This document shows, in pieces, positions 1-42,258 of a stretch of DNA of 42,258 nucleotides (the stretch's first letter is position 1; each line of letters starts with the position of its first letter). Source of the DNA: a virus; IMG/VR virus record IMGVR_UViG_3300033182_000660, positions 1 to 42,258 of that record, one strand, 5' to 3'. Position numbers and translations under genes: made by a program. A model generated the notes under the pieces. The model did not search any database, was not told the origin of the DNA, and worked only from the letters and a program-made list of their open reading frames with translations.

Positions 1-606
1 ATGAAAACAAGTGAAGCATTAAAAATAGTGGGAGGCCTGAGCAAGCCTTCAAAGATGCCCGGATGGGCCTATGGTTTACCAGCTGCGGAGTGTAAGACTG
101 GCGGAAAATTAAAATTAATACCTAATTCAGTATGCAGCGGATGTTATGCAGACAAAGGTTGTTATGTTTTCCCGGTAGTACAAGCAGCTCAATATAGAAG
201 GTTAGAGGCTATACGCTCACCGTTATGGGTTGGAGCAATGAGTCTTTTAATCAATTCAAAAAAATCAAAAGAATTCCGATGGCACGACAGCGGCGACGTT
301 CAGGACGAAGAGCATCTATTAAAAATTTTTGCTGTTTGTAAACTTACACCTGGCACCAAGCACTGGATGCCAACAAGGGAGGCGTGGGTCAAGTCATTTT
401 TGCCTTTATGCCCTGATAATTTAATAATTAGATTTTCAGGTCAACTAATTGACCAGGGGCCAGTAAAGAGCTGGCCGCACACGTCGACAGTATCAACGAA
501 TCCTGAGCTGGTGACATGTCCAGCGCCAACTCAAAATAATGAATGCAAAGACTGCAGAGCGTGCTGGGATAAGTCGACACCAAACGTCTGTTATGGTAAA
601 CACTAG
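1..606 (+). CDS. Phage gp88-family cysteine-rich protein
   Basis: A 201-aa protein that I recognise as the phage gene-product-88 family, whose biochemical role is unknown. Two cysteine clusters are visible: CSGCYADKGCY near residues 45-55, and a C-terminal set at C173, C182, C185, C188 and C197. Between them lies the conserved FRWHDSGDVQ segment (92-101). The Cys spacing suggests metal binding, either zinc or an iron-sulfur cluster. The reading frame opens with ATG at base 1, and the N-terminus resembles that of marine phage relatives, so it is probably complete even though it touches the window edge. The stop is followed one base later by the start of the next + strand gene, so the two are probably co-transcribed. 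The family call is fairly firm; the function is open. Confidence 0.8.
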   Translation: MKTSEALKIVGGLSKPSKMPGWAYGLPAAECKTGGKLKLIPNSVCSGCYADKGCYVFPVVQAAQYRRLEAIRSPLWVGAMSLLINSKKSKEFRWHDSGDVQDEEHLLKIFAVCKLTPGTKHWMPTREAWVKSFLPLCPDNLIIRFSGQLIDQGPVKSWPHTSTVSTNPELVTCPAPTQNNECKDCRACWDKSTPNVCYGKH

Positions 607-607
607 T

Positions 608-805
608 ATGGAATTTAAACACCCAAAATATTACGCTGAGCTCAAGAAGATCCATGAAGCCTGGACCAAGCAGCAAGCGACAAGCCACAAGCCTCAAGCT
701 GCAAGCGACAAGCAACAAGCTACAAGCCCTGAAGCTTCAAGCAGCAAGCCTCAAGCCCCAAGCAACAAGCCTCAAGCTTCAAGCCGCAAGCGACAAGCTC
801 CCTGA
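608..805 (+). CDS. Small protein with heptad Q-A-x-S repeat tail
   Basis: The ATG follows the stop of the upstream gene by one base. The first ~20 residues (MEFKHPKYYAELKKIHEAW) form a plausible charged, aromatic helix. The remaining ~45 residues are a repeat of roughly KPQAxSx units, encoded entirely by the CAAGCNN heptanucleotide repeat. Because the DNA period is 7 nt, the protein period is 7 residues (21 nt). The head of the protein looks like a small conserved marine-phage protein and the tail like a product of repeat expansion. It faces the nuclease gene on the other strand, and the two share the repeat as their 3' ends. No function can be assigned. Confidence 0.6.
   Translation: MEFKHPKYYAELKKIHEAWTKQQATSHKPQAASDKQQATSPEASSSKPQAPSNKPQASSRKRQAP
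667..800. repeat. CAAGCNN heptanucleotide tandem repeat
   Basis: Nineteen consecutive 7-bp units with consensus CAAGCNN on the + strand. Nine units run from 667 to 729, followed by one inserted T (730), one degenerate unit GAAGCTT (731-737) and nine more units (738-800). The last two bases of each unit vary freely while CAAGC is nearly fixed. No stop codon arises on either strand, so frames on both strands stay open through it. It lies at the convergent ends of the + strand 65-aa gene and the minus-strand nuclease gene. It is not a CRISPR, because units are contiguous with no spacers. Confidence 0.92.
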
Positions 806-1082
806 TTTTCTTTCCTTCATAAAGTTTTACAGACCTAGAAGAGAGGTCTTTAACTAAGATAAATGTGTTCTCAGGATGCTTCACATGAAAGGCAATTTGG
901 TGTGGAGAAAATCTTACTTTGTTTGTCTTTGTAACTTTAAGCTCTATAGTGAAAAAGTGCCTAGAATTATTATAGACCAATAAATCAGGAGTACCGGGTA
1001 AGCTAAGATTCTCCAATCTAATAAGCGAAAATTCTTTAAAATATTTTTTAATTTCTGCATAAAATTTTGTTTCTGGTTTCAC
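720..1082 (-). CDS. VRR-NUC-like PD-(D/E)XK nuclease
   Basis: A 120-aa protein with the signature of small VRR-NUC/PD-(D/E)XK nucleases: GTPDLLVY (~30-37), then FFTIELKV carrying the E-x-K pair, then the VRFSPHQIAFH segment that normally completes the site. Relatives cleave branched or single-stranded DNA. The start is a GTG at 1080-1082, since an in-frame stop lies just upstream and no ATG is available. The last ~25 residues (Leu/Ala/Cys-rich, from about ELVACGLKLEACC onward) are encoded by the antisense of the heptanucleotide repeat and are not part of the fold. A holiday-junction-resolvase-like or DNA-processing role is inferred. Confidence 0.7.
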   Translation of the reverse strand: MKPETKFYAEIKKYFKEFSLIRLENLSLPGTPDLLVYNNSRHFFTIELKVTKTNKVRFSPHQIAFHVKHPENTFILVKDLSSRSVKLYEGKKIRELVACGLKLEACCLGLEACCLKLQGL

Positions 1083-1143
1083 TTTTTTTCAAGTTAACAG
1101 GTTCTTTTCCAATATACCTATCTAGAGCTTTGTCAACACAAAA

Positions 1144-1734
1144 TTAGTGTGACTGTAAAAAACAATTGATAGCATATCTTACGCCCTTCTTTATGGGTTC
1201 AGTACCATGAATCCAAATAGGTTCTGCTGGAAATATCATAGCATCTCCTGTCTTGAAAGAGTGTTTAACCTGACCATTAAAAAATCTAAATTCACCACCC
1301 TCATAGTCTTCATTTAAGTTTAATGTACAGGAAGCTCTTATTAAACCAGATAAATCTATATGATCTTTTATAAAATGACCTTTTTTATATTTTAAAATAC
1401 GAACACTAAAATAATCAGAGATAATATTCATATCGAAGGTAGGACAGATACTTCTTTGTATATAAACAGAATAATTAAGTATCATTAAAGATATATATTT
1501 TTTAGCTAAATTTAATGGTTGTTCATAATTTTTATTGTTCAAACATAATTTAGTTAAATTAATAGACTTGTAGTTATCATATTCATTTTGTTTGCTTTTA
1601 AATTTATAACTATTTTCAAAGGTAGCGTGTTGACTATTGTTTTCGTAGAAATCTATTAGATATTTACAAACATCTTTAGGAACTAATTTATCTATATGAT
1701 ATTTTAGATCTATGATCTTATAATCAAAAGACAC
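1144..1734 (-). CDS. 2OG-Fe(II) oxygenase (prolyl-hydroxylase type)
   Basis: A 196-aa protein with the jelly-roll oxygenase signature. The iron triad is H125-x-D127 (KDHIDLSG) and H176 (WIHGTEP), and the 2-oxoglutarate-binding basic residue is R186 (KKGVRYAIN). The GGEFRFF and GDAMIFPAEP strands between them are typical. The family uses Fe(II), O2 and 2-oxoglutarate to hydroxylate or oxidise a protein, sugar, lipid or nucleobase; the substrate here is unknown. The start is GTG (1732-1734), six bases past the stop of the upstream 74-aa gene. It is a sixth oxygenase, far from and on the opposite strand to the five-gene cassette at 33255-35915. Confidence 0.85.
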   Translation of the reverse strand: MSFDYKIIDLKYHIDKLVPKDVCKYLIDFYENNSQHATFENSYKFKSKQNEYDNYKSINLTKLCLNNKNYEQPLNLAKKYISLMILNYSVYIQRSICPTFDMNIISDYFSVRILKYKKGHFIKDHIDLSGLIRASCTLNLNEDYEGGEFRFFNGQVKHSFKTGDAMIFPAEPIWIHGTEPIKKGVRYAINCFLQSH

Positions 1735-1739
1735 TAAAT

Positions 1740-1964
1740 CTATCCTATTTTCTTTAGAACTTTACCCATATTCCAAGTCTCAGCTTTTACTGTGAATACT
1801 AGTCTATGTGATTCTCTCACACCAATAAGTTTATTTTCCATTAACTGTAAAGAAGTGATGTCATAATATTTTCCATCAGGGAGACATACCTGTACTCTAG
1901 CATTTTGAGTCACAGGAGACTTCATCATTTTATCTAATACTTGTCTTAATAACTTTCCGTTCAT
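1740..1964 (-). CDS. Hypothetical 74-aa phage protein
   Basis: A small basic protein with an N-terminal helix (MNGKLLRQVLDKMMKSP) followed by alternating beta-like segments (ARVQVCLPDGKYYDITSLQ, HRLVFTVKAE). I do not recognise a catalytic motif. Its compact alpha-beta pattern resembles small phage regulatory or accessory proteins. It is the first gene of a minus-strand unit with the oxygenase gene behind it, and it diverges from the small-terminase unit across a 140-bp palindrome-rich gap. No clear ribosome-binding site precedes the ATG. Confidence 0.6.
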   Translation of the reverse strand: MNGKLLRQVLDKMMKSPVTQNARVQVCLPDGKYYDITSLQLMENKLIGVRESHRLVFTVKAETWNMGKVLKKIG

Positions 1965-1978
1965 AATTTTTAGTCATG

Positions 1979-2099
1979 TGTGCCTTGCTAACTAACAAAA
2001 AGGTTAAAAAAGAAACAAGGCACATATGATCAAAGAGCGTTGCTAGCAATGTGAGACTAACAACAGGTTGACTTATATCATTGTTGTGTTAAAAGTCAA
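1979..2099. promoter_or_regulatory. Palindrome-rich divergent intergenic region
   Basis: Noncoding gap between the divergent 74-aa gene and the terminase unit. It holds an inverted repeat TGTGCCTTG (1979-1987) / CAAGGCACA (2016-2024), a perfect 10-bp palindrome TTGCTAGCAA (2040-2049), the pair ACAACA (2060-2065) / TGTTGT (2082-2087), and TTGACTT (2068-2074) / AAGTCAA (2093-2099). TTGACT at 2068 could be a -35 box but no well-spaced -10 follows. Operator, divergent promoter or packaging-site functions are all possible. Confidence 0.5.
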
Positions 2100-2104
2100 A
2101 CACT

Positions 2105-2266
2105 ATGAGTACAAAAGAAAATGGCAAAAAATGGGACGGTAAATCTAGAATATCAAATGATATTTATAGAGTACGTTGGAAAGAAATATTTGGTCAAGAA
2201 AACTTAAATGAAGAATTGCCAAAAGACGAAGAAGATTATTTAGAATCACTCAAAGAAAAATTATAA
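2105..2266 (+). CDS. Small conserved protein upstream of terminase small subunit
   Basis: A 53-aa charged protein that begins MSTKENGKKWDGKSRISND and ends in an acidic stretch (KDEEDYLESLKEKL). Proteins with a KWDGKSR-x-SND-x-YR core commonly sit just before the small terminase gene in marine phages. The stop overlaps the next start by one base (TAATG), which indicates translational coupling to the terminase small subunit. A role in DNA packaging or as a terminase partner is inferred from position only. Confidence 0.7.
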   Translation: MSTKENGKKWDGKSRISNDIYRVRWKEIFGQENLNEELPKDEEDYLESLKEKL

Positions 2267-2799
2267 TGGGTCTACCAAAAAAACTTACAGAACAGCAAAT
2301 TAAATTTGCAAATATTTTGATTGCAGAAGAAGGCAGAAAAACGGCAACACAATGTGCAATTGATGCTGGATATGCAAAAGAGTCTGCAAGACAGGCAGCT
2401 AGTAAATTACAAAATCCAAAATTATATCCGTTAGTAGTTCAATACATTGGAGAACTAAGAGCTGAATGGCAAAAGAAATATGAAGTTACATTTGGATCAC
2501 ATATTACAGAATTAGCTAAACTCAGAGATGAAGCTAGAGATAAGAAAGCTTGGTCTGCAGCTGTCAATGCAGAAGTTGCACGAGGTAAAGCTGCGGGTTT
2601 GTATATCGAACAGAAGATAATAAGGACAGGTAAATTAGAAGACCTATCAACAGAAGAACTAGAATCCAGAATGAAGCAAATAATAGATGACTACTCACCC
2701 ATACTTGAAGGTGTGGAAATAGAAGAACTAAAAGATAAAGTTCGAAAAGAACCAAAGCAATTAAAACAAGAATCAGAGGAAGAGCCATCATTAAATTAA
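2266..2799 (+). CDS. Terminase small subunit
   Basis: A 177-aa protein with the classic small-terminase N-terminal DNA-binding region. LTEQQIKFANILI (7-19) leads into a helix-turn-helix, with GRKTATQCAIDAGYAKESARQAASKL around residues 23-48. A central helical oligomerisation segment (to ~130) and a very acidic/basic C-terminal tail follow. In packaging, the small subunit recognises the phage DNA and recruits the large ATPase/nuclease subunit. Unusually, no large subunit follows. The next gene is on the opposite strand and overlaps by 9 nt, so the large subunit must be outside this window. Confidence 0.85.
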   Translation: MGLPKKLTEQQIKFANILIAEEGRKTATQCAIDAGYAKESARQAASKLQNPKLYPLVVQYIGELRAEWQKKYEVTFGSHITELAKLRDEARDKKAWSAAVNAEVARGKAAGLYIEQKIIRTGKLEDLSTEELESRMKQIIDDYSPILEGVEIEELKDKVRKEPKQLKQESEEEPSLN

Positions 2800-3063
2800 T
2801 ATCTTCTCCATCTTTTTAATACACCCTTTTGGAAATACATTACGACCACTAAATACTTCATCTTCTATATCATACGTAGAAAATGTCTTTACAGTCTTAT
2901 TGTCTTTTGAAAACACAAAACCATATGTAATTAGAGTTGCATAATTCATATTTTCAAACTGAGCAGGATGTGCATGGTCCTCTTCACCGGTGATATCAAT
3001 CCAGGTTATCTTGTGTAGATAATACTTCTTTTTCTTGATTTGACAGATTATTGGCTTTTTCAT
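2791..3063 (-). CDS. Hypothetical 90-aa phage protein
   Basis: A 90-aa protein with a Lys-rich, beta-like N-terminus (CQIKKKKYYLHKITWIDITG) and a conserved-looking WIDI-x-GE segment that I associate with short, uncharacterised marine phage proteins. A good ribosome-binding site (AAGGAG, six or so bases upstream) supports the start. It lies just downstream of the iteron region on the same strand and converges on the small terminase gene. Function unknown. Confidence 0.65.
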   Translation of the reverse strand: MKKPIICQIKKKKYYLHKITWIDITGEEDHAHPAQFENMNYATLITYGFVFSKDNKTVKTFSTYDIEDEVFSGRNVFPKGCIKKMEKILI

Positions 3064-3301
3064 GCTCTCCTTAATAGAATATATATATTATATATAAAAT
3101 ATATTTTTTGTTTAAAAAGTTTGTCTAATAGGGAAATATTTGTAACGTCATGTAACGTCCATGTAACGTATGATTTACTACATTTTTTACTTAAATAAGT
3201 ATTGATTTTACTATCTTTTTTGTCTTTAGAAGTAAAATGTAACGTTGTAACGTATTTTTTCATCTTTTTTGAAAAAAATTTTTTCATAAAAATGTAATTT
3301 A
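3064..3301. other. AT-rich region with TGTAACGT iterons (candidate origin)
   Basis: About 240 bp of very AT-rich DNA between the 90-aa gene and the exonuclease gene. It contains five exact copies of TGTAACGT in the same orientation, at 3141-3148, 3151-3158, 3162-3169, 3238-3245 and 3246-3253. The first three start 10 and 11 bp apart, close to one helical turn, as expected for sites bound by one protein on one DNA face. Direct repeats next to AT-rich DNA are typical of iteron origins. A minus-strand frame is open across it (3060-3389), but it runs into the exonuclease gene in another phase and looks fortuitous. Confidence 0.5.
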
Positions 3302-4021
3302 CTATATATGGGAAATCCCTGAACTCTGAATCAAGTCCCCTTTTCCTTGATTTTTGTAGTATTCGCTCACTCTTTGTAACCATTTCCACATATAATTCTG
3401 AAACTCTGAACCCTGAACCTTGAATTTTTGAAATAAATTGTCCTTAGTACACATTAATACAACTCCCTGTTGTATATTAGTTTTATATACATAATTATGA
3501 GCCACAGCATATCCCGCCAGCTGCAGGAAATAATCTTCAATCCATTCTCTTCTTTTAGGCTTGTTCGATTGTTTAAAATCTACTATACTCTCGACTCCTT
3601 CATAAATACCTGCTAAATCAGTTGCTCCAGCATAAAGACCTGGATAGTACAAAGTCATCTCAGTACCCCATATTTCGTCCATACAGCCCCGTAGACCGTC
3701 ATTGAATATAATTTGGGCCATCTTACCTGCCTGCATTCCAACATCGCTTAAATCAGCGTGTTTTTCGTCTAACAGCATACTCTCAATAATTCTATGCATA
3801 ATAGAGCCTCTCTCAGCTGCATTGTCTCTAATTTTATCTGCCTCAATTTTGCCTACTTTTTGCTGCCATTCTGACAGTTTTGCTTTCTTTTCTTTTGACT
3901 GAGTTTGTGATAGGATCGTTGTTACAGATGGTAACTTATCGGTACCTATTTCGTAGTGCCTTTGACCCATGACTAAGCTTCTAATCGACGATGGGTAATC
4001 GAATTTTTTATTCCATTTCAT
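3302..4021 (-). CDS. Cas4/RecB-like PD-(D/E)XK exonuclease
   Basis: A 239-aa nuclease with the full RecB/Cas4-like motif set: RGSIMH (H76), AGATDLAG (D135), VDFKQSNK (D148-x-K150) and the trailing YFLQLAGYAVAH motif (Y164, Q167). Phages use such enzymes as 5'-3' exonucleases in recombination and in host or concatemer DNA processing. The start ATG overlaps the stop of the upstream 62-aa gene (ATGA), so the two are translationally coupled. The iteron region lies directly downstream. The family is clear; the exact polarity and role are inferred. Confidence 0.8.
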   Translation of the reverse strand: MKWNKKFDYPSSIRSLVMGQRHYEIGTDKLPSVTTILSQTQSKEKKAKLSEWQQKVGKIEADKIRDNAAERGSIMHRIIESMLLDEKHADLSDVGMQAGKMAQIIFNDGLRGCMDEIWGTEMTLYYPGLYAGATDLAGIYEGVESIVDFKQSNKPKRREWIEDYFLQLAGYAVAHNYVYKTNIQQGVVLMCTKDNLFQKFKVQGSEFQNYMWKWLQRVSEYYKNQGKGDLIQSSGISHI

Positions 4022-4206
4022 TTGCTTGTATTGAAATCCCTTCCAAATTTTTTCTTAAAATCATCATTTACCTTTTCATAATCATTTATAATTTCTGCCA
4101 ATTTTTTAGGTAGTTTTTTATCTTGACCACATAATATTTTAAAACAATCAGTAACACTTAATTTAAGAACATATGAATCTTTTTGTCTTCCTCTATTCCA
4201 TTTCAT
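4018..4206 (-). CDS. Hypothetical 62-aa protein
   Basis: A small lysine-rich protein coupled to the exonuclease gene by a 4-base ATGA overlap. Its start lies three bases after the stop of the homing endonuclease gene. Its first bases (ATGAAATGGAATA) are identical to the start of the exonuclease gene, so both proteins begin MKWN. No motif is recognised. Given its position it may be an accessory to the exonuclease, or a remnant of rearrangement during endonuclease insertion. Confidence 0.5.
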   Translation of the reverse strand: MKWNRGRQKDSYVLKLSVTDCFKILCGQDKKLPKKLAEIINDYEKVNDDFKKKFGRDFNTSK

Positions 4207-4209
4207 AAA

Positions 4210-5055
4210 CTAAAATCCATACTCCTCTTTTCTTGTTTTCATCGCCTCGAGCCATTTTTCTTTTATCTTTGGGTTTTTCTTAAAATTAAAACTACCATAA
4301 GTATCAAAAAATTGTGCAGAAAAATCTGCAAATTTCATAACTTCTTTAAATTTATCTCTTTTTCTTTTAACCTTTATTAAAGGATAAAATATTCTTGCAA
4401 ATAAATGGATCTTTGTCATTTGATATATTTTAACATCATAACAAGGTTTAGTTTCATTAGGTCTTTTTTGTTTTTTAACAATTTTTGCAACAACTTTCTT
4501 TTCTTTCTTAAAAAGATTTAGTATTTTATTTAGATAAGCTCTTACAAGTCTACAAACTTTTAAATTAGAAGAAGTAAAAGTAAGTATATTTATAAATCTA
4601 TAATTTTTAGATTTTTTATTAAATTCTTTACCAACAAATATACATCCTTCAGCATCAAAATAACCGGCCAGCCAAGCCCCTCTTACATTTATACCAGTTA
4701 TTGTATTATTTAATTTAAAGTTATTTTCTTCTGCAAATTTTTTAACTATATCTTTTTTTTCTACCATGTAGGGATAAATCATTTGTGTAAAATGAATTGC
4801 ATCTTCACCATCTAATACAGTCATCCATTGATCTTGATGATGTTCTTTTCTTCTTTTTTTAAAATAAGTTTTTTTACCATATAATTCATTAAGTTCGTCA
4901 ACTACATTTTTATCAATCAAATTTAAACTGTATCTTAATCTTTTATAATTTTTACCTCTACTCATAAAAGATCCATCACCATCAGCCATACCTGCGTGAT
5001 AAGCCCAAAAACCTAAATCAGTATTCTCTTCTATTTTTTTATATTTATCTGTCAT
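4210..5055 (-). CDS. LAGLIDADG homing endonuclease (free-standing)
   Basis: A 281-aa protein with two LAGLIDADG-type motifs: YHAGMADGDGSF at 19-30 and WLAGYFDAEGCI at 128-139. Each carries the catalytic acidic residue (D/E just before G). Two motifs in one chain indicate a monomeric enzyme with pseudo-twofold symmetry that cuts a long asymmetric DNA site. It is not inside an intron or intein here, but sits between the methyltransferase gene (ATGA overlap) and the exonuclease pair. Such free-standing genes usually target a nearby site in related phages lacking them. It is very Lys-rich and AT-rich, which suggests later acquisition. Confidence 0.85.
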   Translation of the reverse strand: MTDKYKKIEENTDLGFWAYHAGMADGDGSFMSRGKNYKRLRYSLNLIDKNVVDELNELYGKKTYFKKRRKEHHQDQWMTVLDGEDAIHFTQMIYPYMVEKKDIVKKFAEENNFKLNNTITGINVRGAWLAGYFDAEGCIFVGKEFNKKSKNYRFINILTFTSSNLKVCRLVRAYLNKILNLFKKEKKVVAKIVKKQKRPNETKPCYDVKIYQMTKIHLFARIFYPLIKVKRKRDKFKEVMKFADFSAQFFDTYGSFNFKKNPKIKEKWLEAMKTRKEEYGF

Positions 5056-5636
5056 TTATCTCCTTTCACAAGTAAACATTTGTTTTTACCAGACTCTCTA
5101 ACTCTAAAATCGTAGTATTCTAATAATCTAGCAATCAATGCCATGTCATAGTTTTGCCAATCATCAAATACAAAACGTGTGATAGGTGCACTGTGATTAG
5201 CAAACCATATTGCTTCTGTTGAAACAGCTCTTGTAGTATGAGGTCCATCAAAATGTACAAAGGCAAACTTTGAATCTTTATGCTTTGACACTTCCATAAA
5301 ATCTGTATCTGTCATATTACACAAAGTAAACTTAGCTTGCTTTCTGTAGGGCATCATATCATAAAGCAATGTATCTCTCATGGTGTCTGGATATGTAGGA
5401 GCAACTCCTTTTTCAAAACCCTCCCAGGTACAGTGTTCTTGATTATCTACGTGTTGATATTCTAAATCCCCGTAAGGATCGACACCCACGTGAATATAGT
5501 TATTGCGAATATTATCCATAATAATTTTAGATCCCAATCCTTCTCTAACGCCGATCTCACACGTTTTATAACCTTGAGCATCGAACTTAGACCATTTTTC
5601 AAGTAAGTCATATTCAGAACTATCTCCTCTAATCAT
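5052..5636 (-). CDS. Class I SAM-dependent methyltransferase
   Basis: A 194-aa protein with motif I CEIGVREGLGSK (26-37) and the acidic end of the second strand in HVGVDPYGD (49-57), followed later by FAFVHFDGPH. This is the Rossmann pattern of small methyltransferases of the Methyltransf_24 type, which modify sugars or small molecules as often as macromolecules. There is no NPPY/DPPY signature, so a DNA adenine or N4-cytosine methylase is unlikely. The gene overlaps its upstream neighbour by 8 nt and its downstream neighbour by 4 nt. Substrate unknown; surface-sugar modification is possible. Confidence 0.7.
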   Translation of the reverse strand: MIRGDSSEYDLLEKWSKFDAQGYKTCEIGVREGLGSKIIMDNIRNNYIHVGVDPYGDLEYQHVDNQEHCTWEGFEKGVAPTYPDTMRDTLLYDMMPYRKQAKFTLCNMTDTDFMEVSKHKDSKFAFVHFDGPHTTRAVSTEAIWFANHSAPITRFVFDDWQNYDMALIARLLEYYDFRVRESGKNKCLLVKGDK

Positions 5637-5928
5637 TTAATTTTTTCTCCCTTAATTTATCTTGTAGGTATTTCTTTTGTTTCTGTAACATTCTAATTCT
5701 TTCAATTAGACTATGTACTAAATCTTTTGTTAGCAATGAAGATTGTTTTTGCACAACACGTTGAACTTCATTTACTTTCTTTAATGATTTTATTTCTTCT
5801 TTTAACATTGTTTCTCCTTCTGATTTACACATTGGACATTGTACTATTTCTATTTCATCATCTTCTATTGACCTTTTAACTTTTAAAAAGCCATTTCCTC
5901 GGCACCGAGGACATATCGTCTTTGACAT
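5629..5928 (-). CDS. Zinc-finger/coiled-coil protein (DnaJ-like CxxC pairs)
   Basis: A 99-aa protein with two CxxC pairs (CPRC 6-9 and CPMC 31-34), each followed by a G-rich or K/E segment as in DnaJ-type zinc fingers. A long Lys/Glu/Leu coiled-coil region follows (about 43-97). The fold would bind one zinc ion and dimerise. The first residues are needed for the finger, so the start at 5928 is sound although it overlaps the upstream gene by 53 nt. A DNA-, RNA- or protein-binding role is inferred. Confidence 0.7.
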   Translation of the reverse strand: MSKTICPRCRGNGFLKVKRSIEDDEIEIVQCPMCKSEGETMLKEEIKSLKKVNEVQRVVQKQSSLLTKDLVHSLIERIRMLQKQKKYLQDKLREKKLND

Positions 5929-6205
5929 TATTCATCCTTTCTAAAGCTTCAAACACTTTGTTTCTAATCATGTTGTGATCTAAATCTGCAAACTCACAAA
6001 CCTTTACAAAATCAGAGTTAGGTAAAGTCACATAATCTAATTCATGAAAACGTCTACCTGCATAGTGTTCTGGATATCTTACTATTTTATTTTTAATTCT
6101 CATTGCATCTTCAATTGCAACGATCAAAACATTTCTCCAAAGATTTCTTAATGGATTAAATGCATCAAACTCTCTTAGAGTTTTTGGTCCCTGAAAGTTT
6201 GCCAT
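5876..6205 (-). CDS. Hypothetical 109-aa phage protein
   Basis: A 109-aa mixed alpha protein with LREFDAFNPLRNLWRNVL near the N-terminus and a conserved-looking RYPEHYAGRRFHELDYVTLP segment in the middle. I find no enzyme motif. It overlaps the zinc-finger gene by 53 nt downstream and the 63-aa gene by 41 nt upstream, in different frames, so this is a tightly compressed segment. It belongs to the minus-strand unit that starts with the sigma-like gene. Confidence 0.6.
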   Translation of the reverse strand: MANFQGPKTLREFDAFNPLRNLWRNVLIVAIEDAMRIKNKIVRYPEHYAGRRFHELDYVTLPNSDFVKVCEFADLDHNMIRNKVFEALERMNNVKDDMSSVPRKWLFKS

Positions 6206-6356
6206 TTAACTTTTTCACTTTCTCATCAACGATTACTTTCACTGTTTGTGCTCTGGACAGAGTGACCCCTGGTGCCAGATTCTTGGCTATCTTGCCAATT
6301 TTATCGTAGGTGTCGTGCGATACTGCAAGACTCCGGTATTTATTTATGTCTGTCAT
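6165..6356 (-). CDS. Small ribbon-helix-helix-like protein
   Basis: A 63-aa basic protein. MTDINKYRSLAVSHDTYDK (1-19) looks like the N-terminal strand of a ribbon-helix-helix repressor, followed by two helices (KIGKIAKNLAPG; LSRAQTVKVIVDEKVKKL). The pattern fits a small dimeric DNA-binding protein of the Arc/MetJ type, but is not conclusive. A strong ribosome-binding site (AAAGGAG) precedes the ATG. It follows the sigma-like gene by 12 bases, so both would be made from the promoter at 7458-7485, and a regulatory role fits. Confidence 0.5.
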   Translation of the reverse strand: MTDINKYRSLAVSHDTYDKIGKIAKNLAPGVTLSRAQTVKVIVDEKVKKLNGKLSGTKNSKRV

Positions 6357-6368
6357 CTATTTTCTCCT

Positions 6369-7430
6369 TTAGTTTATTGTGTTTGATTTATAATAAATAA
6401 AATAATTATTTCTTAATCTCGCTGATTTATATGCAGGAACCAAAATAATATATTTTCTAGTTCTCAATTTAGACATCACTTTTTGAGCTTTTTCATATAT
6501 AGAACCTTTAACTTTTTTAAGATCTTTCACTATTCCAATAATTTGATCATACATCCAGCTATTGTGATAAGGATTAAAATTAGGATTAAATTCTAAATGA
6601 AACCTAGCCTCTATCATATCTGATTTATTAATTAAATTTCTAATCCATTCATAAATTTGTTCTTTTTTATCCTCGCTAACATTTAAATTTTGATCAACTG
6701 CATCACATAATTTATCATAATGTTTTTGCATTGCTTTACTCATTTGATTTCTGTAATTAATTTTTTCTTTTTTTTCTTTTAATTCTACATTTGAAAAAAA
6801 TTCAGCTTCTTCTATTTGTTTTGGTTTAACATTAACAGAAGTAAATGTTTCGTAAAAACCAGTGTTTATTAAATCTCTAGAATTTTTAATAGTTCTAAAT
6901 TTTTGTAAAGCTCTTAATTCCGTTTGTCTTACTCTTTCTTTTGTAATTTGAAATTTTAATCCTATCTCTTCATAAGTATAACAGTGTTTATCTGGATTTA
7001 TTCCATAACGCATTCTAATAATTTTTTCTTCTCTAGGGCTTAAACAATTAGACATAATCTCACCTATCTTAGAAGTTACATCAGATTCAATAGCTCTAAT
7101 CTCTTGATTTTTAGCTGGATTAATTAATTTTAATAATTGTTTTTCTTCCATTTTAGTTTCAAAAGTAGTTCTACTAAATCCTTCCATTTGTCTCTCTGTA
7201 AATGCTTCTTCTACATCTATTCCTAATAAATTTAAAAGATTTTCACATTGTTTTGATAAACTTCCATTATTATTTAAAGGTGGTCTTTTACCACTTATAA
7301 TTTCATTTGTTGAAACATAAGGTAAATTATATTTTTTACAAAACGACGATACAGATGGATGTCCCATTGCTTCAATAGCAGATAGTAATCTGTCATTTCT
7401 TATTGTTACTTTAATTCTATAATCTTTCAT
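6369..7430 (-). CDS. Phage regulator with XRE-like and sigma-70 region 4 domains
   Basis: A 353-aa protein. Residues ~10-75 look like a lambda-repressor/XRE-type helix-turn-helix (SVSSFCKKYNLPYVSTNEII, then SGKRPP). Residues ~125-182 match sigma-70 region 4: LSPREEKIIRMRYG (130-143), YTYEEIGLKFQITKERVRQ (151-169) and ELRALQKFR. No region 2 (-10 recognition and core binding) is evident, so it is not a full sigma factor. It probably binds -35-like DNA or redirects host RNA polymerase. The C-terminal ~170 residues are Lys-rich helices of unknown role. It has its own near-consensus promoter and an AAGGAG site five bases from the ATG. Confidence 0.78.
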   Translation of the reverse strand: MKDYRIKVTIRNDRLLSAIEAMGHPSVSSFCKKYNLPYVSTNEIISGKRPPLNNNGSLSKQCENLLNLLGIDVEEAFTERQMEGFSRTTFETKMEEKQLLKLINPAKNQEIRAIESDVTSKIGEIMSNCLSPREEKIIRMRYGINPDKHCYTYEEIGLKFQITKERVRQTELRALQKFRTIKNSRDLINTGFYETFTSVNVKPKQIEEAEFFSNVELKEKKEKINYRNQMSKAMQKHYDKLCDAVDQNLNVSEDKKEQIYEWIRNLINKSDMIEARFHLEFNPNFNPYHNSWMYDQIIGIVKDLKKVKGSIYEKAQKVMSKLRTRKYIILVPAYKSARLRNNYFIYYKSNTIN

Positions 7431-7457
7431 ATAATCTCCTTTATTTTAATATCTAAC

Positions 7458-7485
7458 TATATAGGATAATTATATTTTATGTCAA
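7458..7485 (-). promoter_or_regulatory. Sigma-70-type promoter of the sigma-like gene
   Basis: On the minus strand TTGACA (7485-7480, a perfect -35) is followed after 16 bases by TATATA (7463-7458). The expected start of transcription is near 7451, about 20 bases before the ATG at 7430, and AAGGAG (7441-7436) is correctly placed. It fills the gap between the 58-aa gene and the sigma-like gene almost exactly, and is the clearest minus-strand promoter in the window. Confidence 0.7.
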
Positions 7486-7658
7486 GTCTTTCTTTTAAAG
7501 TTAATTCTATTACCTGTTTCTTCTTTAGGTGTATGTTGAGCAGCTTCTTTTACTAATTTATACCACTCTTCTCTATATTTAGGATCTCTGGTTTTGTTCC
7601 AATTATTAGCGGCCTGGTCTGCCTTGTCTGTTATATTTTTTATAACTACGTTTCTCAT
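7482..7658 (-). CDS. Small conserved protein nested out of frame
   Basis: A 58-aa protein starting MRNVVIKNITDKADQAANNW and containing KTRDPKYREEWYKLVK, a core I associate with a recurrent small marine phage protein. The frame is open further upstream to 7760, but that extension would be an antisense-free shadow of the 45-aa gene, so I chose the internal ATG at 7658. The start is preceded by a weak AAAGAAAG. It overlaps the 45-aa gene by 53 nt in another frame. Predicted helical; function unknown. Confidence 0.65.
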   Translation of the reverse strand: MRNVVIKNITDKADQAANNWNKTRDPKYREEWYKLVKEAAQHTPKEETGNRINFKRKT

Positions 7659-7743
7659 TTTTATTCTTTCTTTTTTTGTGAACGCCTGGACGTTTCGGGG
7701 GTTTTGGTCTAGGTGTGAAATTGACAAACTTTTGTCTAGCCAT
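7606..7743 (-). CDS. Tiny basic Pro/Lys/Arg-rich phage protein
   Basis: A 45-aa protein too short for usual gene finding, starting MARQKFVNFTPRPKPPKRPG and continuing with Lys/Arg-rich sequence to YKKYNRQGRPGR. I recognise this N-terminus as a recurring small protein of marine phages. A good ribosome-binding site (GAAGGA, six bases upstream) supports it. It overlaps the zinc-ribbon gene by 8 nt and the 58-aa gene by 53 nt. The composition suggests binding to nucleic acid, perhaps rRNA or phage DNA, but this is inference. Confidence 0.75.
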   Translation of the reverse strand: MARQKFVNFTPRPKPPKRPGVHKKRKNKNEKRSYKKYNRQGRPGR

Positions 7744-7951
7744 ATCGTTCCTTCAACCATTTTTTATCAGACTCTTCTAGTTTTAAATATCTAATTGAGC
7801 CATTGATATGTTGCTTGGTGTCTGCTCCACAGTTTGTGCATCTGTAATAATCTGTAACAATTGCAACCATGATAGCTTCTTCACCGCATTCTTCGCAGTG
7901 ACCATTTACAGTATCAATCTTGTTAAAAAAATTTAATTTTATTTTAGACAA
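7736..7951 (-). CDS. Zinc-ribbon protein
   Basis: A 71-aa protein with a four-cysteine zinc ribbon: CEEC (19-22) and CTNC (38-41) separated by a beta hairpin (AIMVAIVTDYYR), then a charged helical tail ending in KKWLKERYG. Similar small ribbons are common in marine phages and are thought to act as nucleic-acid or transcription accessory proteins. It starts 8 nt inside the end of the endolysin gene and overlaps the 45-aa gene, so all three are likely translated from one mRNA. Confidence 0.7.
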   Translation of the reverse strand: MSKIKLNFFNKIDTVNGHCEECGEEAIMVAIVTDYYRCTNCGADTKQHINGSIRYLKLEESDKKWLKERYG

Positions 7952-8426
7952 CTTCTCCGTCCTTCCATTTCATCTCCGGAAGGCCTTCAGTATATTTCTT
8001 TCCATCGAATGTTAAAACTTGCTTTCTATTTGCACCATTTTCATTGTAAGACACGTGAATCCACCCCGCTGCAGGATCGTTTGGATCAAAGTACTCCATG
8101 ATAAGCTGGTCAAAATCTACGTTATTTTGTAGCCAGTATGCTGTTTTAATGTTGGGTATACCATTTATTTCTAGGTCAACCGCCTGGCCCTTCGCATGCT
8201 GCGACGTCTTTTTAGATCCTATTGCTTCACATAAAGCTTCGCTACGATAGCCGCTGGTAATGATCACAGGCTTGTCTGCCCATGCACGTAATGGTTCTAA
8301 AATCTCATAACATAGATCACCTAAATTTTTTATCTCACCTGCTCCTGGTGTATTGTCAATACCTCTACGTTGAGCCGTCATTGACTTGGTCATCTCTTTG
8401 AGACTGAAATGTTTTGAAAGTTGCAT
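7944..8426 (-). CDS. Peptidase M15-family endolysin
   Basis: A 160-aa protein of the D-Ala-D-Ala carboxypeptidase-like M15 family. Zinc ligands are visible in SQHAKGQAVDLE (H77, D84) and WIHVSY (H124), with TSGYRSEALCEAIG (58-71) as the conserved upstream segment. Phage members cleave peptidoglycan cross-links and release virions. There is no signal peptide, so it needs a holin or similar pore. Its neighbour upstream is a single-span membrane protein with a coiled coil, which fits a lysis cassette. Confidence 0.85.
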   Translation of the reverse strand: MQLSKHFSLKEMTKSMTAQRRGIDNTPGAGEIKNLGDLCYEILEPLRAWADKPVIITSGYRSEALCEAIGSKKTSQHAKGQAVDLEINGIPNIKTAYWLQNNVDFDQLIMEYFDPNDPAAGWIHVSYNENGANRKQVLTFDGKKYTEGLPEMKWKDGEVV

Positions 8427-8427
8427 T

Positions 8428-8739
8428 TTAATTTGTTGCTAGTGGATTACCGCTTGAGATTCTTATTTCTTCTATTCTGTTTTTTAGAAGTTCTATTTCT
8501 TTTTTGTTAATTAACATAGTTGTATGACCGTGTTCGTTTTGGCCAACTAATTGTTCTTCGATACCTTTAATCTTTTGTTCAAGAACAGCAATAGCTGCAG
8601 AGTGATCTACACCACCAGCATTTTCTAATGCATCAAGTTTAGTTGTGATCTCACCATACTTTACAAAGCCACCACCGATTGCTGCAATAACACCAAGTAA
8701 AGCTGCTACACCTGCTAATTGATTTTTAATCTTATCCAT
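8428..8739 (-). CDS. Single-span membrane coiled-coil protein (lysis candidate)
   Basis: A 103-aa protein. Residues ~8-28 form a hydrophobic, Ala/Gly-rich span (QLAGVAALLGVIAAIGGGFV), followed by a heptad-rich coiled coil (about 34-95, including AIAVLEQKIKGIEEQLV). One transmembrane segment with a soluble helical domain, placed one base before the endolysin gene, suggests a holin-type or inner-membrane spanin-like protein. It lacks a recognisable holin-family motif, so the call is by position and topology. It overlaps the 431-aa exported protein by 8 nt. Confidence 0.6.
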   Translation of the reverse strand: MDKIKNQLAGVAALLGVIAAIGGGFVKYGEITTKLDALENAGGVDHSAAIAVLEQKIKGIEEQLVGQNEHGHTTMLINKKEIELLKNRIEEIRISSGNPLATN

Positions 8740-10027
8740 TTTTTAATACCTCTAACTCGTTTATCAAATTTTGACGTTCTTGTAAAACCCTATCAAGCTG
8801 TTGTTTTTGTATAAAAATAGGGTCATTTTGTTTATACTCGACTAAATCAGTCGGATATATATCTCTATTATCCTGGATATTTAGTTGATCTTCGTATATA
8901 ATTTTTGGCTCATAAAAAGGAATATTGTATGCTTCCAGAGGATTATCTCCAGTCATTACTGATAACTTTACTAGTGATATTAGCTGTAAGTTTTTATCTA
9001 TAGCTTTAACTTCAGATTCTATTTTTTCTAAAACAGTTTCAAGTCTGACTGTTTTTGTTTTTTCCGATCGTACAGTTTCTTTTTGTTCTTGATTATCCGA
9101 TTCCTCAGCATTGGTAGATTCAGTAGGATCGCTATTGGATTCCTCTTCGCTAATTTCTTTTTCTTCTTTTTTTTCATTGTCAAAAAACTCCATTACCATT
9201 TCCATTACAGGTTCGTCTTCTTTTTTATCATCTTCCATCATCGGAGCCATTGTCATCATTGGCTCATCAAATGATTCTTCTTCTTTCATTTCTTTCATCA
9301 TAACAGGCTCATCAAAGAACTCAACCATCTCCATCTCTTCCATCTTTACTTCAGGTTTTTGATCCATGATGCCTGCTTCCTCAAACGTAAAATTATCTTC
9401 AATGATTTTGATGTCTTCTTCAGGTTTAAAATCATCAAACAGTTGTACTATTTCGTCTTGTATGGATTGATCTAAAGGTTGGGACTCGTAGGTAATTGTA
9501 AGGCTTGGTTCCTTGAGATCGACCCCATAATGGCTTGTACTATTAGAAGTATCTGAGAAATCGTACCGTACATCGACGTTATAATCGGTTTGACTATTTC
9601 TAGATATAGAAAGACTGTCAGTCCCAGTGTTGTAAGAACCGCAGTTAGTATAGCCACAGCCAGTAGAATTATAAGTTCTTGTTTGAATCGTTGTTTCACC
9701 ATCCGCTCCTGTTATTGTAACGGTCGATTGTACAGTAGATTCGTAGTTATTCCAATGCCAATATTTAAATTGATGATTTGTAGTAAATCCGTCCTGTAAT
9801 TGTGCTTCTGTTAGACCTACATCAGTAGTAAGAGAATAGCTATCAGACTGTATGTAATCACCATTGTGAGCAGCAATAGTGTTGCTACCATGCCTATCAG
9901 TTGCAGTTCCGCTCCATTCTCCTAAATCAAAGTTTTGATTGAGGATGTTACTTGTCGTAACTTGTTCAGCATTACTTAGGTGGCTGATAATCAGGCTTAG
10001 GCTTAGGTAAAATAAGAGCTTCTTCAT
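8732..10027 (-). CDS. Exported acidic Met-rich protein
   Basis: A 431-aa protein with a clear signal peptide (MKKLLFYLSLSLIISHLSNA, then EQ). It has a Thr/Asn/Ser-rich, beta-like domain (~25-180) with two nearby cysteines (STGCGYTNCGSY), then a strongly acidic, methionine-rich segment (~195-310), and finally a coiled-coil end (~325-431). It is exported across the inner membrane, which is rare for tailed phage proteins outside lysis or superinfection exclusion. It overlaps its upstream neighbour by 56 nt and its downstream neighbour by 8. The role is unknown; surface modification, lysis or exclusion are possibilities. Confidence 0.7.
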   Translation of the reverse strand: MKKLLFYLSLSLIISHLSNAEQVTTSNILNQNFDLGEWSGTATDRHGSNTIAAHNGDYIQSDSYSLTTDVGLTEAQLQDGFTTNHQFKYWHWNNYESTVQSTVTITGADGETTIQTRTYNSTGCGYTNCGSYNTGTDSLSISRNSQTDYNVDVRYDFSDTSNSTSHYGVDLKEPSLTITYESQPLDQSIQDEIVQLFDDFKPEEDIKIIEDNFTFEEAGIMDQKPEVKMEEMEMVEFFDEPVMMKEMKEEESFDEPMMTMAPMMEDDKKEDEPVMEMVMEFFDNEKKEEKEISEEESNSDPTESTNAEESDNQEQKETVRSEKTKTVRLETVLEKIESEVKAIDKNLQLISLVKLSVMTGDNPLEAYNIPFYEPKIIYEDQLNIQDNRDIYPTDLVEYKQNDPIFIQKQQLDRVLQERQNLINELEVLKNG

Positions 10028-10568
10028 CTGCCTTCTCCTTGATCTTTAAATTTTTTATATACTGTGTGTGATCTGGTCTTAATTTAGAATACTTCTGCCA
10101 TGCTTCTGTTGCCTGTTTCCCGATCTTACCTTCAAAAGGACATGGTGTTCCAGCATTGATCATAGCTTCAAAGACTCTTTCATCTTGACATAGTATAGCT
10201 ACAGCTGCCACTTTCATACCAAGATTATTTAGTTCTCTTGATAGTTTGATTCTTTCACAGTTCTTATCTCTGAATGATTTACCACCTGATACACCAATAC
10301 CAAAAGTTTGTACCCCTGCTGATGCTCCTGCAAGACAGACATCTGAACCTGTGTTAGTTACATTTGGTGCAGCTGCTGTGGGTGGTGCTGATCTAATATT
10401 AGATGTAGAATTATTTGTTGTAGTAGAACTCGAAGAACTTCCTGACTCGTATGTTGTAGATGTAGTATATCCTCCCGTGATCGAAGTATTCGATCCAGAT
10501 GTATTATTCTGGGTAGTGTCTGCACACACCCATGTTGTCATTAATAGCAAGAACAGGAGTATTCGCAT
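9972..10568 (-). CDS. Exported Ser/Thr/Asn-rich protein
   Basis: A 198-aa protein with a signal peptide (MRILLFLLLMTTWVCADT). After a low-complexity Ser/Thr/Asn linker (20-72) comes a conserved-looking domain with a GIGVSGGKSFRDKNCERIK segment and Cys residues at about 78, 104, 130 and 142, likely two periplasmic disulfides. I recognise this domain as a recurrent, uncharacterised marine phage protein. It ends in a Pro/Lys-rich tail. It begins two bases after the stop of the Cys-rich gene. With the next gene it forms a pair of exported proteins in front of the endolysin. Confidence 0.7.
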   Translation of the reverse strand: MRILLFLLLMTTWVCADTTQNNTSGSNTSITGGYTTSTTYESGSSSSSTTTNNSTSNIRSAPPTAAAPNVTNTGSDVCLAGASAGVQTFGIGVSGGKSFRDKNCERIKLSRELNNLGMKVAAVAILCQDERVFEAMINAGTPCPFEGKIGKQATEAWQKYSKLRPDHTQYIKNLKIKEKADEEALILPKPKPDYQPPK

Positions 10569-10571
10569 TGA

Positions 10572-10742
10572 TTATTTCCATAACCAATCGATTACTTTCT
10601 GCCATACTTTCTTAAGTTTTTCTATCATGTTTTCTCCTCCCTCATCATGTTCACATGTAAAACAGCCACATCCACCATCCATAGGACGTGCTTCGCAGCT
10701 ATCTCCACAATGACAATCATGGTTACAAATTACACAAATCAT
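10572..10742 (-). CDS. Small Cys-rich protein with amphipathic C-terminus
   Basis: A 56-aa protein. Residues 1-34 hold eight cysteines and several histidines (for example CHCGDSC and CGCFTCEHD), so it probably binds metal. Residues 39-56 (MIEKLKKVWQKVIDWLWK) form a basic, Trp-rich amphipathic helix. The start overlaps the upstream stop (ATGA) with AGGAG just before. A second strong ribosome site (GGGAGGAG) lies inside the gene, about six bases before Met39, so the 18-residue helix may also be made alone. Confidence 0.7.
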   Translation of the reverse strand: MICVICNHDCHCGDSCEARPMDGGCGCFTCEHDEGGENMIEKLKKVWQKVIDWLWK

Positions 10743-11383
10743 TTTTTCTCCTCGATATCATAAAACATATTATCTGAATCCTCAGTAACCCAGTCATCAC
10801 CCTCAACATCCCAATAGGTAGTTTGTACTTTGTAGTCTGGCCAAGTGTTATCAGTTGTATAGCTGTTAACGTGCCATATAATTCTATTGTTAGGTTGAGC
10901 GGCGTAATTACCGTTTTTTAATGCAAGTATGTGTGCACACTTGTGTTCCTGCGGAATTTCAGAATGTTCCGTATTTAGTATATTAGTCTCTGGATGCGCC
11001 CAGTCAATAGTAAAAAGGTACTGACCGTGATAAAATTTTTTGTCTTTTCCTAGATATTTACCATCTATACCAGCCAACCAATCAAAACAATGCACACTAG
11101 GATAATAGCTAAAACTATTCCACAATTCCAACTCATCCACTCGCATATCTGGCACTTGATCTCTGTTGTATTCTTTTTGAAAAAACGCAGAAATAGGTAG
11201 TCTGTAATAAACAGCACCATTCGTAAGCATAATGTGAAACAGTAGTGCACGCCCTGAAATAGAAGCCATACCAAAGATAACACAGTCAAGAAAGTCTCTT
11301 TCATATGTTTTATCCATGTCGTAAAGATACTCTTTTCGAACTTTACAATATATTGGTGGTATGTTTGCATTAAGATAAGCCAT
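10739..11383 (-). CDS. Conserved hypothetical phage protein, 214 aa
   Basis: A 214-aa soluble protein with many aromatic residues and several segments that look conserved: MAYLNANIPPIYCKVRKEYL at the start, FGMASISGRALLFHIML, and WAHPETN / WHVNSYTTDN near the end. I have seen this N-terminus in marine phage genomes, where it is uncharacterised. There is no recognised catalytic motif and no signal peptide. It lies just after the DNA polymerase gene in the same operon (7 bases), which suggests expression with the replication set rather than the virion set. Confidence 0.65.
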   Translation of the reverse strand: MAYLNANIPPIYCKVRKEYLYDMDKTYERDFLDCVIFGMASISGRALLFHIMLTNGAVYYRLPISAFFQKEYNRDQVPDMRVDELELWNSFSYYPSVHCFDWLAGIDGKYLGKDKKFYHGQYLFTIDWAHPETNILNTEHSEIPQEHKCAHILALKNGNYAAQPNNRIIWHVNSYTTDNTWPDYKVQTTYWDVEGDDWVTEDSDNMFYDIEEKK

Positions 11384-11390
11384 AGTTTCC

Positions 11391-13313
11391 TCATTTTATT
11401 TCACCCCAGTTTGGACCAGATTCGTAATCTACTTTGTTTGGTACCTCTAAGTCAACTGCATTTTCCATTATATCTTTTATTTTTGCAGCTTCCAAATCAT
11501 TCATGACAGATATATCTAATTCATCATGAACTTGTATATGTGGTATTATACCTTCTTTATAAAGTTCTATCATTGCTTTTTTTGTCATATCAGCTGCACT
11601 ACCTTGAATTAATTTATTCAAAGCTTTGTATGTAAATGCTCTACGTGTTGGATTTTGCCACCAGTAATTTTTTTGTTTTGTAGGATTGCCATCTTCATCT
11701 AAAAGGTATGGTCCCATTTCTTGTAACTCTCTCATTCTCTCTTCATCTTCTGGCGGTATATATTTATTCCAATCATTACCTCTTAATATTGGTTGGTATT
11801 TAGGAAACCTACAACGTCTTCCAAGTAAAGTTTTTATTACACCTTTCTTTTCTGCAGCACTAATTACTTTATTCATTAGTTGTTTTACAAAAGGTGCTTT
11901 ACTATGATACTTACCAAATAATTCTTCTGCTTGAGTAAAAGTTAAATCTAACTCATTCATTAATTTATTTTTTCCCATACCATAAAACAATCCAAGGTTA
12001 ATTGTTTTTGCTTGCTTTCTAGGAATGTCAGCCATCTCTGCAACAATTTTGTGAAAGTCTGTAGATGGATCGTTTTCATATGAATCTGCAATATCATTCA
12101 CTGAAGGTAATTCAAACTTCAAAGCATAGTGTGCAACAAGTCTTGGTTCCTGTTGCGAATAGTCAAAGGTACCCCACTTCATACCTTCTTCAGGTAAAAA
12201 TAATGATCTAATCATAGGACCTAATTCAGGATCTCTGGCCGGTATTTGTTGTAAGTTTGGATTTGAATAACTAAATCTACCTGTGACTGTACCACCATCA
12301 TCTGATCTAATTTGATTTATATCAGCATGTATTCTACCATTATGTGAGTGTTTTAATATTGTATCAATAAAAGTTGTACTAATCTTGTTTATTTTCCTTG
12401 CTTCTGCTATCATACGTACAACAGGATGAGCATGATTAGAAATAAAATTAGTCGTAAAAGATGGTGAATTTGTTTTTTCAGTTCTTGAATATTCTAAACC
12501 AAGTTTGTCAAAAACTTTGGCAACACTTGCTGCTGCCCATAATTGAGTGTCTAACCCTGTTTCTATTTTTATTTGCTGGAGTAAGTTTTCTTCTTTTATT
12601 CTTAATGCTTGCTTCAATTGTTCAGCTTTTTGAACGTCGACTTTCACTCCAAGAAATCTCATGTCGACCAAACATGGAAACAGATCTGTCTCCAGGTCGA
12701 AGATCTCCTGCAGATGATCTTCAATAATAATTGTTTTTAATTTTTGCCAAAGTTCAAAAGTTAGTTCTGCATCTTTTTCTGCGTACGCACCAACTTCCAT
12801 AGCAGGAAGTTTCCACATATCAGCTTTTGGATCTAATCCTCTTTGTTTTGCAGCCTCTTGTAATCTAGTTTCATTTTTACCTTTGTTTAAATATACCCAT
12901 GATATAGCGTTTAATGTGTATGTTTTTCTATTTTCATCAATTATAGAAGAAGCAATCATGGTATCTATTATTAAACCATTGATATTAAAGCCAAAATCTC
13001 CTCTTATCCAACAAACGTCATACATTGCATTGTGAAATATTTTAGTAGAAGTTGATTCACAAATATCTTTAAACCAACTTAATACTTTAGCTCTTTCCAT
13101 GTTTGGTCCTGTACCATGAGCAATTGGAAAATATCCTTTGTAATGTTTAGTTGCAACAGCTATACCTACAACTTCACCATTACCTATGATAGACCCTGAA
13201 CCCAGTTTCGTTAAGTCTGGATCTCTTGTCTCTAAGTCAATAGCTATCTCATCTACATTACGTAGATCAGGAAGTTCTGTGGGCTGTACCCACTCTGTAT
13301 TTGGTATTATCAT
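11391..13313 (-). CDS. polA: Family-A DNA polymerase with 3'-5' exonuclease
   Basis: A 640-aa phage replicative polymerase. The proofreading domain is intact: D26-x-E28 (AIDLETR), N95...D99 (HNAMYD) and D181 (YAEKD). The polymerase domain has motif A D384 (FDYSQQEP), motif B RKQAKTINLGLFYG (432-445) and motif C H596-D597-E598 (QVHDELD). There is no 5'-3' exonuclease domain. The residue equal to E. coli Pol I Phe762 is Leu440, a change known to alter fidelity and speed and common in marine phage polymerases. The start overlaps the stop of the 34-aa gene upstream (ATGA). Confidence 0.95.
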   Translation of the reverse strand: MIIPNTEWVQPTELPDLRNVDEIAIDLETRDPDLTKLGSGSIIGNGEVVGIAVATKHYKGYFPIAHGTGPNMERAKVLSWFKDICESTSTKIFHNAMYDVCWIRGDFGFNINGLIIDTMIASSIIDENRKTYTLNAISWVYLNKGKNETRLQEAAKQRGLDPKADMWKLPAMEVGAYAEKDAELTFELWQKLKTIIIEDHLQEIFDLETDLFPCLVDMRFLGVKVDVQKAEQLKQALRIKEENLLQQIKIETGLDTQLWAAASVAKVFDKLGLEYSRTEKTNSPSFTTNFISNHAHPVVRMIAEARKINKISTTFIDTILKHSHNGRIHADINQIRSDDGGTVTGRFSYSNPNLQQIPARDPELGPMIRSLFLPEEGMKWGTFDYSQQEPRLVAHYALKFELPSVNDIADSYENDPSTDFHKIVAEMADIPRKQAKTINLGLFYGMGKNKLMNELDLTFTQAEELFGKYHSKAPFVKQLMNKVISAAEKKGVIKTLLGRRCRFPKYQPILRGNDWNKYIPPEDEERMRELQEMGPYLLDEDGNPTKQKNYWWQNPTRRAFTYKALNKLIQGSAADMTKKAMIELYKEGIIPHIQVHDELDISVMNDLEAAKIKDIMENAVDLEVPNKVDYESGPNWGEIK

Positions 13314-13414
13314 TTTTTATTTATGTTATTTATTATGAACCATGCTACCATTGCTCCAGCAAATAAACATATCATACTAAATGAAAACATTCCTAGTCCT
13401 TGTTCAAAAGTCAT
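13310..13414 (-). CDS. Tiny single-span membrane protein
   Basis: A 34-aa frame, MTFEQGLGMFSFSMICLFAG followed by AMVAWFIINNINKK. The middle is one hydrophobic span and the C-terminus is positively charged, so the C-terminus should face the cytoplasm. It is joined to both neighbours by ATGA overlaps, which argues that it is translated. It would be a membrane-anchored microprotein in the replication operon; function unknown. Confidence 0.55.
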   Translation of the reverse strand: MTFEQGLGMFSFSMICLFAGAMVAWFIINNINKK

Positions 13415-13557
13415 TTCTTTTTCTTCTTCTTTTTAATTTTTAATATCCGACCGTAGTTTGGCCAACCAAATTTATCAGGAGATTCATCTGTGTATCTCCA
13501 ACGAATAACACCAGTAGATGGATTACGCTCATAAATTTTACTTCTTTCTTTTTTCAT
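13411..13557 (-). CDS. Small basic phage protein, 48 aa
   Basis: A 48-aa protein starting MKKERSKIYERNPSTGVIRW and ending in a run of lysines (KIKKKKKKK). The aromatic, charged middle (WRYTDESPDKFGWPNYG) looks like a small folded unit, and I associate it with short conserved marine phage proteins. Its start lies 20 nt inside the DUF3310 gene and its stop overlaps the 34-aa membrane gene (ATGA). A DNA- or RNA-binding role is suggested by charge only. Confidence 0.6.
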   Translation of the reverse strand: MKKERSKIYERNPSTGVIRWRYTDESPDKFGWPNYGRILKIKKKKKKK

Positions 13558-13786
13558 CTCTAAGTTTTAATATTTCAAGATCACAGTAATGTTTTATTTT
13601 TTCTAGATCTTGTATACCATTTTTATCTTTGTAACGACATACATACTTTATAACGTTTCCTTGAAAAAAAGAAAGATCATTTTTAGAAATAAATTCGTAA
13701 GGCTGTATGCGAAACGATTTATAATGAGATCCTCCAATTTGTTTATTTTGTGGAAACGTATCATCAAACATATCTTTACTTGTCAT
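13538..13786 (-). CDS. DUF3310 family protein
   Basis: An 82-aa protein with the DUF3310 signature: QIGGSHYKSF (16-25), IQPYEFISKNDLSFFQGNVI (27-46) and KYVCRYKDKNGIQDLEKIK. This family is widespread in phages, often near nucleotide-metabolism or replication genes, and is sometimes fused to nucleotide kinases. Its biochemical activity is not established. It sits between the helicase gene (ATGA overlap) and the small basic gene in the replication operon. Confidence 0.85.
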   Translation of the reverse strand: MTSKDMFDDTFPQNKQIGGSHYKSFRIQPYEFISKNDLSFFQGNVIKYVCRYKDKNGIQDLEKIKHYCDLEILKLRDEKRKK

Positions 13787-15210
13787 AGTTTATATCCTTT
13801 CCGGTTGATTTTAGCTTTTAGTTTATACAGATTATTTCTTGCTCTTGTGATTCCTACATACCATACACGATTTTCTTCATCAGAATACTCTTCGCTTTCT
13901 TTAATTGATTTTAATATTTTATTTCCCATGTCTAAACATAAAATAACATTATCTTCTTCTCCACCTTTTGCTGCATGTATTGTAGAAATATATATTCTTG
14001 CAGCTTTATTTAAATCTTCTCCCTCATCAATCATGTTCTTTATGTATAATTTTTCTTTTTCATCAGCTTCAATAAATTGTTCAAACCAATCTTTTGTTCT
14101 ATCAAAATGATTATCACCTAAATATTCTTGGATAGCTTTCTCTTCTTTTTCTTGTAAAATTTTTTTATTGACCCAATCTGTATAAAGCATGGCAGCTTTA
14201 TATAATTTTACTTTGTAACTTTTTTCTCTACTTGTTTCAAAAAACAAATTCTTTTTCTTCAATTCTTCTTTTATTTTTTCTTGCCTTGATACAGTTCTTG
14301 TTAAAATTAACCATTTACCTTTCGTTAAATCTACTTGATTTATGTTTGATATGTATTCACTTTCTCCATCAAAATCTCTTGGATAGTATGTTTTAATTTT
14401 TCTATTAGATATTCTTTCAATAGGTGTTTGTGATTCTTCTTGTATGACTCTAGATATTCTTTTTGAATACTTTAATGTTTTTTCTTTTGCAGGTTCATTT
14501 ATAAATCTATTTACATCAGCTCCAGCCCAAGCAAATATTGCTTGATCATCGTCCCCTGCAAGATAAATGTCTTCTGTTTTTTCTTTCAATATATCAAATA
14601 GTTTCCATTGAAGCGGTGATAAATCTTGGGCTTCATCTATAAAAACTGTTTTAAATTTTGGAAAATCTTTATCGTCTTTTTTATCAATAGTCAGTCTTAT
14701 CAAATCATTAAAGTCATATAGTTTCTTTTTATCTTTGTATTTTTTAAAATTTCTACTAATGTCTTTTAAAATACTCCAGTCAATAGTCTTATCTTTTTTA
14801 TGTAAATCATATTCTTCTTCTATTGAGATACATTTGTTTTCAGCCTTTTGTAAAATTTGAAAGTATGGATTATCACAAGTTAAATAATGTACTTCTTCTT
14901 TATTATATTTATCAGTGTACTTAACTCTTATGTTTATTGATTCACCAAACTTTTGATAATGATAAGGCTGCATAATATCTTCTTCATTCATTTTTAATAA
15001 ATGAAAACAAAAAGAGTGTATTGTTTGAAAGTAAGGTAATTTTTTATTGTCTGCAGGCATTCTATTTTGTGCAACTTCTGCAGCTTTTTTACTAAATGCA
15101 AAATAACCTATTTTATGTAGTGGAGTTCCAACTCTTACATATGCTTTTGCTCTACTAATTAATTTATGTGTCTTACCTGTTCCTGGTGGTCCAAAGTATT
15201 TATATATCAT
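13783..15210 (-). CDS. UvrD/PcrA-like superfamily 1 helicase
   Basis: A 475-aa SF1 helicase. Walker A is GPPGTGKTH (7-15), motif II is FIDEAQD (190-196), motif III is AGDDDQAIFAWAGA (218-231), and motifs V and VI are STIHAAKGGEEDNVIL and WYVGITRARNNLY near the C-terminus. It is shorter than cellular UvrD (about 720 aa) and lacks most of the 2B insertion. It would unwind DNA 3'-5' at the replication fork or in recombination. The stop of the primase gene overlaps its start by 4 bases, so the two are coupled and probably form the fork's primase-helicase pair. Confidence 0.9.
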   Translation of the reverse strand: MIYKYFGPPGTGKTHKLISRAKAYVRVGTPLHKIGYFAFSKKAAEVAQNRMPADNKKLPYFQTIHSFCFHLLKMNEEDIMQPYHYQKFGESINIRVKYTDKYNKEEVHYLTCDNPYFQILQKAENKCISIEEEYDLHKKDKTIDWSILKDISRNFKKYKDKKKLYDFNDLIRLTIDKKDDKDFPKFKTVFIDEAQDLSPLQWKLFDILKEKTEDIYLAGDDDQAIFAWAGADVNRFINEPAKEKTLKYSKRISRVIQEESQTPIERISNRKIKTYYPRDFDGESEYISNINQVDLTKGKWLILTRTVSRQEKIKEELKKKNLFFETSREKSYKVKLYKAAMLYTDWVNKKILQEKEEKAIQEYLGDNHFDRTKDWFEQFIEADEKEKLYIKNMIDEGEDLNKAARIYISTIHAAKGGEEDNVILCLDMGNKILKSIKESEEYSDEENRVWYVGITRARNNLYKLKAKINRKGYKL

Positions 15211-16826
15211 ACAATTTCATCTTCACTTTCAACATCAATGTCTTCTTCTACATCTTCGTCTTTATCAAAAAACTTCAGCGGTATACGTAAAGTTTTTAAT
15301 GGTGGAAAAGGTTTTTCGTTAGAATCTTTTCCTGGAAATCTTTTTGTGTGATCAAACTTCGCTTGTTCTTCTGGTTTTTTACTTTTGAATAAAGCTTTTA
15401 TCATCAAAGATGTTTTTGCAGATGACTCTCTCCATTCAAATGTTTTTAAATCATCATAAAAAGAACTGTATACAAAGTATGCATATTCATCATCTAACAA
15501 TGGTCTACCACTTTTGAATGAAGTATATCTTTTAGCTTGCGGTTCATTTATATATCTCTCTAAATGTTCTCTTAAAACATCAGATGGATTAGTTCCTTCT
15601 GCAGGTTCTAATATTTCTATCTTAGATTTTTCAAATAAATTTTTTAGTATGAAATTAAAATCATCACCTTTTAATGTAGGTGGTACTATGTGAGCTTGCT
15701 CCATTAACAACTGTCTCATTTCTTTTTGACTTTCTATTCTAGCAATATTCTTCGCATGTATTTGTTTTGTTTGTCCTTCTTCATTCTCAACTGTAAAATA
15801 CCACTCTGGTACAGGTTTAATATTTAATTTCTGTAAAGCTGATAATGTTGGATATGCTTGTTTATTGTCAGATATGATTCCATATTTTCTTTTTACACAC
15901 ACTGATTTTACACAGACACTAGCTAATAATGGATCACTACAGGTATGTCCCTTTGTTTCTTTACTCCAACTTTTTATTTTTTGATTTACATGTATATCAG
16001 TCCAATTCATATCTAATGTAAAATATTTTCTAGCTGCTTCAATAATCTTTTCTTTCCAATTGTCAGGAAATTTTTTCTTAGCAAACACCATATAGTTATA
16101 CAGAAATCTATCTCTTCCATCCGTCATTTCATTTTTAGTTAAGATAGCTAAACATGGTGGACCATCTACAAACTCTTCTCCACCACCTGATATTTCATTC
16201 TGTACTATTTGTTCTTGGATATTTTTTAATTGTTCCTTTGTTTGAGCATTCGCTTCAACAACTTTCAAAAAAGTTTCTATCTCCATTTCTTCACCTGTGG
16301 GCAACAAAGCTTTTCTAGCTATAGAATTGTATGGAAGATTTATAAAGTTTCCGTTTGTCTTTTCACCATCTGCATTTTCACCAAGAGAAGTTTGTTTTGG
16401 AAATATCTCTGTGTTGATAGGTAATTTAAATAAGAATAATACTTGTTCTAAAAAATCTCTTATCTCTTTTGCTTTTACAAATTCAGTGGTGAACACATAT
16501 AAATGTAGTCCACCACTCTTCGATAGGACAGGTATTATCGGAAGCTTTTTATCTTGTATGATGTCTAAGTAAAACTTTCTATCTATTGGATATTTATCTA
16601 CATCTATTGCACCAAACCTAGCTAAACCTTCGTCAGTACATGGTTGTATTCCAATAGATTTATTACCTTTTAGATGATCTATATAGTCTTGATCTGTTAC
16701 TTCGGTTTGAGACCACTCATGTGGATATCTCTTTTTGCCTGTCTCTGAATCTATATAACCTTCTTTGGTTTTACAAACTCCGTAATTACGTTGTAATCCT
16801 GTAAAATATTTTATGTATTCCTTCAT
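15207..16826 (-). CDS. Archaeo-eukaryotic primase (AEP) superfamily protein
   Basis: A 539-aa protein whose N-terminal ~200 residues show AEP catalytic motifs: GAIDVDKY (D75-x-D77), LSKSGGLHLYVF (S104, H108) and INTEIFPKQ (E140), followed by GNFINLPY. This is the pattern of primase-polymerases rather than DnaG or T7 TOPRIM primases. A Cys/His cluster follows at ~292-312 (HTCSDPLLASVCVKSVCVKR), which may bind zinc or an Fe-S cluster as in other AEP partners. The C-terminal ~200 residues, ending in an acidic tail, may dock to the helicase encoded next. Role: RNA or DNA primer synthesis. Confidence 0.8.
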   Translation of the reverse strand: MKEYIKYFTGLQRNYGVCKTKEGYIDSETGKKRYPHEWSQTEVTDQDYIDHLKGNKSIGIQPCTDEGLARFGAIDVDKYPIDRKFYLDIIQDKKLPIIPVLSKSGGLHLYVFTTEFVKAKEIRDFLEQVLFLFKLPINTEIFPKQTSLGENADGEKTNGNFINLPYNSIARKALLPTGEEMEIETFLKVVEANAQTKEQLKNIQEQIVQNEISGGGEEFVDGPPCLAILTKNEMTDGRDRFLYNYMVFAKKKFPDNWKEKIIEAARKYFTLDMNWTDIHVNQKIKSWSKETKGHTCSDPLLASVCVKSVCVKRKYGIISDNKQAYPTLSALQKLNIKPVPEWYFTVENEEGQTKQIHAKNIARIESQKEMRQLLMEQAHIVPPTLKGDDFNFILKNLFEKSKIEILEPAEGTNPSDVLREHLERYINEPQAKRYTSFKSGRPLLDDEYAYFVYSSFYDDLKTFEWRESSAKTSLMIKALFKSKKPEEQAKFDHTKRFPGKDSNEKPFPPLKTLRIPLKFFDKDEDVEEDIDVESEDEIV

Positions 16827-16847
16827 GTATTCCTGTCCTAATTATTT

Positions 16848-16915
16848 GAGGCGGATCCAGTCTCCCTTTTCCGCCTCTGTCTTGCCTAGCCAGCATCATC
16901 TTTCCCAATGGGAAA
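16848..16915 (-). other. Intergenic hairpins between SSB-like and primase genes
   Basis: GAGGCGGA (16848-16855) pairs perfectly with TCCGCCTC (16870-16877) around a 14-nt loop, and TTTCCC (16901-16906) pairs with GGGAAA (16910-16915) around three bases. The sequence is far more GC-rich than its surroundings. No U-run follows on the minus strand, so these are not canonical terminators. They may attenuate, or set the ratio of SSB-like protein to primase by RNA processing. Confidence 0.6.
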
Positions 16916-17689
16916 CTAGATAATCTCTTTTTGATTTTTATTTTCAACTTTTTCGTAACTAGGTTTTGTAGAACCTTTTGCTACTTCTTGTTGTAGAGAT
17001 TGTGCAGTTGTATAGATACCTGCATCTTTTGAATCAGATATATCTAACATTCGCACTAAAGATGGTTTATACACGTGCCAACTTTTATCACCCCAGTTTT
17101 TGCCAACAGTTTTTAAGTTGAACATTGCTGAGTATGCTGCAGGTTGAAATGTACCTTTATCATCTGTCACTCTCAAATTAGAAATCAAGTTGTTTAACTC
17201 TCTACCTGGAGTTAAGTTTGATGATCTCATTGAAATAACAGCTTTTCTCATTTCATCTCCTACGATAGCTATCACATAGAAATACATAGTCTTCTCTACA
17301 TAATTACCATTTGGTAATCTGTATCTACCATTTTTTTCTTCTGTAGCATCTGCAGGTATATCAAGATGTGTGCCGACAGGAGCAGCTGCGCTATCTCCTC
17401 TCTCTTGCCATTCTGGATACCTAGTTTGAGTATGAGCAACGACTACATTTAGTCCTTTGCTACCATCAATAGGTTTACCAAAATTTGCAGAAAATATCAT
17501 TCCAGGTTCAGCACCTTCAACGTATTTTGCATTTCTTGAATTACACTCTGGTGATAGTTGGTGAAGAATTTTTAATATCGGTGTTGATACATCATCCGAT
17601 TTTAATTCCTCAGTTCCTCTTCCTGAGTCAGCTCTTAAGCTGATAGTCTGTAGTGCACCAGCACTATTTTTTGCGACTTGCTTTTGCAT
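16916..17689 (-). CDS. Putative single-stranded DNA-binding protein
   Basis: A 257-aa protein, mainly beta, with conserved-looking segments (STPILKILHQLSP, PGMIFSANFGKPI, LNVVVAHTQTRYPEW, TMYFYVIAIV). It has an acidic/basic tail (KVENKNQKEII). I associate it with the group of phage SSB-like proteins that lie beside the primase and polymerase genes, but the OB fold is not provable by eye. It is the second gene of the replication unit. It ends at a hairpin (16901-16915) and is separated from the primase by 89 bp. Confidence 0.55.
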   Translation of the reverse strand: MQKQVAKNSAGALQTISLRADSGRGTEELKSDDVSTPILKILHQLSPECNSRNAKYVEGAEPGMIFSANFGKPIDGSKGLNVVVAHTQTRYPEWQERGDSAAAPVGTHLDIPADATEEKNGRYRLPNGNYVEKTMYFYVIAIVGDEMRKAVISMRSSNLTPGRELNNLISNLRVTDDKGTFQPAAYSAMFNLKTVGKNWGDKSWHVYKPSLVRMLDISDSKDAGIYTTAQSLQQEVAKGSTKPSYEKVENKNQKEII

Positions 17690-17722
17690 ATTATTTACTC
17701 CTTATTATTTAATCGTTAATTG

Positions 17723-18268
17723 TTATTTTTTATTTGTTATGCTGGTACGATTACCGTCCAACAAGTTAAATAGATCAGAAGGAATTTCTTTACCTTTGTC
17801 TTTCCATTCCTTCATCACTACAGAGAGTGAAGCGTGGTGAACACTTTCCTTTTGAGAAGGTTCATAGCCACGCTCCCTCGCAAGGGTAGCATAAGCCATA
17901 GCCTTGTTATCTTCGTTTTGACCAAAGTTCACTATGATTTCATTTTTCACAATGTCCCCTAGGCCATTATCTCGAAGCCATTTAATTGCTTCCTGCTTTT
18001 TATCAGCTTTAGCAGATGCAAAAAACTTGTTTGTAATTTTAAGTTCGGAACCATCTTTTAGTTTCAAACTTTTTAAATTCATGTCTTCCATAAGTTTTGG
18101 AATTACAATAAAGCTATAATGCTTTTCATCTTCCTTCAAATCTTTAATTCTGTCTTCTAAACTTTTTATTGTGGTTTGAATAGTTTTTAACTTCTCTACT
18201 TCTTCAGAGAGTTTTTTTGGATCAATCACATCAGTTTGATCAGGTGCATCTTGTCTTAAATCAATCAT
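17723..18268 (-). CDS. Coiled-coil replication-operon protein
   Basis: A 181-aa protein with an N-terminal coiled coil (~18-48, LSEEVEKLKTIQTTIKSLED), a compact middle domain (IPKLMEDMNLKSLKLKDGS, IKWLRDNGLGDIVKNEIIVN) and a helical C-terminus. I recognise it as a recurrent marine phage protein of the replication module without an assigned role. It has a promoter and the SD AAAGG upstream, so it is the first gene of the replication transcript. Confidence 0.6.
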   Translation of the reverse strand: MIDLRQDAPDQTDVIDPKKLSEEVEKLKTIQTTIKSLEDRIKDLKEDEKHYSFIVIPKLMEDMNLKSLKLKDGSELKITNKFFASAKADKKQEAIKWLRDNGLGDIVKNEIIVNFGQNEDNKAMAYATLARERGYEPSQKESVHHASLSVVMKEWKDKGKEIPSDLFNLLDGNRTSITNKK

Positions 18269-18291
18269 AATATTTACCTTTCGTAAAAGGG

Positions 18292-18319
18292 TATATATAG
18301 GATTTTTTTATAATGTCAA
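18292..18319 (-). promoter_or_regulatory. Promoter of the replication operon
   Basis: On the minus strand TTGACA (18319-18314) is followed after 16 bases by TATATA (18297-18292). A transcript would begin near 18285, about 17 bases before the ATG at 18268. It overlaps the last codons of the upstream gene. It matches the promoter at 7458-7485 in both hexamers and spacer length. Confidence 0.6.
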
Positions 18320-18657
18320 CCTTTTTGAAAAATATTTATTTCAATAGGATAGTATGTTTTTTCTTGTCTATCCCACTTCAATAATTTATACTTACCGCCC
18401 GTCATATCTGATACGACTGAACAAGTAACTCCTATAATTGCAGGATCTCCAGACAATAATAAGTAATCGTCGGTTGTAAAATTCTTTAATTTATTTCTTA
18501 TTTCAAATATCAATGGGCCTGGTGAAAATATCATTTGTGCTTTTGATGGCAACATAACTTCTATATCACCATATTTTTGTGCACCCATAACATTATATTT
18601 AGGTTGACCGGTTTCTCTATCGACAGGAATATCCTGTACTAAAAATACTTTTGCCAT
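18316..18657 (-). CDS. Conserved hypothetical phage protein, 113 aa
   Basis: A 113-aa, mainly beta protein with a start that looks conserved among marine phages (MAKVFLVQDIPVDRETGQPK) and a DYLLLSGDPAIIGVTCSVVSD core followed by GGKYKLLKWDRQEKTYY. No motif assigns a function. It is divergent from the SNF2-like helicase, with which it shares a 54-bp promoter region, and is followed by the replication operon with its own promoter inside its 3' end. Confidence 0.6.
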   Translation of the reverse strand: MAKVFLVQDIPVDRETGQPKYNVMGAQKYGDIEVMLPSKAQMIFSPGPLIFEIRNKLKNFTTDDYLLLSGDPAIIGVTCSVVSDMTGGKYKLLKWDRQEKTYYPIEINIFQKG

Positions 18658-18712
18658 TGACTTTTTTCTTTTGTGATAATATATACACTTTTAGAAAGAA
18701 AAAGCAAATATA
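18657..18712 (+). promoter_or_regulatory. Promoter of the SNF2-like helicase gene
   Basis: On the + strand TTGACT (18657-18662) is followed after 17 bases by TATATA (18680-18685), giving a start near 18692, 20 bases before the ATG at 18712. On the opposite strand TTGCTT and TATATA 16 bases apart could serve the divergent 113-aa gene. It lies in the only divergent gap of this part of the window. Confidence 0.6.
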
Positions 18713-20151
18713 TGAACTATAAATTTAAGACTAAACCATATGAACATCAGTTAGATGCATTAAAATCTTCTTGGGATAAAGAAGTATTTGCATATTTTAT
18801 GGAGATGGGTACTGGTAAATCTAAAGTATTATTAGATAATGCAGCTATTTTATACGATAAAGGTGAAATAAATGCATTACTTTTGATTGCACCAAAAGGT
18901 GTTTATAAAAACTGGTATGATTCTGAAATACCTACACACTTACCTGATCACATAAATCATACAACTGTTCTTTGGAAAACATCTGATAAATCTGCAAAAC
19001 AAAAAACTATTCTTAATAGTTTGTTCAAACCTGGAACAGATCTTCGTGTTTTAATTATGAATGTTGAAGCCTTTTCATCTGGAGATGGACCAAGTTTTGC
19101 ATACAAATTTTTATCTGCACATCCAAAATCAATGGTGGCTATTGATGAGGCTACAACAATTAAAACACCTACTACAAAAAGAACTAAAAATATAATTTCA
19201 CTACGTGATATGTGTAAGTACAGAAGAATATTAACAGGCTCTCCTGTAACTAAATCTCCACTAGATTTATATTCACAATGTGAGTTTTTAGATCCTTGGT
19301 TATTAGGTCATCAATCTTACTATACGTTTAAAGCACGATATGCAGTGACTCGTAAAATTCCTACACCTTATGGTAGACAAACAGAAATTGTTGTTGGTTA
19401 TATAAATTTACCAGAACTTTCTGATAAAGTAGAAACTTTTTCTAAAAGAATATTAAAAGAAGACTGTTTAGATTTACCTTCTAAATCTTATGTTAAACAT
19501 TATGTTGAACTAACAAATGAACAGAAAAAAGTTTATGATCAAATGAAAAAAGAAGCTATTGCTTTTCTTGATGGTAAGATGCAATCTTCAGCTACAGTTA
19601 TGACCCAATTGATGAGACTACATCAAATAACTTGTGGTCACTTCACAGCTGATGATAATACAATAAAAGATTTACCGTGTAGTCGTTTAACAGAACTAAT
19701 GAATATTTTAGAGAACATAGAAGGTAAAACTATTATTTGGTCTCACTATACACATGATGTAAAAAGAATTATTGCAAAGATAAAAGAAGTGTATGGAAAT
19801 GATTCTGTTGTAGATTATTTTGGTGAAACAGATACTGAATCAAGATCAATCAATATAAAAAAATTTCAAAACGATGATAAGTGTAGATTTTTTGTAGGTA
19901 CGACCCATACTGGTGGTTATGGTATTACATTGACTGCAGGTAGTAATATGATTTATTTTTCTAATGGTTATGACTTAGAAAAAAGACAACAGTCAGAGGC
20001 TAGAATAGATCGTATTGGTCAAACTAAAAAAATGACTTACATAGATATCATGGCACAAGATACAGTTGATGAAAGAATTGTAAAAGCTTTACGTAATAAA
20101 GTTAATATTGCAAATGCAATTATGAAAGAAGATTATAAAGAATGGATATAA
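18712..20151 (+). CDS. SNF2-like superfamily 2 helicase
   Basis: A 479-aa SF2 ATPase of the SNF2/HepA type: Walker A EMGTGKS (31-37), motif II DEAT (145-148, in place of DEAH), motif III LTGSP (174-178), and a C-terminal RecA fold with SEARIDRIGQ and the VDERIVKAL segment. Phage members are usually DNA translocases in recombination or replication restart. The upstream in-frame ATG at 18673 would precede the predicted transcription start, so 18712 is preferred. It runs against the direction of the flanking genes and has its own promoter. Confidence 0.88.
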   Translation: MNYKFKTKPYEHQLDALKSSWDKEVFAYFMEMGTGKSKVLLDNAAILYDKGEINALLLIAPKGVYKNWYDSEIPTHLPDHINHTTVLWKTSDKSAKQKTILNSLFKPGTDLRVLIMNVEAFSSGDGPSFAYKFLSAHPKSMVAIDEATTIKTPTTKRTKNIISLRDMCKYRRILTGSPVTKSPLDLYSQCEFLDPWLLGHQSYYTFKARYAVTRKIPTPYGRQTEIVVGYINLPELSDKVETFSKRILKEDCLDLPSKSYVKHYVELTNEQKKVYDQMKKEAIAFLDGKMQSSATVMTQLMRLHQITCGHFTADDNTIKDLPCSRLTELMNILENIEGKTIIWSHYTHDVKRIIAKIKEVYGNDSVVDYFGETDTESRSINIKKFQNDDKCRFFVGTTHTGGYGITLTAGSNMIYFSNGYDLEKRQQSEARIDRIGQTKKMTYIDIMAQDTVDERIVKALRNKVNIANAIMKEDYKEWI

Positions 20152-20330
20152 TCGTATTACAAGATGGTATCTACAGTCTAATAAAACTAAACTATGATTT
20201 TAATTTTGAGATCATGGATTGTTTTCAATACTGTGAAGCATTTAGAGAAGCTATGTCTGATTATAAAGATGAAATAAATAAATGGGTAATGAGAGATGGT
20301 AGATATTTTTTTGGTTGTATGTGTAGCTAA
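20142..20330 (+). CDS. Hypothetical 62-aa protein
   Basis: A small acidic protein (MDIIVLQDGIYSLIKLNYDF start) with several Phe, Tyr and Cys residues, ending GCMCS. It starts 10 bases inside the end of the helicase gene, so it is translated from the same mRNA. It converges on the holin-like gene and overlaps it by four bases. No motif recognised; a helicase partner is possible. Confidence 0.5.
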   Translation: MDIIVLQDGIYSLIKLNYDFNFEIMDCFQYCEAFREAMSDYKDEINKWVMRDGRYFFGCMCS

Positions 20331-20545
20331 AACCAACCTTTATCAAAAACCATTTCTAGTAAAAGAAGTGCAACAGCCCCCACCGTTGCCAATAATGCCC
20401 AATAGATCTTGTCTATCTTACCACCCAAATCGTGAATACCATCATGCATGTGTTTCATGTCTTTTTTAATACCAGTTATATATCCATAAATAGATAGTAA
20501 ATGTTCTCTTGTACTTTTAGGTCTTAATCTATCACCATTAGGCAT
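20327..20545 (-). CDS. Holin-like small membrane protein
   Basis: A 72-aa protein with a charged helical N-terminus (residues 15-46, TGIKKDMKHMHDGIHDLGG) and one transmembrane span near the C-terminus (47-67, IYWALLATVGAVALLLLEMV). This is the layout of XhlA-type holin/haemolysin-like phage proteins. It is translationally coupled (TAATG) to the 1369-aa virion gene, so it is the last gene of the late transcript. Holin is a reasonable guess; a membrane component for DNA ejection is an alternative. Confidence 0.6.
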   Translation of the reverse strand: MPNGDRLRPKSTREHLLSIYGYITGIKKDMKHMHDGIHDLGGKIDKIYWALLATVGAVALLLLEMVFDKGWF

Positions 20546-23500
20546 TATGCTAATCCTCTTTGTCTTAGTCTAATTTGTTTTTCTTCTTCAGATAATAAAG
20601 CGTTTTCTGTTTGGGTCAATCCCTGATTCATGACGCCTGGTGCCTGTGAAGTTACGATTGGTTCTGGTTGTTCAGGTAATGCAGCTCCGCCTTGTGGGTC
20701 AGTATCTGGTAAGAAAGGTTCTAGATCTATGTTGAAATCTCCATATAAATTTTGTGATTTAAATGCTCCTTCTAAAGCTTTAAGTGTTCCTCTTGCACCT
20801 AAGAATGGATTAGGTTGTCCACTCTCTCTAGATATATCCATAAATCTTTCTTGAATTGCTTCTGATGGAAAGAAAGGTTTAAATTGTCCAGATAATAAAT
20901 CTTCTAAAGTAGAGATTGGTATATTTCTTTTATCAAATATTTCTTTTAATTGATTAGGATTAATACCTAAAGTTCTAGCATTTCTAATATGAGTTAGCAT
21001 TTTTTTTCTAACATCAAATAAAACTTTGTTTGCAGTGTAGTATCTTTCAATTACATCTTTAGGTGTTTTAGGTTCACCTGACAACACACCAAATTTACCA
21101 CCTGTAAATAATTTTCTAGCATCTGACTGTCCTTGTTGGAAGTCTGATAAATAAAAACCTAAAGCTTTTTTAGGATCTACTTTTTCTAATCTAAATCCAA
21201 ATATACCTGCAAGTTCATAAGGTACTTCATACATAGTAGGTCCTTTACCTGGTATACCTTTTATAGCTTTATAGGTTCTTTCAAACGGAGCTGTTGTTGG
21301 TTTTAAAGTTTTAATTATGTGTTCAAGTGTAATTCTTACAGCTTCCGGAAAAGGTGTGTTCTCATTCCAAAGTTCTTGTCCTTCTCTTGTTCTACCACCT
21401 CTAATAAATACATCAGCAAACGCTTCTGTAAAAATAGATTCAGATATAAATGGTGATGCAGTTTCACCTGCAGCTTTAGTAATACCTTCTACAAAACCTT
21501 TTAATAATATTTCTTCATCTTCAATACCTTGTTGAATATTTGTAAGCACACTTTGAAAAGGTCTAGATAGTGTATCGTAAACATTATTTTTAGACCAGTC
21601 TGTGTAATATAATTCACCTGTTTCAGGATCTCTTGTAAAAATTAATTGAGAGTTCTTTGACCATGGTGCAACGAAATCTCTACCTGCATCTGCTTCTTCA
21701 TCTGATACACCAAAGATTGCTTGTGATCCTTTAATAAGTCCATAAGGAATACCAGCCATTGCTGTAGACATACCTATTAATCTTTTCATACCTAATCCTT
21801 TCATAGGATTTGTACTTGTAATTGGATTTATTTTACCTGTTACAGGATCTTTTAAATCTTTTACAATTTGTCTAAATATACCGGCACCTGTTCTAAATAC
21901 TTCTGATGGCCAAGACATAAAATTACCAAGTGGTGACATACGCATAGCTCTTACAAACTCACCTACTTTTGAATAATTAGGAATAGTATCTTGTACAATT
22001 TGAGATACTTCTCTTTTAAGTGCATCATCTGATACTTTAATTCCTGCATTTGCATATTTTTGTCCTCTTTGTATTAACTGAACTTCATAGTTAAGTATCT
22101 TCCAAAAATCATCTTCAGCAACATATAAGTCTTGCATAAACTTACCACTTTTTTTGATTCCTCTACTTAATTTTTTATTTAATGTATTAAGCATAGGTCT
22201 CATGACACTATCAGTTGCAATATTACCTTCACCAAATCTTACATCTTTCATTAAGTTTCTAAGATCACCAATTCTAACGTTTGTATTTACAATACCTAAT
22301 TCTAAATATTCTCTGTATTTTTCTTGTGACAATGGTTTACGTGGTCCACCAACTTGAACTGTACCAAAAGCATTTTGCATTGCTTTTGCAAATACTCTAG
22401 GATCAGTAAACATAGTTCCATTAGCTAATGAAAAAGCTCCAGAACTTAAAAAGTTTCTTATGTGTGTAGGTATAGATAAAATTGTTTTTGCATATTGTGC
22501 TCCGGCTTTAGGTGTTAAAACACCATATCTCCATGCTGCTGAGAATGTTTTTCCTAATTGACTTTGACCCCTTGCTTCTCCTCTCATCCAAGATTGCATT
22601 TGAGATACATTAGAAAATCCTTCTGCTATTGATTTATGTGTCCAACTACCGGCTAATCTATTTATTAATACACCATCTTTAAAATATTCTTGTACATAGT
22701 CATCTATTTTTACTATATCTCCTGCTTTAACGTTTGGTCCAAAAGCTTGTTTAGCTGCTAATGGACTAGAATGAAAAAACCCTCTTTGTCCATATGGTGT
22801 ATCTGATTTAACTGCTGCTTTCATAGCATCGTCAGCATCTAATATTTCATCAAACAATTGATTCTTTCTAGCTATAACAGATAATTTATTCATACCTTCA
22901 AAGATAGAATGTCTTGCATCATTTATTTCACCAAATAGTTCTCTAAATATTTTAGATCCTTTACCAATAACTTGTATTTCTTTTTTACCGCCAGGTAATT
23001 TTTTCTCTAAAGTTTGAGCAAATGTTTTTATAGACTCTGGTTCTTTTGCAGATTTAGATAAGTTTTCATAATAGAAACTAGGAAGAGTATCTTTTGATGG
23101 ATCCATCTTTCTAACAGATTTAATTATGTTATTAACCATAGCTTCAGCTTCTAATTCTGTAATTGGATTTTTATTTTTAGCTGCATATCTCATAAATAAA
23201 TTTATGGCATTTTCAGTGGCTTGTCTTGTAGGTTTATATTTTTCAAAAAACCCAGCTTCTGCATTTTCAAATATTTCAAATGTATTACCAATATAATTTT
23301 TAACTCTGTTACCCATAATCTTTCTTAAGTCTTGAGTTACTCCTACAGGTAAGTCTGTTTTTGCTCCCGGTCCTGCTGCAGTTATTTGAAGAAGATCATT
23401 AAACTCTTTTCTTACATCACCTAAAAGTTCATTTAATTTACTAGCTACAACAGCTCCATCTTGTTGACCTAAACGTTCAACCGCAGCTTTATTTATCTTT

Positions 23501-24654
23501 TGAGCTAATTCTTTTTGCACACCTGGTTTAGTTAAATCACCTTCAAATAAAGCGTCATCTAATAATTTCAAGAAATCTTTTCGTTCTTGACTAGAAGAAG
23601 CATTAAAAAATTTTCTAAACTCTGGAAACATTTTGTCTACTTCTTTATCTATTCTTGCAACTTTTTCCTCTGCAAAGTTTGTATCTCTCATTCCTCTTTG
23701 CTTTTGAGTTTGTTTTGCAAGTGCTAATTCAATGGGTTTTTCACCTCTAAATCTAAAGAACGATGCAAGTTTATCTAATCCTCTTTCTATTTTAGAACTA
23801 CTTAATGCAAGTTCTTTTCCTCTTTTAGCTAATGTTTTTGCTCCAAGTCCAATACCATATACAAAAGGTGAAAGTAATATTGATTCACCACCAAATTTTA
23901 TTCTATTCAATAGTTTTCTAGATGCATCATCTGAAACATCTGATTGTACATCTCTATCTAATTCAGTTGGACCTGCTTCAAATAAATCTCCAAATGTTCC
24001 TATCTTTTCATTATCAACTACAAATACTTCACCAGCTCCACCACCAACAACTATCGTTCCAAATCTTTTTGTACCAGATAATTTATTTAATTGATCTGCC
24101 TTATCAGTTCCTTTTTTTATATTTTTGTTTTTTGGATTTACATATTTGTTTGCTTTCTTTGCATTGACCGCTTTCTTAGCTATTTTTTTAGCTGCAGCTT
24201 CAACACCTTTCAAAGCTGTCTTTGCACCTATAGTACCAAAACCATATATTTGAGTAATTGCTTCTGATATCTTACCAGCAGCTCTTTGTTCTGCCATCTC
24301 TTCAAATGGATTTAGCTTATCAAAGAATTGTTCTACTTCTGCAGCATAACTTACACTATCTGATTTCGGCACGCCAAATAATTCACCACCACCTAAATCA
24401 AATATTTCTGCTGTTACAGATGCAAAACCTTCTGGTATCTTGATACCTCCTGATATTATACCAGATGCAAAAGATGTAAGACCACTTATTTCATTATTTT
24501 GTTCTGCAGGTAATTCAATATCAGTTTCATCTGTTCCTGCCTTAACTAAATCTTTTTGATTTTGCTCTATTATTTTTTCTTGTTTATTCTTCTCCTCTTT
24601 TTGCTTAGGAGTTAAAGGTTTAAACCTTGGATCATCTAGGCTTAGAGTAGCCAT
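20545..24654 (-). CDS. Large internal virion/ejection-type protein, 1369 aa
   Basis: The largest protein in the window, mostly helical and Lys/Leu-rich. It has Gly-rich hydrophobic stretches that could insert in membranes (for example FASGIISGGIKIPEGFASV near residue 70, FGTIVVGGGAGEVFVV near 200, GESILLSPFVYGIGLGAKTL near 255 and GMSTAMAGIPYGLIKG near 965). No transglycosylase or peptidase motif is recognised. Its size, position at the end of the virion operon and neighbours (Gln-rich and MFRRGG proteins) match the internal or ejection proteins of podoviruses (T7 gp15/gp16-like in role only). It would leave the capsid to form a channel for DNA. Not confirmed by homology here. Confidence 0.55.
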   Translation of the reverse strand: MATLSLDDPRFKPLTPKQKEEKNKQEKIIEQNQKDLVKAGTDETDIELPAEQNNEISGLTSFASGIISGGIKIPEGFASVTAEIFDLGGGELFGVPKSDSVSYAAEVEQFFDKLNPFEEMAEQRAAGKISEAITQIYGFGTIGAKTALKGVEAAAKKIAKKAVNAKKANKYVNPKNKNIKKGTDKADQLNKLSGTKRFGTIVVGGGAGEVFVVDNEKIGTFGDLFEAGPTELDRDVQSDVSDDASRKLLNRIKFGGESILLSPFVYGIGLGAKTLAKRGKELALSSSKIERGLDKLASFFRFRGEKPIELALAKQTQKQRGMRDTNFAEEKVARIDKEVDKMFPEFRKFFNASSSQERKDFLKLLDDALFEGDLTKPGVQKELAQKINKAAVERLGQQDGAVVASKLNELLGDVRKEFNDLLQITAAGPGAKTDLPVGVTQDLRKIMGNRVKNYIGNTFEIFENAEAGFFEKYKPTRQATENAINLFMRYAAKNKNPITELEAEAMVNNIIKSVRKMDPSKDTLPSFYYENLSKSAKEPESIKTFAQTLEKKLPGGKKEIQVIGKGSKIFRELFGEINDARHSIFEGMNKLSVIARKNQLFDEILDADDAMKAAVKSDTPYGQRGFFHSSPLAAKQAFGPNVKAGDIVKIDDYVQEYFKDGVLINRLAGSWTHKSIAEGFSNVSQMQSWMRGEARGQSQLGKTFSAAWRYGVLTPKAGAQYAKTILSIPTHIRNFLSSGAFSLANGTMFTDPRVFAKAMQNAFGTVQVGGPRKPLSQEKYREYLELGIVNTNVRIGDLRNLMKDVRFGEGNIATDSVMRPMLNTLNKKLSRGIKKSGKFMQDLYVAEDDFWKILNYEVQLIQRGQKYANAGIKVSDDALKREVSQIVQDTIPNYSKVGEFVRAMRMSPLGNFMSWPSEVFRTGAGIFRQIVKDLKDPVTGKINPITSTNPMKGLGMKRLIGMSTAMAGIPYGLIKGSQAIFGVSDEEADAGRDFVAPWSKNSQLIFTRDPETGELYYTDWSKNNVYDTLSRPFQSVLTNIQQGIEDEEILLKGFVEGITKAAGETASPFISESIFTEAFADVFIRGGRTREGQELWNENTPFPEAVRITLEHIIKTLKPTTAPFERTYKAIKGIPGKGPTMYEVPYELAGIFGFRLEKVDPKKALGFYLSDFQQGQSDARKLFTGGKFGVLSGEPKTPKDVIERYYTANKVLFDVRKKMLTHIRNARTLGINPNQLKEIFDKRNIPISTLEDLLSGQFKPFFPSEAIQERFMDISRESGQPNPFLGARGTLKALEGAFKSQNLYGDFNIDLEPFLPDTDPQGGAALPEQPEPIVTSQAPGVMNQGLTQTENALLSEEEKQIRLRQRGLA

Positions 24655-24657
24655 GTA

Positions 24658-25488
24658 TTAACCCTCTGCTGAATTTGTTGCTGGATCGTATCGGTAGGTA
24701 TTACCTTGATTGTCAAATATAAAGAAGTCTGATTCTTTTGGATCATAAATAATATCGCCTGGTTCTCCTCCTGGAACAGATCTTATTATTTCACCTGCTC
24801 TAGTTCCATAATCATAAAATACAATTCCTTTAAATTTAGCTAAAACTTCTGGAGATGCAGTTCTTTCAAAATTAACTACCTTACGAGCATGAAAATCTGG
24901 TTGTTTTTGTAATTCTAAATTACCACTTTCAGTGTATGTTTTTTCTCTATCTATTTGTTGAGTGATAATTGAAGGTATAACACCTTTTTTAGCAGGATCT
25001 GCATCAGGATTATCTAATTTAAATTGTAATTCAGCTATTTTATTTTGACCCTTTTGTATTTCTACATCAATTCTATTTTGCATTTCTTCATCAAATTGAG
25101 TTTGTTGTTGCTGTAATTTTAACATTTCAATTTTTCTTTTCTCATCTTCAATCTCTTGATTGATATCTGCTACAACACCTTCAATAGCTAATTCTTTTTC
25201 AGCTTCTCTTTGTGCTTGTATGTTTTGAAATAATCTGCTTGTAGGTTCTTTAAATGCTTTTGCTAAATTAGCAAGAGTTCCGCCTCCGCCAGTTGTAGAT
25301 AAACCACTTAAACCACCTTCAATTAATAATTGTGCAACAGGATCAATTGCAGGTTTAGAATATGCTTTAGCTGCTTCCATTATTCTTTCAGAAGGTGTAC
25401 CATTCTCAAAATTTTCTCTCATTCCAGAAGTAATACCACCATCGACATTACCACCTCTTCTAAACATAGGTCTTCTTAATGTTTTCAT
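24658..25488 (-). CDS. Virion-associated protein with MFRRGG motif
   Basis: A 276-aa protein starting MKTLRRPMFRRGGNVDGGIT. The basic, Gly-rich MFRRGG-x-x-x-GGI start is a recurring feature of marine phage late proteins. A coiled coil (~115-180) follows and a beta-rich C-terminus (VVNFERTAS..., FDNQGNTYRYDP). A longer frame starts at 25533, but the 15 added residues overlap the upstream gene and do not look conserved. The gene begins four bases after the upstream stop. Its role is probably in ejection or as an internal virion protein, by position only. Confidence 0.6.
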   Translation of the reverse strand: MKTLRRPMFRRGGNVDGGITSGMRENFENGTPSERIMEAAKAYSKPAIDPVAQLLIEGGLSGLSTTGGGGTLANLAKAFKEPTSRLFQNIQAQREAEKELAIEGVVADINQEIEDEKRKIEMLKLQQQQTQFDEEMQNRIDVEIQKGQNKIAELQFKLDNPDADPAKKGVIPSIITQQIDREKTYTESGNLELQKQPDFHARKVVNFERTASPEVLAKFKGIVFYDYGTRAGEIIRSVPGGEPGDIIYDPKESDFFIFDNQGNTYRYDPATNSAEG

Positions 25489-25492
25489 ATTA

Positions 25493-26293
25493 TTATAATG
25501 CTCTATATATACCAGCCAACGTAGCTCCTGCACTTAATGCAGTTTGTAATGGGCTAGGTGTAGGCTGAACTGTTGTTTGTGTTCCACCAGGATATCCTGA
25601 GATTAGACCCATGATGCCTGATCCTAAAGTCTGTGCTGCAGTTAAAGGTTGTTGCTGTTGAGCTTGTGCCAACTGTTGTTGAGCAGATAACTCTGCTTGC
25701 TGTTGTGCTTGTTGTTGAGCACCAAGTGTTGATAAACTTGCAATCTGTTGTCCTCTTAATGCAGGTGTTACTTGACCTAATTGTAATTGTCTTGCAAAGT
25801 CAGCTCCTGCTGCTTGTTGCGCTTGACCAAAACCTTGTTGTAATAATTGTGCTTGTAATGCTGCTCTGTTTCTAGCTTGATTAGATAAAAATTCTGCTCT
25901 TTGTACACCTTCTCTTGCACCACCAAATGCTCCTGCACCAATTGCTTGTTGTGCTAATGAAGGTAATCCCATTTGTGTTTGTCTATCAAATTCTGCAAGT
26001 GTTGTATCAATTACTTCTTGTTGATATGGTGACATGAAAGCTTGATAAGCTTGTGGTCCAGTTCTTGATGCAGCTGTCTGTAAGAAAGGTTCAAATCCAC
26101 CTAATCCACCAGCTAAACTTTCTGCTTGTGTTTGTAATGCTCCAGGGCCAGCTACAAATTGTGGACCTAATGTTTGTGATAAGTCAGCTTCTTTTAATCC
26201 ACCAACTGCTTTTGTTAATTCTGCTAAATATGGTTTTGCTGCAGCTTCTATAAACGGAGCTGGTTGTGTTATTTGTGTTATTGTTTCAGCCAT
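25493..26293 (-). CDS. Gln/Ala-rich virion-associated protein
   Basis: A 266-aa, strongly helical protein with very high Gln and Ala content (for example QQQAQQQAELSAQQQLAQAQ, about residues 190-210). The conserved part is YQQEVIDTTLAEFDRQ (~110-125) and GAFGGAREGVQRAEF (~137-151), a pattern I recognise from marine phage late proteins beside internal virion genes. It lacks Cys and has no signal peptide. A scaffold, ejection or internal-core function is inferred from composition and place. Confidence 0.6.
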   Translation of the reverse strand: MAETITQITQPAPFIEAAAKPYLAELTKAVGGLKEADLSQTLGPQFVAGPGALQTQAESLAGGLGGFEPFLQTAASRTGPQAYQAFMSPYQQEVIDTTLAEFDRQTQMGLPSLAQQAIGAGAFGGAREGVQRAEFLSNQARNRAALQAQLLQQGFGQAQQAAGADFARQLQLGQVTPALRGQQIASLSTLGAQQQAQQQAELSAQQQLAQAQQQQPLTAAQTLGSGIMGLISGYPGGTQTTVQPTPSPLQTALSAGATLAGIYRAL

Positions 26294-27087
26294 TAAACTC
26301 TTCCTCCATTTTCTAAAGTTTTCATCATACTGTACATACGTTCAGCACCTTTGTTGACATCACCATCACCCATTCCTCTTACAGCGTCAGCTGTAAATAC
26401 AAATTCGTTATTAGACAACATTGCAGGAATGTCATCTGCCTTTTCTTTTACACCAACTGGAGGAATAAATCCACCTGTTTCTCTTAAATCTAGCTCTGTT
26501 ACACCTGCTGGATTTTGATTTAATGGTAGGCCCATGATGCCTGATGCCTTCATCGCATTCTCTTCTGGACTACCCATAGCATAGCCCATTCTACCACCAT
26601 CAGCAGCATATTCTCTTAAATCTATTTTTAATTGTTCTGCGATTTGCTCGTCCGAATATCCTAAATTTTTGTAATTAGCAATTAACTCTCTCTTTAGTTC
26701 ATCTATTTCTTCTTGAGTTCTACCACCCACTAAATCTTCTCCAGGTAGTAAATCAGGTTTTGTAAGATAATCAGTTACACCTGCTATCCCTGTTCCAATA
26801 GCTACATCTCTTAAAACACCACCAAGTTTTGCAAATTTACCACCTTCTGAAAGACTGCCCATCACTTGTGATATTCCAGTTTTTAAAGGTGATAAAGCTT
26901 GAAAACCTTTAAAAGGAGTAAATGGAACACCATAAGTTGCTGCTGCTAATAATGTAGCTTTACCTAAGTCAGATTTAGCAAAGTCCTTAACTCCACTAAC
27001 AGCTTTTTTAACAGGTTTAGTAATAGATTTTACCAGGCTTCCTAAGCCATACAGTTGTCTGGGCATTTGTCCTCTTGATATTGTCAT
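26293..27087 (-). CDS. Virion-associated protein with NNEFVFTADAVRG motif
   Basis: A 264-aa protein. It starts with a Gly/Lys-rich region (YGLGSLVKSITKPVKKAVSG), contains a hydrophobic segment (KATLLAAATYGVPF), and ends with VKEKADDIPAMLSNNEFVF followed by TADAVRGMGDGD, a block that recurs in many uncultured marine phage late genes. No enzymatic motif. Its start is not preceded by a clear ribosome-binding site. Predicted internal or ejection protein. Confidence 0.65.
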   Translation of the reverse strand: MTISRGQMPRQLYGLGSLVKSITKPVKKAVSGVKDFAKSDLGKATLLAAATYGVPFTPFKGFQALSPLKTGISQVMGSLSEGGKFAKLGGVLRDVAIGTGIAGVTDYLTKPDLLPGEDLVGGRTQEEIDELKRELIANYKNLGYSDEQIAEQLKIDLREYAADGGRMGYAMGSPEENAMKASGIMGLPLNQNPAGVTELDLRETGGFIPPVGVKEKADDIPAMLSNNEFVFTADAVRGMGDGDVNKGAERMYSMMKTLENGGRV

Positions 27088-27142
27088 ATTTTATATAATT
27101 AAACTAGTTTAGAGCAGGTGTGAAATCCTGTGATTTTATATA

Positions 27143-28045
27143 CTATTTTATTTTTTCACCATCGTCAATACGTTTTAAAGACTGTAATTCGTCTAAGAAA
27201 CGTCCACAATAAGAGTGTTCACCAACATGTGTTATATAGTCTGAAACATAGGCAAATACTTTACCACCCATATCTCTCCATCTTTGACAGAATCCAAAGT
27301 CTTCACCATAATATCTTTTGGTTTCTGGGTCATGTAATGTATCAAATAAATTATAAAAATTATCTTTTTTAGTTTCTTTTCCATTTATTACAGTTGGTTG
27401 GTATATTTCTAGCTCAGGATATTTTTCTATCATTTTTGTAATAACATGTCTTTTTATCAACATACATCCTGTAGGTACATGTGTTGCTTCTATAATATCA
27501 TTCTCCATAGCTATTCTATTTTTATCAGGTACCTTAATAGGAAACATATATCCAGATTTGATAACATCGCTTTTCTTTTTTATCATTTCATATTTTTCAG
27601 TTAATACTTTCCACATCTTATCTTGATCAATAGTCTTCATTGGATATGGACATGCAATGACATCTTTGTCTTTTTCAATCATATTGATAATAGTAGAATA
27701 TTGAAAGTCGATGTCAGAATCTATAAACAATAGATATTCATAATCATGTTCGTGATTTAAAAAATCAGCTACACATAGATTTCTACCTTGTGTAACTAAA
27801 GAAGATTTCAATAATGTAAAACTGACTAATATATTATTCTTGATACACTCTTGTTGAAACTTTAATACAGCCTGAGTGTAATGCATTGATACTTCAGAAT
27901 GACATGGTGTACATACCATAATCTTGTATTTAGGCTGTCCACCTAAATTTATTTCAGTAATTACATTGCCTGTTTTTATAGTTTGATAAGTATCATCGTT
28001 TGGTTTTACTTTTTTATTAAACCATATTGGATCATTGTTTCGCAT
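27143..28045 (-). CDS. GT-A-type glycosyltransferase
   Basis: A 300-aa protein with a GT-A fold. The nucleotide-sugar metal site is LFIDSDIDF (DSD, 109-111), after a beta-alpha unit (KIMVCTPCHSEVSMHYTQAV), and an acidic, aromatic GEDFGFCQRWRDMGG motif (~254-268) is the usual acceptor/base region. Relatives add single sugars to proteins, lipids or nucleobases. It overlaps the next glycosyltransferase by 14 nt, so the pair is co-expressed, and sits inside the tail region. Substrate unknown; tail proteins or lipopolysaccharide are candidates. Confidence 0.8.
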   Translation of the reverse strand: MRNNDPIWFNKKVKPNDDTYQTIKTGNVITEINLGGQPKYKIMVCTPCHSEVSMHYTQAVLKFQQECIKNNILVSFTLLKSSLVTQGRNLCVADFLNHEHDYEYLLFIDSDIDFQYSTIINMIEKDKDVIACPYPMKTIDQDKMWKVLTEKYEMIKKKSDVIKSGYMFPIKVPDKNRIAMENDIIEATHVPTGCMLIKRHVITKMIEKYPELEIYQPTVINGKETKKDNFYNLFDTLHDPETKRYYGEDFGFCQRWRDMGGKVFAYVSDYITHVGEHSYCGRFLDELQSLKRIDDGEKIK

Positions 28046-28979
28046 TAATTGCTCCTTCTAAAAATCGTGTCCAGGCTAAACCTTGTTTGTTCCAGTTATA
28101 ATATTTGTTTGTGTATTTTATTTGAAATTTTAGATGTTCATTTACTGCTTCACTTTCTAAAGATTCCGCAGCTGCTTCTATAGCAGCAGCAAATTTAGTA
28201 GCTAATAATTTATAGTTATCTGTGTAGGGAATATAAATAGGAAACTCAGCGCCTGTTTCAAACAATGCACCAAGATCAGTTGTTATACAATACAAACCTG
28301 CTGCCATACATTCTAATAAAGATATACAAGATGTTTCTTCAAACGTGCTTGGATAAGCATACATTCTATATTTGTTTAGATTTTCTCTAATATATTTATT
28401 TGGTTTGTAGCCAATATAATTTACATTTGGTAATGCATCTGCTTGTTCATAAAGTGTTTGATAGTATTTATCATTTTGTTCATAAAAGCTTTTGCCATAT
28501 ATTTCTGTAGATGAATATACATCTAATGTAATCAAAGGATTATTTACTAACTGCATTGCACCTAATAAAATATTTAATCCTCTCCATGGTGTGTTTTGAT
28601 GTATGATTCTAATTGGTTTTCCTTTTTGATATGTTGTTTGTACAGGCTCTATTTTTTCTATACCGTTTTTTATAACAACACATTTCTCAGTAGGTAATCC
28701 AAAATACGTTCTAAACTTTTCATAATTCCAATGACTATTAAATACATACCAATCATACTTTTCATGATTAGATTTATTTTGAAACCATGGCGCAAGATTC
28801 GGTTGATCGTAAGAATTTTTCTGCCACAGAATATTTACTTTATCTCTATCTATAGGAACTTTTCCAGGTATAGATGTACATATTTGTACTTTATCTAATA
28901 GACTTGGATCTACATTATTACGTAGAAACTCAAACTGTAATTCTGTTCCGCCTTTAGGGTTTTGGTTTTTTATTATCAT
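28032..28979 (-). CDS. GT4/GT1-like glycosyltransferase
   Basis: A 315-aa GT-B-type protein. The C-terminal Rossmann domain shows VVIKNGIEKI (~114), the RIIHQNTPWRGLNILLGAMQ donor-fold strand and helix (~135-155), and the conserved PSTFEETSCISLLECMAAG (E-x7-E, ~215-233). The N-terminal GGTELQFEFL start fits the acceptor half, but it is short for the family (usually 350-400 aa). Together with the adjacent GT-A enzyme it probably builds or trims one glycan. Confidence 0.8.
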   Translation of the reverse strand: MIIKNQNPKGGTELQFEFLRNNVDPSLLDKVQICTSIPGKVPIDRDKVNILWQKNSYDQPNLAPWFQNKSNHEKYDWYVFNSHWNYEKFRTYFGLPTEKCVVIKNGIEKIEPVQTTYQKGKPIRIIHQNTPWRGLNILLGAMQLVNNPLITLDVYSSTEIYGKSFYEQNDKYYQTLYEQADALPNVNYIGYKPNKYIRENLNKYRMYAYPSTFEETSCISLLECMAAGLYCITTDLGALFETGAEFPIYIPYTDNYKLLATKFAAAIEAAAESLESEAVNEHLKFQIKYTNKYYNWNKQGLAWTRFLEGAINAKQ

Positions 28980-29145
28980 TGTTCATGACTTTCTGTAACA
29001 TATCTAAACCTTCTGGTGATATTGTAACTGTAACGTCTTGTACAATATCAGGTCCTTCTTTCTTTTCTTTAAACACTTCACCAGTTTTTTTATTACGGTA
29101 TGTAGTAACTGTGGTGCAATCTATTTTAGGTATGTCTTTATCCAT
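28954..29145 (-). CDS. Small hypothetical protein, 63 aa
   Basis: A 63-aa charged protein, MDKDIPKIDCTTVTTYRNKK then a GPDIVQDVTVTISPEGLDML segment. It starts 8 nt inside the end of the virion protein gene upstream (AATGG), so translation is coupled. A longer frame starts at 29187, but that part is unrelated out-of-frame overlap. It overlaps the GT-B gene by 26 nt. No function recognised. Confidence 0.5.
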   Translation of the reverse strand: MDKDIPKIDCTTVTTYRNKKTGEVFKEKKEGPDIVQDVTVTISPEGLDMLQKVMNNDNKKPKP

Positions 29146-29476
29146 TCTGGTCTTCTCTACTAATTTCAAGTATTGATATAGTAGCACTTATACCAGATGT
29201 ATTAGAAGTTTCAAGTTTTAGGATATCACTTTCTTCTAAAATAATAGGCCCTTTAGCAATATTACAAATAGTGGGTCCACTAATTGAAACATAAGCTATT
29301 TGATAGGTAGTTGAAGTAGAGCTATCTGTCACAGACGCTTTTACTACTTTAGATCCAGACTCATTTGTTATTTGTATATTTTGTATTATAGCATTTGCAT
29401 TACTAGGGCAAGTGTATACAGATACCTGACTTGTATCTGATGGATCATAGAATGCGTTTTTATAAATATTTGCCAT
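29138..29476 (-). CDS. Virion beta-sandwich protein, 112 aa
   Basis: A 112-aa protein of alternating hydrophobic and polar residues (SVYTCPSNANAIIQNIQITN, VKASVTDSSTSTTYQIAYVS), typical of a beta-sandwich. The start MANIYKNAFYDPSDTSQV resembles small structural proteins found in other marine phages. Its stop is within the next gene's start region, and it is coupled to the 245-aa gene upstream. Likely a tail or decoration subunit. Confidence 0.6.
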   Translation of the reverse strand: MANIYKNAFYDPSDTSQVSVYTCPSNANAIIQNIQITNESGSKVVKASVTDSSTSTTYQIAYVSISGPTICNIAKGPIILEESDILKLETSNTSGISATISILEISREDQNG

Positions 29477-30213
29477 TAGTTATCCTCTAAAATTAAATCA
29501 AACGTTCCACCAATACTAACATTTCCTGAGCCTTCGTTTTTACCTCTAAGTTCAATATCTGTTTTTTCAGGTATAACTAAAGGTACTGTAAAATCAACAA
29601 CCACATTGTTTCTATAAATTTCAAATAATTGTTTAATTTTAAAAATACTGTTTAATTCTCTTGTAAATAAACCTACAAAAGCTGCTTTATTATCTTTTGT
29701 CGAAGTTGCTTGTATTCTAGTTAAATATCCAGTTTTACCTGCAGGAATAGTATAATTAGCTTGTAGAGTTTGATTATCATATTCCGCTTCCATTCTAGAT
29801 TGTTCATTACCACCGATTGTTGCTGTAATTGTTCCTTCCATTCCATTAGATGATCCAGCAGTCAATACTTCCATTCTATTTACTCTTAAAAAAGTATTTG
29901 TAGAATTAACATTAGTTGTACCATTCATGGTAATCGTTTCTTCTTGAAAATCATAATTACCATCGAGTCCTTGTATTTTAATTGTTCTTGCACCTGTACC
30001 TGCAGAAGTGTCATCAGCATCATCTGATACAACAGTAACTGTTCCAGCAGATGTTGGGTAAGTAAAATTAGCAGAACTTAATGCAATCACTTCAAATGAA
30101 GTTGGCACTTGGTCATTGAATCCAAATTTATTAATAGATGAAAGTCCAGCAATATTACCTTTTGCAATATCCAATGCAAAACTAAGTTCTCTGTTTACAT
30201 TATCGCAAGACAT
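29476..30213 (-). CDS. Virion structural protein, 245 aa
   Basis: A 245-aa beta-rich protein with FEVIALSSANFTYPTSAG and YTIPAGKTGYLTRIQATS segments typical of phage structural jelly-rolls, and a RELNSIFKIKQLFEIYRNN helix near residue 190. A TTG start at 30225 is possible; the ATG at 30213, two bases past the upstream stop, is the better choice. I recognise the family as a marine phage virion protein. It probably belongs to the tail or baseplate. Confidence 0.65.
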   Translation of the reverse strand: MSCDNVNRELSFALDIAKGNIAGLSSINKFGFNDQVPTSFEVIALSSANFTYPTSAGTVTVVSDDADDTSAGTGARTIKIQGLDGNYDFQEETITMNGTTNVNSTNTFLRVNRMEVLTAGSSNGMEGTITATIGGNEQSRMEAEYDNQTLQANYTIPAGKTGYLTRIQATSTKDNKAAFVGLFTRELNSIFKIKQLFEIYRNNVVVDFTVPLVIPEKTDIELRGKNEGSGNVSIGGTFDLILEDN

Positions 30214-30214
30214 G

Positions 30215-30391
30215 TTAGCAACCAAACCTCATATTATACCAAGTAAATCTTTCCATTTCTTTTCTTAGATCATCTTGATATGAAAAATTTAATTGATTCT
30301 TTACTGTATCTAAAGCCTCTACAATTTGTCTTTGGTTAGACACATCATATTCATCTTTAGGTTCTGGAATAAATACTACTACTTTAGCCAT
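30215..30391 (-). CDS. Small conserved protein, 58 aa
   Basis: A 58-aa protein missing from longer-gene predictions: MAKVVVFIPEPKDEYDVSNQ, then a helix with RQIVEALDTVKNQLNF. I recognise this as a short protein that recurs among marine phage structural genes. Its start overlaps the upstream stop by one base (TAATG), and its stop is one base before the next ATG. Perhaps a chaperone or small virion subunit; unknown. Confidence 0.65.
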   Translation of the reverse strand: MAKVVVFIPEPKDEYDVSNQRQIVEALDTVKNQLNFSYQDDLRKEMERFTWYNMRFGC

Positions 30392-31242
30392 TATCTACTC
30401 GCTGCAAAATCTTTATTTGCTTGTTCATAAACACCTGAAGGAGCTGATCTTGCTCCACCATTTCCACCGCCTCCGCCTCTCATGATTGGAGGAACATTAC
30501 TAGCAGCACTTCTTCTAGCCATTTCTTCAGCAGCTTTTCTATTTCTTCTTCTTTGAATAAATTCCATAAGATTGTCTGATTGAACAAAATCACTTCCTCT
30601 AAAATTATTATAAGCTTGACGCAAACCACCTAATCCTCTTCTTGCTATATTTAATGGAGTTGGAATATTTCTTAAAAACTCAAATAGTTTTCCAATACCA
30701 GATGGTTCTTGACCAGGTAAATATTCTACTTGTTCTTCATCTTCTTCGTTTGCTACACCATAAGAAGTGTCAAAACCTAATGACGTAGGTGCTACATCCA
30801 TTATACCTCCAGATACATCAAACATATTAAATGGTTGGTTATATAATTTATTTGATACAGCCATTCCAGTATCTGTTGGCTCTGGTGCGTTATAAAATAT
30901 AGATTGTTCAGGTCTACTCACTCTTGGATTAAAGTTTTCAAATCTTGCTAAAGATTCATAATTAGAACGAAGTGGTTTTTTATCAAAGTAATTTACAAAA
31001 TCTATTCGTCTATTAATATCTGTAGATATATTACCTGATAAATCATCAGCTCCTCTTCTGAATTGTCTTTCCATAAAACGTGGAGTTCGATACTCAAATC
31101 CTGGTTGCATTGCTTGAAGTAAATTAGATGTAGCAATAGGAGCAGAAGCGTCTTGATAAAGACCTTCATAATTAATTTGTGGATTAGCAGATGCTCTAAC
31201 TACATCCAATAAATCATATATACCATTACCTAGATATGCCAT
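30391..31242 (-). CDS. Hypothetical virion-region protein, 283 aa
   Basis: A 283-aa protein with much Asn/Arg/Phe and few recognisable motifs. The N-terminal half is likely folded (YLGNGIYDLLDVVRASANPQ), residues ~185-235 are basic helices (IPTPLNIARRGLGGLRQAYN), and the end is a Gly-rich, low-complexity tail (GGGGGNGGARSAPSG). It sits directly after the P22 gp10-like gene, with a one-base overlap. Probably structural; no homologue recognised. Confidence 0.5.
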   Translation of the reverse strand: MAYLGNGIYDLLDVVRASANPQINYEGLYQDASAPIATSNLLQAMQPGFEYRTPRFMERQFRRGADDLSGNISTDINRRIDFVNYFDKKPLRSNYESLARFENFNPRVSRPEQSIFYNAPEPTDTGMAVSNKLYNQPFNMFDVSGGIMDVAPTSLGFDTSYGVANEEDEEQVEYLPGQEPSGIGKLFEFLRNIPTPLNIARRGLGGLRQAYNNFRGSDFVQSDNLMEFIQRRRNRKAAEEMARRSAASNVPPIMRGGGGGNGGARSAPSGVYEQANKDFAASR

Positions 31243-33209
31243 TATCTTCTTCCATCGGGTTGTGCATCAAGTCTTAGAGTACCATATCTCCAAGTTTCAC
31301 CTGTGCCATCGTTTTCTATTTTAAGAGCTACTAATCTTGCTCTTGCTCGAGTATCTATCTTATCAGTAGTTGACGTAACTGTAAAGGGTCCAAGTGGTGA
31401 ACTTGAAGCCGTATTGTTTGGATAGTCATTTAGTAATAAAGTAATTTTTGCATTACCTGTTTGTCTAGCAAAATCAGGTATAAATCTTTTAACAGACATA
31501 AAGAACTCACCATCTCCTTTGTAATTTGCAAGTCCTGTTTGTTGACCTAATGCACTTCTTGTTGCTGTAATATCATAATCTCCAGATTGAATAAACGCAG
31601 CAATAGCTGTTGTACCAGAACCTTTTACTTGATCAGTTCCAACTTCATGAGCATAATAAGTTGAAGCTCCATAAGTATTTGTAATTCCTTGAATAGGAAT
31701 ATTAGGAGTTTCTGTAGAATTATATTCAGTTGCATATGGCACATTAAATACTCCAGTATCAATATAAGTTGTTCTAGCTAGAGAAGAAGTTGTCCAACAG
31801 TTTTCACCATAGTTATATGTTACACATCTATCTATTTGATCTGATCCTGACTTTGGATAAAACCAGTTTACTTCATTATATAATGTATTGTGTTCTCCAT
31901 AAACTATATCAGATGCATCAAAGTTAAGTCCAAGATTGCTTCCAGTTGTAGTAAACACAAAGTCTTCTACTAAACAAGGTATTGATTTTACTGTACCATC
32001 AAACACAAAAAATCCACCTTCGCCTGACATCCAAAATACTTTACCATCAGAATACGTTAATGCGTGTTGACCAATTAATCCACAGTTGGTACCAACTTGT
32101 CTAACACTAAATGTAAATGGTGGACCAACAAATTGAATTACATATGCAGCGCTGTCTGTTAAAACTAAAGTATAATCTTTACCAGATACAGCTCCAACAA
32201 TTCTATTACCTTTATCTAATCTAAAACTACCTGCAGTATTTACTGCAGTAGCAGCATATGTATTTAAATCTTCTTGATTTGAAAATCTTATAAACAATGG
32301 ATCAACAGTTGATGTATCACCAATAGTTGTTTCTGTTCCAAAGTGAAACAAGTGTCTGTCTCTATCAGAAACTTGTGTAAGTCTAGACGACGTTGGATTA
32401 TTTGATGTTGCAAAGTTTGTAGTTGTTGTTGATGCTCTAATTGTTCTTGCATTTGAAGCTCCAGCATTCCATGTAAAAGTTTTGTTATCTCTAATTGTTG
32501 CAACTAATACTTCTCCAAAATTATCTAAACTCCAGTTTCCTGGATCTAGAATTACGTCACTTGTAGATCTTTCAGTACCCCATGTTGATGTACTCCAAGT
32601 ATCTGTACCCCAACCATAACCTGCAGTTTGATTTACAGGTCCAACTGTTACGTATGGATTTACTGATGCAGAACCTGCAGCTGTCATTCCAGTTCCAGAT
32701 TCACTAGACGCCATTGTAATTGTAAAACTATTTGTAGAAGCTGTAATTACTTCATAAGGTGTGTCTGTAAAATCAGACGTTGCATATCCTGTAGCACCAC
32801 CTCCAGGTAGAGTTACAGATGTAAATGTAAAATATCTTCCAGCTTCTAAACCATGAGATGTTTTATTAATTGTTACAGTTGCTGACCCATTAGTTGATGT
32901 AAATGTACAAGATGTAATTGCTGTATCTAATGGTGTAATGTCATAAAAATCATTTCCATAATATAAAAACAAACCTTGTGATGTTCCTATTGCAGCATAT
33001 TTTTCTCCTGCAATACTAGTCCAAGAATGTTGTGCTCTTGCAGCTCCTGGTAAAGTCTTACTAGCTGCAGTTAATTGATTCCAACCTCCTATTTTTTCAG
33101 GAAGTCCATATCTAAATCTGACAAAATCACCATCTACCCATTGAGATTCTGCCCCTGATTCAGTAACCATCTTGTTAAAACCGGGCTTGAAATTTAATTT
33201 TTGTAGCAT
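31242..33209 (-). CDS. P22 gp10-like tail nozzle/stabilisation protein
   Basis: A 655-aa beta-rich protein. The start (MLQKLNFKPGFNKMVTESGA, then ESQWVDGDFVRFRYGLPEKIGG) is the hallmark of the phage stabilisation (P22 gp10-like) family. Repeated WxxxxGEKYAAIGT and WMSGEGGFFVFDGT segments suggest a beta-propeller. In P22 this protein closes the portal channel after packaging and carries the tail needle and spikes. A promoter for the opposite-strand oxygenase cassette lies within its first codons and just upstream. Confidence 0.75.
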   Translation of the reverse strand: MLQKLNFKPGFNKMVTESGAESQWVDGDFVRFRYGLPEKIGGWNQLTAASKTLPGAARAQHSWTSIAGEKYAAIGTSQGLFLYYGNDFYDITPLDTAITSCTFTSTNGSATVTINKTSHGLEAGRYFTFTSVTLPGGGATGYATSDFTDTPYEVITASTNSFTITMASSESGTGMTAAGSASVNPYVTVGPVNQTAGYGWGTDTWSTSTWGTERSTSDVILDPGNWSLDNFGEVLVATIRDNKTFTWNAGASNARTIRASTTTTNFATSNNPTSSRLTQVSDRDRHLFHFGTETTIGDTSTVDPLFIRFSNQEDLNTYAATAVNTAGSFRLDKGNRIVGAVSGKDYTLVLTDSAAYVIQFVGPPFTFSVRQVGTNCGLIGQHALTYSDGKVFWMSGEGGFFVFDGTVKSIPCLVEDFVFTTTGSNLGLNFDASDIVYGEHNTLYNEVNWFYPKSGSDQIDRCVTYNYGENCWTTSSLARTTYIDTGVFNVPYATEYNSTETPNIPIQGITNTYGASTYYAHEVGTDQVKGSGTTAIAAFIQSGDYDITATRSALGQQTGLANYKGDGEFFMSVKRFIPDFARQTGNAKITLLLNDYPNNTASSSPLGPFTVTSTTDKIDTRARARLVALKIENDGTGETWRYGTLRLDAQPDGRR

Positions 33210-33214
33210 ATAAT
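33187..33214 (+). promoter_or_regulatory. Promoter of the oxygenase cassette
   Basis: On the + strand TTGAAA (33187-33192), 16 bases, then TATAAT (33209-33214, perfect). The start would be near 33221, 34 bases before the ATG at 33255. The -35 and spacer lie in the first codons of the gp10-like gene on the other strand. This supports starting the first oxygenase at 33255 and not at the ATG at 33216. Confidence 0.7.
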
Positions 33215-33254
33215 CATGTATATAGCATTATTAGAAATAAGAAAAGTAAGAAAT

Positions 33255-33755
33255 ATGATAAGGATTATAGACAATTTCTTTGAAAAAGAAACATTAGAAA
33301 AAATACAATATCACGTAACTCATAAATTAATGTTTACGCCAAGATATTTTAGTGGAACAAATGAAAAATCAAAAGAAAATTATTATGGGGACAGATTTGA
33401 TTTCAAAGATGATCCAGGTTTATTTAATATATTTCTAAATCAATCAGAAAAAAAATTTAATATTATAATAAATAAAGCAGTGGGTGGAATTGACATGAGA
33501 AATTTAGATAATTTCAAGCCTCATACAGATGATGATTTATCCAAATTAAATATTTTAGTGATGGTAAAAGGTATTACTGCAGTTACTAATGGAACTGTAT
33601 TTTACACAGATGGTCAATTAGATGTTCATGTAGGATTTAGAGAAAATAGAGCTTTAATGTTCCCTGCAAATAAATTACATAGTCCACATAAAAGTGAACA
33701 AATAGGAATGAGAAGATATACAGCAAGTATATTTATACAAGAATATGAGTCTTAA
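33255..33755 (+). CDS. 2OG-Fe(II) oxygenase, cassette gene 1
   Basis: A 166-aa protein starting MIRIIDNFFEKETLEKIQYH. The oxygenase core is short, with H90-x-D92 (FKPHTDDD) and a distal His at H142 or H145 (KLHSPHKSEQ), and R153/R154 (MRRYTASIF) as the 2-oxoglutarate anchor. It lacks the GGE-type loop of classical prolyl hydroxylases. It is the first gene of the + strand cassette and overlaps the next one by 11 nt. Substrate unknown. Confidence 0.75.
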   Translation: MIRIIDNFFEKETLEKIQYHVTHKLMFTPRYFSGTNEKSKENYYGDRFDFKDDPGLFNIFLNQSEKKFNIIINKAVGGIDMRNLDNFKPHTDDDLSKLNILVMVKGITAVTNGTVFYTDGQLDVHVGFRENRALMFPANKLHSPHKSEQIGMRRYTASIFIQEYES

Positions 33756-34227
33756 TTTAAAAATAATAGATAACTTTTTTTCTGAAAAAGAATTTAAAAT
33801 TCTTCAAAGTAATACATTTAACTTAGATATGAGACCTATGAACAATGAAAATGGAACATATGGTTTTAGACATACGTTTGATGTTGATAAAAATAATCAA
33901 TGGTTATTTGATAAAATTAAACAAAACTTTTTTCCAGATAAAAACTTAAAAGTAGTTAATGCTTGTTATCATTTAAGACACAACAAAGAAAAAGTAATGA
34001 GTCATACTGATGGTCCAGATTATAATTTTATTCTTTATTTGAAAGGTCAAGAGTTGGTTTACAATGGCACAGGTTTTTATGATAAAAATAATAATTTAAA
34101 TACTTATATAGGTTTTTTAGAAAATAGAGCTTTGTTTTTTGATGGTAGAAATAATTTACATACAACCTTACAAGCTTTAGGTGAAAGTTCACCTAGACAC
34201 ACTATTAATATATTTTATGAAAAATAA
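33745..34227 (+). CDS. 2OG-Fe(II) oxygenase, cassette gene 2
   Basis: A 160-aa protein similar in layout to cassette gene 1 (both start with a LKIIDNFF or RIIDNFF core, then a helix). H87-x-D89 (MSHTDGPDY), H139 (NNLHTTL) and R151 (SPRHTINIF) form the expected iron and 2-oxoglutarate site. The two may have arisen by duplication: in both, the site is followed by NF/LNI-x-L-x-KG and later a GF-x-ENRAL-x-F strand. The downstream gene starts within its last 11 bases. Confidence 0.78.
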   Translation: MSLNLKIIDNFFSEKEFKILQSNTFNLDMRPMNNENGTYGFRHTFDVDKNNQWLFDKIKQNFFPDKNLKVVNACYHLRHNKEKVMSHTDGPDYNFILYLKGQELVYNGTGFYDKNNNLNTYIGFLENRALFFDGRNNLHTTLQALGESSPRHTINIFYEK

Positions 34228-34780
34228 TATGAAAGATCATTTAGAAGCAGTTATTCATATACAAAATATTGTAAATCCTGAGTTCTTAAAAAGAATGAAA
34301 TCTTTTATAGATAAAAAAGCAAAGAAAGATTTAAGAGTTGGTTATAACCTTATTAATAAGGATATTAGAAATGTAAAAGGATATCATTTAAATTTTGATA
34401 CACCCACTAATATATTTTATTGGAATTACATTAAACATGAAATTGAAAGACTTTTAGTTTATTACACAATTAAATTTCCACTATTAAAAACTAGAAAAAT
34501 AGATCAAATAGATTTACTTAAATATGGTCCTGGAGGTAAATATACTGTTCATGTAGATGATCAAACTCACACTCCTAGATCTTTAAGTATAATTATTAAT
34601 ATTAACGATGATTATGTTGGTGGAGAATTAATTTTTACGGATCAAAAACATAATGAAATAGAATCTTTTGATTTAAAAAAAGGTTCAATCGTATTTTTTC
34701 CAAGTAACTTTATGTATCCTCATGCAATCAAACCAATTAAAAAAGGTATAAGATATAGTATAGTTTTATGGCTTCGATAA
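34217..34780 (+). CDS. 2OG-Fe(II) oxygenase, cassette gene 3 (prolyl 4-hydroxylase type)
   Basis: The clearest family member in the cassette: LLKYGPGGKYTVHVDDQ has H112-x-D114, YVGGELIFTDQ is the GGEL strand, MYPHAIKPI gives H169 and KKGIRYSIVLWL gives R179. These match the prolyl 4-hydroxylase alpha-subunit type, which hydroxylates proline in proteins. The frame is open to 34181, but the ATG at 34217 (or 34229) fits the junction better. It overlaps its neighbours by 11-13 nt. Confidence 0.85.
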   Translation: MKNNMKDHLEAVIHIQNIVNPEFLKRMKSFIDKKAKKDLRVGYNLINKDIRNVKGYHLNFDTPTNIFYWNYIKHEIERLLVYYTIKFPLLKTRKIDQIDLLKYGPGGKYTVHVDDQTHTPRSLSIIININDDYVGGELIFTDQKHNEIESFDLKKGSIVFFPSNFMYPHAIKPIKKGIRYSIVLWLR

Positions 34781-35346
34781 TTAAAAATTTTTTTTCTAAA
34801 GACGAATTAACAATACTTCAAAAGTATTGCTATAATAAATTAGATCTAGATAAAGATTGGACAATTACCTCTCAAAGTTTTTCACCATCCTGGTACCACG
34901 ATCCTTTTATGACTGCCTTATTAGATATAAAATTACCTATTGTATCTAAGGAAAGTAAATTAGAATTATTCCCGACTTATGCTTATTGGAGATATTATGT
35001 TTTCGGTGGCACATTAAAAAAACATACTGATAGACCTTCTTGTGAAATATCAGTATCTTGCTGCATAAAAAAATATGATAATTGGCCAATAATAGTAGAA
35101 GATAAAAAATTTGAATTAGAGGAAGGAGATGCAATTTTATATAATGGTATATATGAAAAACATGAAAGACCTGGTACATATAAAGGCGAGGGAATGGCAC
35201 AAGTCTTTTTTCATTATATTAATAAACATGGTCTTTTTAAACATCATGCTTATGATAATTTTATAAAAAATGAAGGAATACGAATGACAGAAAAAGATGA
35301 AAAAAATATGGAGGAAATGATTAAATGGAAAAGACAGTTAATATAG
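34768..35346 (+). CDS. 2OG-Fe(II) oxygenase, cassette gene 4
   Basis: A 192-aa protein. The site is H86-x-D88 (LKKHTDRPS) with distal H132 (EKHERPG); the usual basic residue is not obvious, with R134 a possibility. An aromatic YAYWRYYVFGG strand comes before the site. The C-terminus is a Lys/Glu-rich helical tail (KNEGIRMTEKDEKN). It starts 13 nt inside gene 3 and overlaps gene 5 by 22 nt. Confidence 0.75.
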   Translation: MASIIKNFFSKDELTILQKYCYNKLDLDKDWTITSQSFSPSWYHDPFMTALLDIKLPIVSKESKLELFPTYAYWRYYVFGGTLKKHTDRPSCEISVSCCIKKYDNWPIIVEDKKFELEEGDAILYNGIYEKHERPGTYKGEGMAQVFFHYINKHGLFKHHAYDNFIKNEGIRMTEKDEKNMEEMIKWKRQLI

Positions 35347-35915
35347 ATAATTTTATTGGCGTATATGATGGATACATTACACCTGAAGAATGTAATAAAG
35401 CTATAGAGCTTTTTGATCAACAAGATAAGATGAAAAAAACATTTAATAGAATTACTTCAGAGAATGGTAGACCTACAGTAGACATACAAGATCAGCATTA
35501 TTTTGCAAATTGTACAAATATAAATGTTTGGTGGACAGAATTAAAAACTTTAATTTTAAATTTTGACCAAGCTTTTAGACATTACATAAAAGCTACAGGA
35601 GCTGATTCCGTATGTGGAGAGTTTCATTACACAGTTTTAAAACTTCAAAAAACATTAAAGACAGAGGGTTATCATCTTTGGCACATAGAACATGGCTCTG
35701 GATATGAAAACGAAGCCCGTTCTATGGTTTTTAGTGTTTATTTAAATGATGTAGAAGAAGGTGGAGAAACTGAATTTTTACATTTTTCAAAAAGAGTAAA
35801 ACCTAAAAAAGGAAGAATAGTTATTTGGCCTGCAGGTTTTCCATATGTACACAGAGGTAATCCGCCACTTTCTGGTGAAAAATATATACTGACTTCATGG
35901 ATGAATCTAAGATAA
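35325..35915 (+). CDS. 2OG-Fe(II) oxygenase, cassette gene 5 (HxE variant)
   Basis: A 196-aa protein with the prolyl-hydroxylase-like C-terminal half: YHLWHIEHG (H120-x-E122), NDVEEGGETEFLHFSKR, then WPAGFPYVHRGNP (H176) and K186 in SGEKYILTSW as the likely 2-oxoglutarate ligand. The first iron pair is H-x-E in place of the common H-x-D, a variant seen in the TauD/clavaminate group, or an alternative ligand may be used. The stop lies 19 nt inside the next gene. Confidence 0.78.
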   Translation: MEKTVNIDNFIGVYDGYITPEECNKAIELFDQQDKMKKTFNRITSENGRPTVDIQDQHYFANCTNINVWWTELKTLILNFDQAFRHYIKATGADSVCGEFHYTVLKLQKTLKTEGYHLWHIEHGSGYENEARSMVFSVYLNDVEEGGETEFLHFSKRVKPKKGRIVIWPAGFPYVHRGNPPLSGEKYILTSWMNLR

Positions 35916-36346
35916 AACCTTTGCCAGCTAGACAATGTGGTGACTGTACTAAGTGTTGTGAGGGTTGGCTATCAGGAGAAGCTTATGGATATAACTTTTT
36001 TCCAGGTAGATATTGTCATTTTTTAAATAAAACAAAAGGACAAGGAGGTTGTGCAATATATGAAGATAGACCTTTAAAGCCATGTAGAACTTTTTCATGT
36101 TCTTGGTTATTAAATCCCAAAATTTTCCCAGAGTGGTTAAAACCAGAAAAAAGTAAAATAATAATTAGTATACAAAAACATAAAGAATTTGAATATTATG
36201 AATTTAAACCTTGTGGACAGGAAATGTCTGTAAAAGTTTTAGATTGGCTGCTTGAATTTTGGCTTACATATAAAGTAAACGTTGTTTATTTTATAGAAGG
36301 ATCTAGAAGAAAACTAGGATCAGAGGATTTTGTTAAATCTTTTTAA
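35897..36346 (+). CDS. YkgJ-like cysteine-cluster (metal-binding) protein
   Basis: A 149-aa protein with the Zn/Fe-chelating cysteine-cluster signature: CGDCTKCC (14-21), then C40, C52, RPLKPCRTFSC (C63, C68). Such proteins carry eight Cys; the exact ligand is not established. It begins inside the last 19 nt of oxygenase gene 5 (different frame), so it is the sixth gene of the cassette and co-expressed. It may supply or insert iron for the oxygenases, or be an independent enzyme. It converges end to end with the next minus-strand gene. Confidence 0.8.
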   Translation: MDESKIKPLPARQCGDCTKCCEGWLSGEAYGYNFFPGRYCHFLNKTKGQGGCAIYEDRPLKPCRTFSCSWLLNPKIFPEWLKPEKSKIIISIQKHKEFEYYEFKPCGQEMSVKVLDWLLEFWLTYKVNVVYFIEGSRRKLGSEDFVKSF

Positions 36347-36715
36347 TTAAGATGAATATGATGTAGGTCTTGCACCTAATCTAGCAATTTTTTGTTCTGA
36401 TGTTTCATCATCAACATTATCTGCATCCCAATCAGCTTGTAATTTAGCTAAATGAGCTGCATCCCATTTGTCGATAAATTGAGTTTGAAAACTTCCTAAA
36501 TTAGCATCCGTCCAACTAGTGTGTGCAGTTGAATCTCTATATTCTACTTCATCTGAAGAATTAGTTGTTCCATATTGAACTGCCCAAATATTTGACCATT
36601 TAGATTCTGACCAAAAAGAATCATTATCAATTTCATAGGCTCCTGCATCATCACCACTTTGTTTGATGATTAATTTATCGTCAAAAACTACTGTCCATGA
36701 TCCTTTACTTGCCAT
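36347..36715 (-). CDS. Small tail-region protein, 122 aa
   Basis: A 122-aa acidic protein with a beta-rich N-terminus (GSWTVVFDDKLIIKQSGDDA) and a helical tail (WTDANLGSFQTQFIDKWDAA). The SNIWAVQYG segment is one I have seen in marine phage tail modules. No function known; it follows the collar gene by 11 bases and is the last gene before the inverted cassette. Possibly a tail-fibre chaperone. Confidence 0.55.
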   Translation of the reverse strand: MASKGSWTVVFDDKLIIKQSGDDAGAYEIDNDSFWSESKWSNIWAVQYGTTNSSDEVEYRDSTAHTSWTDANLGSFQTQFIDKWDAAHLAKLQADWDADNVDDETSEQKIARLGARPTSYSS

Positions 36716-36726
36716 CTTATTTCTCC

Positions 36727-37293
36727 TTAAGTTTTAATAACATATATAATTGTTAAATATGGTTGTAGCACTGATGTTGAATCTCCAACAAAGTTAGCAC
36801 TCATGTTATGAGAATGTCCACTGCCAGAACCTGCATTACCTGTACCACCTGGGTTTTTAGATGGAGTTGGCTCAGCACCTGAACCACCAGACGGAGTAAA
36901 ACTTCCAATAGATACTGGGTGACTGTGAGTTGCTAATTGTGCTGTTGTTAAAGTTGCATTAGCTGTAGAACCTGCAACGTTTCCAGTAGACTGAACAGTA
37001 TTTGCTCCACCAGTTGAAGCTAAAGCTTTGTTGTTTGATTTACCAACTGCTACGTTGTCTTGTAAATCTGGAACATTGAAAGTTGTTGAACCATCACCTG
37101 CACCATAAGTTGTACCTACAATAGCAAATAAAGCTGAGTAAGTAGTTCTTGATACAGCTGCACCATTACACTCTAAGAAACCTGAAGGTATTGAAGAGTC
37201 TGACCATGGTACGATTGTTCCTGTAGGGATACCTTCGATACCAGTAAGGTTACCACCATCAAAATCATATTTAGTTGCTTCGTAATTTGACAT
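36727..37293 (-). CDS. Phage tail-collar domain protein
   Basis: A 188-aa protein with the tail-collar domain (about 22-82). It starts at GTIVPWSDSSIPSGFLECNG and continues through YGAGDGSTTFNVPDL. A Gly/Ser/Pro-rich linker (about 130-160) and a beta C-terminus follow. Collar domains occur in tail fibres and short tail fibres that touch the host surface. The start is directly next to the stop of the upstream tail gene. Confidence 0.85.
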   Translation of the reverse strand: MSNYEATKYDFDGGNLTGIEGIPTGTIVPWSDSSIPSGFLECNGAAVSRTTYSALFAIVGTTYGAGDGSTTFNVPDLQDNVAVGKSNNKALASTGGANTVQSTGNVAGSTANATLTTAQLATHSHPVSIGSFTPSGGSGAEPTPSKNPGGTGNAGSGSGHSHNMSANFVGDSTSVLQPYLTIIYVIKT

Positions 37294-37296
37294 ATT

Positions 37297-37998
37297 CTAT
37301 TTCTCCCTATAAGTCCAACCTGTTGTAGCGTCTCCAGAATAAACTAAACTGAAACCAGCACCTTGTGTATTAACAACAAGGTCTGAAGCTGCATTAGCTA
37401 TATTAGAGCCGTTTCTTCCAACAGTCAATGCGTTAGTATTAAAATCATAACCTTGGTCTATGAATGAGACCTCATCACCAGTTGAAGGCGATGCAGGTAG
37501 AGTAATTGTTACAGCTCCACCATTTGTATTTACTAAAAGTTGAGCACCAGCTTGAACTGTTTCAGCAGCTGATACTGCTCTCCAGTTTCTTTGCTCAGAT
37601 AATTTTACAATGTTTGTACCATCAGAATATAATACATAGTTGTTTCCTTCACATAAAAGAACACCTGTACCTGATGAAGTTTTGAAAGTTAAAGTGTTTC
37701 CTGCATGGTCACATGCGTTTTGTACGTTATAAACTTTTTCAATTCCATCTGGAATTGTAACATTTAAGTTTCCTGCTAATGTACCTGTTAATTTAATAAC
37801 ATCATTTTTACCATTTGATAAAGCACCATTAGAAAAAGTTAATGCTCTACTAGCATTCGTTACGTTGAAAGTTGTAAAACCACCAATTGCTTGTTCAAGA
37901 ATTAGTAAGTTTGTATTTGTAATTTGACCCCAAGTTCCTGAGTTTTCACCAGTAGCTTGTACAGTCAGTTTTAAATTAGCTGATGTTGAGTTTGCCAT
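37297..37998 (-). CDS. Tail-fibre-like virion protein, 233 aa
   Basis: A 233-aa beta-rich protein; the start (MANSTSANLKLTVQATGENS, GTWGQITNTNLLILEQAIGG) is a recurrent marine phage tail-fibre start. The C-terminal half has turns rich in Gly/Asn/Thr (TNGGAVTITLPASPSTGDEV) like fibre shafts. It lies between the large LamG fibre gene and the collar gene. Probably a fibre or fibre-attachment subunit. Confidence 0.7.
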   Translation of the reverse strand: MANSTSANLKLTVQATGENSGTWGQITNTNLLILEQAIGGFTTFNVTNASRALTFSNGALSNGKNDVIKLTGTLAGNLNVTIPDGIEKVYNVQNACDHAGNTLTFKTSSGTGVLLCEGNNYVLYSDGTNIVKLSEQRNWRAVSAAETVQAGAQLLVNTNGGAVTITLPASPSTGDEVSFIDQGYDFNTNALTVGRNGSNIANAASDLVVNTQGAGFSLVYSGDATTGWTYREK

Positions 37999-38032
37999 TT
38001 TTTAAAATCCTTTGATTGCTATTTTATATGTT

Positions 38033-39757
38033 TTAAGCTGCGGTGTCAACATCAGACCATGTTACTGTTGTGCCTGTGTTTACGTCCGAATAAGTAACAT
38101 CTATACCAGTTGGTACTTCGTTCCAGATTAGGACATTAGCCGAAGCAAGAGTCGAAGTCAAGGCATTTCCTGTTAAAAGTGTAGTTGCTTCACCTATCTC
38201 ATTTGTATCTCCCAGAGCTCCTGTTAGACCAAATCCTGTTAAATCTACTGGTGTATTTAAATCAATTGTTTCATTACCTAAATTAGCAGTTAAAGCTTGA
38301 CCCGTAACTGATACTTCTACATCAATTGCAGCTACAACAGACCCTAAATTAGCTGTTAAAGATACGCCTGTAAGAATTATATCTGGAGAAGGATCTAATA
38401 TACCTTCTGCAGCAGTCATTTCTATTCCAGTTAATGTTAAACTTGCATCTCCTGTAACTACTGTTCTAGAATTTACAGCATTAAATATTACTGTTGAATC
38501 ATCTGCTTCATCATAATGTAGTAACCAAATGTCATCACTGTTTGTTTCAAATGGACTTGTTGGAGGTGTAAAGTTAGAAGTATAAACTGCTCTTCTTGTA
38601 AGTCTTGATTCATCAAGGTAAGCATTTGAAGTAAATGTTCCGGCATAGTTGCCACCAAGGACATGATTAGTTGCACCTGCTCCTCCAGAATAAGTAGAGG
38701 TTCCAATACTTGTTCCATCAATATAAGCAGTAAGTGTGTTTCCATTTCTTACAATTGCAATATGGTGCCAAGTATTAATAGACATTCCATGAGCAGCATT
38801 GATATAAGTACCACCAGCATAACTTAATTGTAGATTAGTTGAAGTAATGTAAACAACTGGGTTTTGACTTAGACCTATATTTTCTCCTGCATCCCATAAA
38901 CATTGAGAGCCATTTAAATCTTTATAATATGCAAAAGTTTCAAAAGTATAACTATCTGTTCCAAGTGTAATATCAGTTGATTGTATTCTATCACTTACTC
39001 CATCAAGTTCTAATGATGAGCCACCAAACTTAGATTGATCTGTAGAAATATGAGCATCAGCTAATGCTGTAAATGTAGGTGCATCTTCAGTATTTACTGT
39101 AGCTGATAATTCTACTCCAGTTACATCTACAAATACCCATTCTCCTGCAACACCCCAATCAAATTCACCCCAATCATATCTACCCCAACCTGCAGCATTA
39201 AATCCTTCAAGTGTTCCAAGATTTGCAGACATTGCAATTCCTGAAAGAGTTAAATCTGAATTTGCAGTGACTGTAAGTGATCCTAAATTTAATGTAGCTG
39301 CTGAACCTGTAGGTACTGCATCTGATGTAGCTGTAATACTTACTGATGCTAAATTAGCAGTTAAAGCTTGACCTGTAACGCTTGCGTCTGAATTAGCTTG
39401 TGTGGTAACTGATCCTAAGTTTGATGAAAGAGCATTTCCTGTAACAACTACATCACCAAAAATACCCCAACCATTTTCTCCCCAAGCATCACCGCCCCAT
39501 CCAGAAAGAATTTCTGCATCGATTGAAACACTTCCTAAACTGAAAGATGCGGATACACCTGTTAAGTTAGCAACATCACTTGCTTCACCCCAAGTTTGAA
39601 TACCCCACTCACTTCTACCCCAACCAAATTCTGTGGATGTTGTAATTGTAAGTGTTCCGATATTTGCAGATAAAGAAATACCACTTACTGAAACGTCACT
39701 ATTGGCTTGATCGCCCCATTGACCAACGTTCCAACTAAGTGTTCCCCAGGTTGCCAT
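38033..39757 (-). CDS. Tail fibre with LamG domain and WG repeats
   Basis: A 574-aa tail protein. The first ~210 residues hold three Trp-Gly-rich blocks (GWGRSEWGIQTWGE, GWGGDAWGENGWGIFGD, GWGRYDWGEFDWGVAGE) alternating with repeats like SVTGQALTANLASVSITATS. Residues ~230-405 form a concanavalin/LamG-like domain (FGGSSLELDGVSDRIQS, INTWHHIAIVRNGNTLTAYI). A further set of similar repeats (TANLGSVVAAID) closes the protein. The LamG fold usually binds glycans, so this is a good candidate for host receptor binding. Confidence 0.7.
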   Translation of the reverse strand: MATWGTLSWNVGQWGDQANSDVSVSGISLSANIGTLTITTSTEFGWGRSEWGIQTWGEASDVANLTGVSASFSLGSVSIDAEILSGWGGDAWGENGWGIFGDVVVTGNALSSNLGSVTTQANSDASVTGQALTANLASVSITATSDAVPTGSAATLNLGSLTVTANSDLTLSGIAMSANLGTLEGFNAAGWGRYDWGEFDWGVAGEWVFVDVTGVELSATVNTEDAPTFTALADAHISTDQSKFGGSSLELDGVSDRIQSTDITLGTDSYTFETFAYYKDLNGSQCLWDAGENIGLSQNPVVYITSTNLQLSYAGGTYINAAHGMSINTWHHIAIVRNGNTLTAYIDGTSIGTSTYSGGAGATNHVLGGNYAGTFTSNAYLDESRLTRRAVYTSNFTPPTSPFETNSDDIWLLHYDEADDSTVIFNAVNSRTVVTGDASLTLTGIEMTAAEGILDPSPDIILTGVSLTANLGSVVAAIDVEVSVTGQALTANLGNETIDLNTPVDLTGFGLTGALGDTNEIGEATTLLTGNALTSTLASANVLIWNEVPTGIDVTYSDVNTGTTVTWSDVDTAA

Positions 39758-39776
39758 AGGAGTTTACCTCCTAAGA

Positions 39777-40217
39777 TTAACCAGAGATCCTTAGAATCGC
39801 TGCTGCTGTTGTGAATGCTGGAAACTGTATCGTAAAAGTTCCTGATGTAGCTGTCTTATCACTTCCAAAATCTAAAGCCGCAACAGCTGCATTAGTTGCA
39901 GTTGATGAAGTGTTATAGATTAAAGCTCCTCTAGCAGTTAAAGTTACACCAGTGAATGATCTGTCAGCAAAATCTACAATTGCAACACCTGTTGCAACTG
40001 AAGTATTATTACCAGTTAGTTTTCCACCACCAGCTGCGTACTGACCAGTGTTAGAAACTTCGTTTCCTGTTGTGTAAGAAGTAGTAGCTGAGTTTAGAGT
40101 AGCTGAAGAAGTGTAAAGAGCTATTTTAAAAACGTCACCACCTGAACTTGCGAACGAGTGATCACCGTCTAACAGTTGCTTTTTGAACGAGTTTGCAATT
40201 GCTTGTGTTATAGCCAT
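39777..40217 (-). CDS. Virion structural protein, 146 aa
   Basis: A 146-aa Thr/Ala/Ser-rich beta protein; FKKQLLDGDHSFASSGGDVF, then KIALYTSSATLNSATTSYT, is a pattern I recognise as a widely distributed phage virion protein next to tail fibre genes. The N-terminal MAITQAIANSFKKQLL helix is typical. It lies between connector and tail-fibre genes. Its precise role (tail or decoration) is not established. Confidence 0.7.
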   Translation of the reverse strand: MAITQAIANSFKKQLLDGDHSFASSGGDVFKIALYTSSATLNSATTSYTTGNEVSNTGQYAAGGGKLTGNNTSVATGVAIVDFADRSFTGVTLTARGALIYNTSSTATNAAVAALDFGSDKTATSGTFTIQFPAFTTAAAILRISG

Positions 40218-40228
40218 TTATTTTCTCC

Positions 40229-40882
40229 TTATTTACCACCGACTCGAGGAACACCACTTTGATATTCATCTCGTCTTCTTCTTCCCATTTGTTCTATTGA
40301 GAAGCCTTCAACAACCTGTTTATACTTTCCTTCGTATAATTGCAACAAATCATTTGGCCCCTTCAAGAAAGAAAATGCTTCAACTAAGCATGCATACAAA
40401 AGTCCGTTGGGAAAATTCGTACTTATGTATGTAGTAGTATTACTACTAGATAAACCTGGATCTTTCAAGATATAATTTAATTGAATTGTGTAAGTAGCAT
40501 TAGGTGTAGGAGCAAAAACAATAGTGTTTTTATCCCACATACCATAATATTTTGGAACTCCTGTAGAACCAGCAGGATTAAATTCTGACATAAAACTTGT
40601 ATCTCTATATTCTAAAAATTGTCTATTATCATCTACTCCAACCCCATCAGAATCTACGATTTGAGCAGATCTTACTACTAATAAATTATCTGGAGTATTA
40701 ACAAATCTTTGTCCAGAAACTAATGTAGCAGTTGCGTATCTTTTATTGTTATCAGAATCTACATCTCTAAGTATTCTAAATTCAGCATCAGATATAAATC
40801 CATCAACAATTGTATCACTTAAAACTGTGCTTGATACTTCTGTATAATCTCTAATTTTTTGTACTAATTCAGCGTATGTCAT
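40229..40882 (-). CDS. Phage adaptor/head-tail connector-like protein
   Basis: A 217-aa protein with a helical N-terminus (MTYAELVQKIRDYTEVSSTV), a VDGFISDAEFRILRDVDSD helix, and a beta-rich middle with PKYYGMWDKNTIVFAPTPNA. The C-terminus returns to helices (LYACLVEAFSFLKGPNDLLQ), and ends basic (GRRRRDEY). This layout matches phage adaptor proteins that bind below the portal. Family assignment by eye; moderately sure. Confidence 0.6.
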   Translation of the reverse strand: MTYAELVQKIRDYTEVSSTVLSDTIVDGFISDAEFRILRDVDSDNNKRYATATLVSGQRFVNTPDNLLVVRSAQIVDSDGVGVDDNRQFLEYRDTSFMSEFNPAGSTGVPKYYGMWDKNTIVFAPTPNATYTIQLNYILKDPGLSSSNTTTYISTNFPNGLLYACLVEAFSFLKGPNDLLQLYEGKYKQVVEGFSIEQMGRRRRDEYQSGVPRVGGK

Positions 40883-41241
40883 GTTGTAATTGTTACACTC
40901 CCTAGACTAACTAAAGCCTGTCTTTTGTTGTTAACAGAAGACCCATCATCAGGCACCATACCACTTTCTGATCCAAATGCAAAGTCTCCAGGTAAAGTTA
41001 GATCTACAGTCATAAATCCACCATCACCAGATGACTGAGTAAATGTTTGTGGTCTTGCATTTCTTAAACCTTGTCCATCTGCTGTAGTAGGTTTTGGTTC
41101 TAACTGTGGATGTTTAGCTTCAAATTCAGATACATGAACTCTTGATCCATTCCATTCAATGACCATTTCTGAATATGGAAATGCTTGACCTGATCTGTCA
41201 GAAATAAATTGTGCGTATTTTCCTTTTGATAAATTAGACAT
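40879..41241 (-). CDS. Conserved virion-region protein, 120 aa
   Basis: A 120-aa protein with a strongly conserved-looking start: FISDRSGQAFPYSEMVIEWN then SRVHVSEFEAKHPQLEPKP. I know this block from many tailed phages as an uncharacterised structural-module protein. The end is Gly/Ser-rich beta (DDGSSVNNKRQALVSLGSVT). It is coupled to both neighbours by 4-8-base overlaps. Function unknown; an adaptor or tail-assembly protein is possible. Confidence 0.65.
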   Translation of the reverse strand: MSNLSKGKYAQFISDRSGQAFPYSEMVIEWNGSRVHVSEFEAKHPQLEPKPTTADGQGLRNARPQTFTQSSGDGGFMTVDLTLPGDFAFGSESGMVPDDGSSVNNKRQALVSLGSVTITT

Positions 41242-41956
41242 TTGGATAATAAGTTTTTGGAGTTATGAAAGAACTTGAAGCAGAACCATCTTCTTCTAGT
41301 GCTCTCTTTAATTCATCTTCATACAACAATTTCATTTGTTGTGTAAGCTGTGGATTTATTTTTTGTGATAAATAATAAGCTAAACCTGCAACCATACAAG
41401 GTACAAATCTATATGGTACATCTGCTTCATTAGTATAATTACCAGCATCTTGTATTCTACTTACATAATAGTAATTTAAAAAATTACCCGCTTCGCTTGC
41501 ACCAGGAGTTAAATATAAAGTTATAGTTATTTTATCAATAAATCTCTGAACATAATATTGTGTTGGCACACCAGTTTGAGTTTTATTAGATAGACCTTGA
41601 TAAGCGGATCTATTTACTTTTGTAAGTGGAAAATCAACTGAAGAAGAATTTCTATAAACAGCTTCTAATACATCATCTACACCATAAACTGCAGTTGCAT
41701 CTGATGTTCCATCAGCTGTTGATCTATACATAGTATATACAGATTGACCATTTACTAATGTTATTGAATTGTTTGCGACTTCCCAATAATGAAGACCTCT
41801 ATTAGCCCATTCTTGAAACATTATATTTAAAGAACGTCTTGCAGATTTTAGATCGTTTCCAGAATAATCAAAACGTCCAAGTCTTTCATACGCTTCAGTA
41901 ATGATGTCATCAATACTAAACGTAGTTTCAAAAGTCGTAGTTCCAGAGGTTGCCAT
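41234..41956 (-). CDS. P22 gp4-like head completion/adaptor protein
   Basis: A 240-aa protein. Residues ~15-60 form the helical core (DIITEAYERLGRFDYSGNDL, SARRSLNIMFQEWANRGLHY), the pattern of P22 gp4-like and related head-completion proteins. A beta region (SITLVNGQSVYTMY) and a C-terminal helix bundle (PQLTQQMKLLYEDELKRALE) follow. In P22 this ring docks on the portal after packaging. GAGGA precedes the start. Together with the gp10-like protein it supports a podovirus type. Confidence 0.7.
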   Translation of the reverse strand: MATSGTTTFETTFSIDDIITEAYERLGRFDYSGNDLKSARRSLNIMFQEWANRGLHYWEVANNSITLVNGQSVYTMYRSTADGTSDATAVYGVDDVLEAVYRNSSSVDFPLTKVNRSAYQGLSNKTQTGVPTQYYVQRFIDKITITLYLTPGASEAGNFLNYYYVSRIQDAGNYTNEADVPYRFVPCMVAGLAYYLSQKINPQLTQQMKLLYEDELKRALEEDGSASSSFITPKTYYPNV

Positions 41957-41964
41957 TTATCCTC

Positions 41965-42258
41965 CTATGAATTATTTCCGCCGCTATGAAATACTGTAAT
42001 TGCTGTTACTTGTTCAGTTGTAAAAGCTGCGTAAACATCCTCTTTAAAAAGAATAGGTCCAGGAAAATTAATTGTTCCTGAATCAACTGCAGCAGGTTTA
42101 TCTAATTGAACTTTGATAGTTCCTGATGCTCCTCCATCTCTAAGAGTAATAGTTCCGGCAGCTGCTGGACCAGAATATCTTACAGCATAAACTCTAGTTC
42201 TGCCTGATTGGATAGTTCCAGTTTCAGTTGCTTGTCTTGTAGACTCTACATCAACTGC
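41965..42258 (-). CDS. Virion protein, C-terminal fragment (runs off the window)
   Basis: The last 97 codons of a gene whose start is beyond the right edge. The visible part is beta-rich (GTIQSGRTRVYAVRYSGPAA, AAVDSGTINFPGPILFKEDV) and ends FHSGGNNS. It looks like a capsid decoration or head protein. The ribosome-binding site of the next gene lies within the bases around its stop. If the ends of the window are joined, the frame closes after only six codons without a start, so the window is not a closed circle at this point. Confidence 0.6.
   Translation of the reverse strand, partial: AVDVESTRQATETGTIQSGRTRVYAVRYSGPAAAGTITLRDGGASGTIKVQLDKPAAVDSGTINFPGPILFKEDVYAAFTTEQVTAITVFHSGGNNS

Follow-up and report, generated by a model that had tools for sequence, protein, structure and literature searches.

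A hypervariable, strand-inverted slot of 2OG-Fe(II) oxygenase genes in the tail operon of HTVC027P-type pelagiphages

Pelagiphages, the phages of SAR11, are among the most abundant marine viruses, and 2OG oxygenases are among the commonest unexplained genes that they carry. In HTVC027P, gp73 alone among the three genes of the region studied here is annotated as an oxygenase, and the sole mention in the HTVC027P transcriptome paper is of gp73 as a 2OG oxygenase. Two further reports describe HTVC023P-type genomes in which eight 2OG genes, not orthologous to one another, are often found together with a "ferrochelatase" (PMC9599517), and a seasonal set of pelagiphage-related contigs in which both 2OG oxygenases and "ferrochelatase" are enriched (PMC11561400). 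The metaviromic islands known from marine phages are variable and contain host-recognition genes, with Fe(II)-dependent oxygenases counted among them (PMC3909814). In this study, we analysed a window of 42,258 nucleotides (IMG/VR record IMGVR_UViG_3300033182_000660) from an HTVC027P-type pelagiphage. Its PolA shares 73% identity and 84% similarity with that of HTVC027P, which places the window among the HTVC023P-type pelagiphages under the criterion of at least 45% PolA similarity to cultured phages (PMC9599517), and the synteny of the tail block agrees.

Six overlapping + strand genes (33255-36346) lie within the minus-strand tail operon of the window. The left boundary is a backbone tail gene for a virion structural protein (31242-33209, minus strand, phrog_3287), and the right boundary is a minus-strand gene convergent with the cassette (36347-36715), which encodes a 122-aa protein (p122) with no assigned function. 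Because p122 was found in no phage record except HTVC027P, cyanophage synteny could not be used. A tail collar-domain protein follows (36727-37293, minus strand), the C-terminal half of which co-varies with the slot oxygenases. The first gene, oxy1 (33255-33755, with an upstream in-frame ATG at 33216), is 2OG-Fe(II) oxygenase-like and belongs to the PHROG 274 family, and oxy2 (33745-34227) is its diverged paralogue with 28% identity. They are followed by the PKHD-like 2OG-FeII_Oxy_3 gene oxy3 (34229-34780, alternative start 34217), by oxy4 (34768-35346), a 2OG oxygenase of PHROG 2954 with the database label "ferrochelatase", and by oxy5 (35325-35915), an HxE...H...K oxygenase of PHROG 61 that we call the anchor. 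The last gene (35897-36346) encodes a CxxCxxCC protein of phrog_9155, an optional rider. The original prediction of six joined genes between virion genes of the opposite strand was borne out, with overlaps of 11-22 nt given the oxy3 start at 34217. Purifying selection acts on each of the six genes, with dN/dS of approximately 0.08-0.36 against close relatives (0.09-0.27 for oxy1).

As far as sequence comparison and modelling go, all five oxygenase calls are confirmed, two by Pfam, two by profile comparison together with invariant residues, and oxy4 by predicted structure. The Pfam 2OG-FeII_Oxy_3 scores of oxy3 and oxy5 were 62 and 45 bits, respectively, both above the cut-off of 27; oxy1 and oxy2 fell under it (E 0.03), and oxy4 had no Pfam match. 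An NCBIfam PRK05467-type dioxygenase model matched oxy3 at 4e-15, under the cut-off of that model. Profile-profile comparison linked oxy1/2 to the Pfam-positive slot families (probability 87-96%) and oxy4 to oxy1/2 (84%). Within the family of each of the five genes, the predicted HxD/E...H iron site varies little or not at all: H120-x-E122, H176 and K186 of oxy5 are kept in 98-99 of 99 orthologues, HxD/H/R of oxy3 in 76/76, H86-x-D88 and H132 of oxy4 in 60-62 of 62, and HxD/H/R of oxy1/2 in 35/35. The basic 2OG residue (R/K) is conserved in the oxy1/2, oxy3 and oxy5 families. Folds without a jelly roll had been named as evidence against these assignments; the predicted structure of oxy4 has the double-stranded beta-helix, which is assigned to oxy3 and oxy5 by Pfam and to oxy1/2 by profile-profile comparison only.

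A slot between orthologous flanks was found in 99 distinct relatives, always on the same inverted strand, with 1-10 genes and a length of 632-5846 bp. Its cargo is dominated by 2OG oxygenases (370/419 genes, 88%). The oxy5 orthologue is present in 99/99 distinct slots, including 64/64 slots from loci fetched without an oxygenase query, and it is joined by 0-8 further oxygenases from approximately 20 sequence clusters. Among these, oxy3 occurs in 73/99 slots and oxy4 in 62/99, and oxy4 directly follows oxy3 in 58 adjacencies. One half of the PHROG 3531 profile matches oxy4 and the other half oxy3, and the two proteins probably work as a pair. Rarer cargo includes a sulfotransferase, TylF-type and other methyltransferases, a carbamoyltransferase and a Trp halogenase. 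In the unbiased subset, 56/64 slots have at least two oxygenases and 13/64 (approximately 20%) have at least five, and the pelagimyophage Mosig has six in a row, so that five in one unit is not unusual, contrary to what had been supposed. It had also been held that relatives with a single oxygenase and the others frame-broken would speak against a functional unit. Eight distinct relatives do have oxy5 only, but nothing frame-broken was found. The content of the slot changes far more quickly than the backbone genes on either side. Cargo Jaccard similarity is uncorrelated with how similar the flanks are (rho 0.02 for the left flank and 0.00 for the right), and in pairs with left flanks at least 92% identical, the right flanks have a median identity of 77%, compared with 91% for the next segment leftward.

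The original prediction also placed a near-consensus promoter, TTGAAA-16-TATAAT, before the genes. This string (33187-33214, + strand) is indeed present as a single exact copy in the window, but it runs into the beginning of the tail gene on the other strand, with its TTGAAA inside that coding sequence, and is exact in only 18/99 related slots; we consider the promoter reading of it doubtful. The best conserved block lies downstream: aligning the left edges of the 99 slots brought out a 36-nt 5' element with the consensus TAnTnnnTTATATATTAGTTTTATAGAGAATGAAAG. The model of this element was built from 74 distinct sites, drawn from 87 slots. It scored 43.5 at the HTVC027P slot, where the next best site reached 8.6, and 7.3 at the degenerate copy in the window (33211-33246, + strand), compared with a shuffled maximum of 5.1. 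The element is a candidate promoter or 5' leader and crossover site. No Rfam RNA was found in 32900-37300 at the gathering score.

The sixth protein had been described as YkgJ-like and as supplying iron to the oxygenases. The CxxCxxCC motif is present (C14, C17, C20 and C21), and these residues together with C40, C52, C63 and C68 are invariant or nearly so among 53 sequences. The protein matches phrog_9155 at 1e-34; its score against the curated PF03692 is 14 bits, below the cut-off of 23, and no PDB homologue was found by sequence or fold. It occurs in 3/99 slots, namely that of the window and those of two relatives, and of 83 loci that carry a homologue, only 16 have an oxygenase of any kind within reach. 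Because an association with oxygenases is lacking, we rejected the iron-donor role.

We believe that these observations are somewhat better accounted for than not by an exchangeable hydroxylation or decoration module that travels with the tail tip. The earlier idea of a dedicated hydroxylation module stands as that of a modification module at the tail locus, in keeping with the fixed slot, the 88% share of 2OG oxygenases and the remaining cargo of mostly tailoring enzymes. The six genes would then be an allele of a cargo slot that is fixed, strand-inverted and hypervariable within the HTVC023P/HTVC027P-type tail operon, and the block may be swapped between phages via homologous recombination at its conserved edges. 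The enzymes would be produced in the course of infection and form a kit for combinatorial hydroxylation or decoration, the product of which may matter for host recognition. The likeliest target would be residues or glycans exposed at the tail tip of the virion, with the host surface less likely.

The collar protein contributes to the case for this module. Co-variation with the collar C-terminal half was 0.41, 0.50 and 0.26 for oxy5, oxy4 and oxy3, respectively, and with tail655, the adjoining backbone tail gene, 0.18, 0.03 and -0.07, whereas the backbone genes tail655 and t233 co-vary at 0.5-0.6. Given tail655 and p122, the partial correlations with the collar C-half were 0.44, 0.49 and 0.27 (permutation p 0.005-0.01). 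In slots that begin with oxy3, co-variation with the collar is weak, and the co-variation may partly, or even wholly, be linkage. Two H[S/T]H motifs of the collar enclose a loop that is hypervariable (57/57 distinct) and Pro-rich (9.8% versus 3.8%). The number of prolines in the loop did not track the number of oxygenases (rho 0.11, p 0.48), and the HTVC027P loop has zero prolines; the proline loop as substrate is kept as a weak idea only. One specific, rather doubtful form of the module is that the invariant anchor and its swappable partners modify the hypervariable collar end, host range being tuned by chemistry and sequence, and the substrate being swapped in a single block together with its enzymes. 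If so, some alleles would sulfate, methylate, carbamoylate or halogenate the collar end besides hydroxylation.

Alternatively, the slot could be merely a permissive landing site, a recombination junction at which small genes accumulate whether they are beneficial or neutral, its tail location being functionally meaningless. Recombination breaks concentrate at the slot, oxygenases are abundant across marine phages generally, and some cargo is unrelated (ParB-like, kinase-like). However, a single enzyme superfamily supplies 88% of the cargo, one of its members is present in every slot and the catalytic residues are conserved, and we regard this explanation as unlikely.

The published reading, in which the oxygenases and a ferrochelatase partner are auxiliary metabolic genes (AMGs) that reshape host iron/haem or central metabolism in infection, seems to us quite unlikely. 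It draws on the co-location (PMC9599517) and seasonal enrichment (PMC11561400) given above, and the haem oxygenase and bilin reductase genes of Mosig directly adjoin its oxygenases. However, oxy4 and the P-SSM7 "ferrochelatase" matched no family, ferrochelatase included, in Pfam (E<=1) or NCBIfam (E<=0.1), nor did the Mosig "ferrochelatase" in Pfam. A PDB sequence search with oxy4 gave nothing useful, and a Lysobacter example of its bacterial homologues, inspected by eye, had no clear gene context. The PDB fold matches of the predicted oxy4 model (pLDDT 93.9) are 2OG oxygenases, with E down to 1e-8; the best of those listed are PKHD/prolyl hydroxylases, with AlkB homologues lower. The closest solved folds are P. 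putida P4H, PBCV-1 vCPH, PHD2 and the putative oxygenase 3dkq, at 11-18% identity. On this model, oxy4 has a prolyl-hydroxylase-type oxygenase fold. The published and widely applied "ferrochelatase" AMG label of PHROG 2954 looks wrong by sequence models and predicted fold, and the haem link would thereby fall away for these loci. The correction of the PHROG 2954/3531 label matters for published conclusions on viral haem/iron metabolism that it had shaped. Fast turnover in a tail operon is also atypical of core metabolic aids.

The oxy4 fold matches include 4iw3, a Pseudomonas putida prolyl hydroxylase complexed with EF-Tu, which would suit modification of host proteins (EF-Tu, ribosomal proteins) that redirects translation; a conserved target would leave the combinatorial turnover and the tail-protein co-variation unexplained, and we think this improbable. 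Least probable of all is that the enzymes are AlkB-like and modify or demethylate nucleic acids, to protect phage DNA or to act on host RNA: the best PDB sequence matches of the oxy1/2 profile are DNA N6-methyladenine demethylases (weak AlkB-type, E only 0.16) and cyanophage homologues of oxy4 and the Cys protein lie beside or near DNA methyltransferase genes, but AlkB homologues rank lower among the oxy4 folds, the location is a tail operon and the co-cargo consists of sugar/protein-type tailoring enzymes.

Unlike this locus, the metaviromic islands of PMC3909814 belong to other phage groups and were delimited by read recruitment, and the available part of that work describes no oxygenase slot. 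The AMG clusters of PMC9599517 and PMC11561400 come from the same lineage and families (PHROG 61, 2954) as the window; the available parts of these reports, unlike the present analysis, read PHROG 2954 as ferrochelatase, and give no account of the fixed inverted slot, invariant anchor, turnover or collar co-variation. In T4-like cyanophages, relatives of oxy5 and oxy4 are also located among replication genes, which speaks against the tail-tip reading. In its favour, oxygenase runs adjoin tail genes in a SAR11 genome, likely in a prophage, and in pelagimyophage Mosig EXVC030M. The Mosig run consists of six consecutive oxygenase-family genes (Mosig_00055-00060) with tail-fibre genes on one side and neck genes on the other; among the six are a PHROG 2954 gene and one of PHROG 274 type that carries the annotation endonuclease V. 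Mosig is T4-like, and its run, as far as shown, is collinear with its virion genes and leads into the bilin genes. With the slot, its universal anchor and the tail-tip co-variation, what was loosely called an "auxiliary metabolic gene" becomes the subject of a specific hypothesis that can be tested in cultured HTVC027P/HTCC1062. In HTVC027P, gp72-gp74 (MN698241) occupy the same inverted slot between orthologous flanks, with three genes compared with six in the window and without oxy1-4 and the Cys protein; gp74 belongs to slot oxygenase family 3, gp72 to family 9 (2OG-FeII_Oxy_5), and gp73 is the oxy5 orthologue, with 68% identity.

The window is an IMG/VR virus fragment of an HTVC023P-type pelagiphage: its PolA shares 73% identity with the PolA of Pelagibacter phage HTVC027P, and its tail block is syntenic with the HTVC027P tail block. 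The original observation of six plus-strand genes (33255-36346) breaking the minus-strand tail operon was borne out in the window ORFs, and the gene overlaps of 11-22 nt hold on the condition that oxy3 starts at 34217. The last cassette gene, which encodes the Cys protein, ends one base short of the convergent gene. The same tail operon holds two glycosyltransferase-like genes at 27143-28979 (-), Anp1-like (sub-threshold) and GT group 1, and this pair is conserved in HTVC027P. Elsewhere on the minus strand, 4210-5055 resembles by eye a free-standing LAGLIDADG-type homing endonuclease, and 6369-7430 encodes a 353-aa protein with a sigma-70 region 4 helix-turn-helix likeness judged by eye and no match in the HTVC027P parts compared.

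Among the five 2OG-Fe(II) oxygenase genes (oxy1-oxy5), oxy3 and oxy5 passed the Pfam 2OG-FeII_Oxy_3 cut-off, oxy1 and oxy2 scored under it, and oxy4 had zero Pfam matches. Profile-profile comparison linked the oxy1/2 family to Pfam-positive families of the slot, the inverted gene block between orthologous tail-operon flanks (87-96%), and oxy4 to oxy1/2 (84%), and joined neither to non-oxygenase slot cargo. The predicted structure of oxy4, built from 44 homologues (pLDDT 93.9, pTM 0.90), had 3dkq, prolyl-4-hydroxylases, PHD2 and chlorella-virus vCPH as PDB neighbours, and in the viral library it matched proteins labelled 'ferrochelatase' as well as proteins labelled 2OG oxygenase. The residues binding iron and 2OG were essentially invariant in the families of these five genes. 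The oxy4 homologues of loci L246 and L304 have lost both D88 (iron Asp) and H132 (distal His), which suggests that these copies have been kept although they are probably inactive. Far from the slot, towards the left end of the window, lies a sixth 2OG-Fe(II) oxygenase (1144-1734, minus strand, Pfam 43.5 bits).

The oxy4 gene (34768-35346) belongs to PHROG 2954, which, like PHROG 3531, is named 'ferrochelatase' in PHROGs and GenBank; other genes so labelled are L320:4845-5615 and L321:3971-4543. Against this identity, oxy4 has the predicted fold of a 2OG oxygenase, and no ferrochelatase model was matched by its annotated relatives. The Pfam and NCBIfam ferrochelatase models were unmatched by oxy4 and by the annotated ferrochelatase of P-SSM7, and the 'ferrochelatase' of the pelagimyophage Mosig had no Pfam match and, in NCBIfam, a sole weak match to an Fe2+-dependent dioxygenase. 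On fold and sequence, the name looks wrong for PHROG 2954. Two papers draw on the PHROG 2954 label: one reports 2OG genes co-located with ferrochelatase in HTVC023P-type phages (PMC9599517), the other a seasonal enrichment of PHROG 61 and PHROG 2954 (PMC11561400). The oxy3-oxy4 pairing accounts for the published rule that the 'ferrochelatase' is always adjoined by a 2OG gene: the 62 oxy4-carrying slots contain 58 adjacencies in which oxy4 comes directly after oxy3, and one half of the PHROG 3531 profile matches oxy4 and the other oxy3. The name 'DNA endonuclease V' of PHROG 274 (33255-34227; L320:5615-6127) likewise looks wrong by profile matching, since it matches oxy1, oxy2, oxy3 and oxy5, including Pfam-positive 2OG oxygenases.

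Scans of viral contigs, with oxy4 and the Cys protein as queries along with the gene on each flank, gave at least 191 loci with both flanks. Reduction left at least 99 distinct slots, 0.6-5.8 kb long. Because only the top-scoring loci of larger sets were retrieved, this diversity is a lower bound. The 99 slots held 1-10 genes, mostly of 160-220 aa and nearly all on the plus strand, and 81% of neighbouring plus-strand pairs overlapped. By our cluster assignment, 370 of 419 slot genes were oxygenases. The oxy5 family was present in all 99 slots (alone in 8), followed by oxy3 (73), oxy4 (62), an Oxy_5 family (38), oxy1/2 (30) and a long tail of families. In the 64 slots fetched without an oxygenase query, oxy5 was again always present, and 13 had at least five oxygenases. 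Rare cargo included sulfotransferases, TylF-type and other methyltransferases, a NodU-type carbamoyltransferase, a Trp halogenase, a ParB-like protein and, by a weak match, a GT9-like protein. One slot oxygenase cluster (L297, L111, L306, L182 and others) is fused to an N-terminal DUF6817 domain. In a SAR11 single-cell genome (L350:2635-7091), an apparent prophage tail region adjoining NADH dehydrogenase genes carries an oxy4-like gene and a second oxygenase gene after tail-type proteins.

Only 18 of 99 slots carry an exact copy of the promoter proposed originally, TTGAAA-16-TATAAT, whose TTGAAA part falls inside coding sequence. Directly downstream, a longer block, TTATATATTAGTTTTATAGAGAATGAAAG, is conserved before many different first slot genes, also at loci whose tail-gene start differs. 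In the scanned parts of the HTVC027P genome it stood far above every other site; the window copy is degenerate. This block may be a promoter or leader as well as a crossover site. The Cys protein may bind a metal or cluster, as its conserved cysteines C14, C17, C20, C21, C40, C52, C63 and C68 indicate, and a PDB search for its relatives found no solved one. Its proposed role as iron supplier found no support, because the family is mostly located away from oxygenases and occurs in only 3 of 99 slots.

Slot content (Jaccard) did not correlate with how similar the flanks were (rho 0.02 left, 0.00 right). In pairs whose left flanks were at least 92% identical, the right flanks had a median identity of 77%, and the next 1.2 kb leftward was still 91% identical. 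The tail genes tail655 (31242-33209) and t233, on opposite sides of the slot, co-varied (rho 0.5-0.6), and the slot oxygenases barely tracked either and tracked one another. They followed the C-terminal half of the collar protein (36727-37293; oxy5 0.41, oxy4 0.50, oxy3 0.26) more than the intervening p122 (36347-36715), a contrast that was lessened and still there given split-half reliabilities of 0.55 for p122 and 0.71 for collar. With tail655 and p122 held constant, the correlations with the collar half stayed at 0.27-0.49 (p 0.005-0.01); linkage is a possible cause. In 11 loci (L161, L185, L191, L303, L306, L312 and others), 2-3 extra tail-collar paralogues lie between slot and p122. We lean slightly towards the cassette being a tail-linked decoration module, with an inferred substrate. 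A specific form of this module, prolyl hydroxylation of the collar Pro-rich loop, failed a count test. Less probably, host metabolism, nucleic acids or host proteins are the target of the oxygenases, or the slot is a mere landing site.

In the portions of the literature on these phages available to us, we found no fixed slot with an invariant anchor, turnover, collar co-variation or ferrochelatase correction; the oxygenase genes and their clustering are already known from it.
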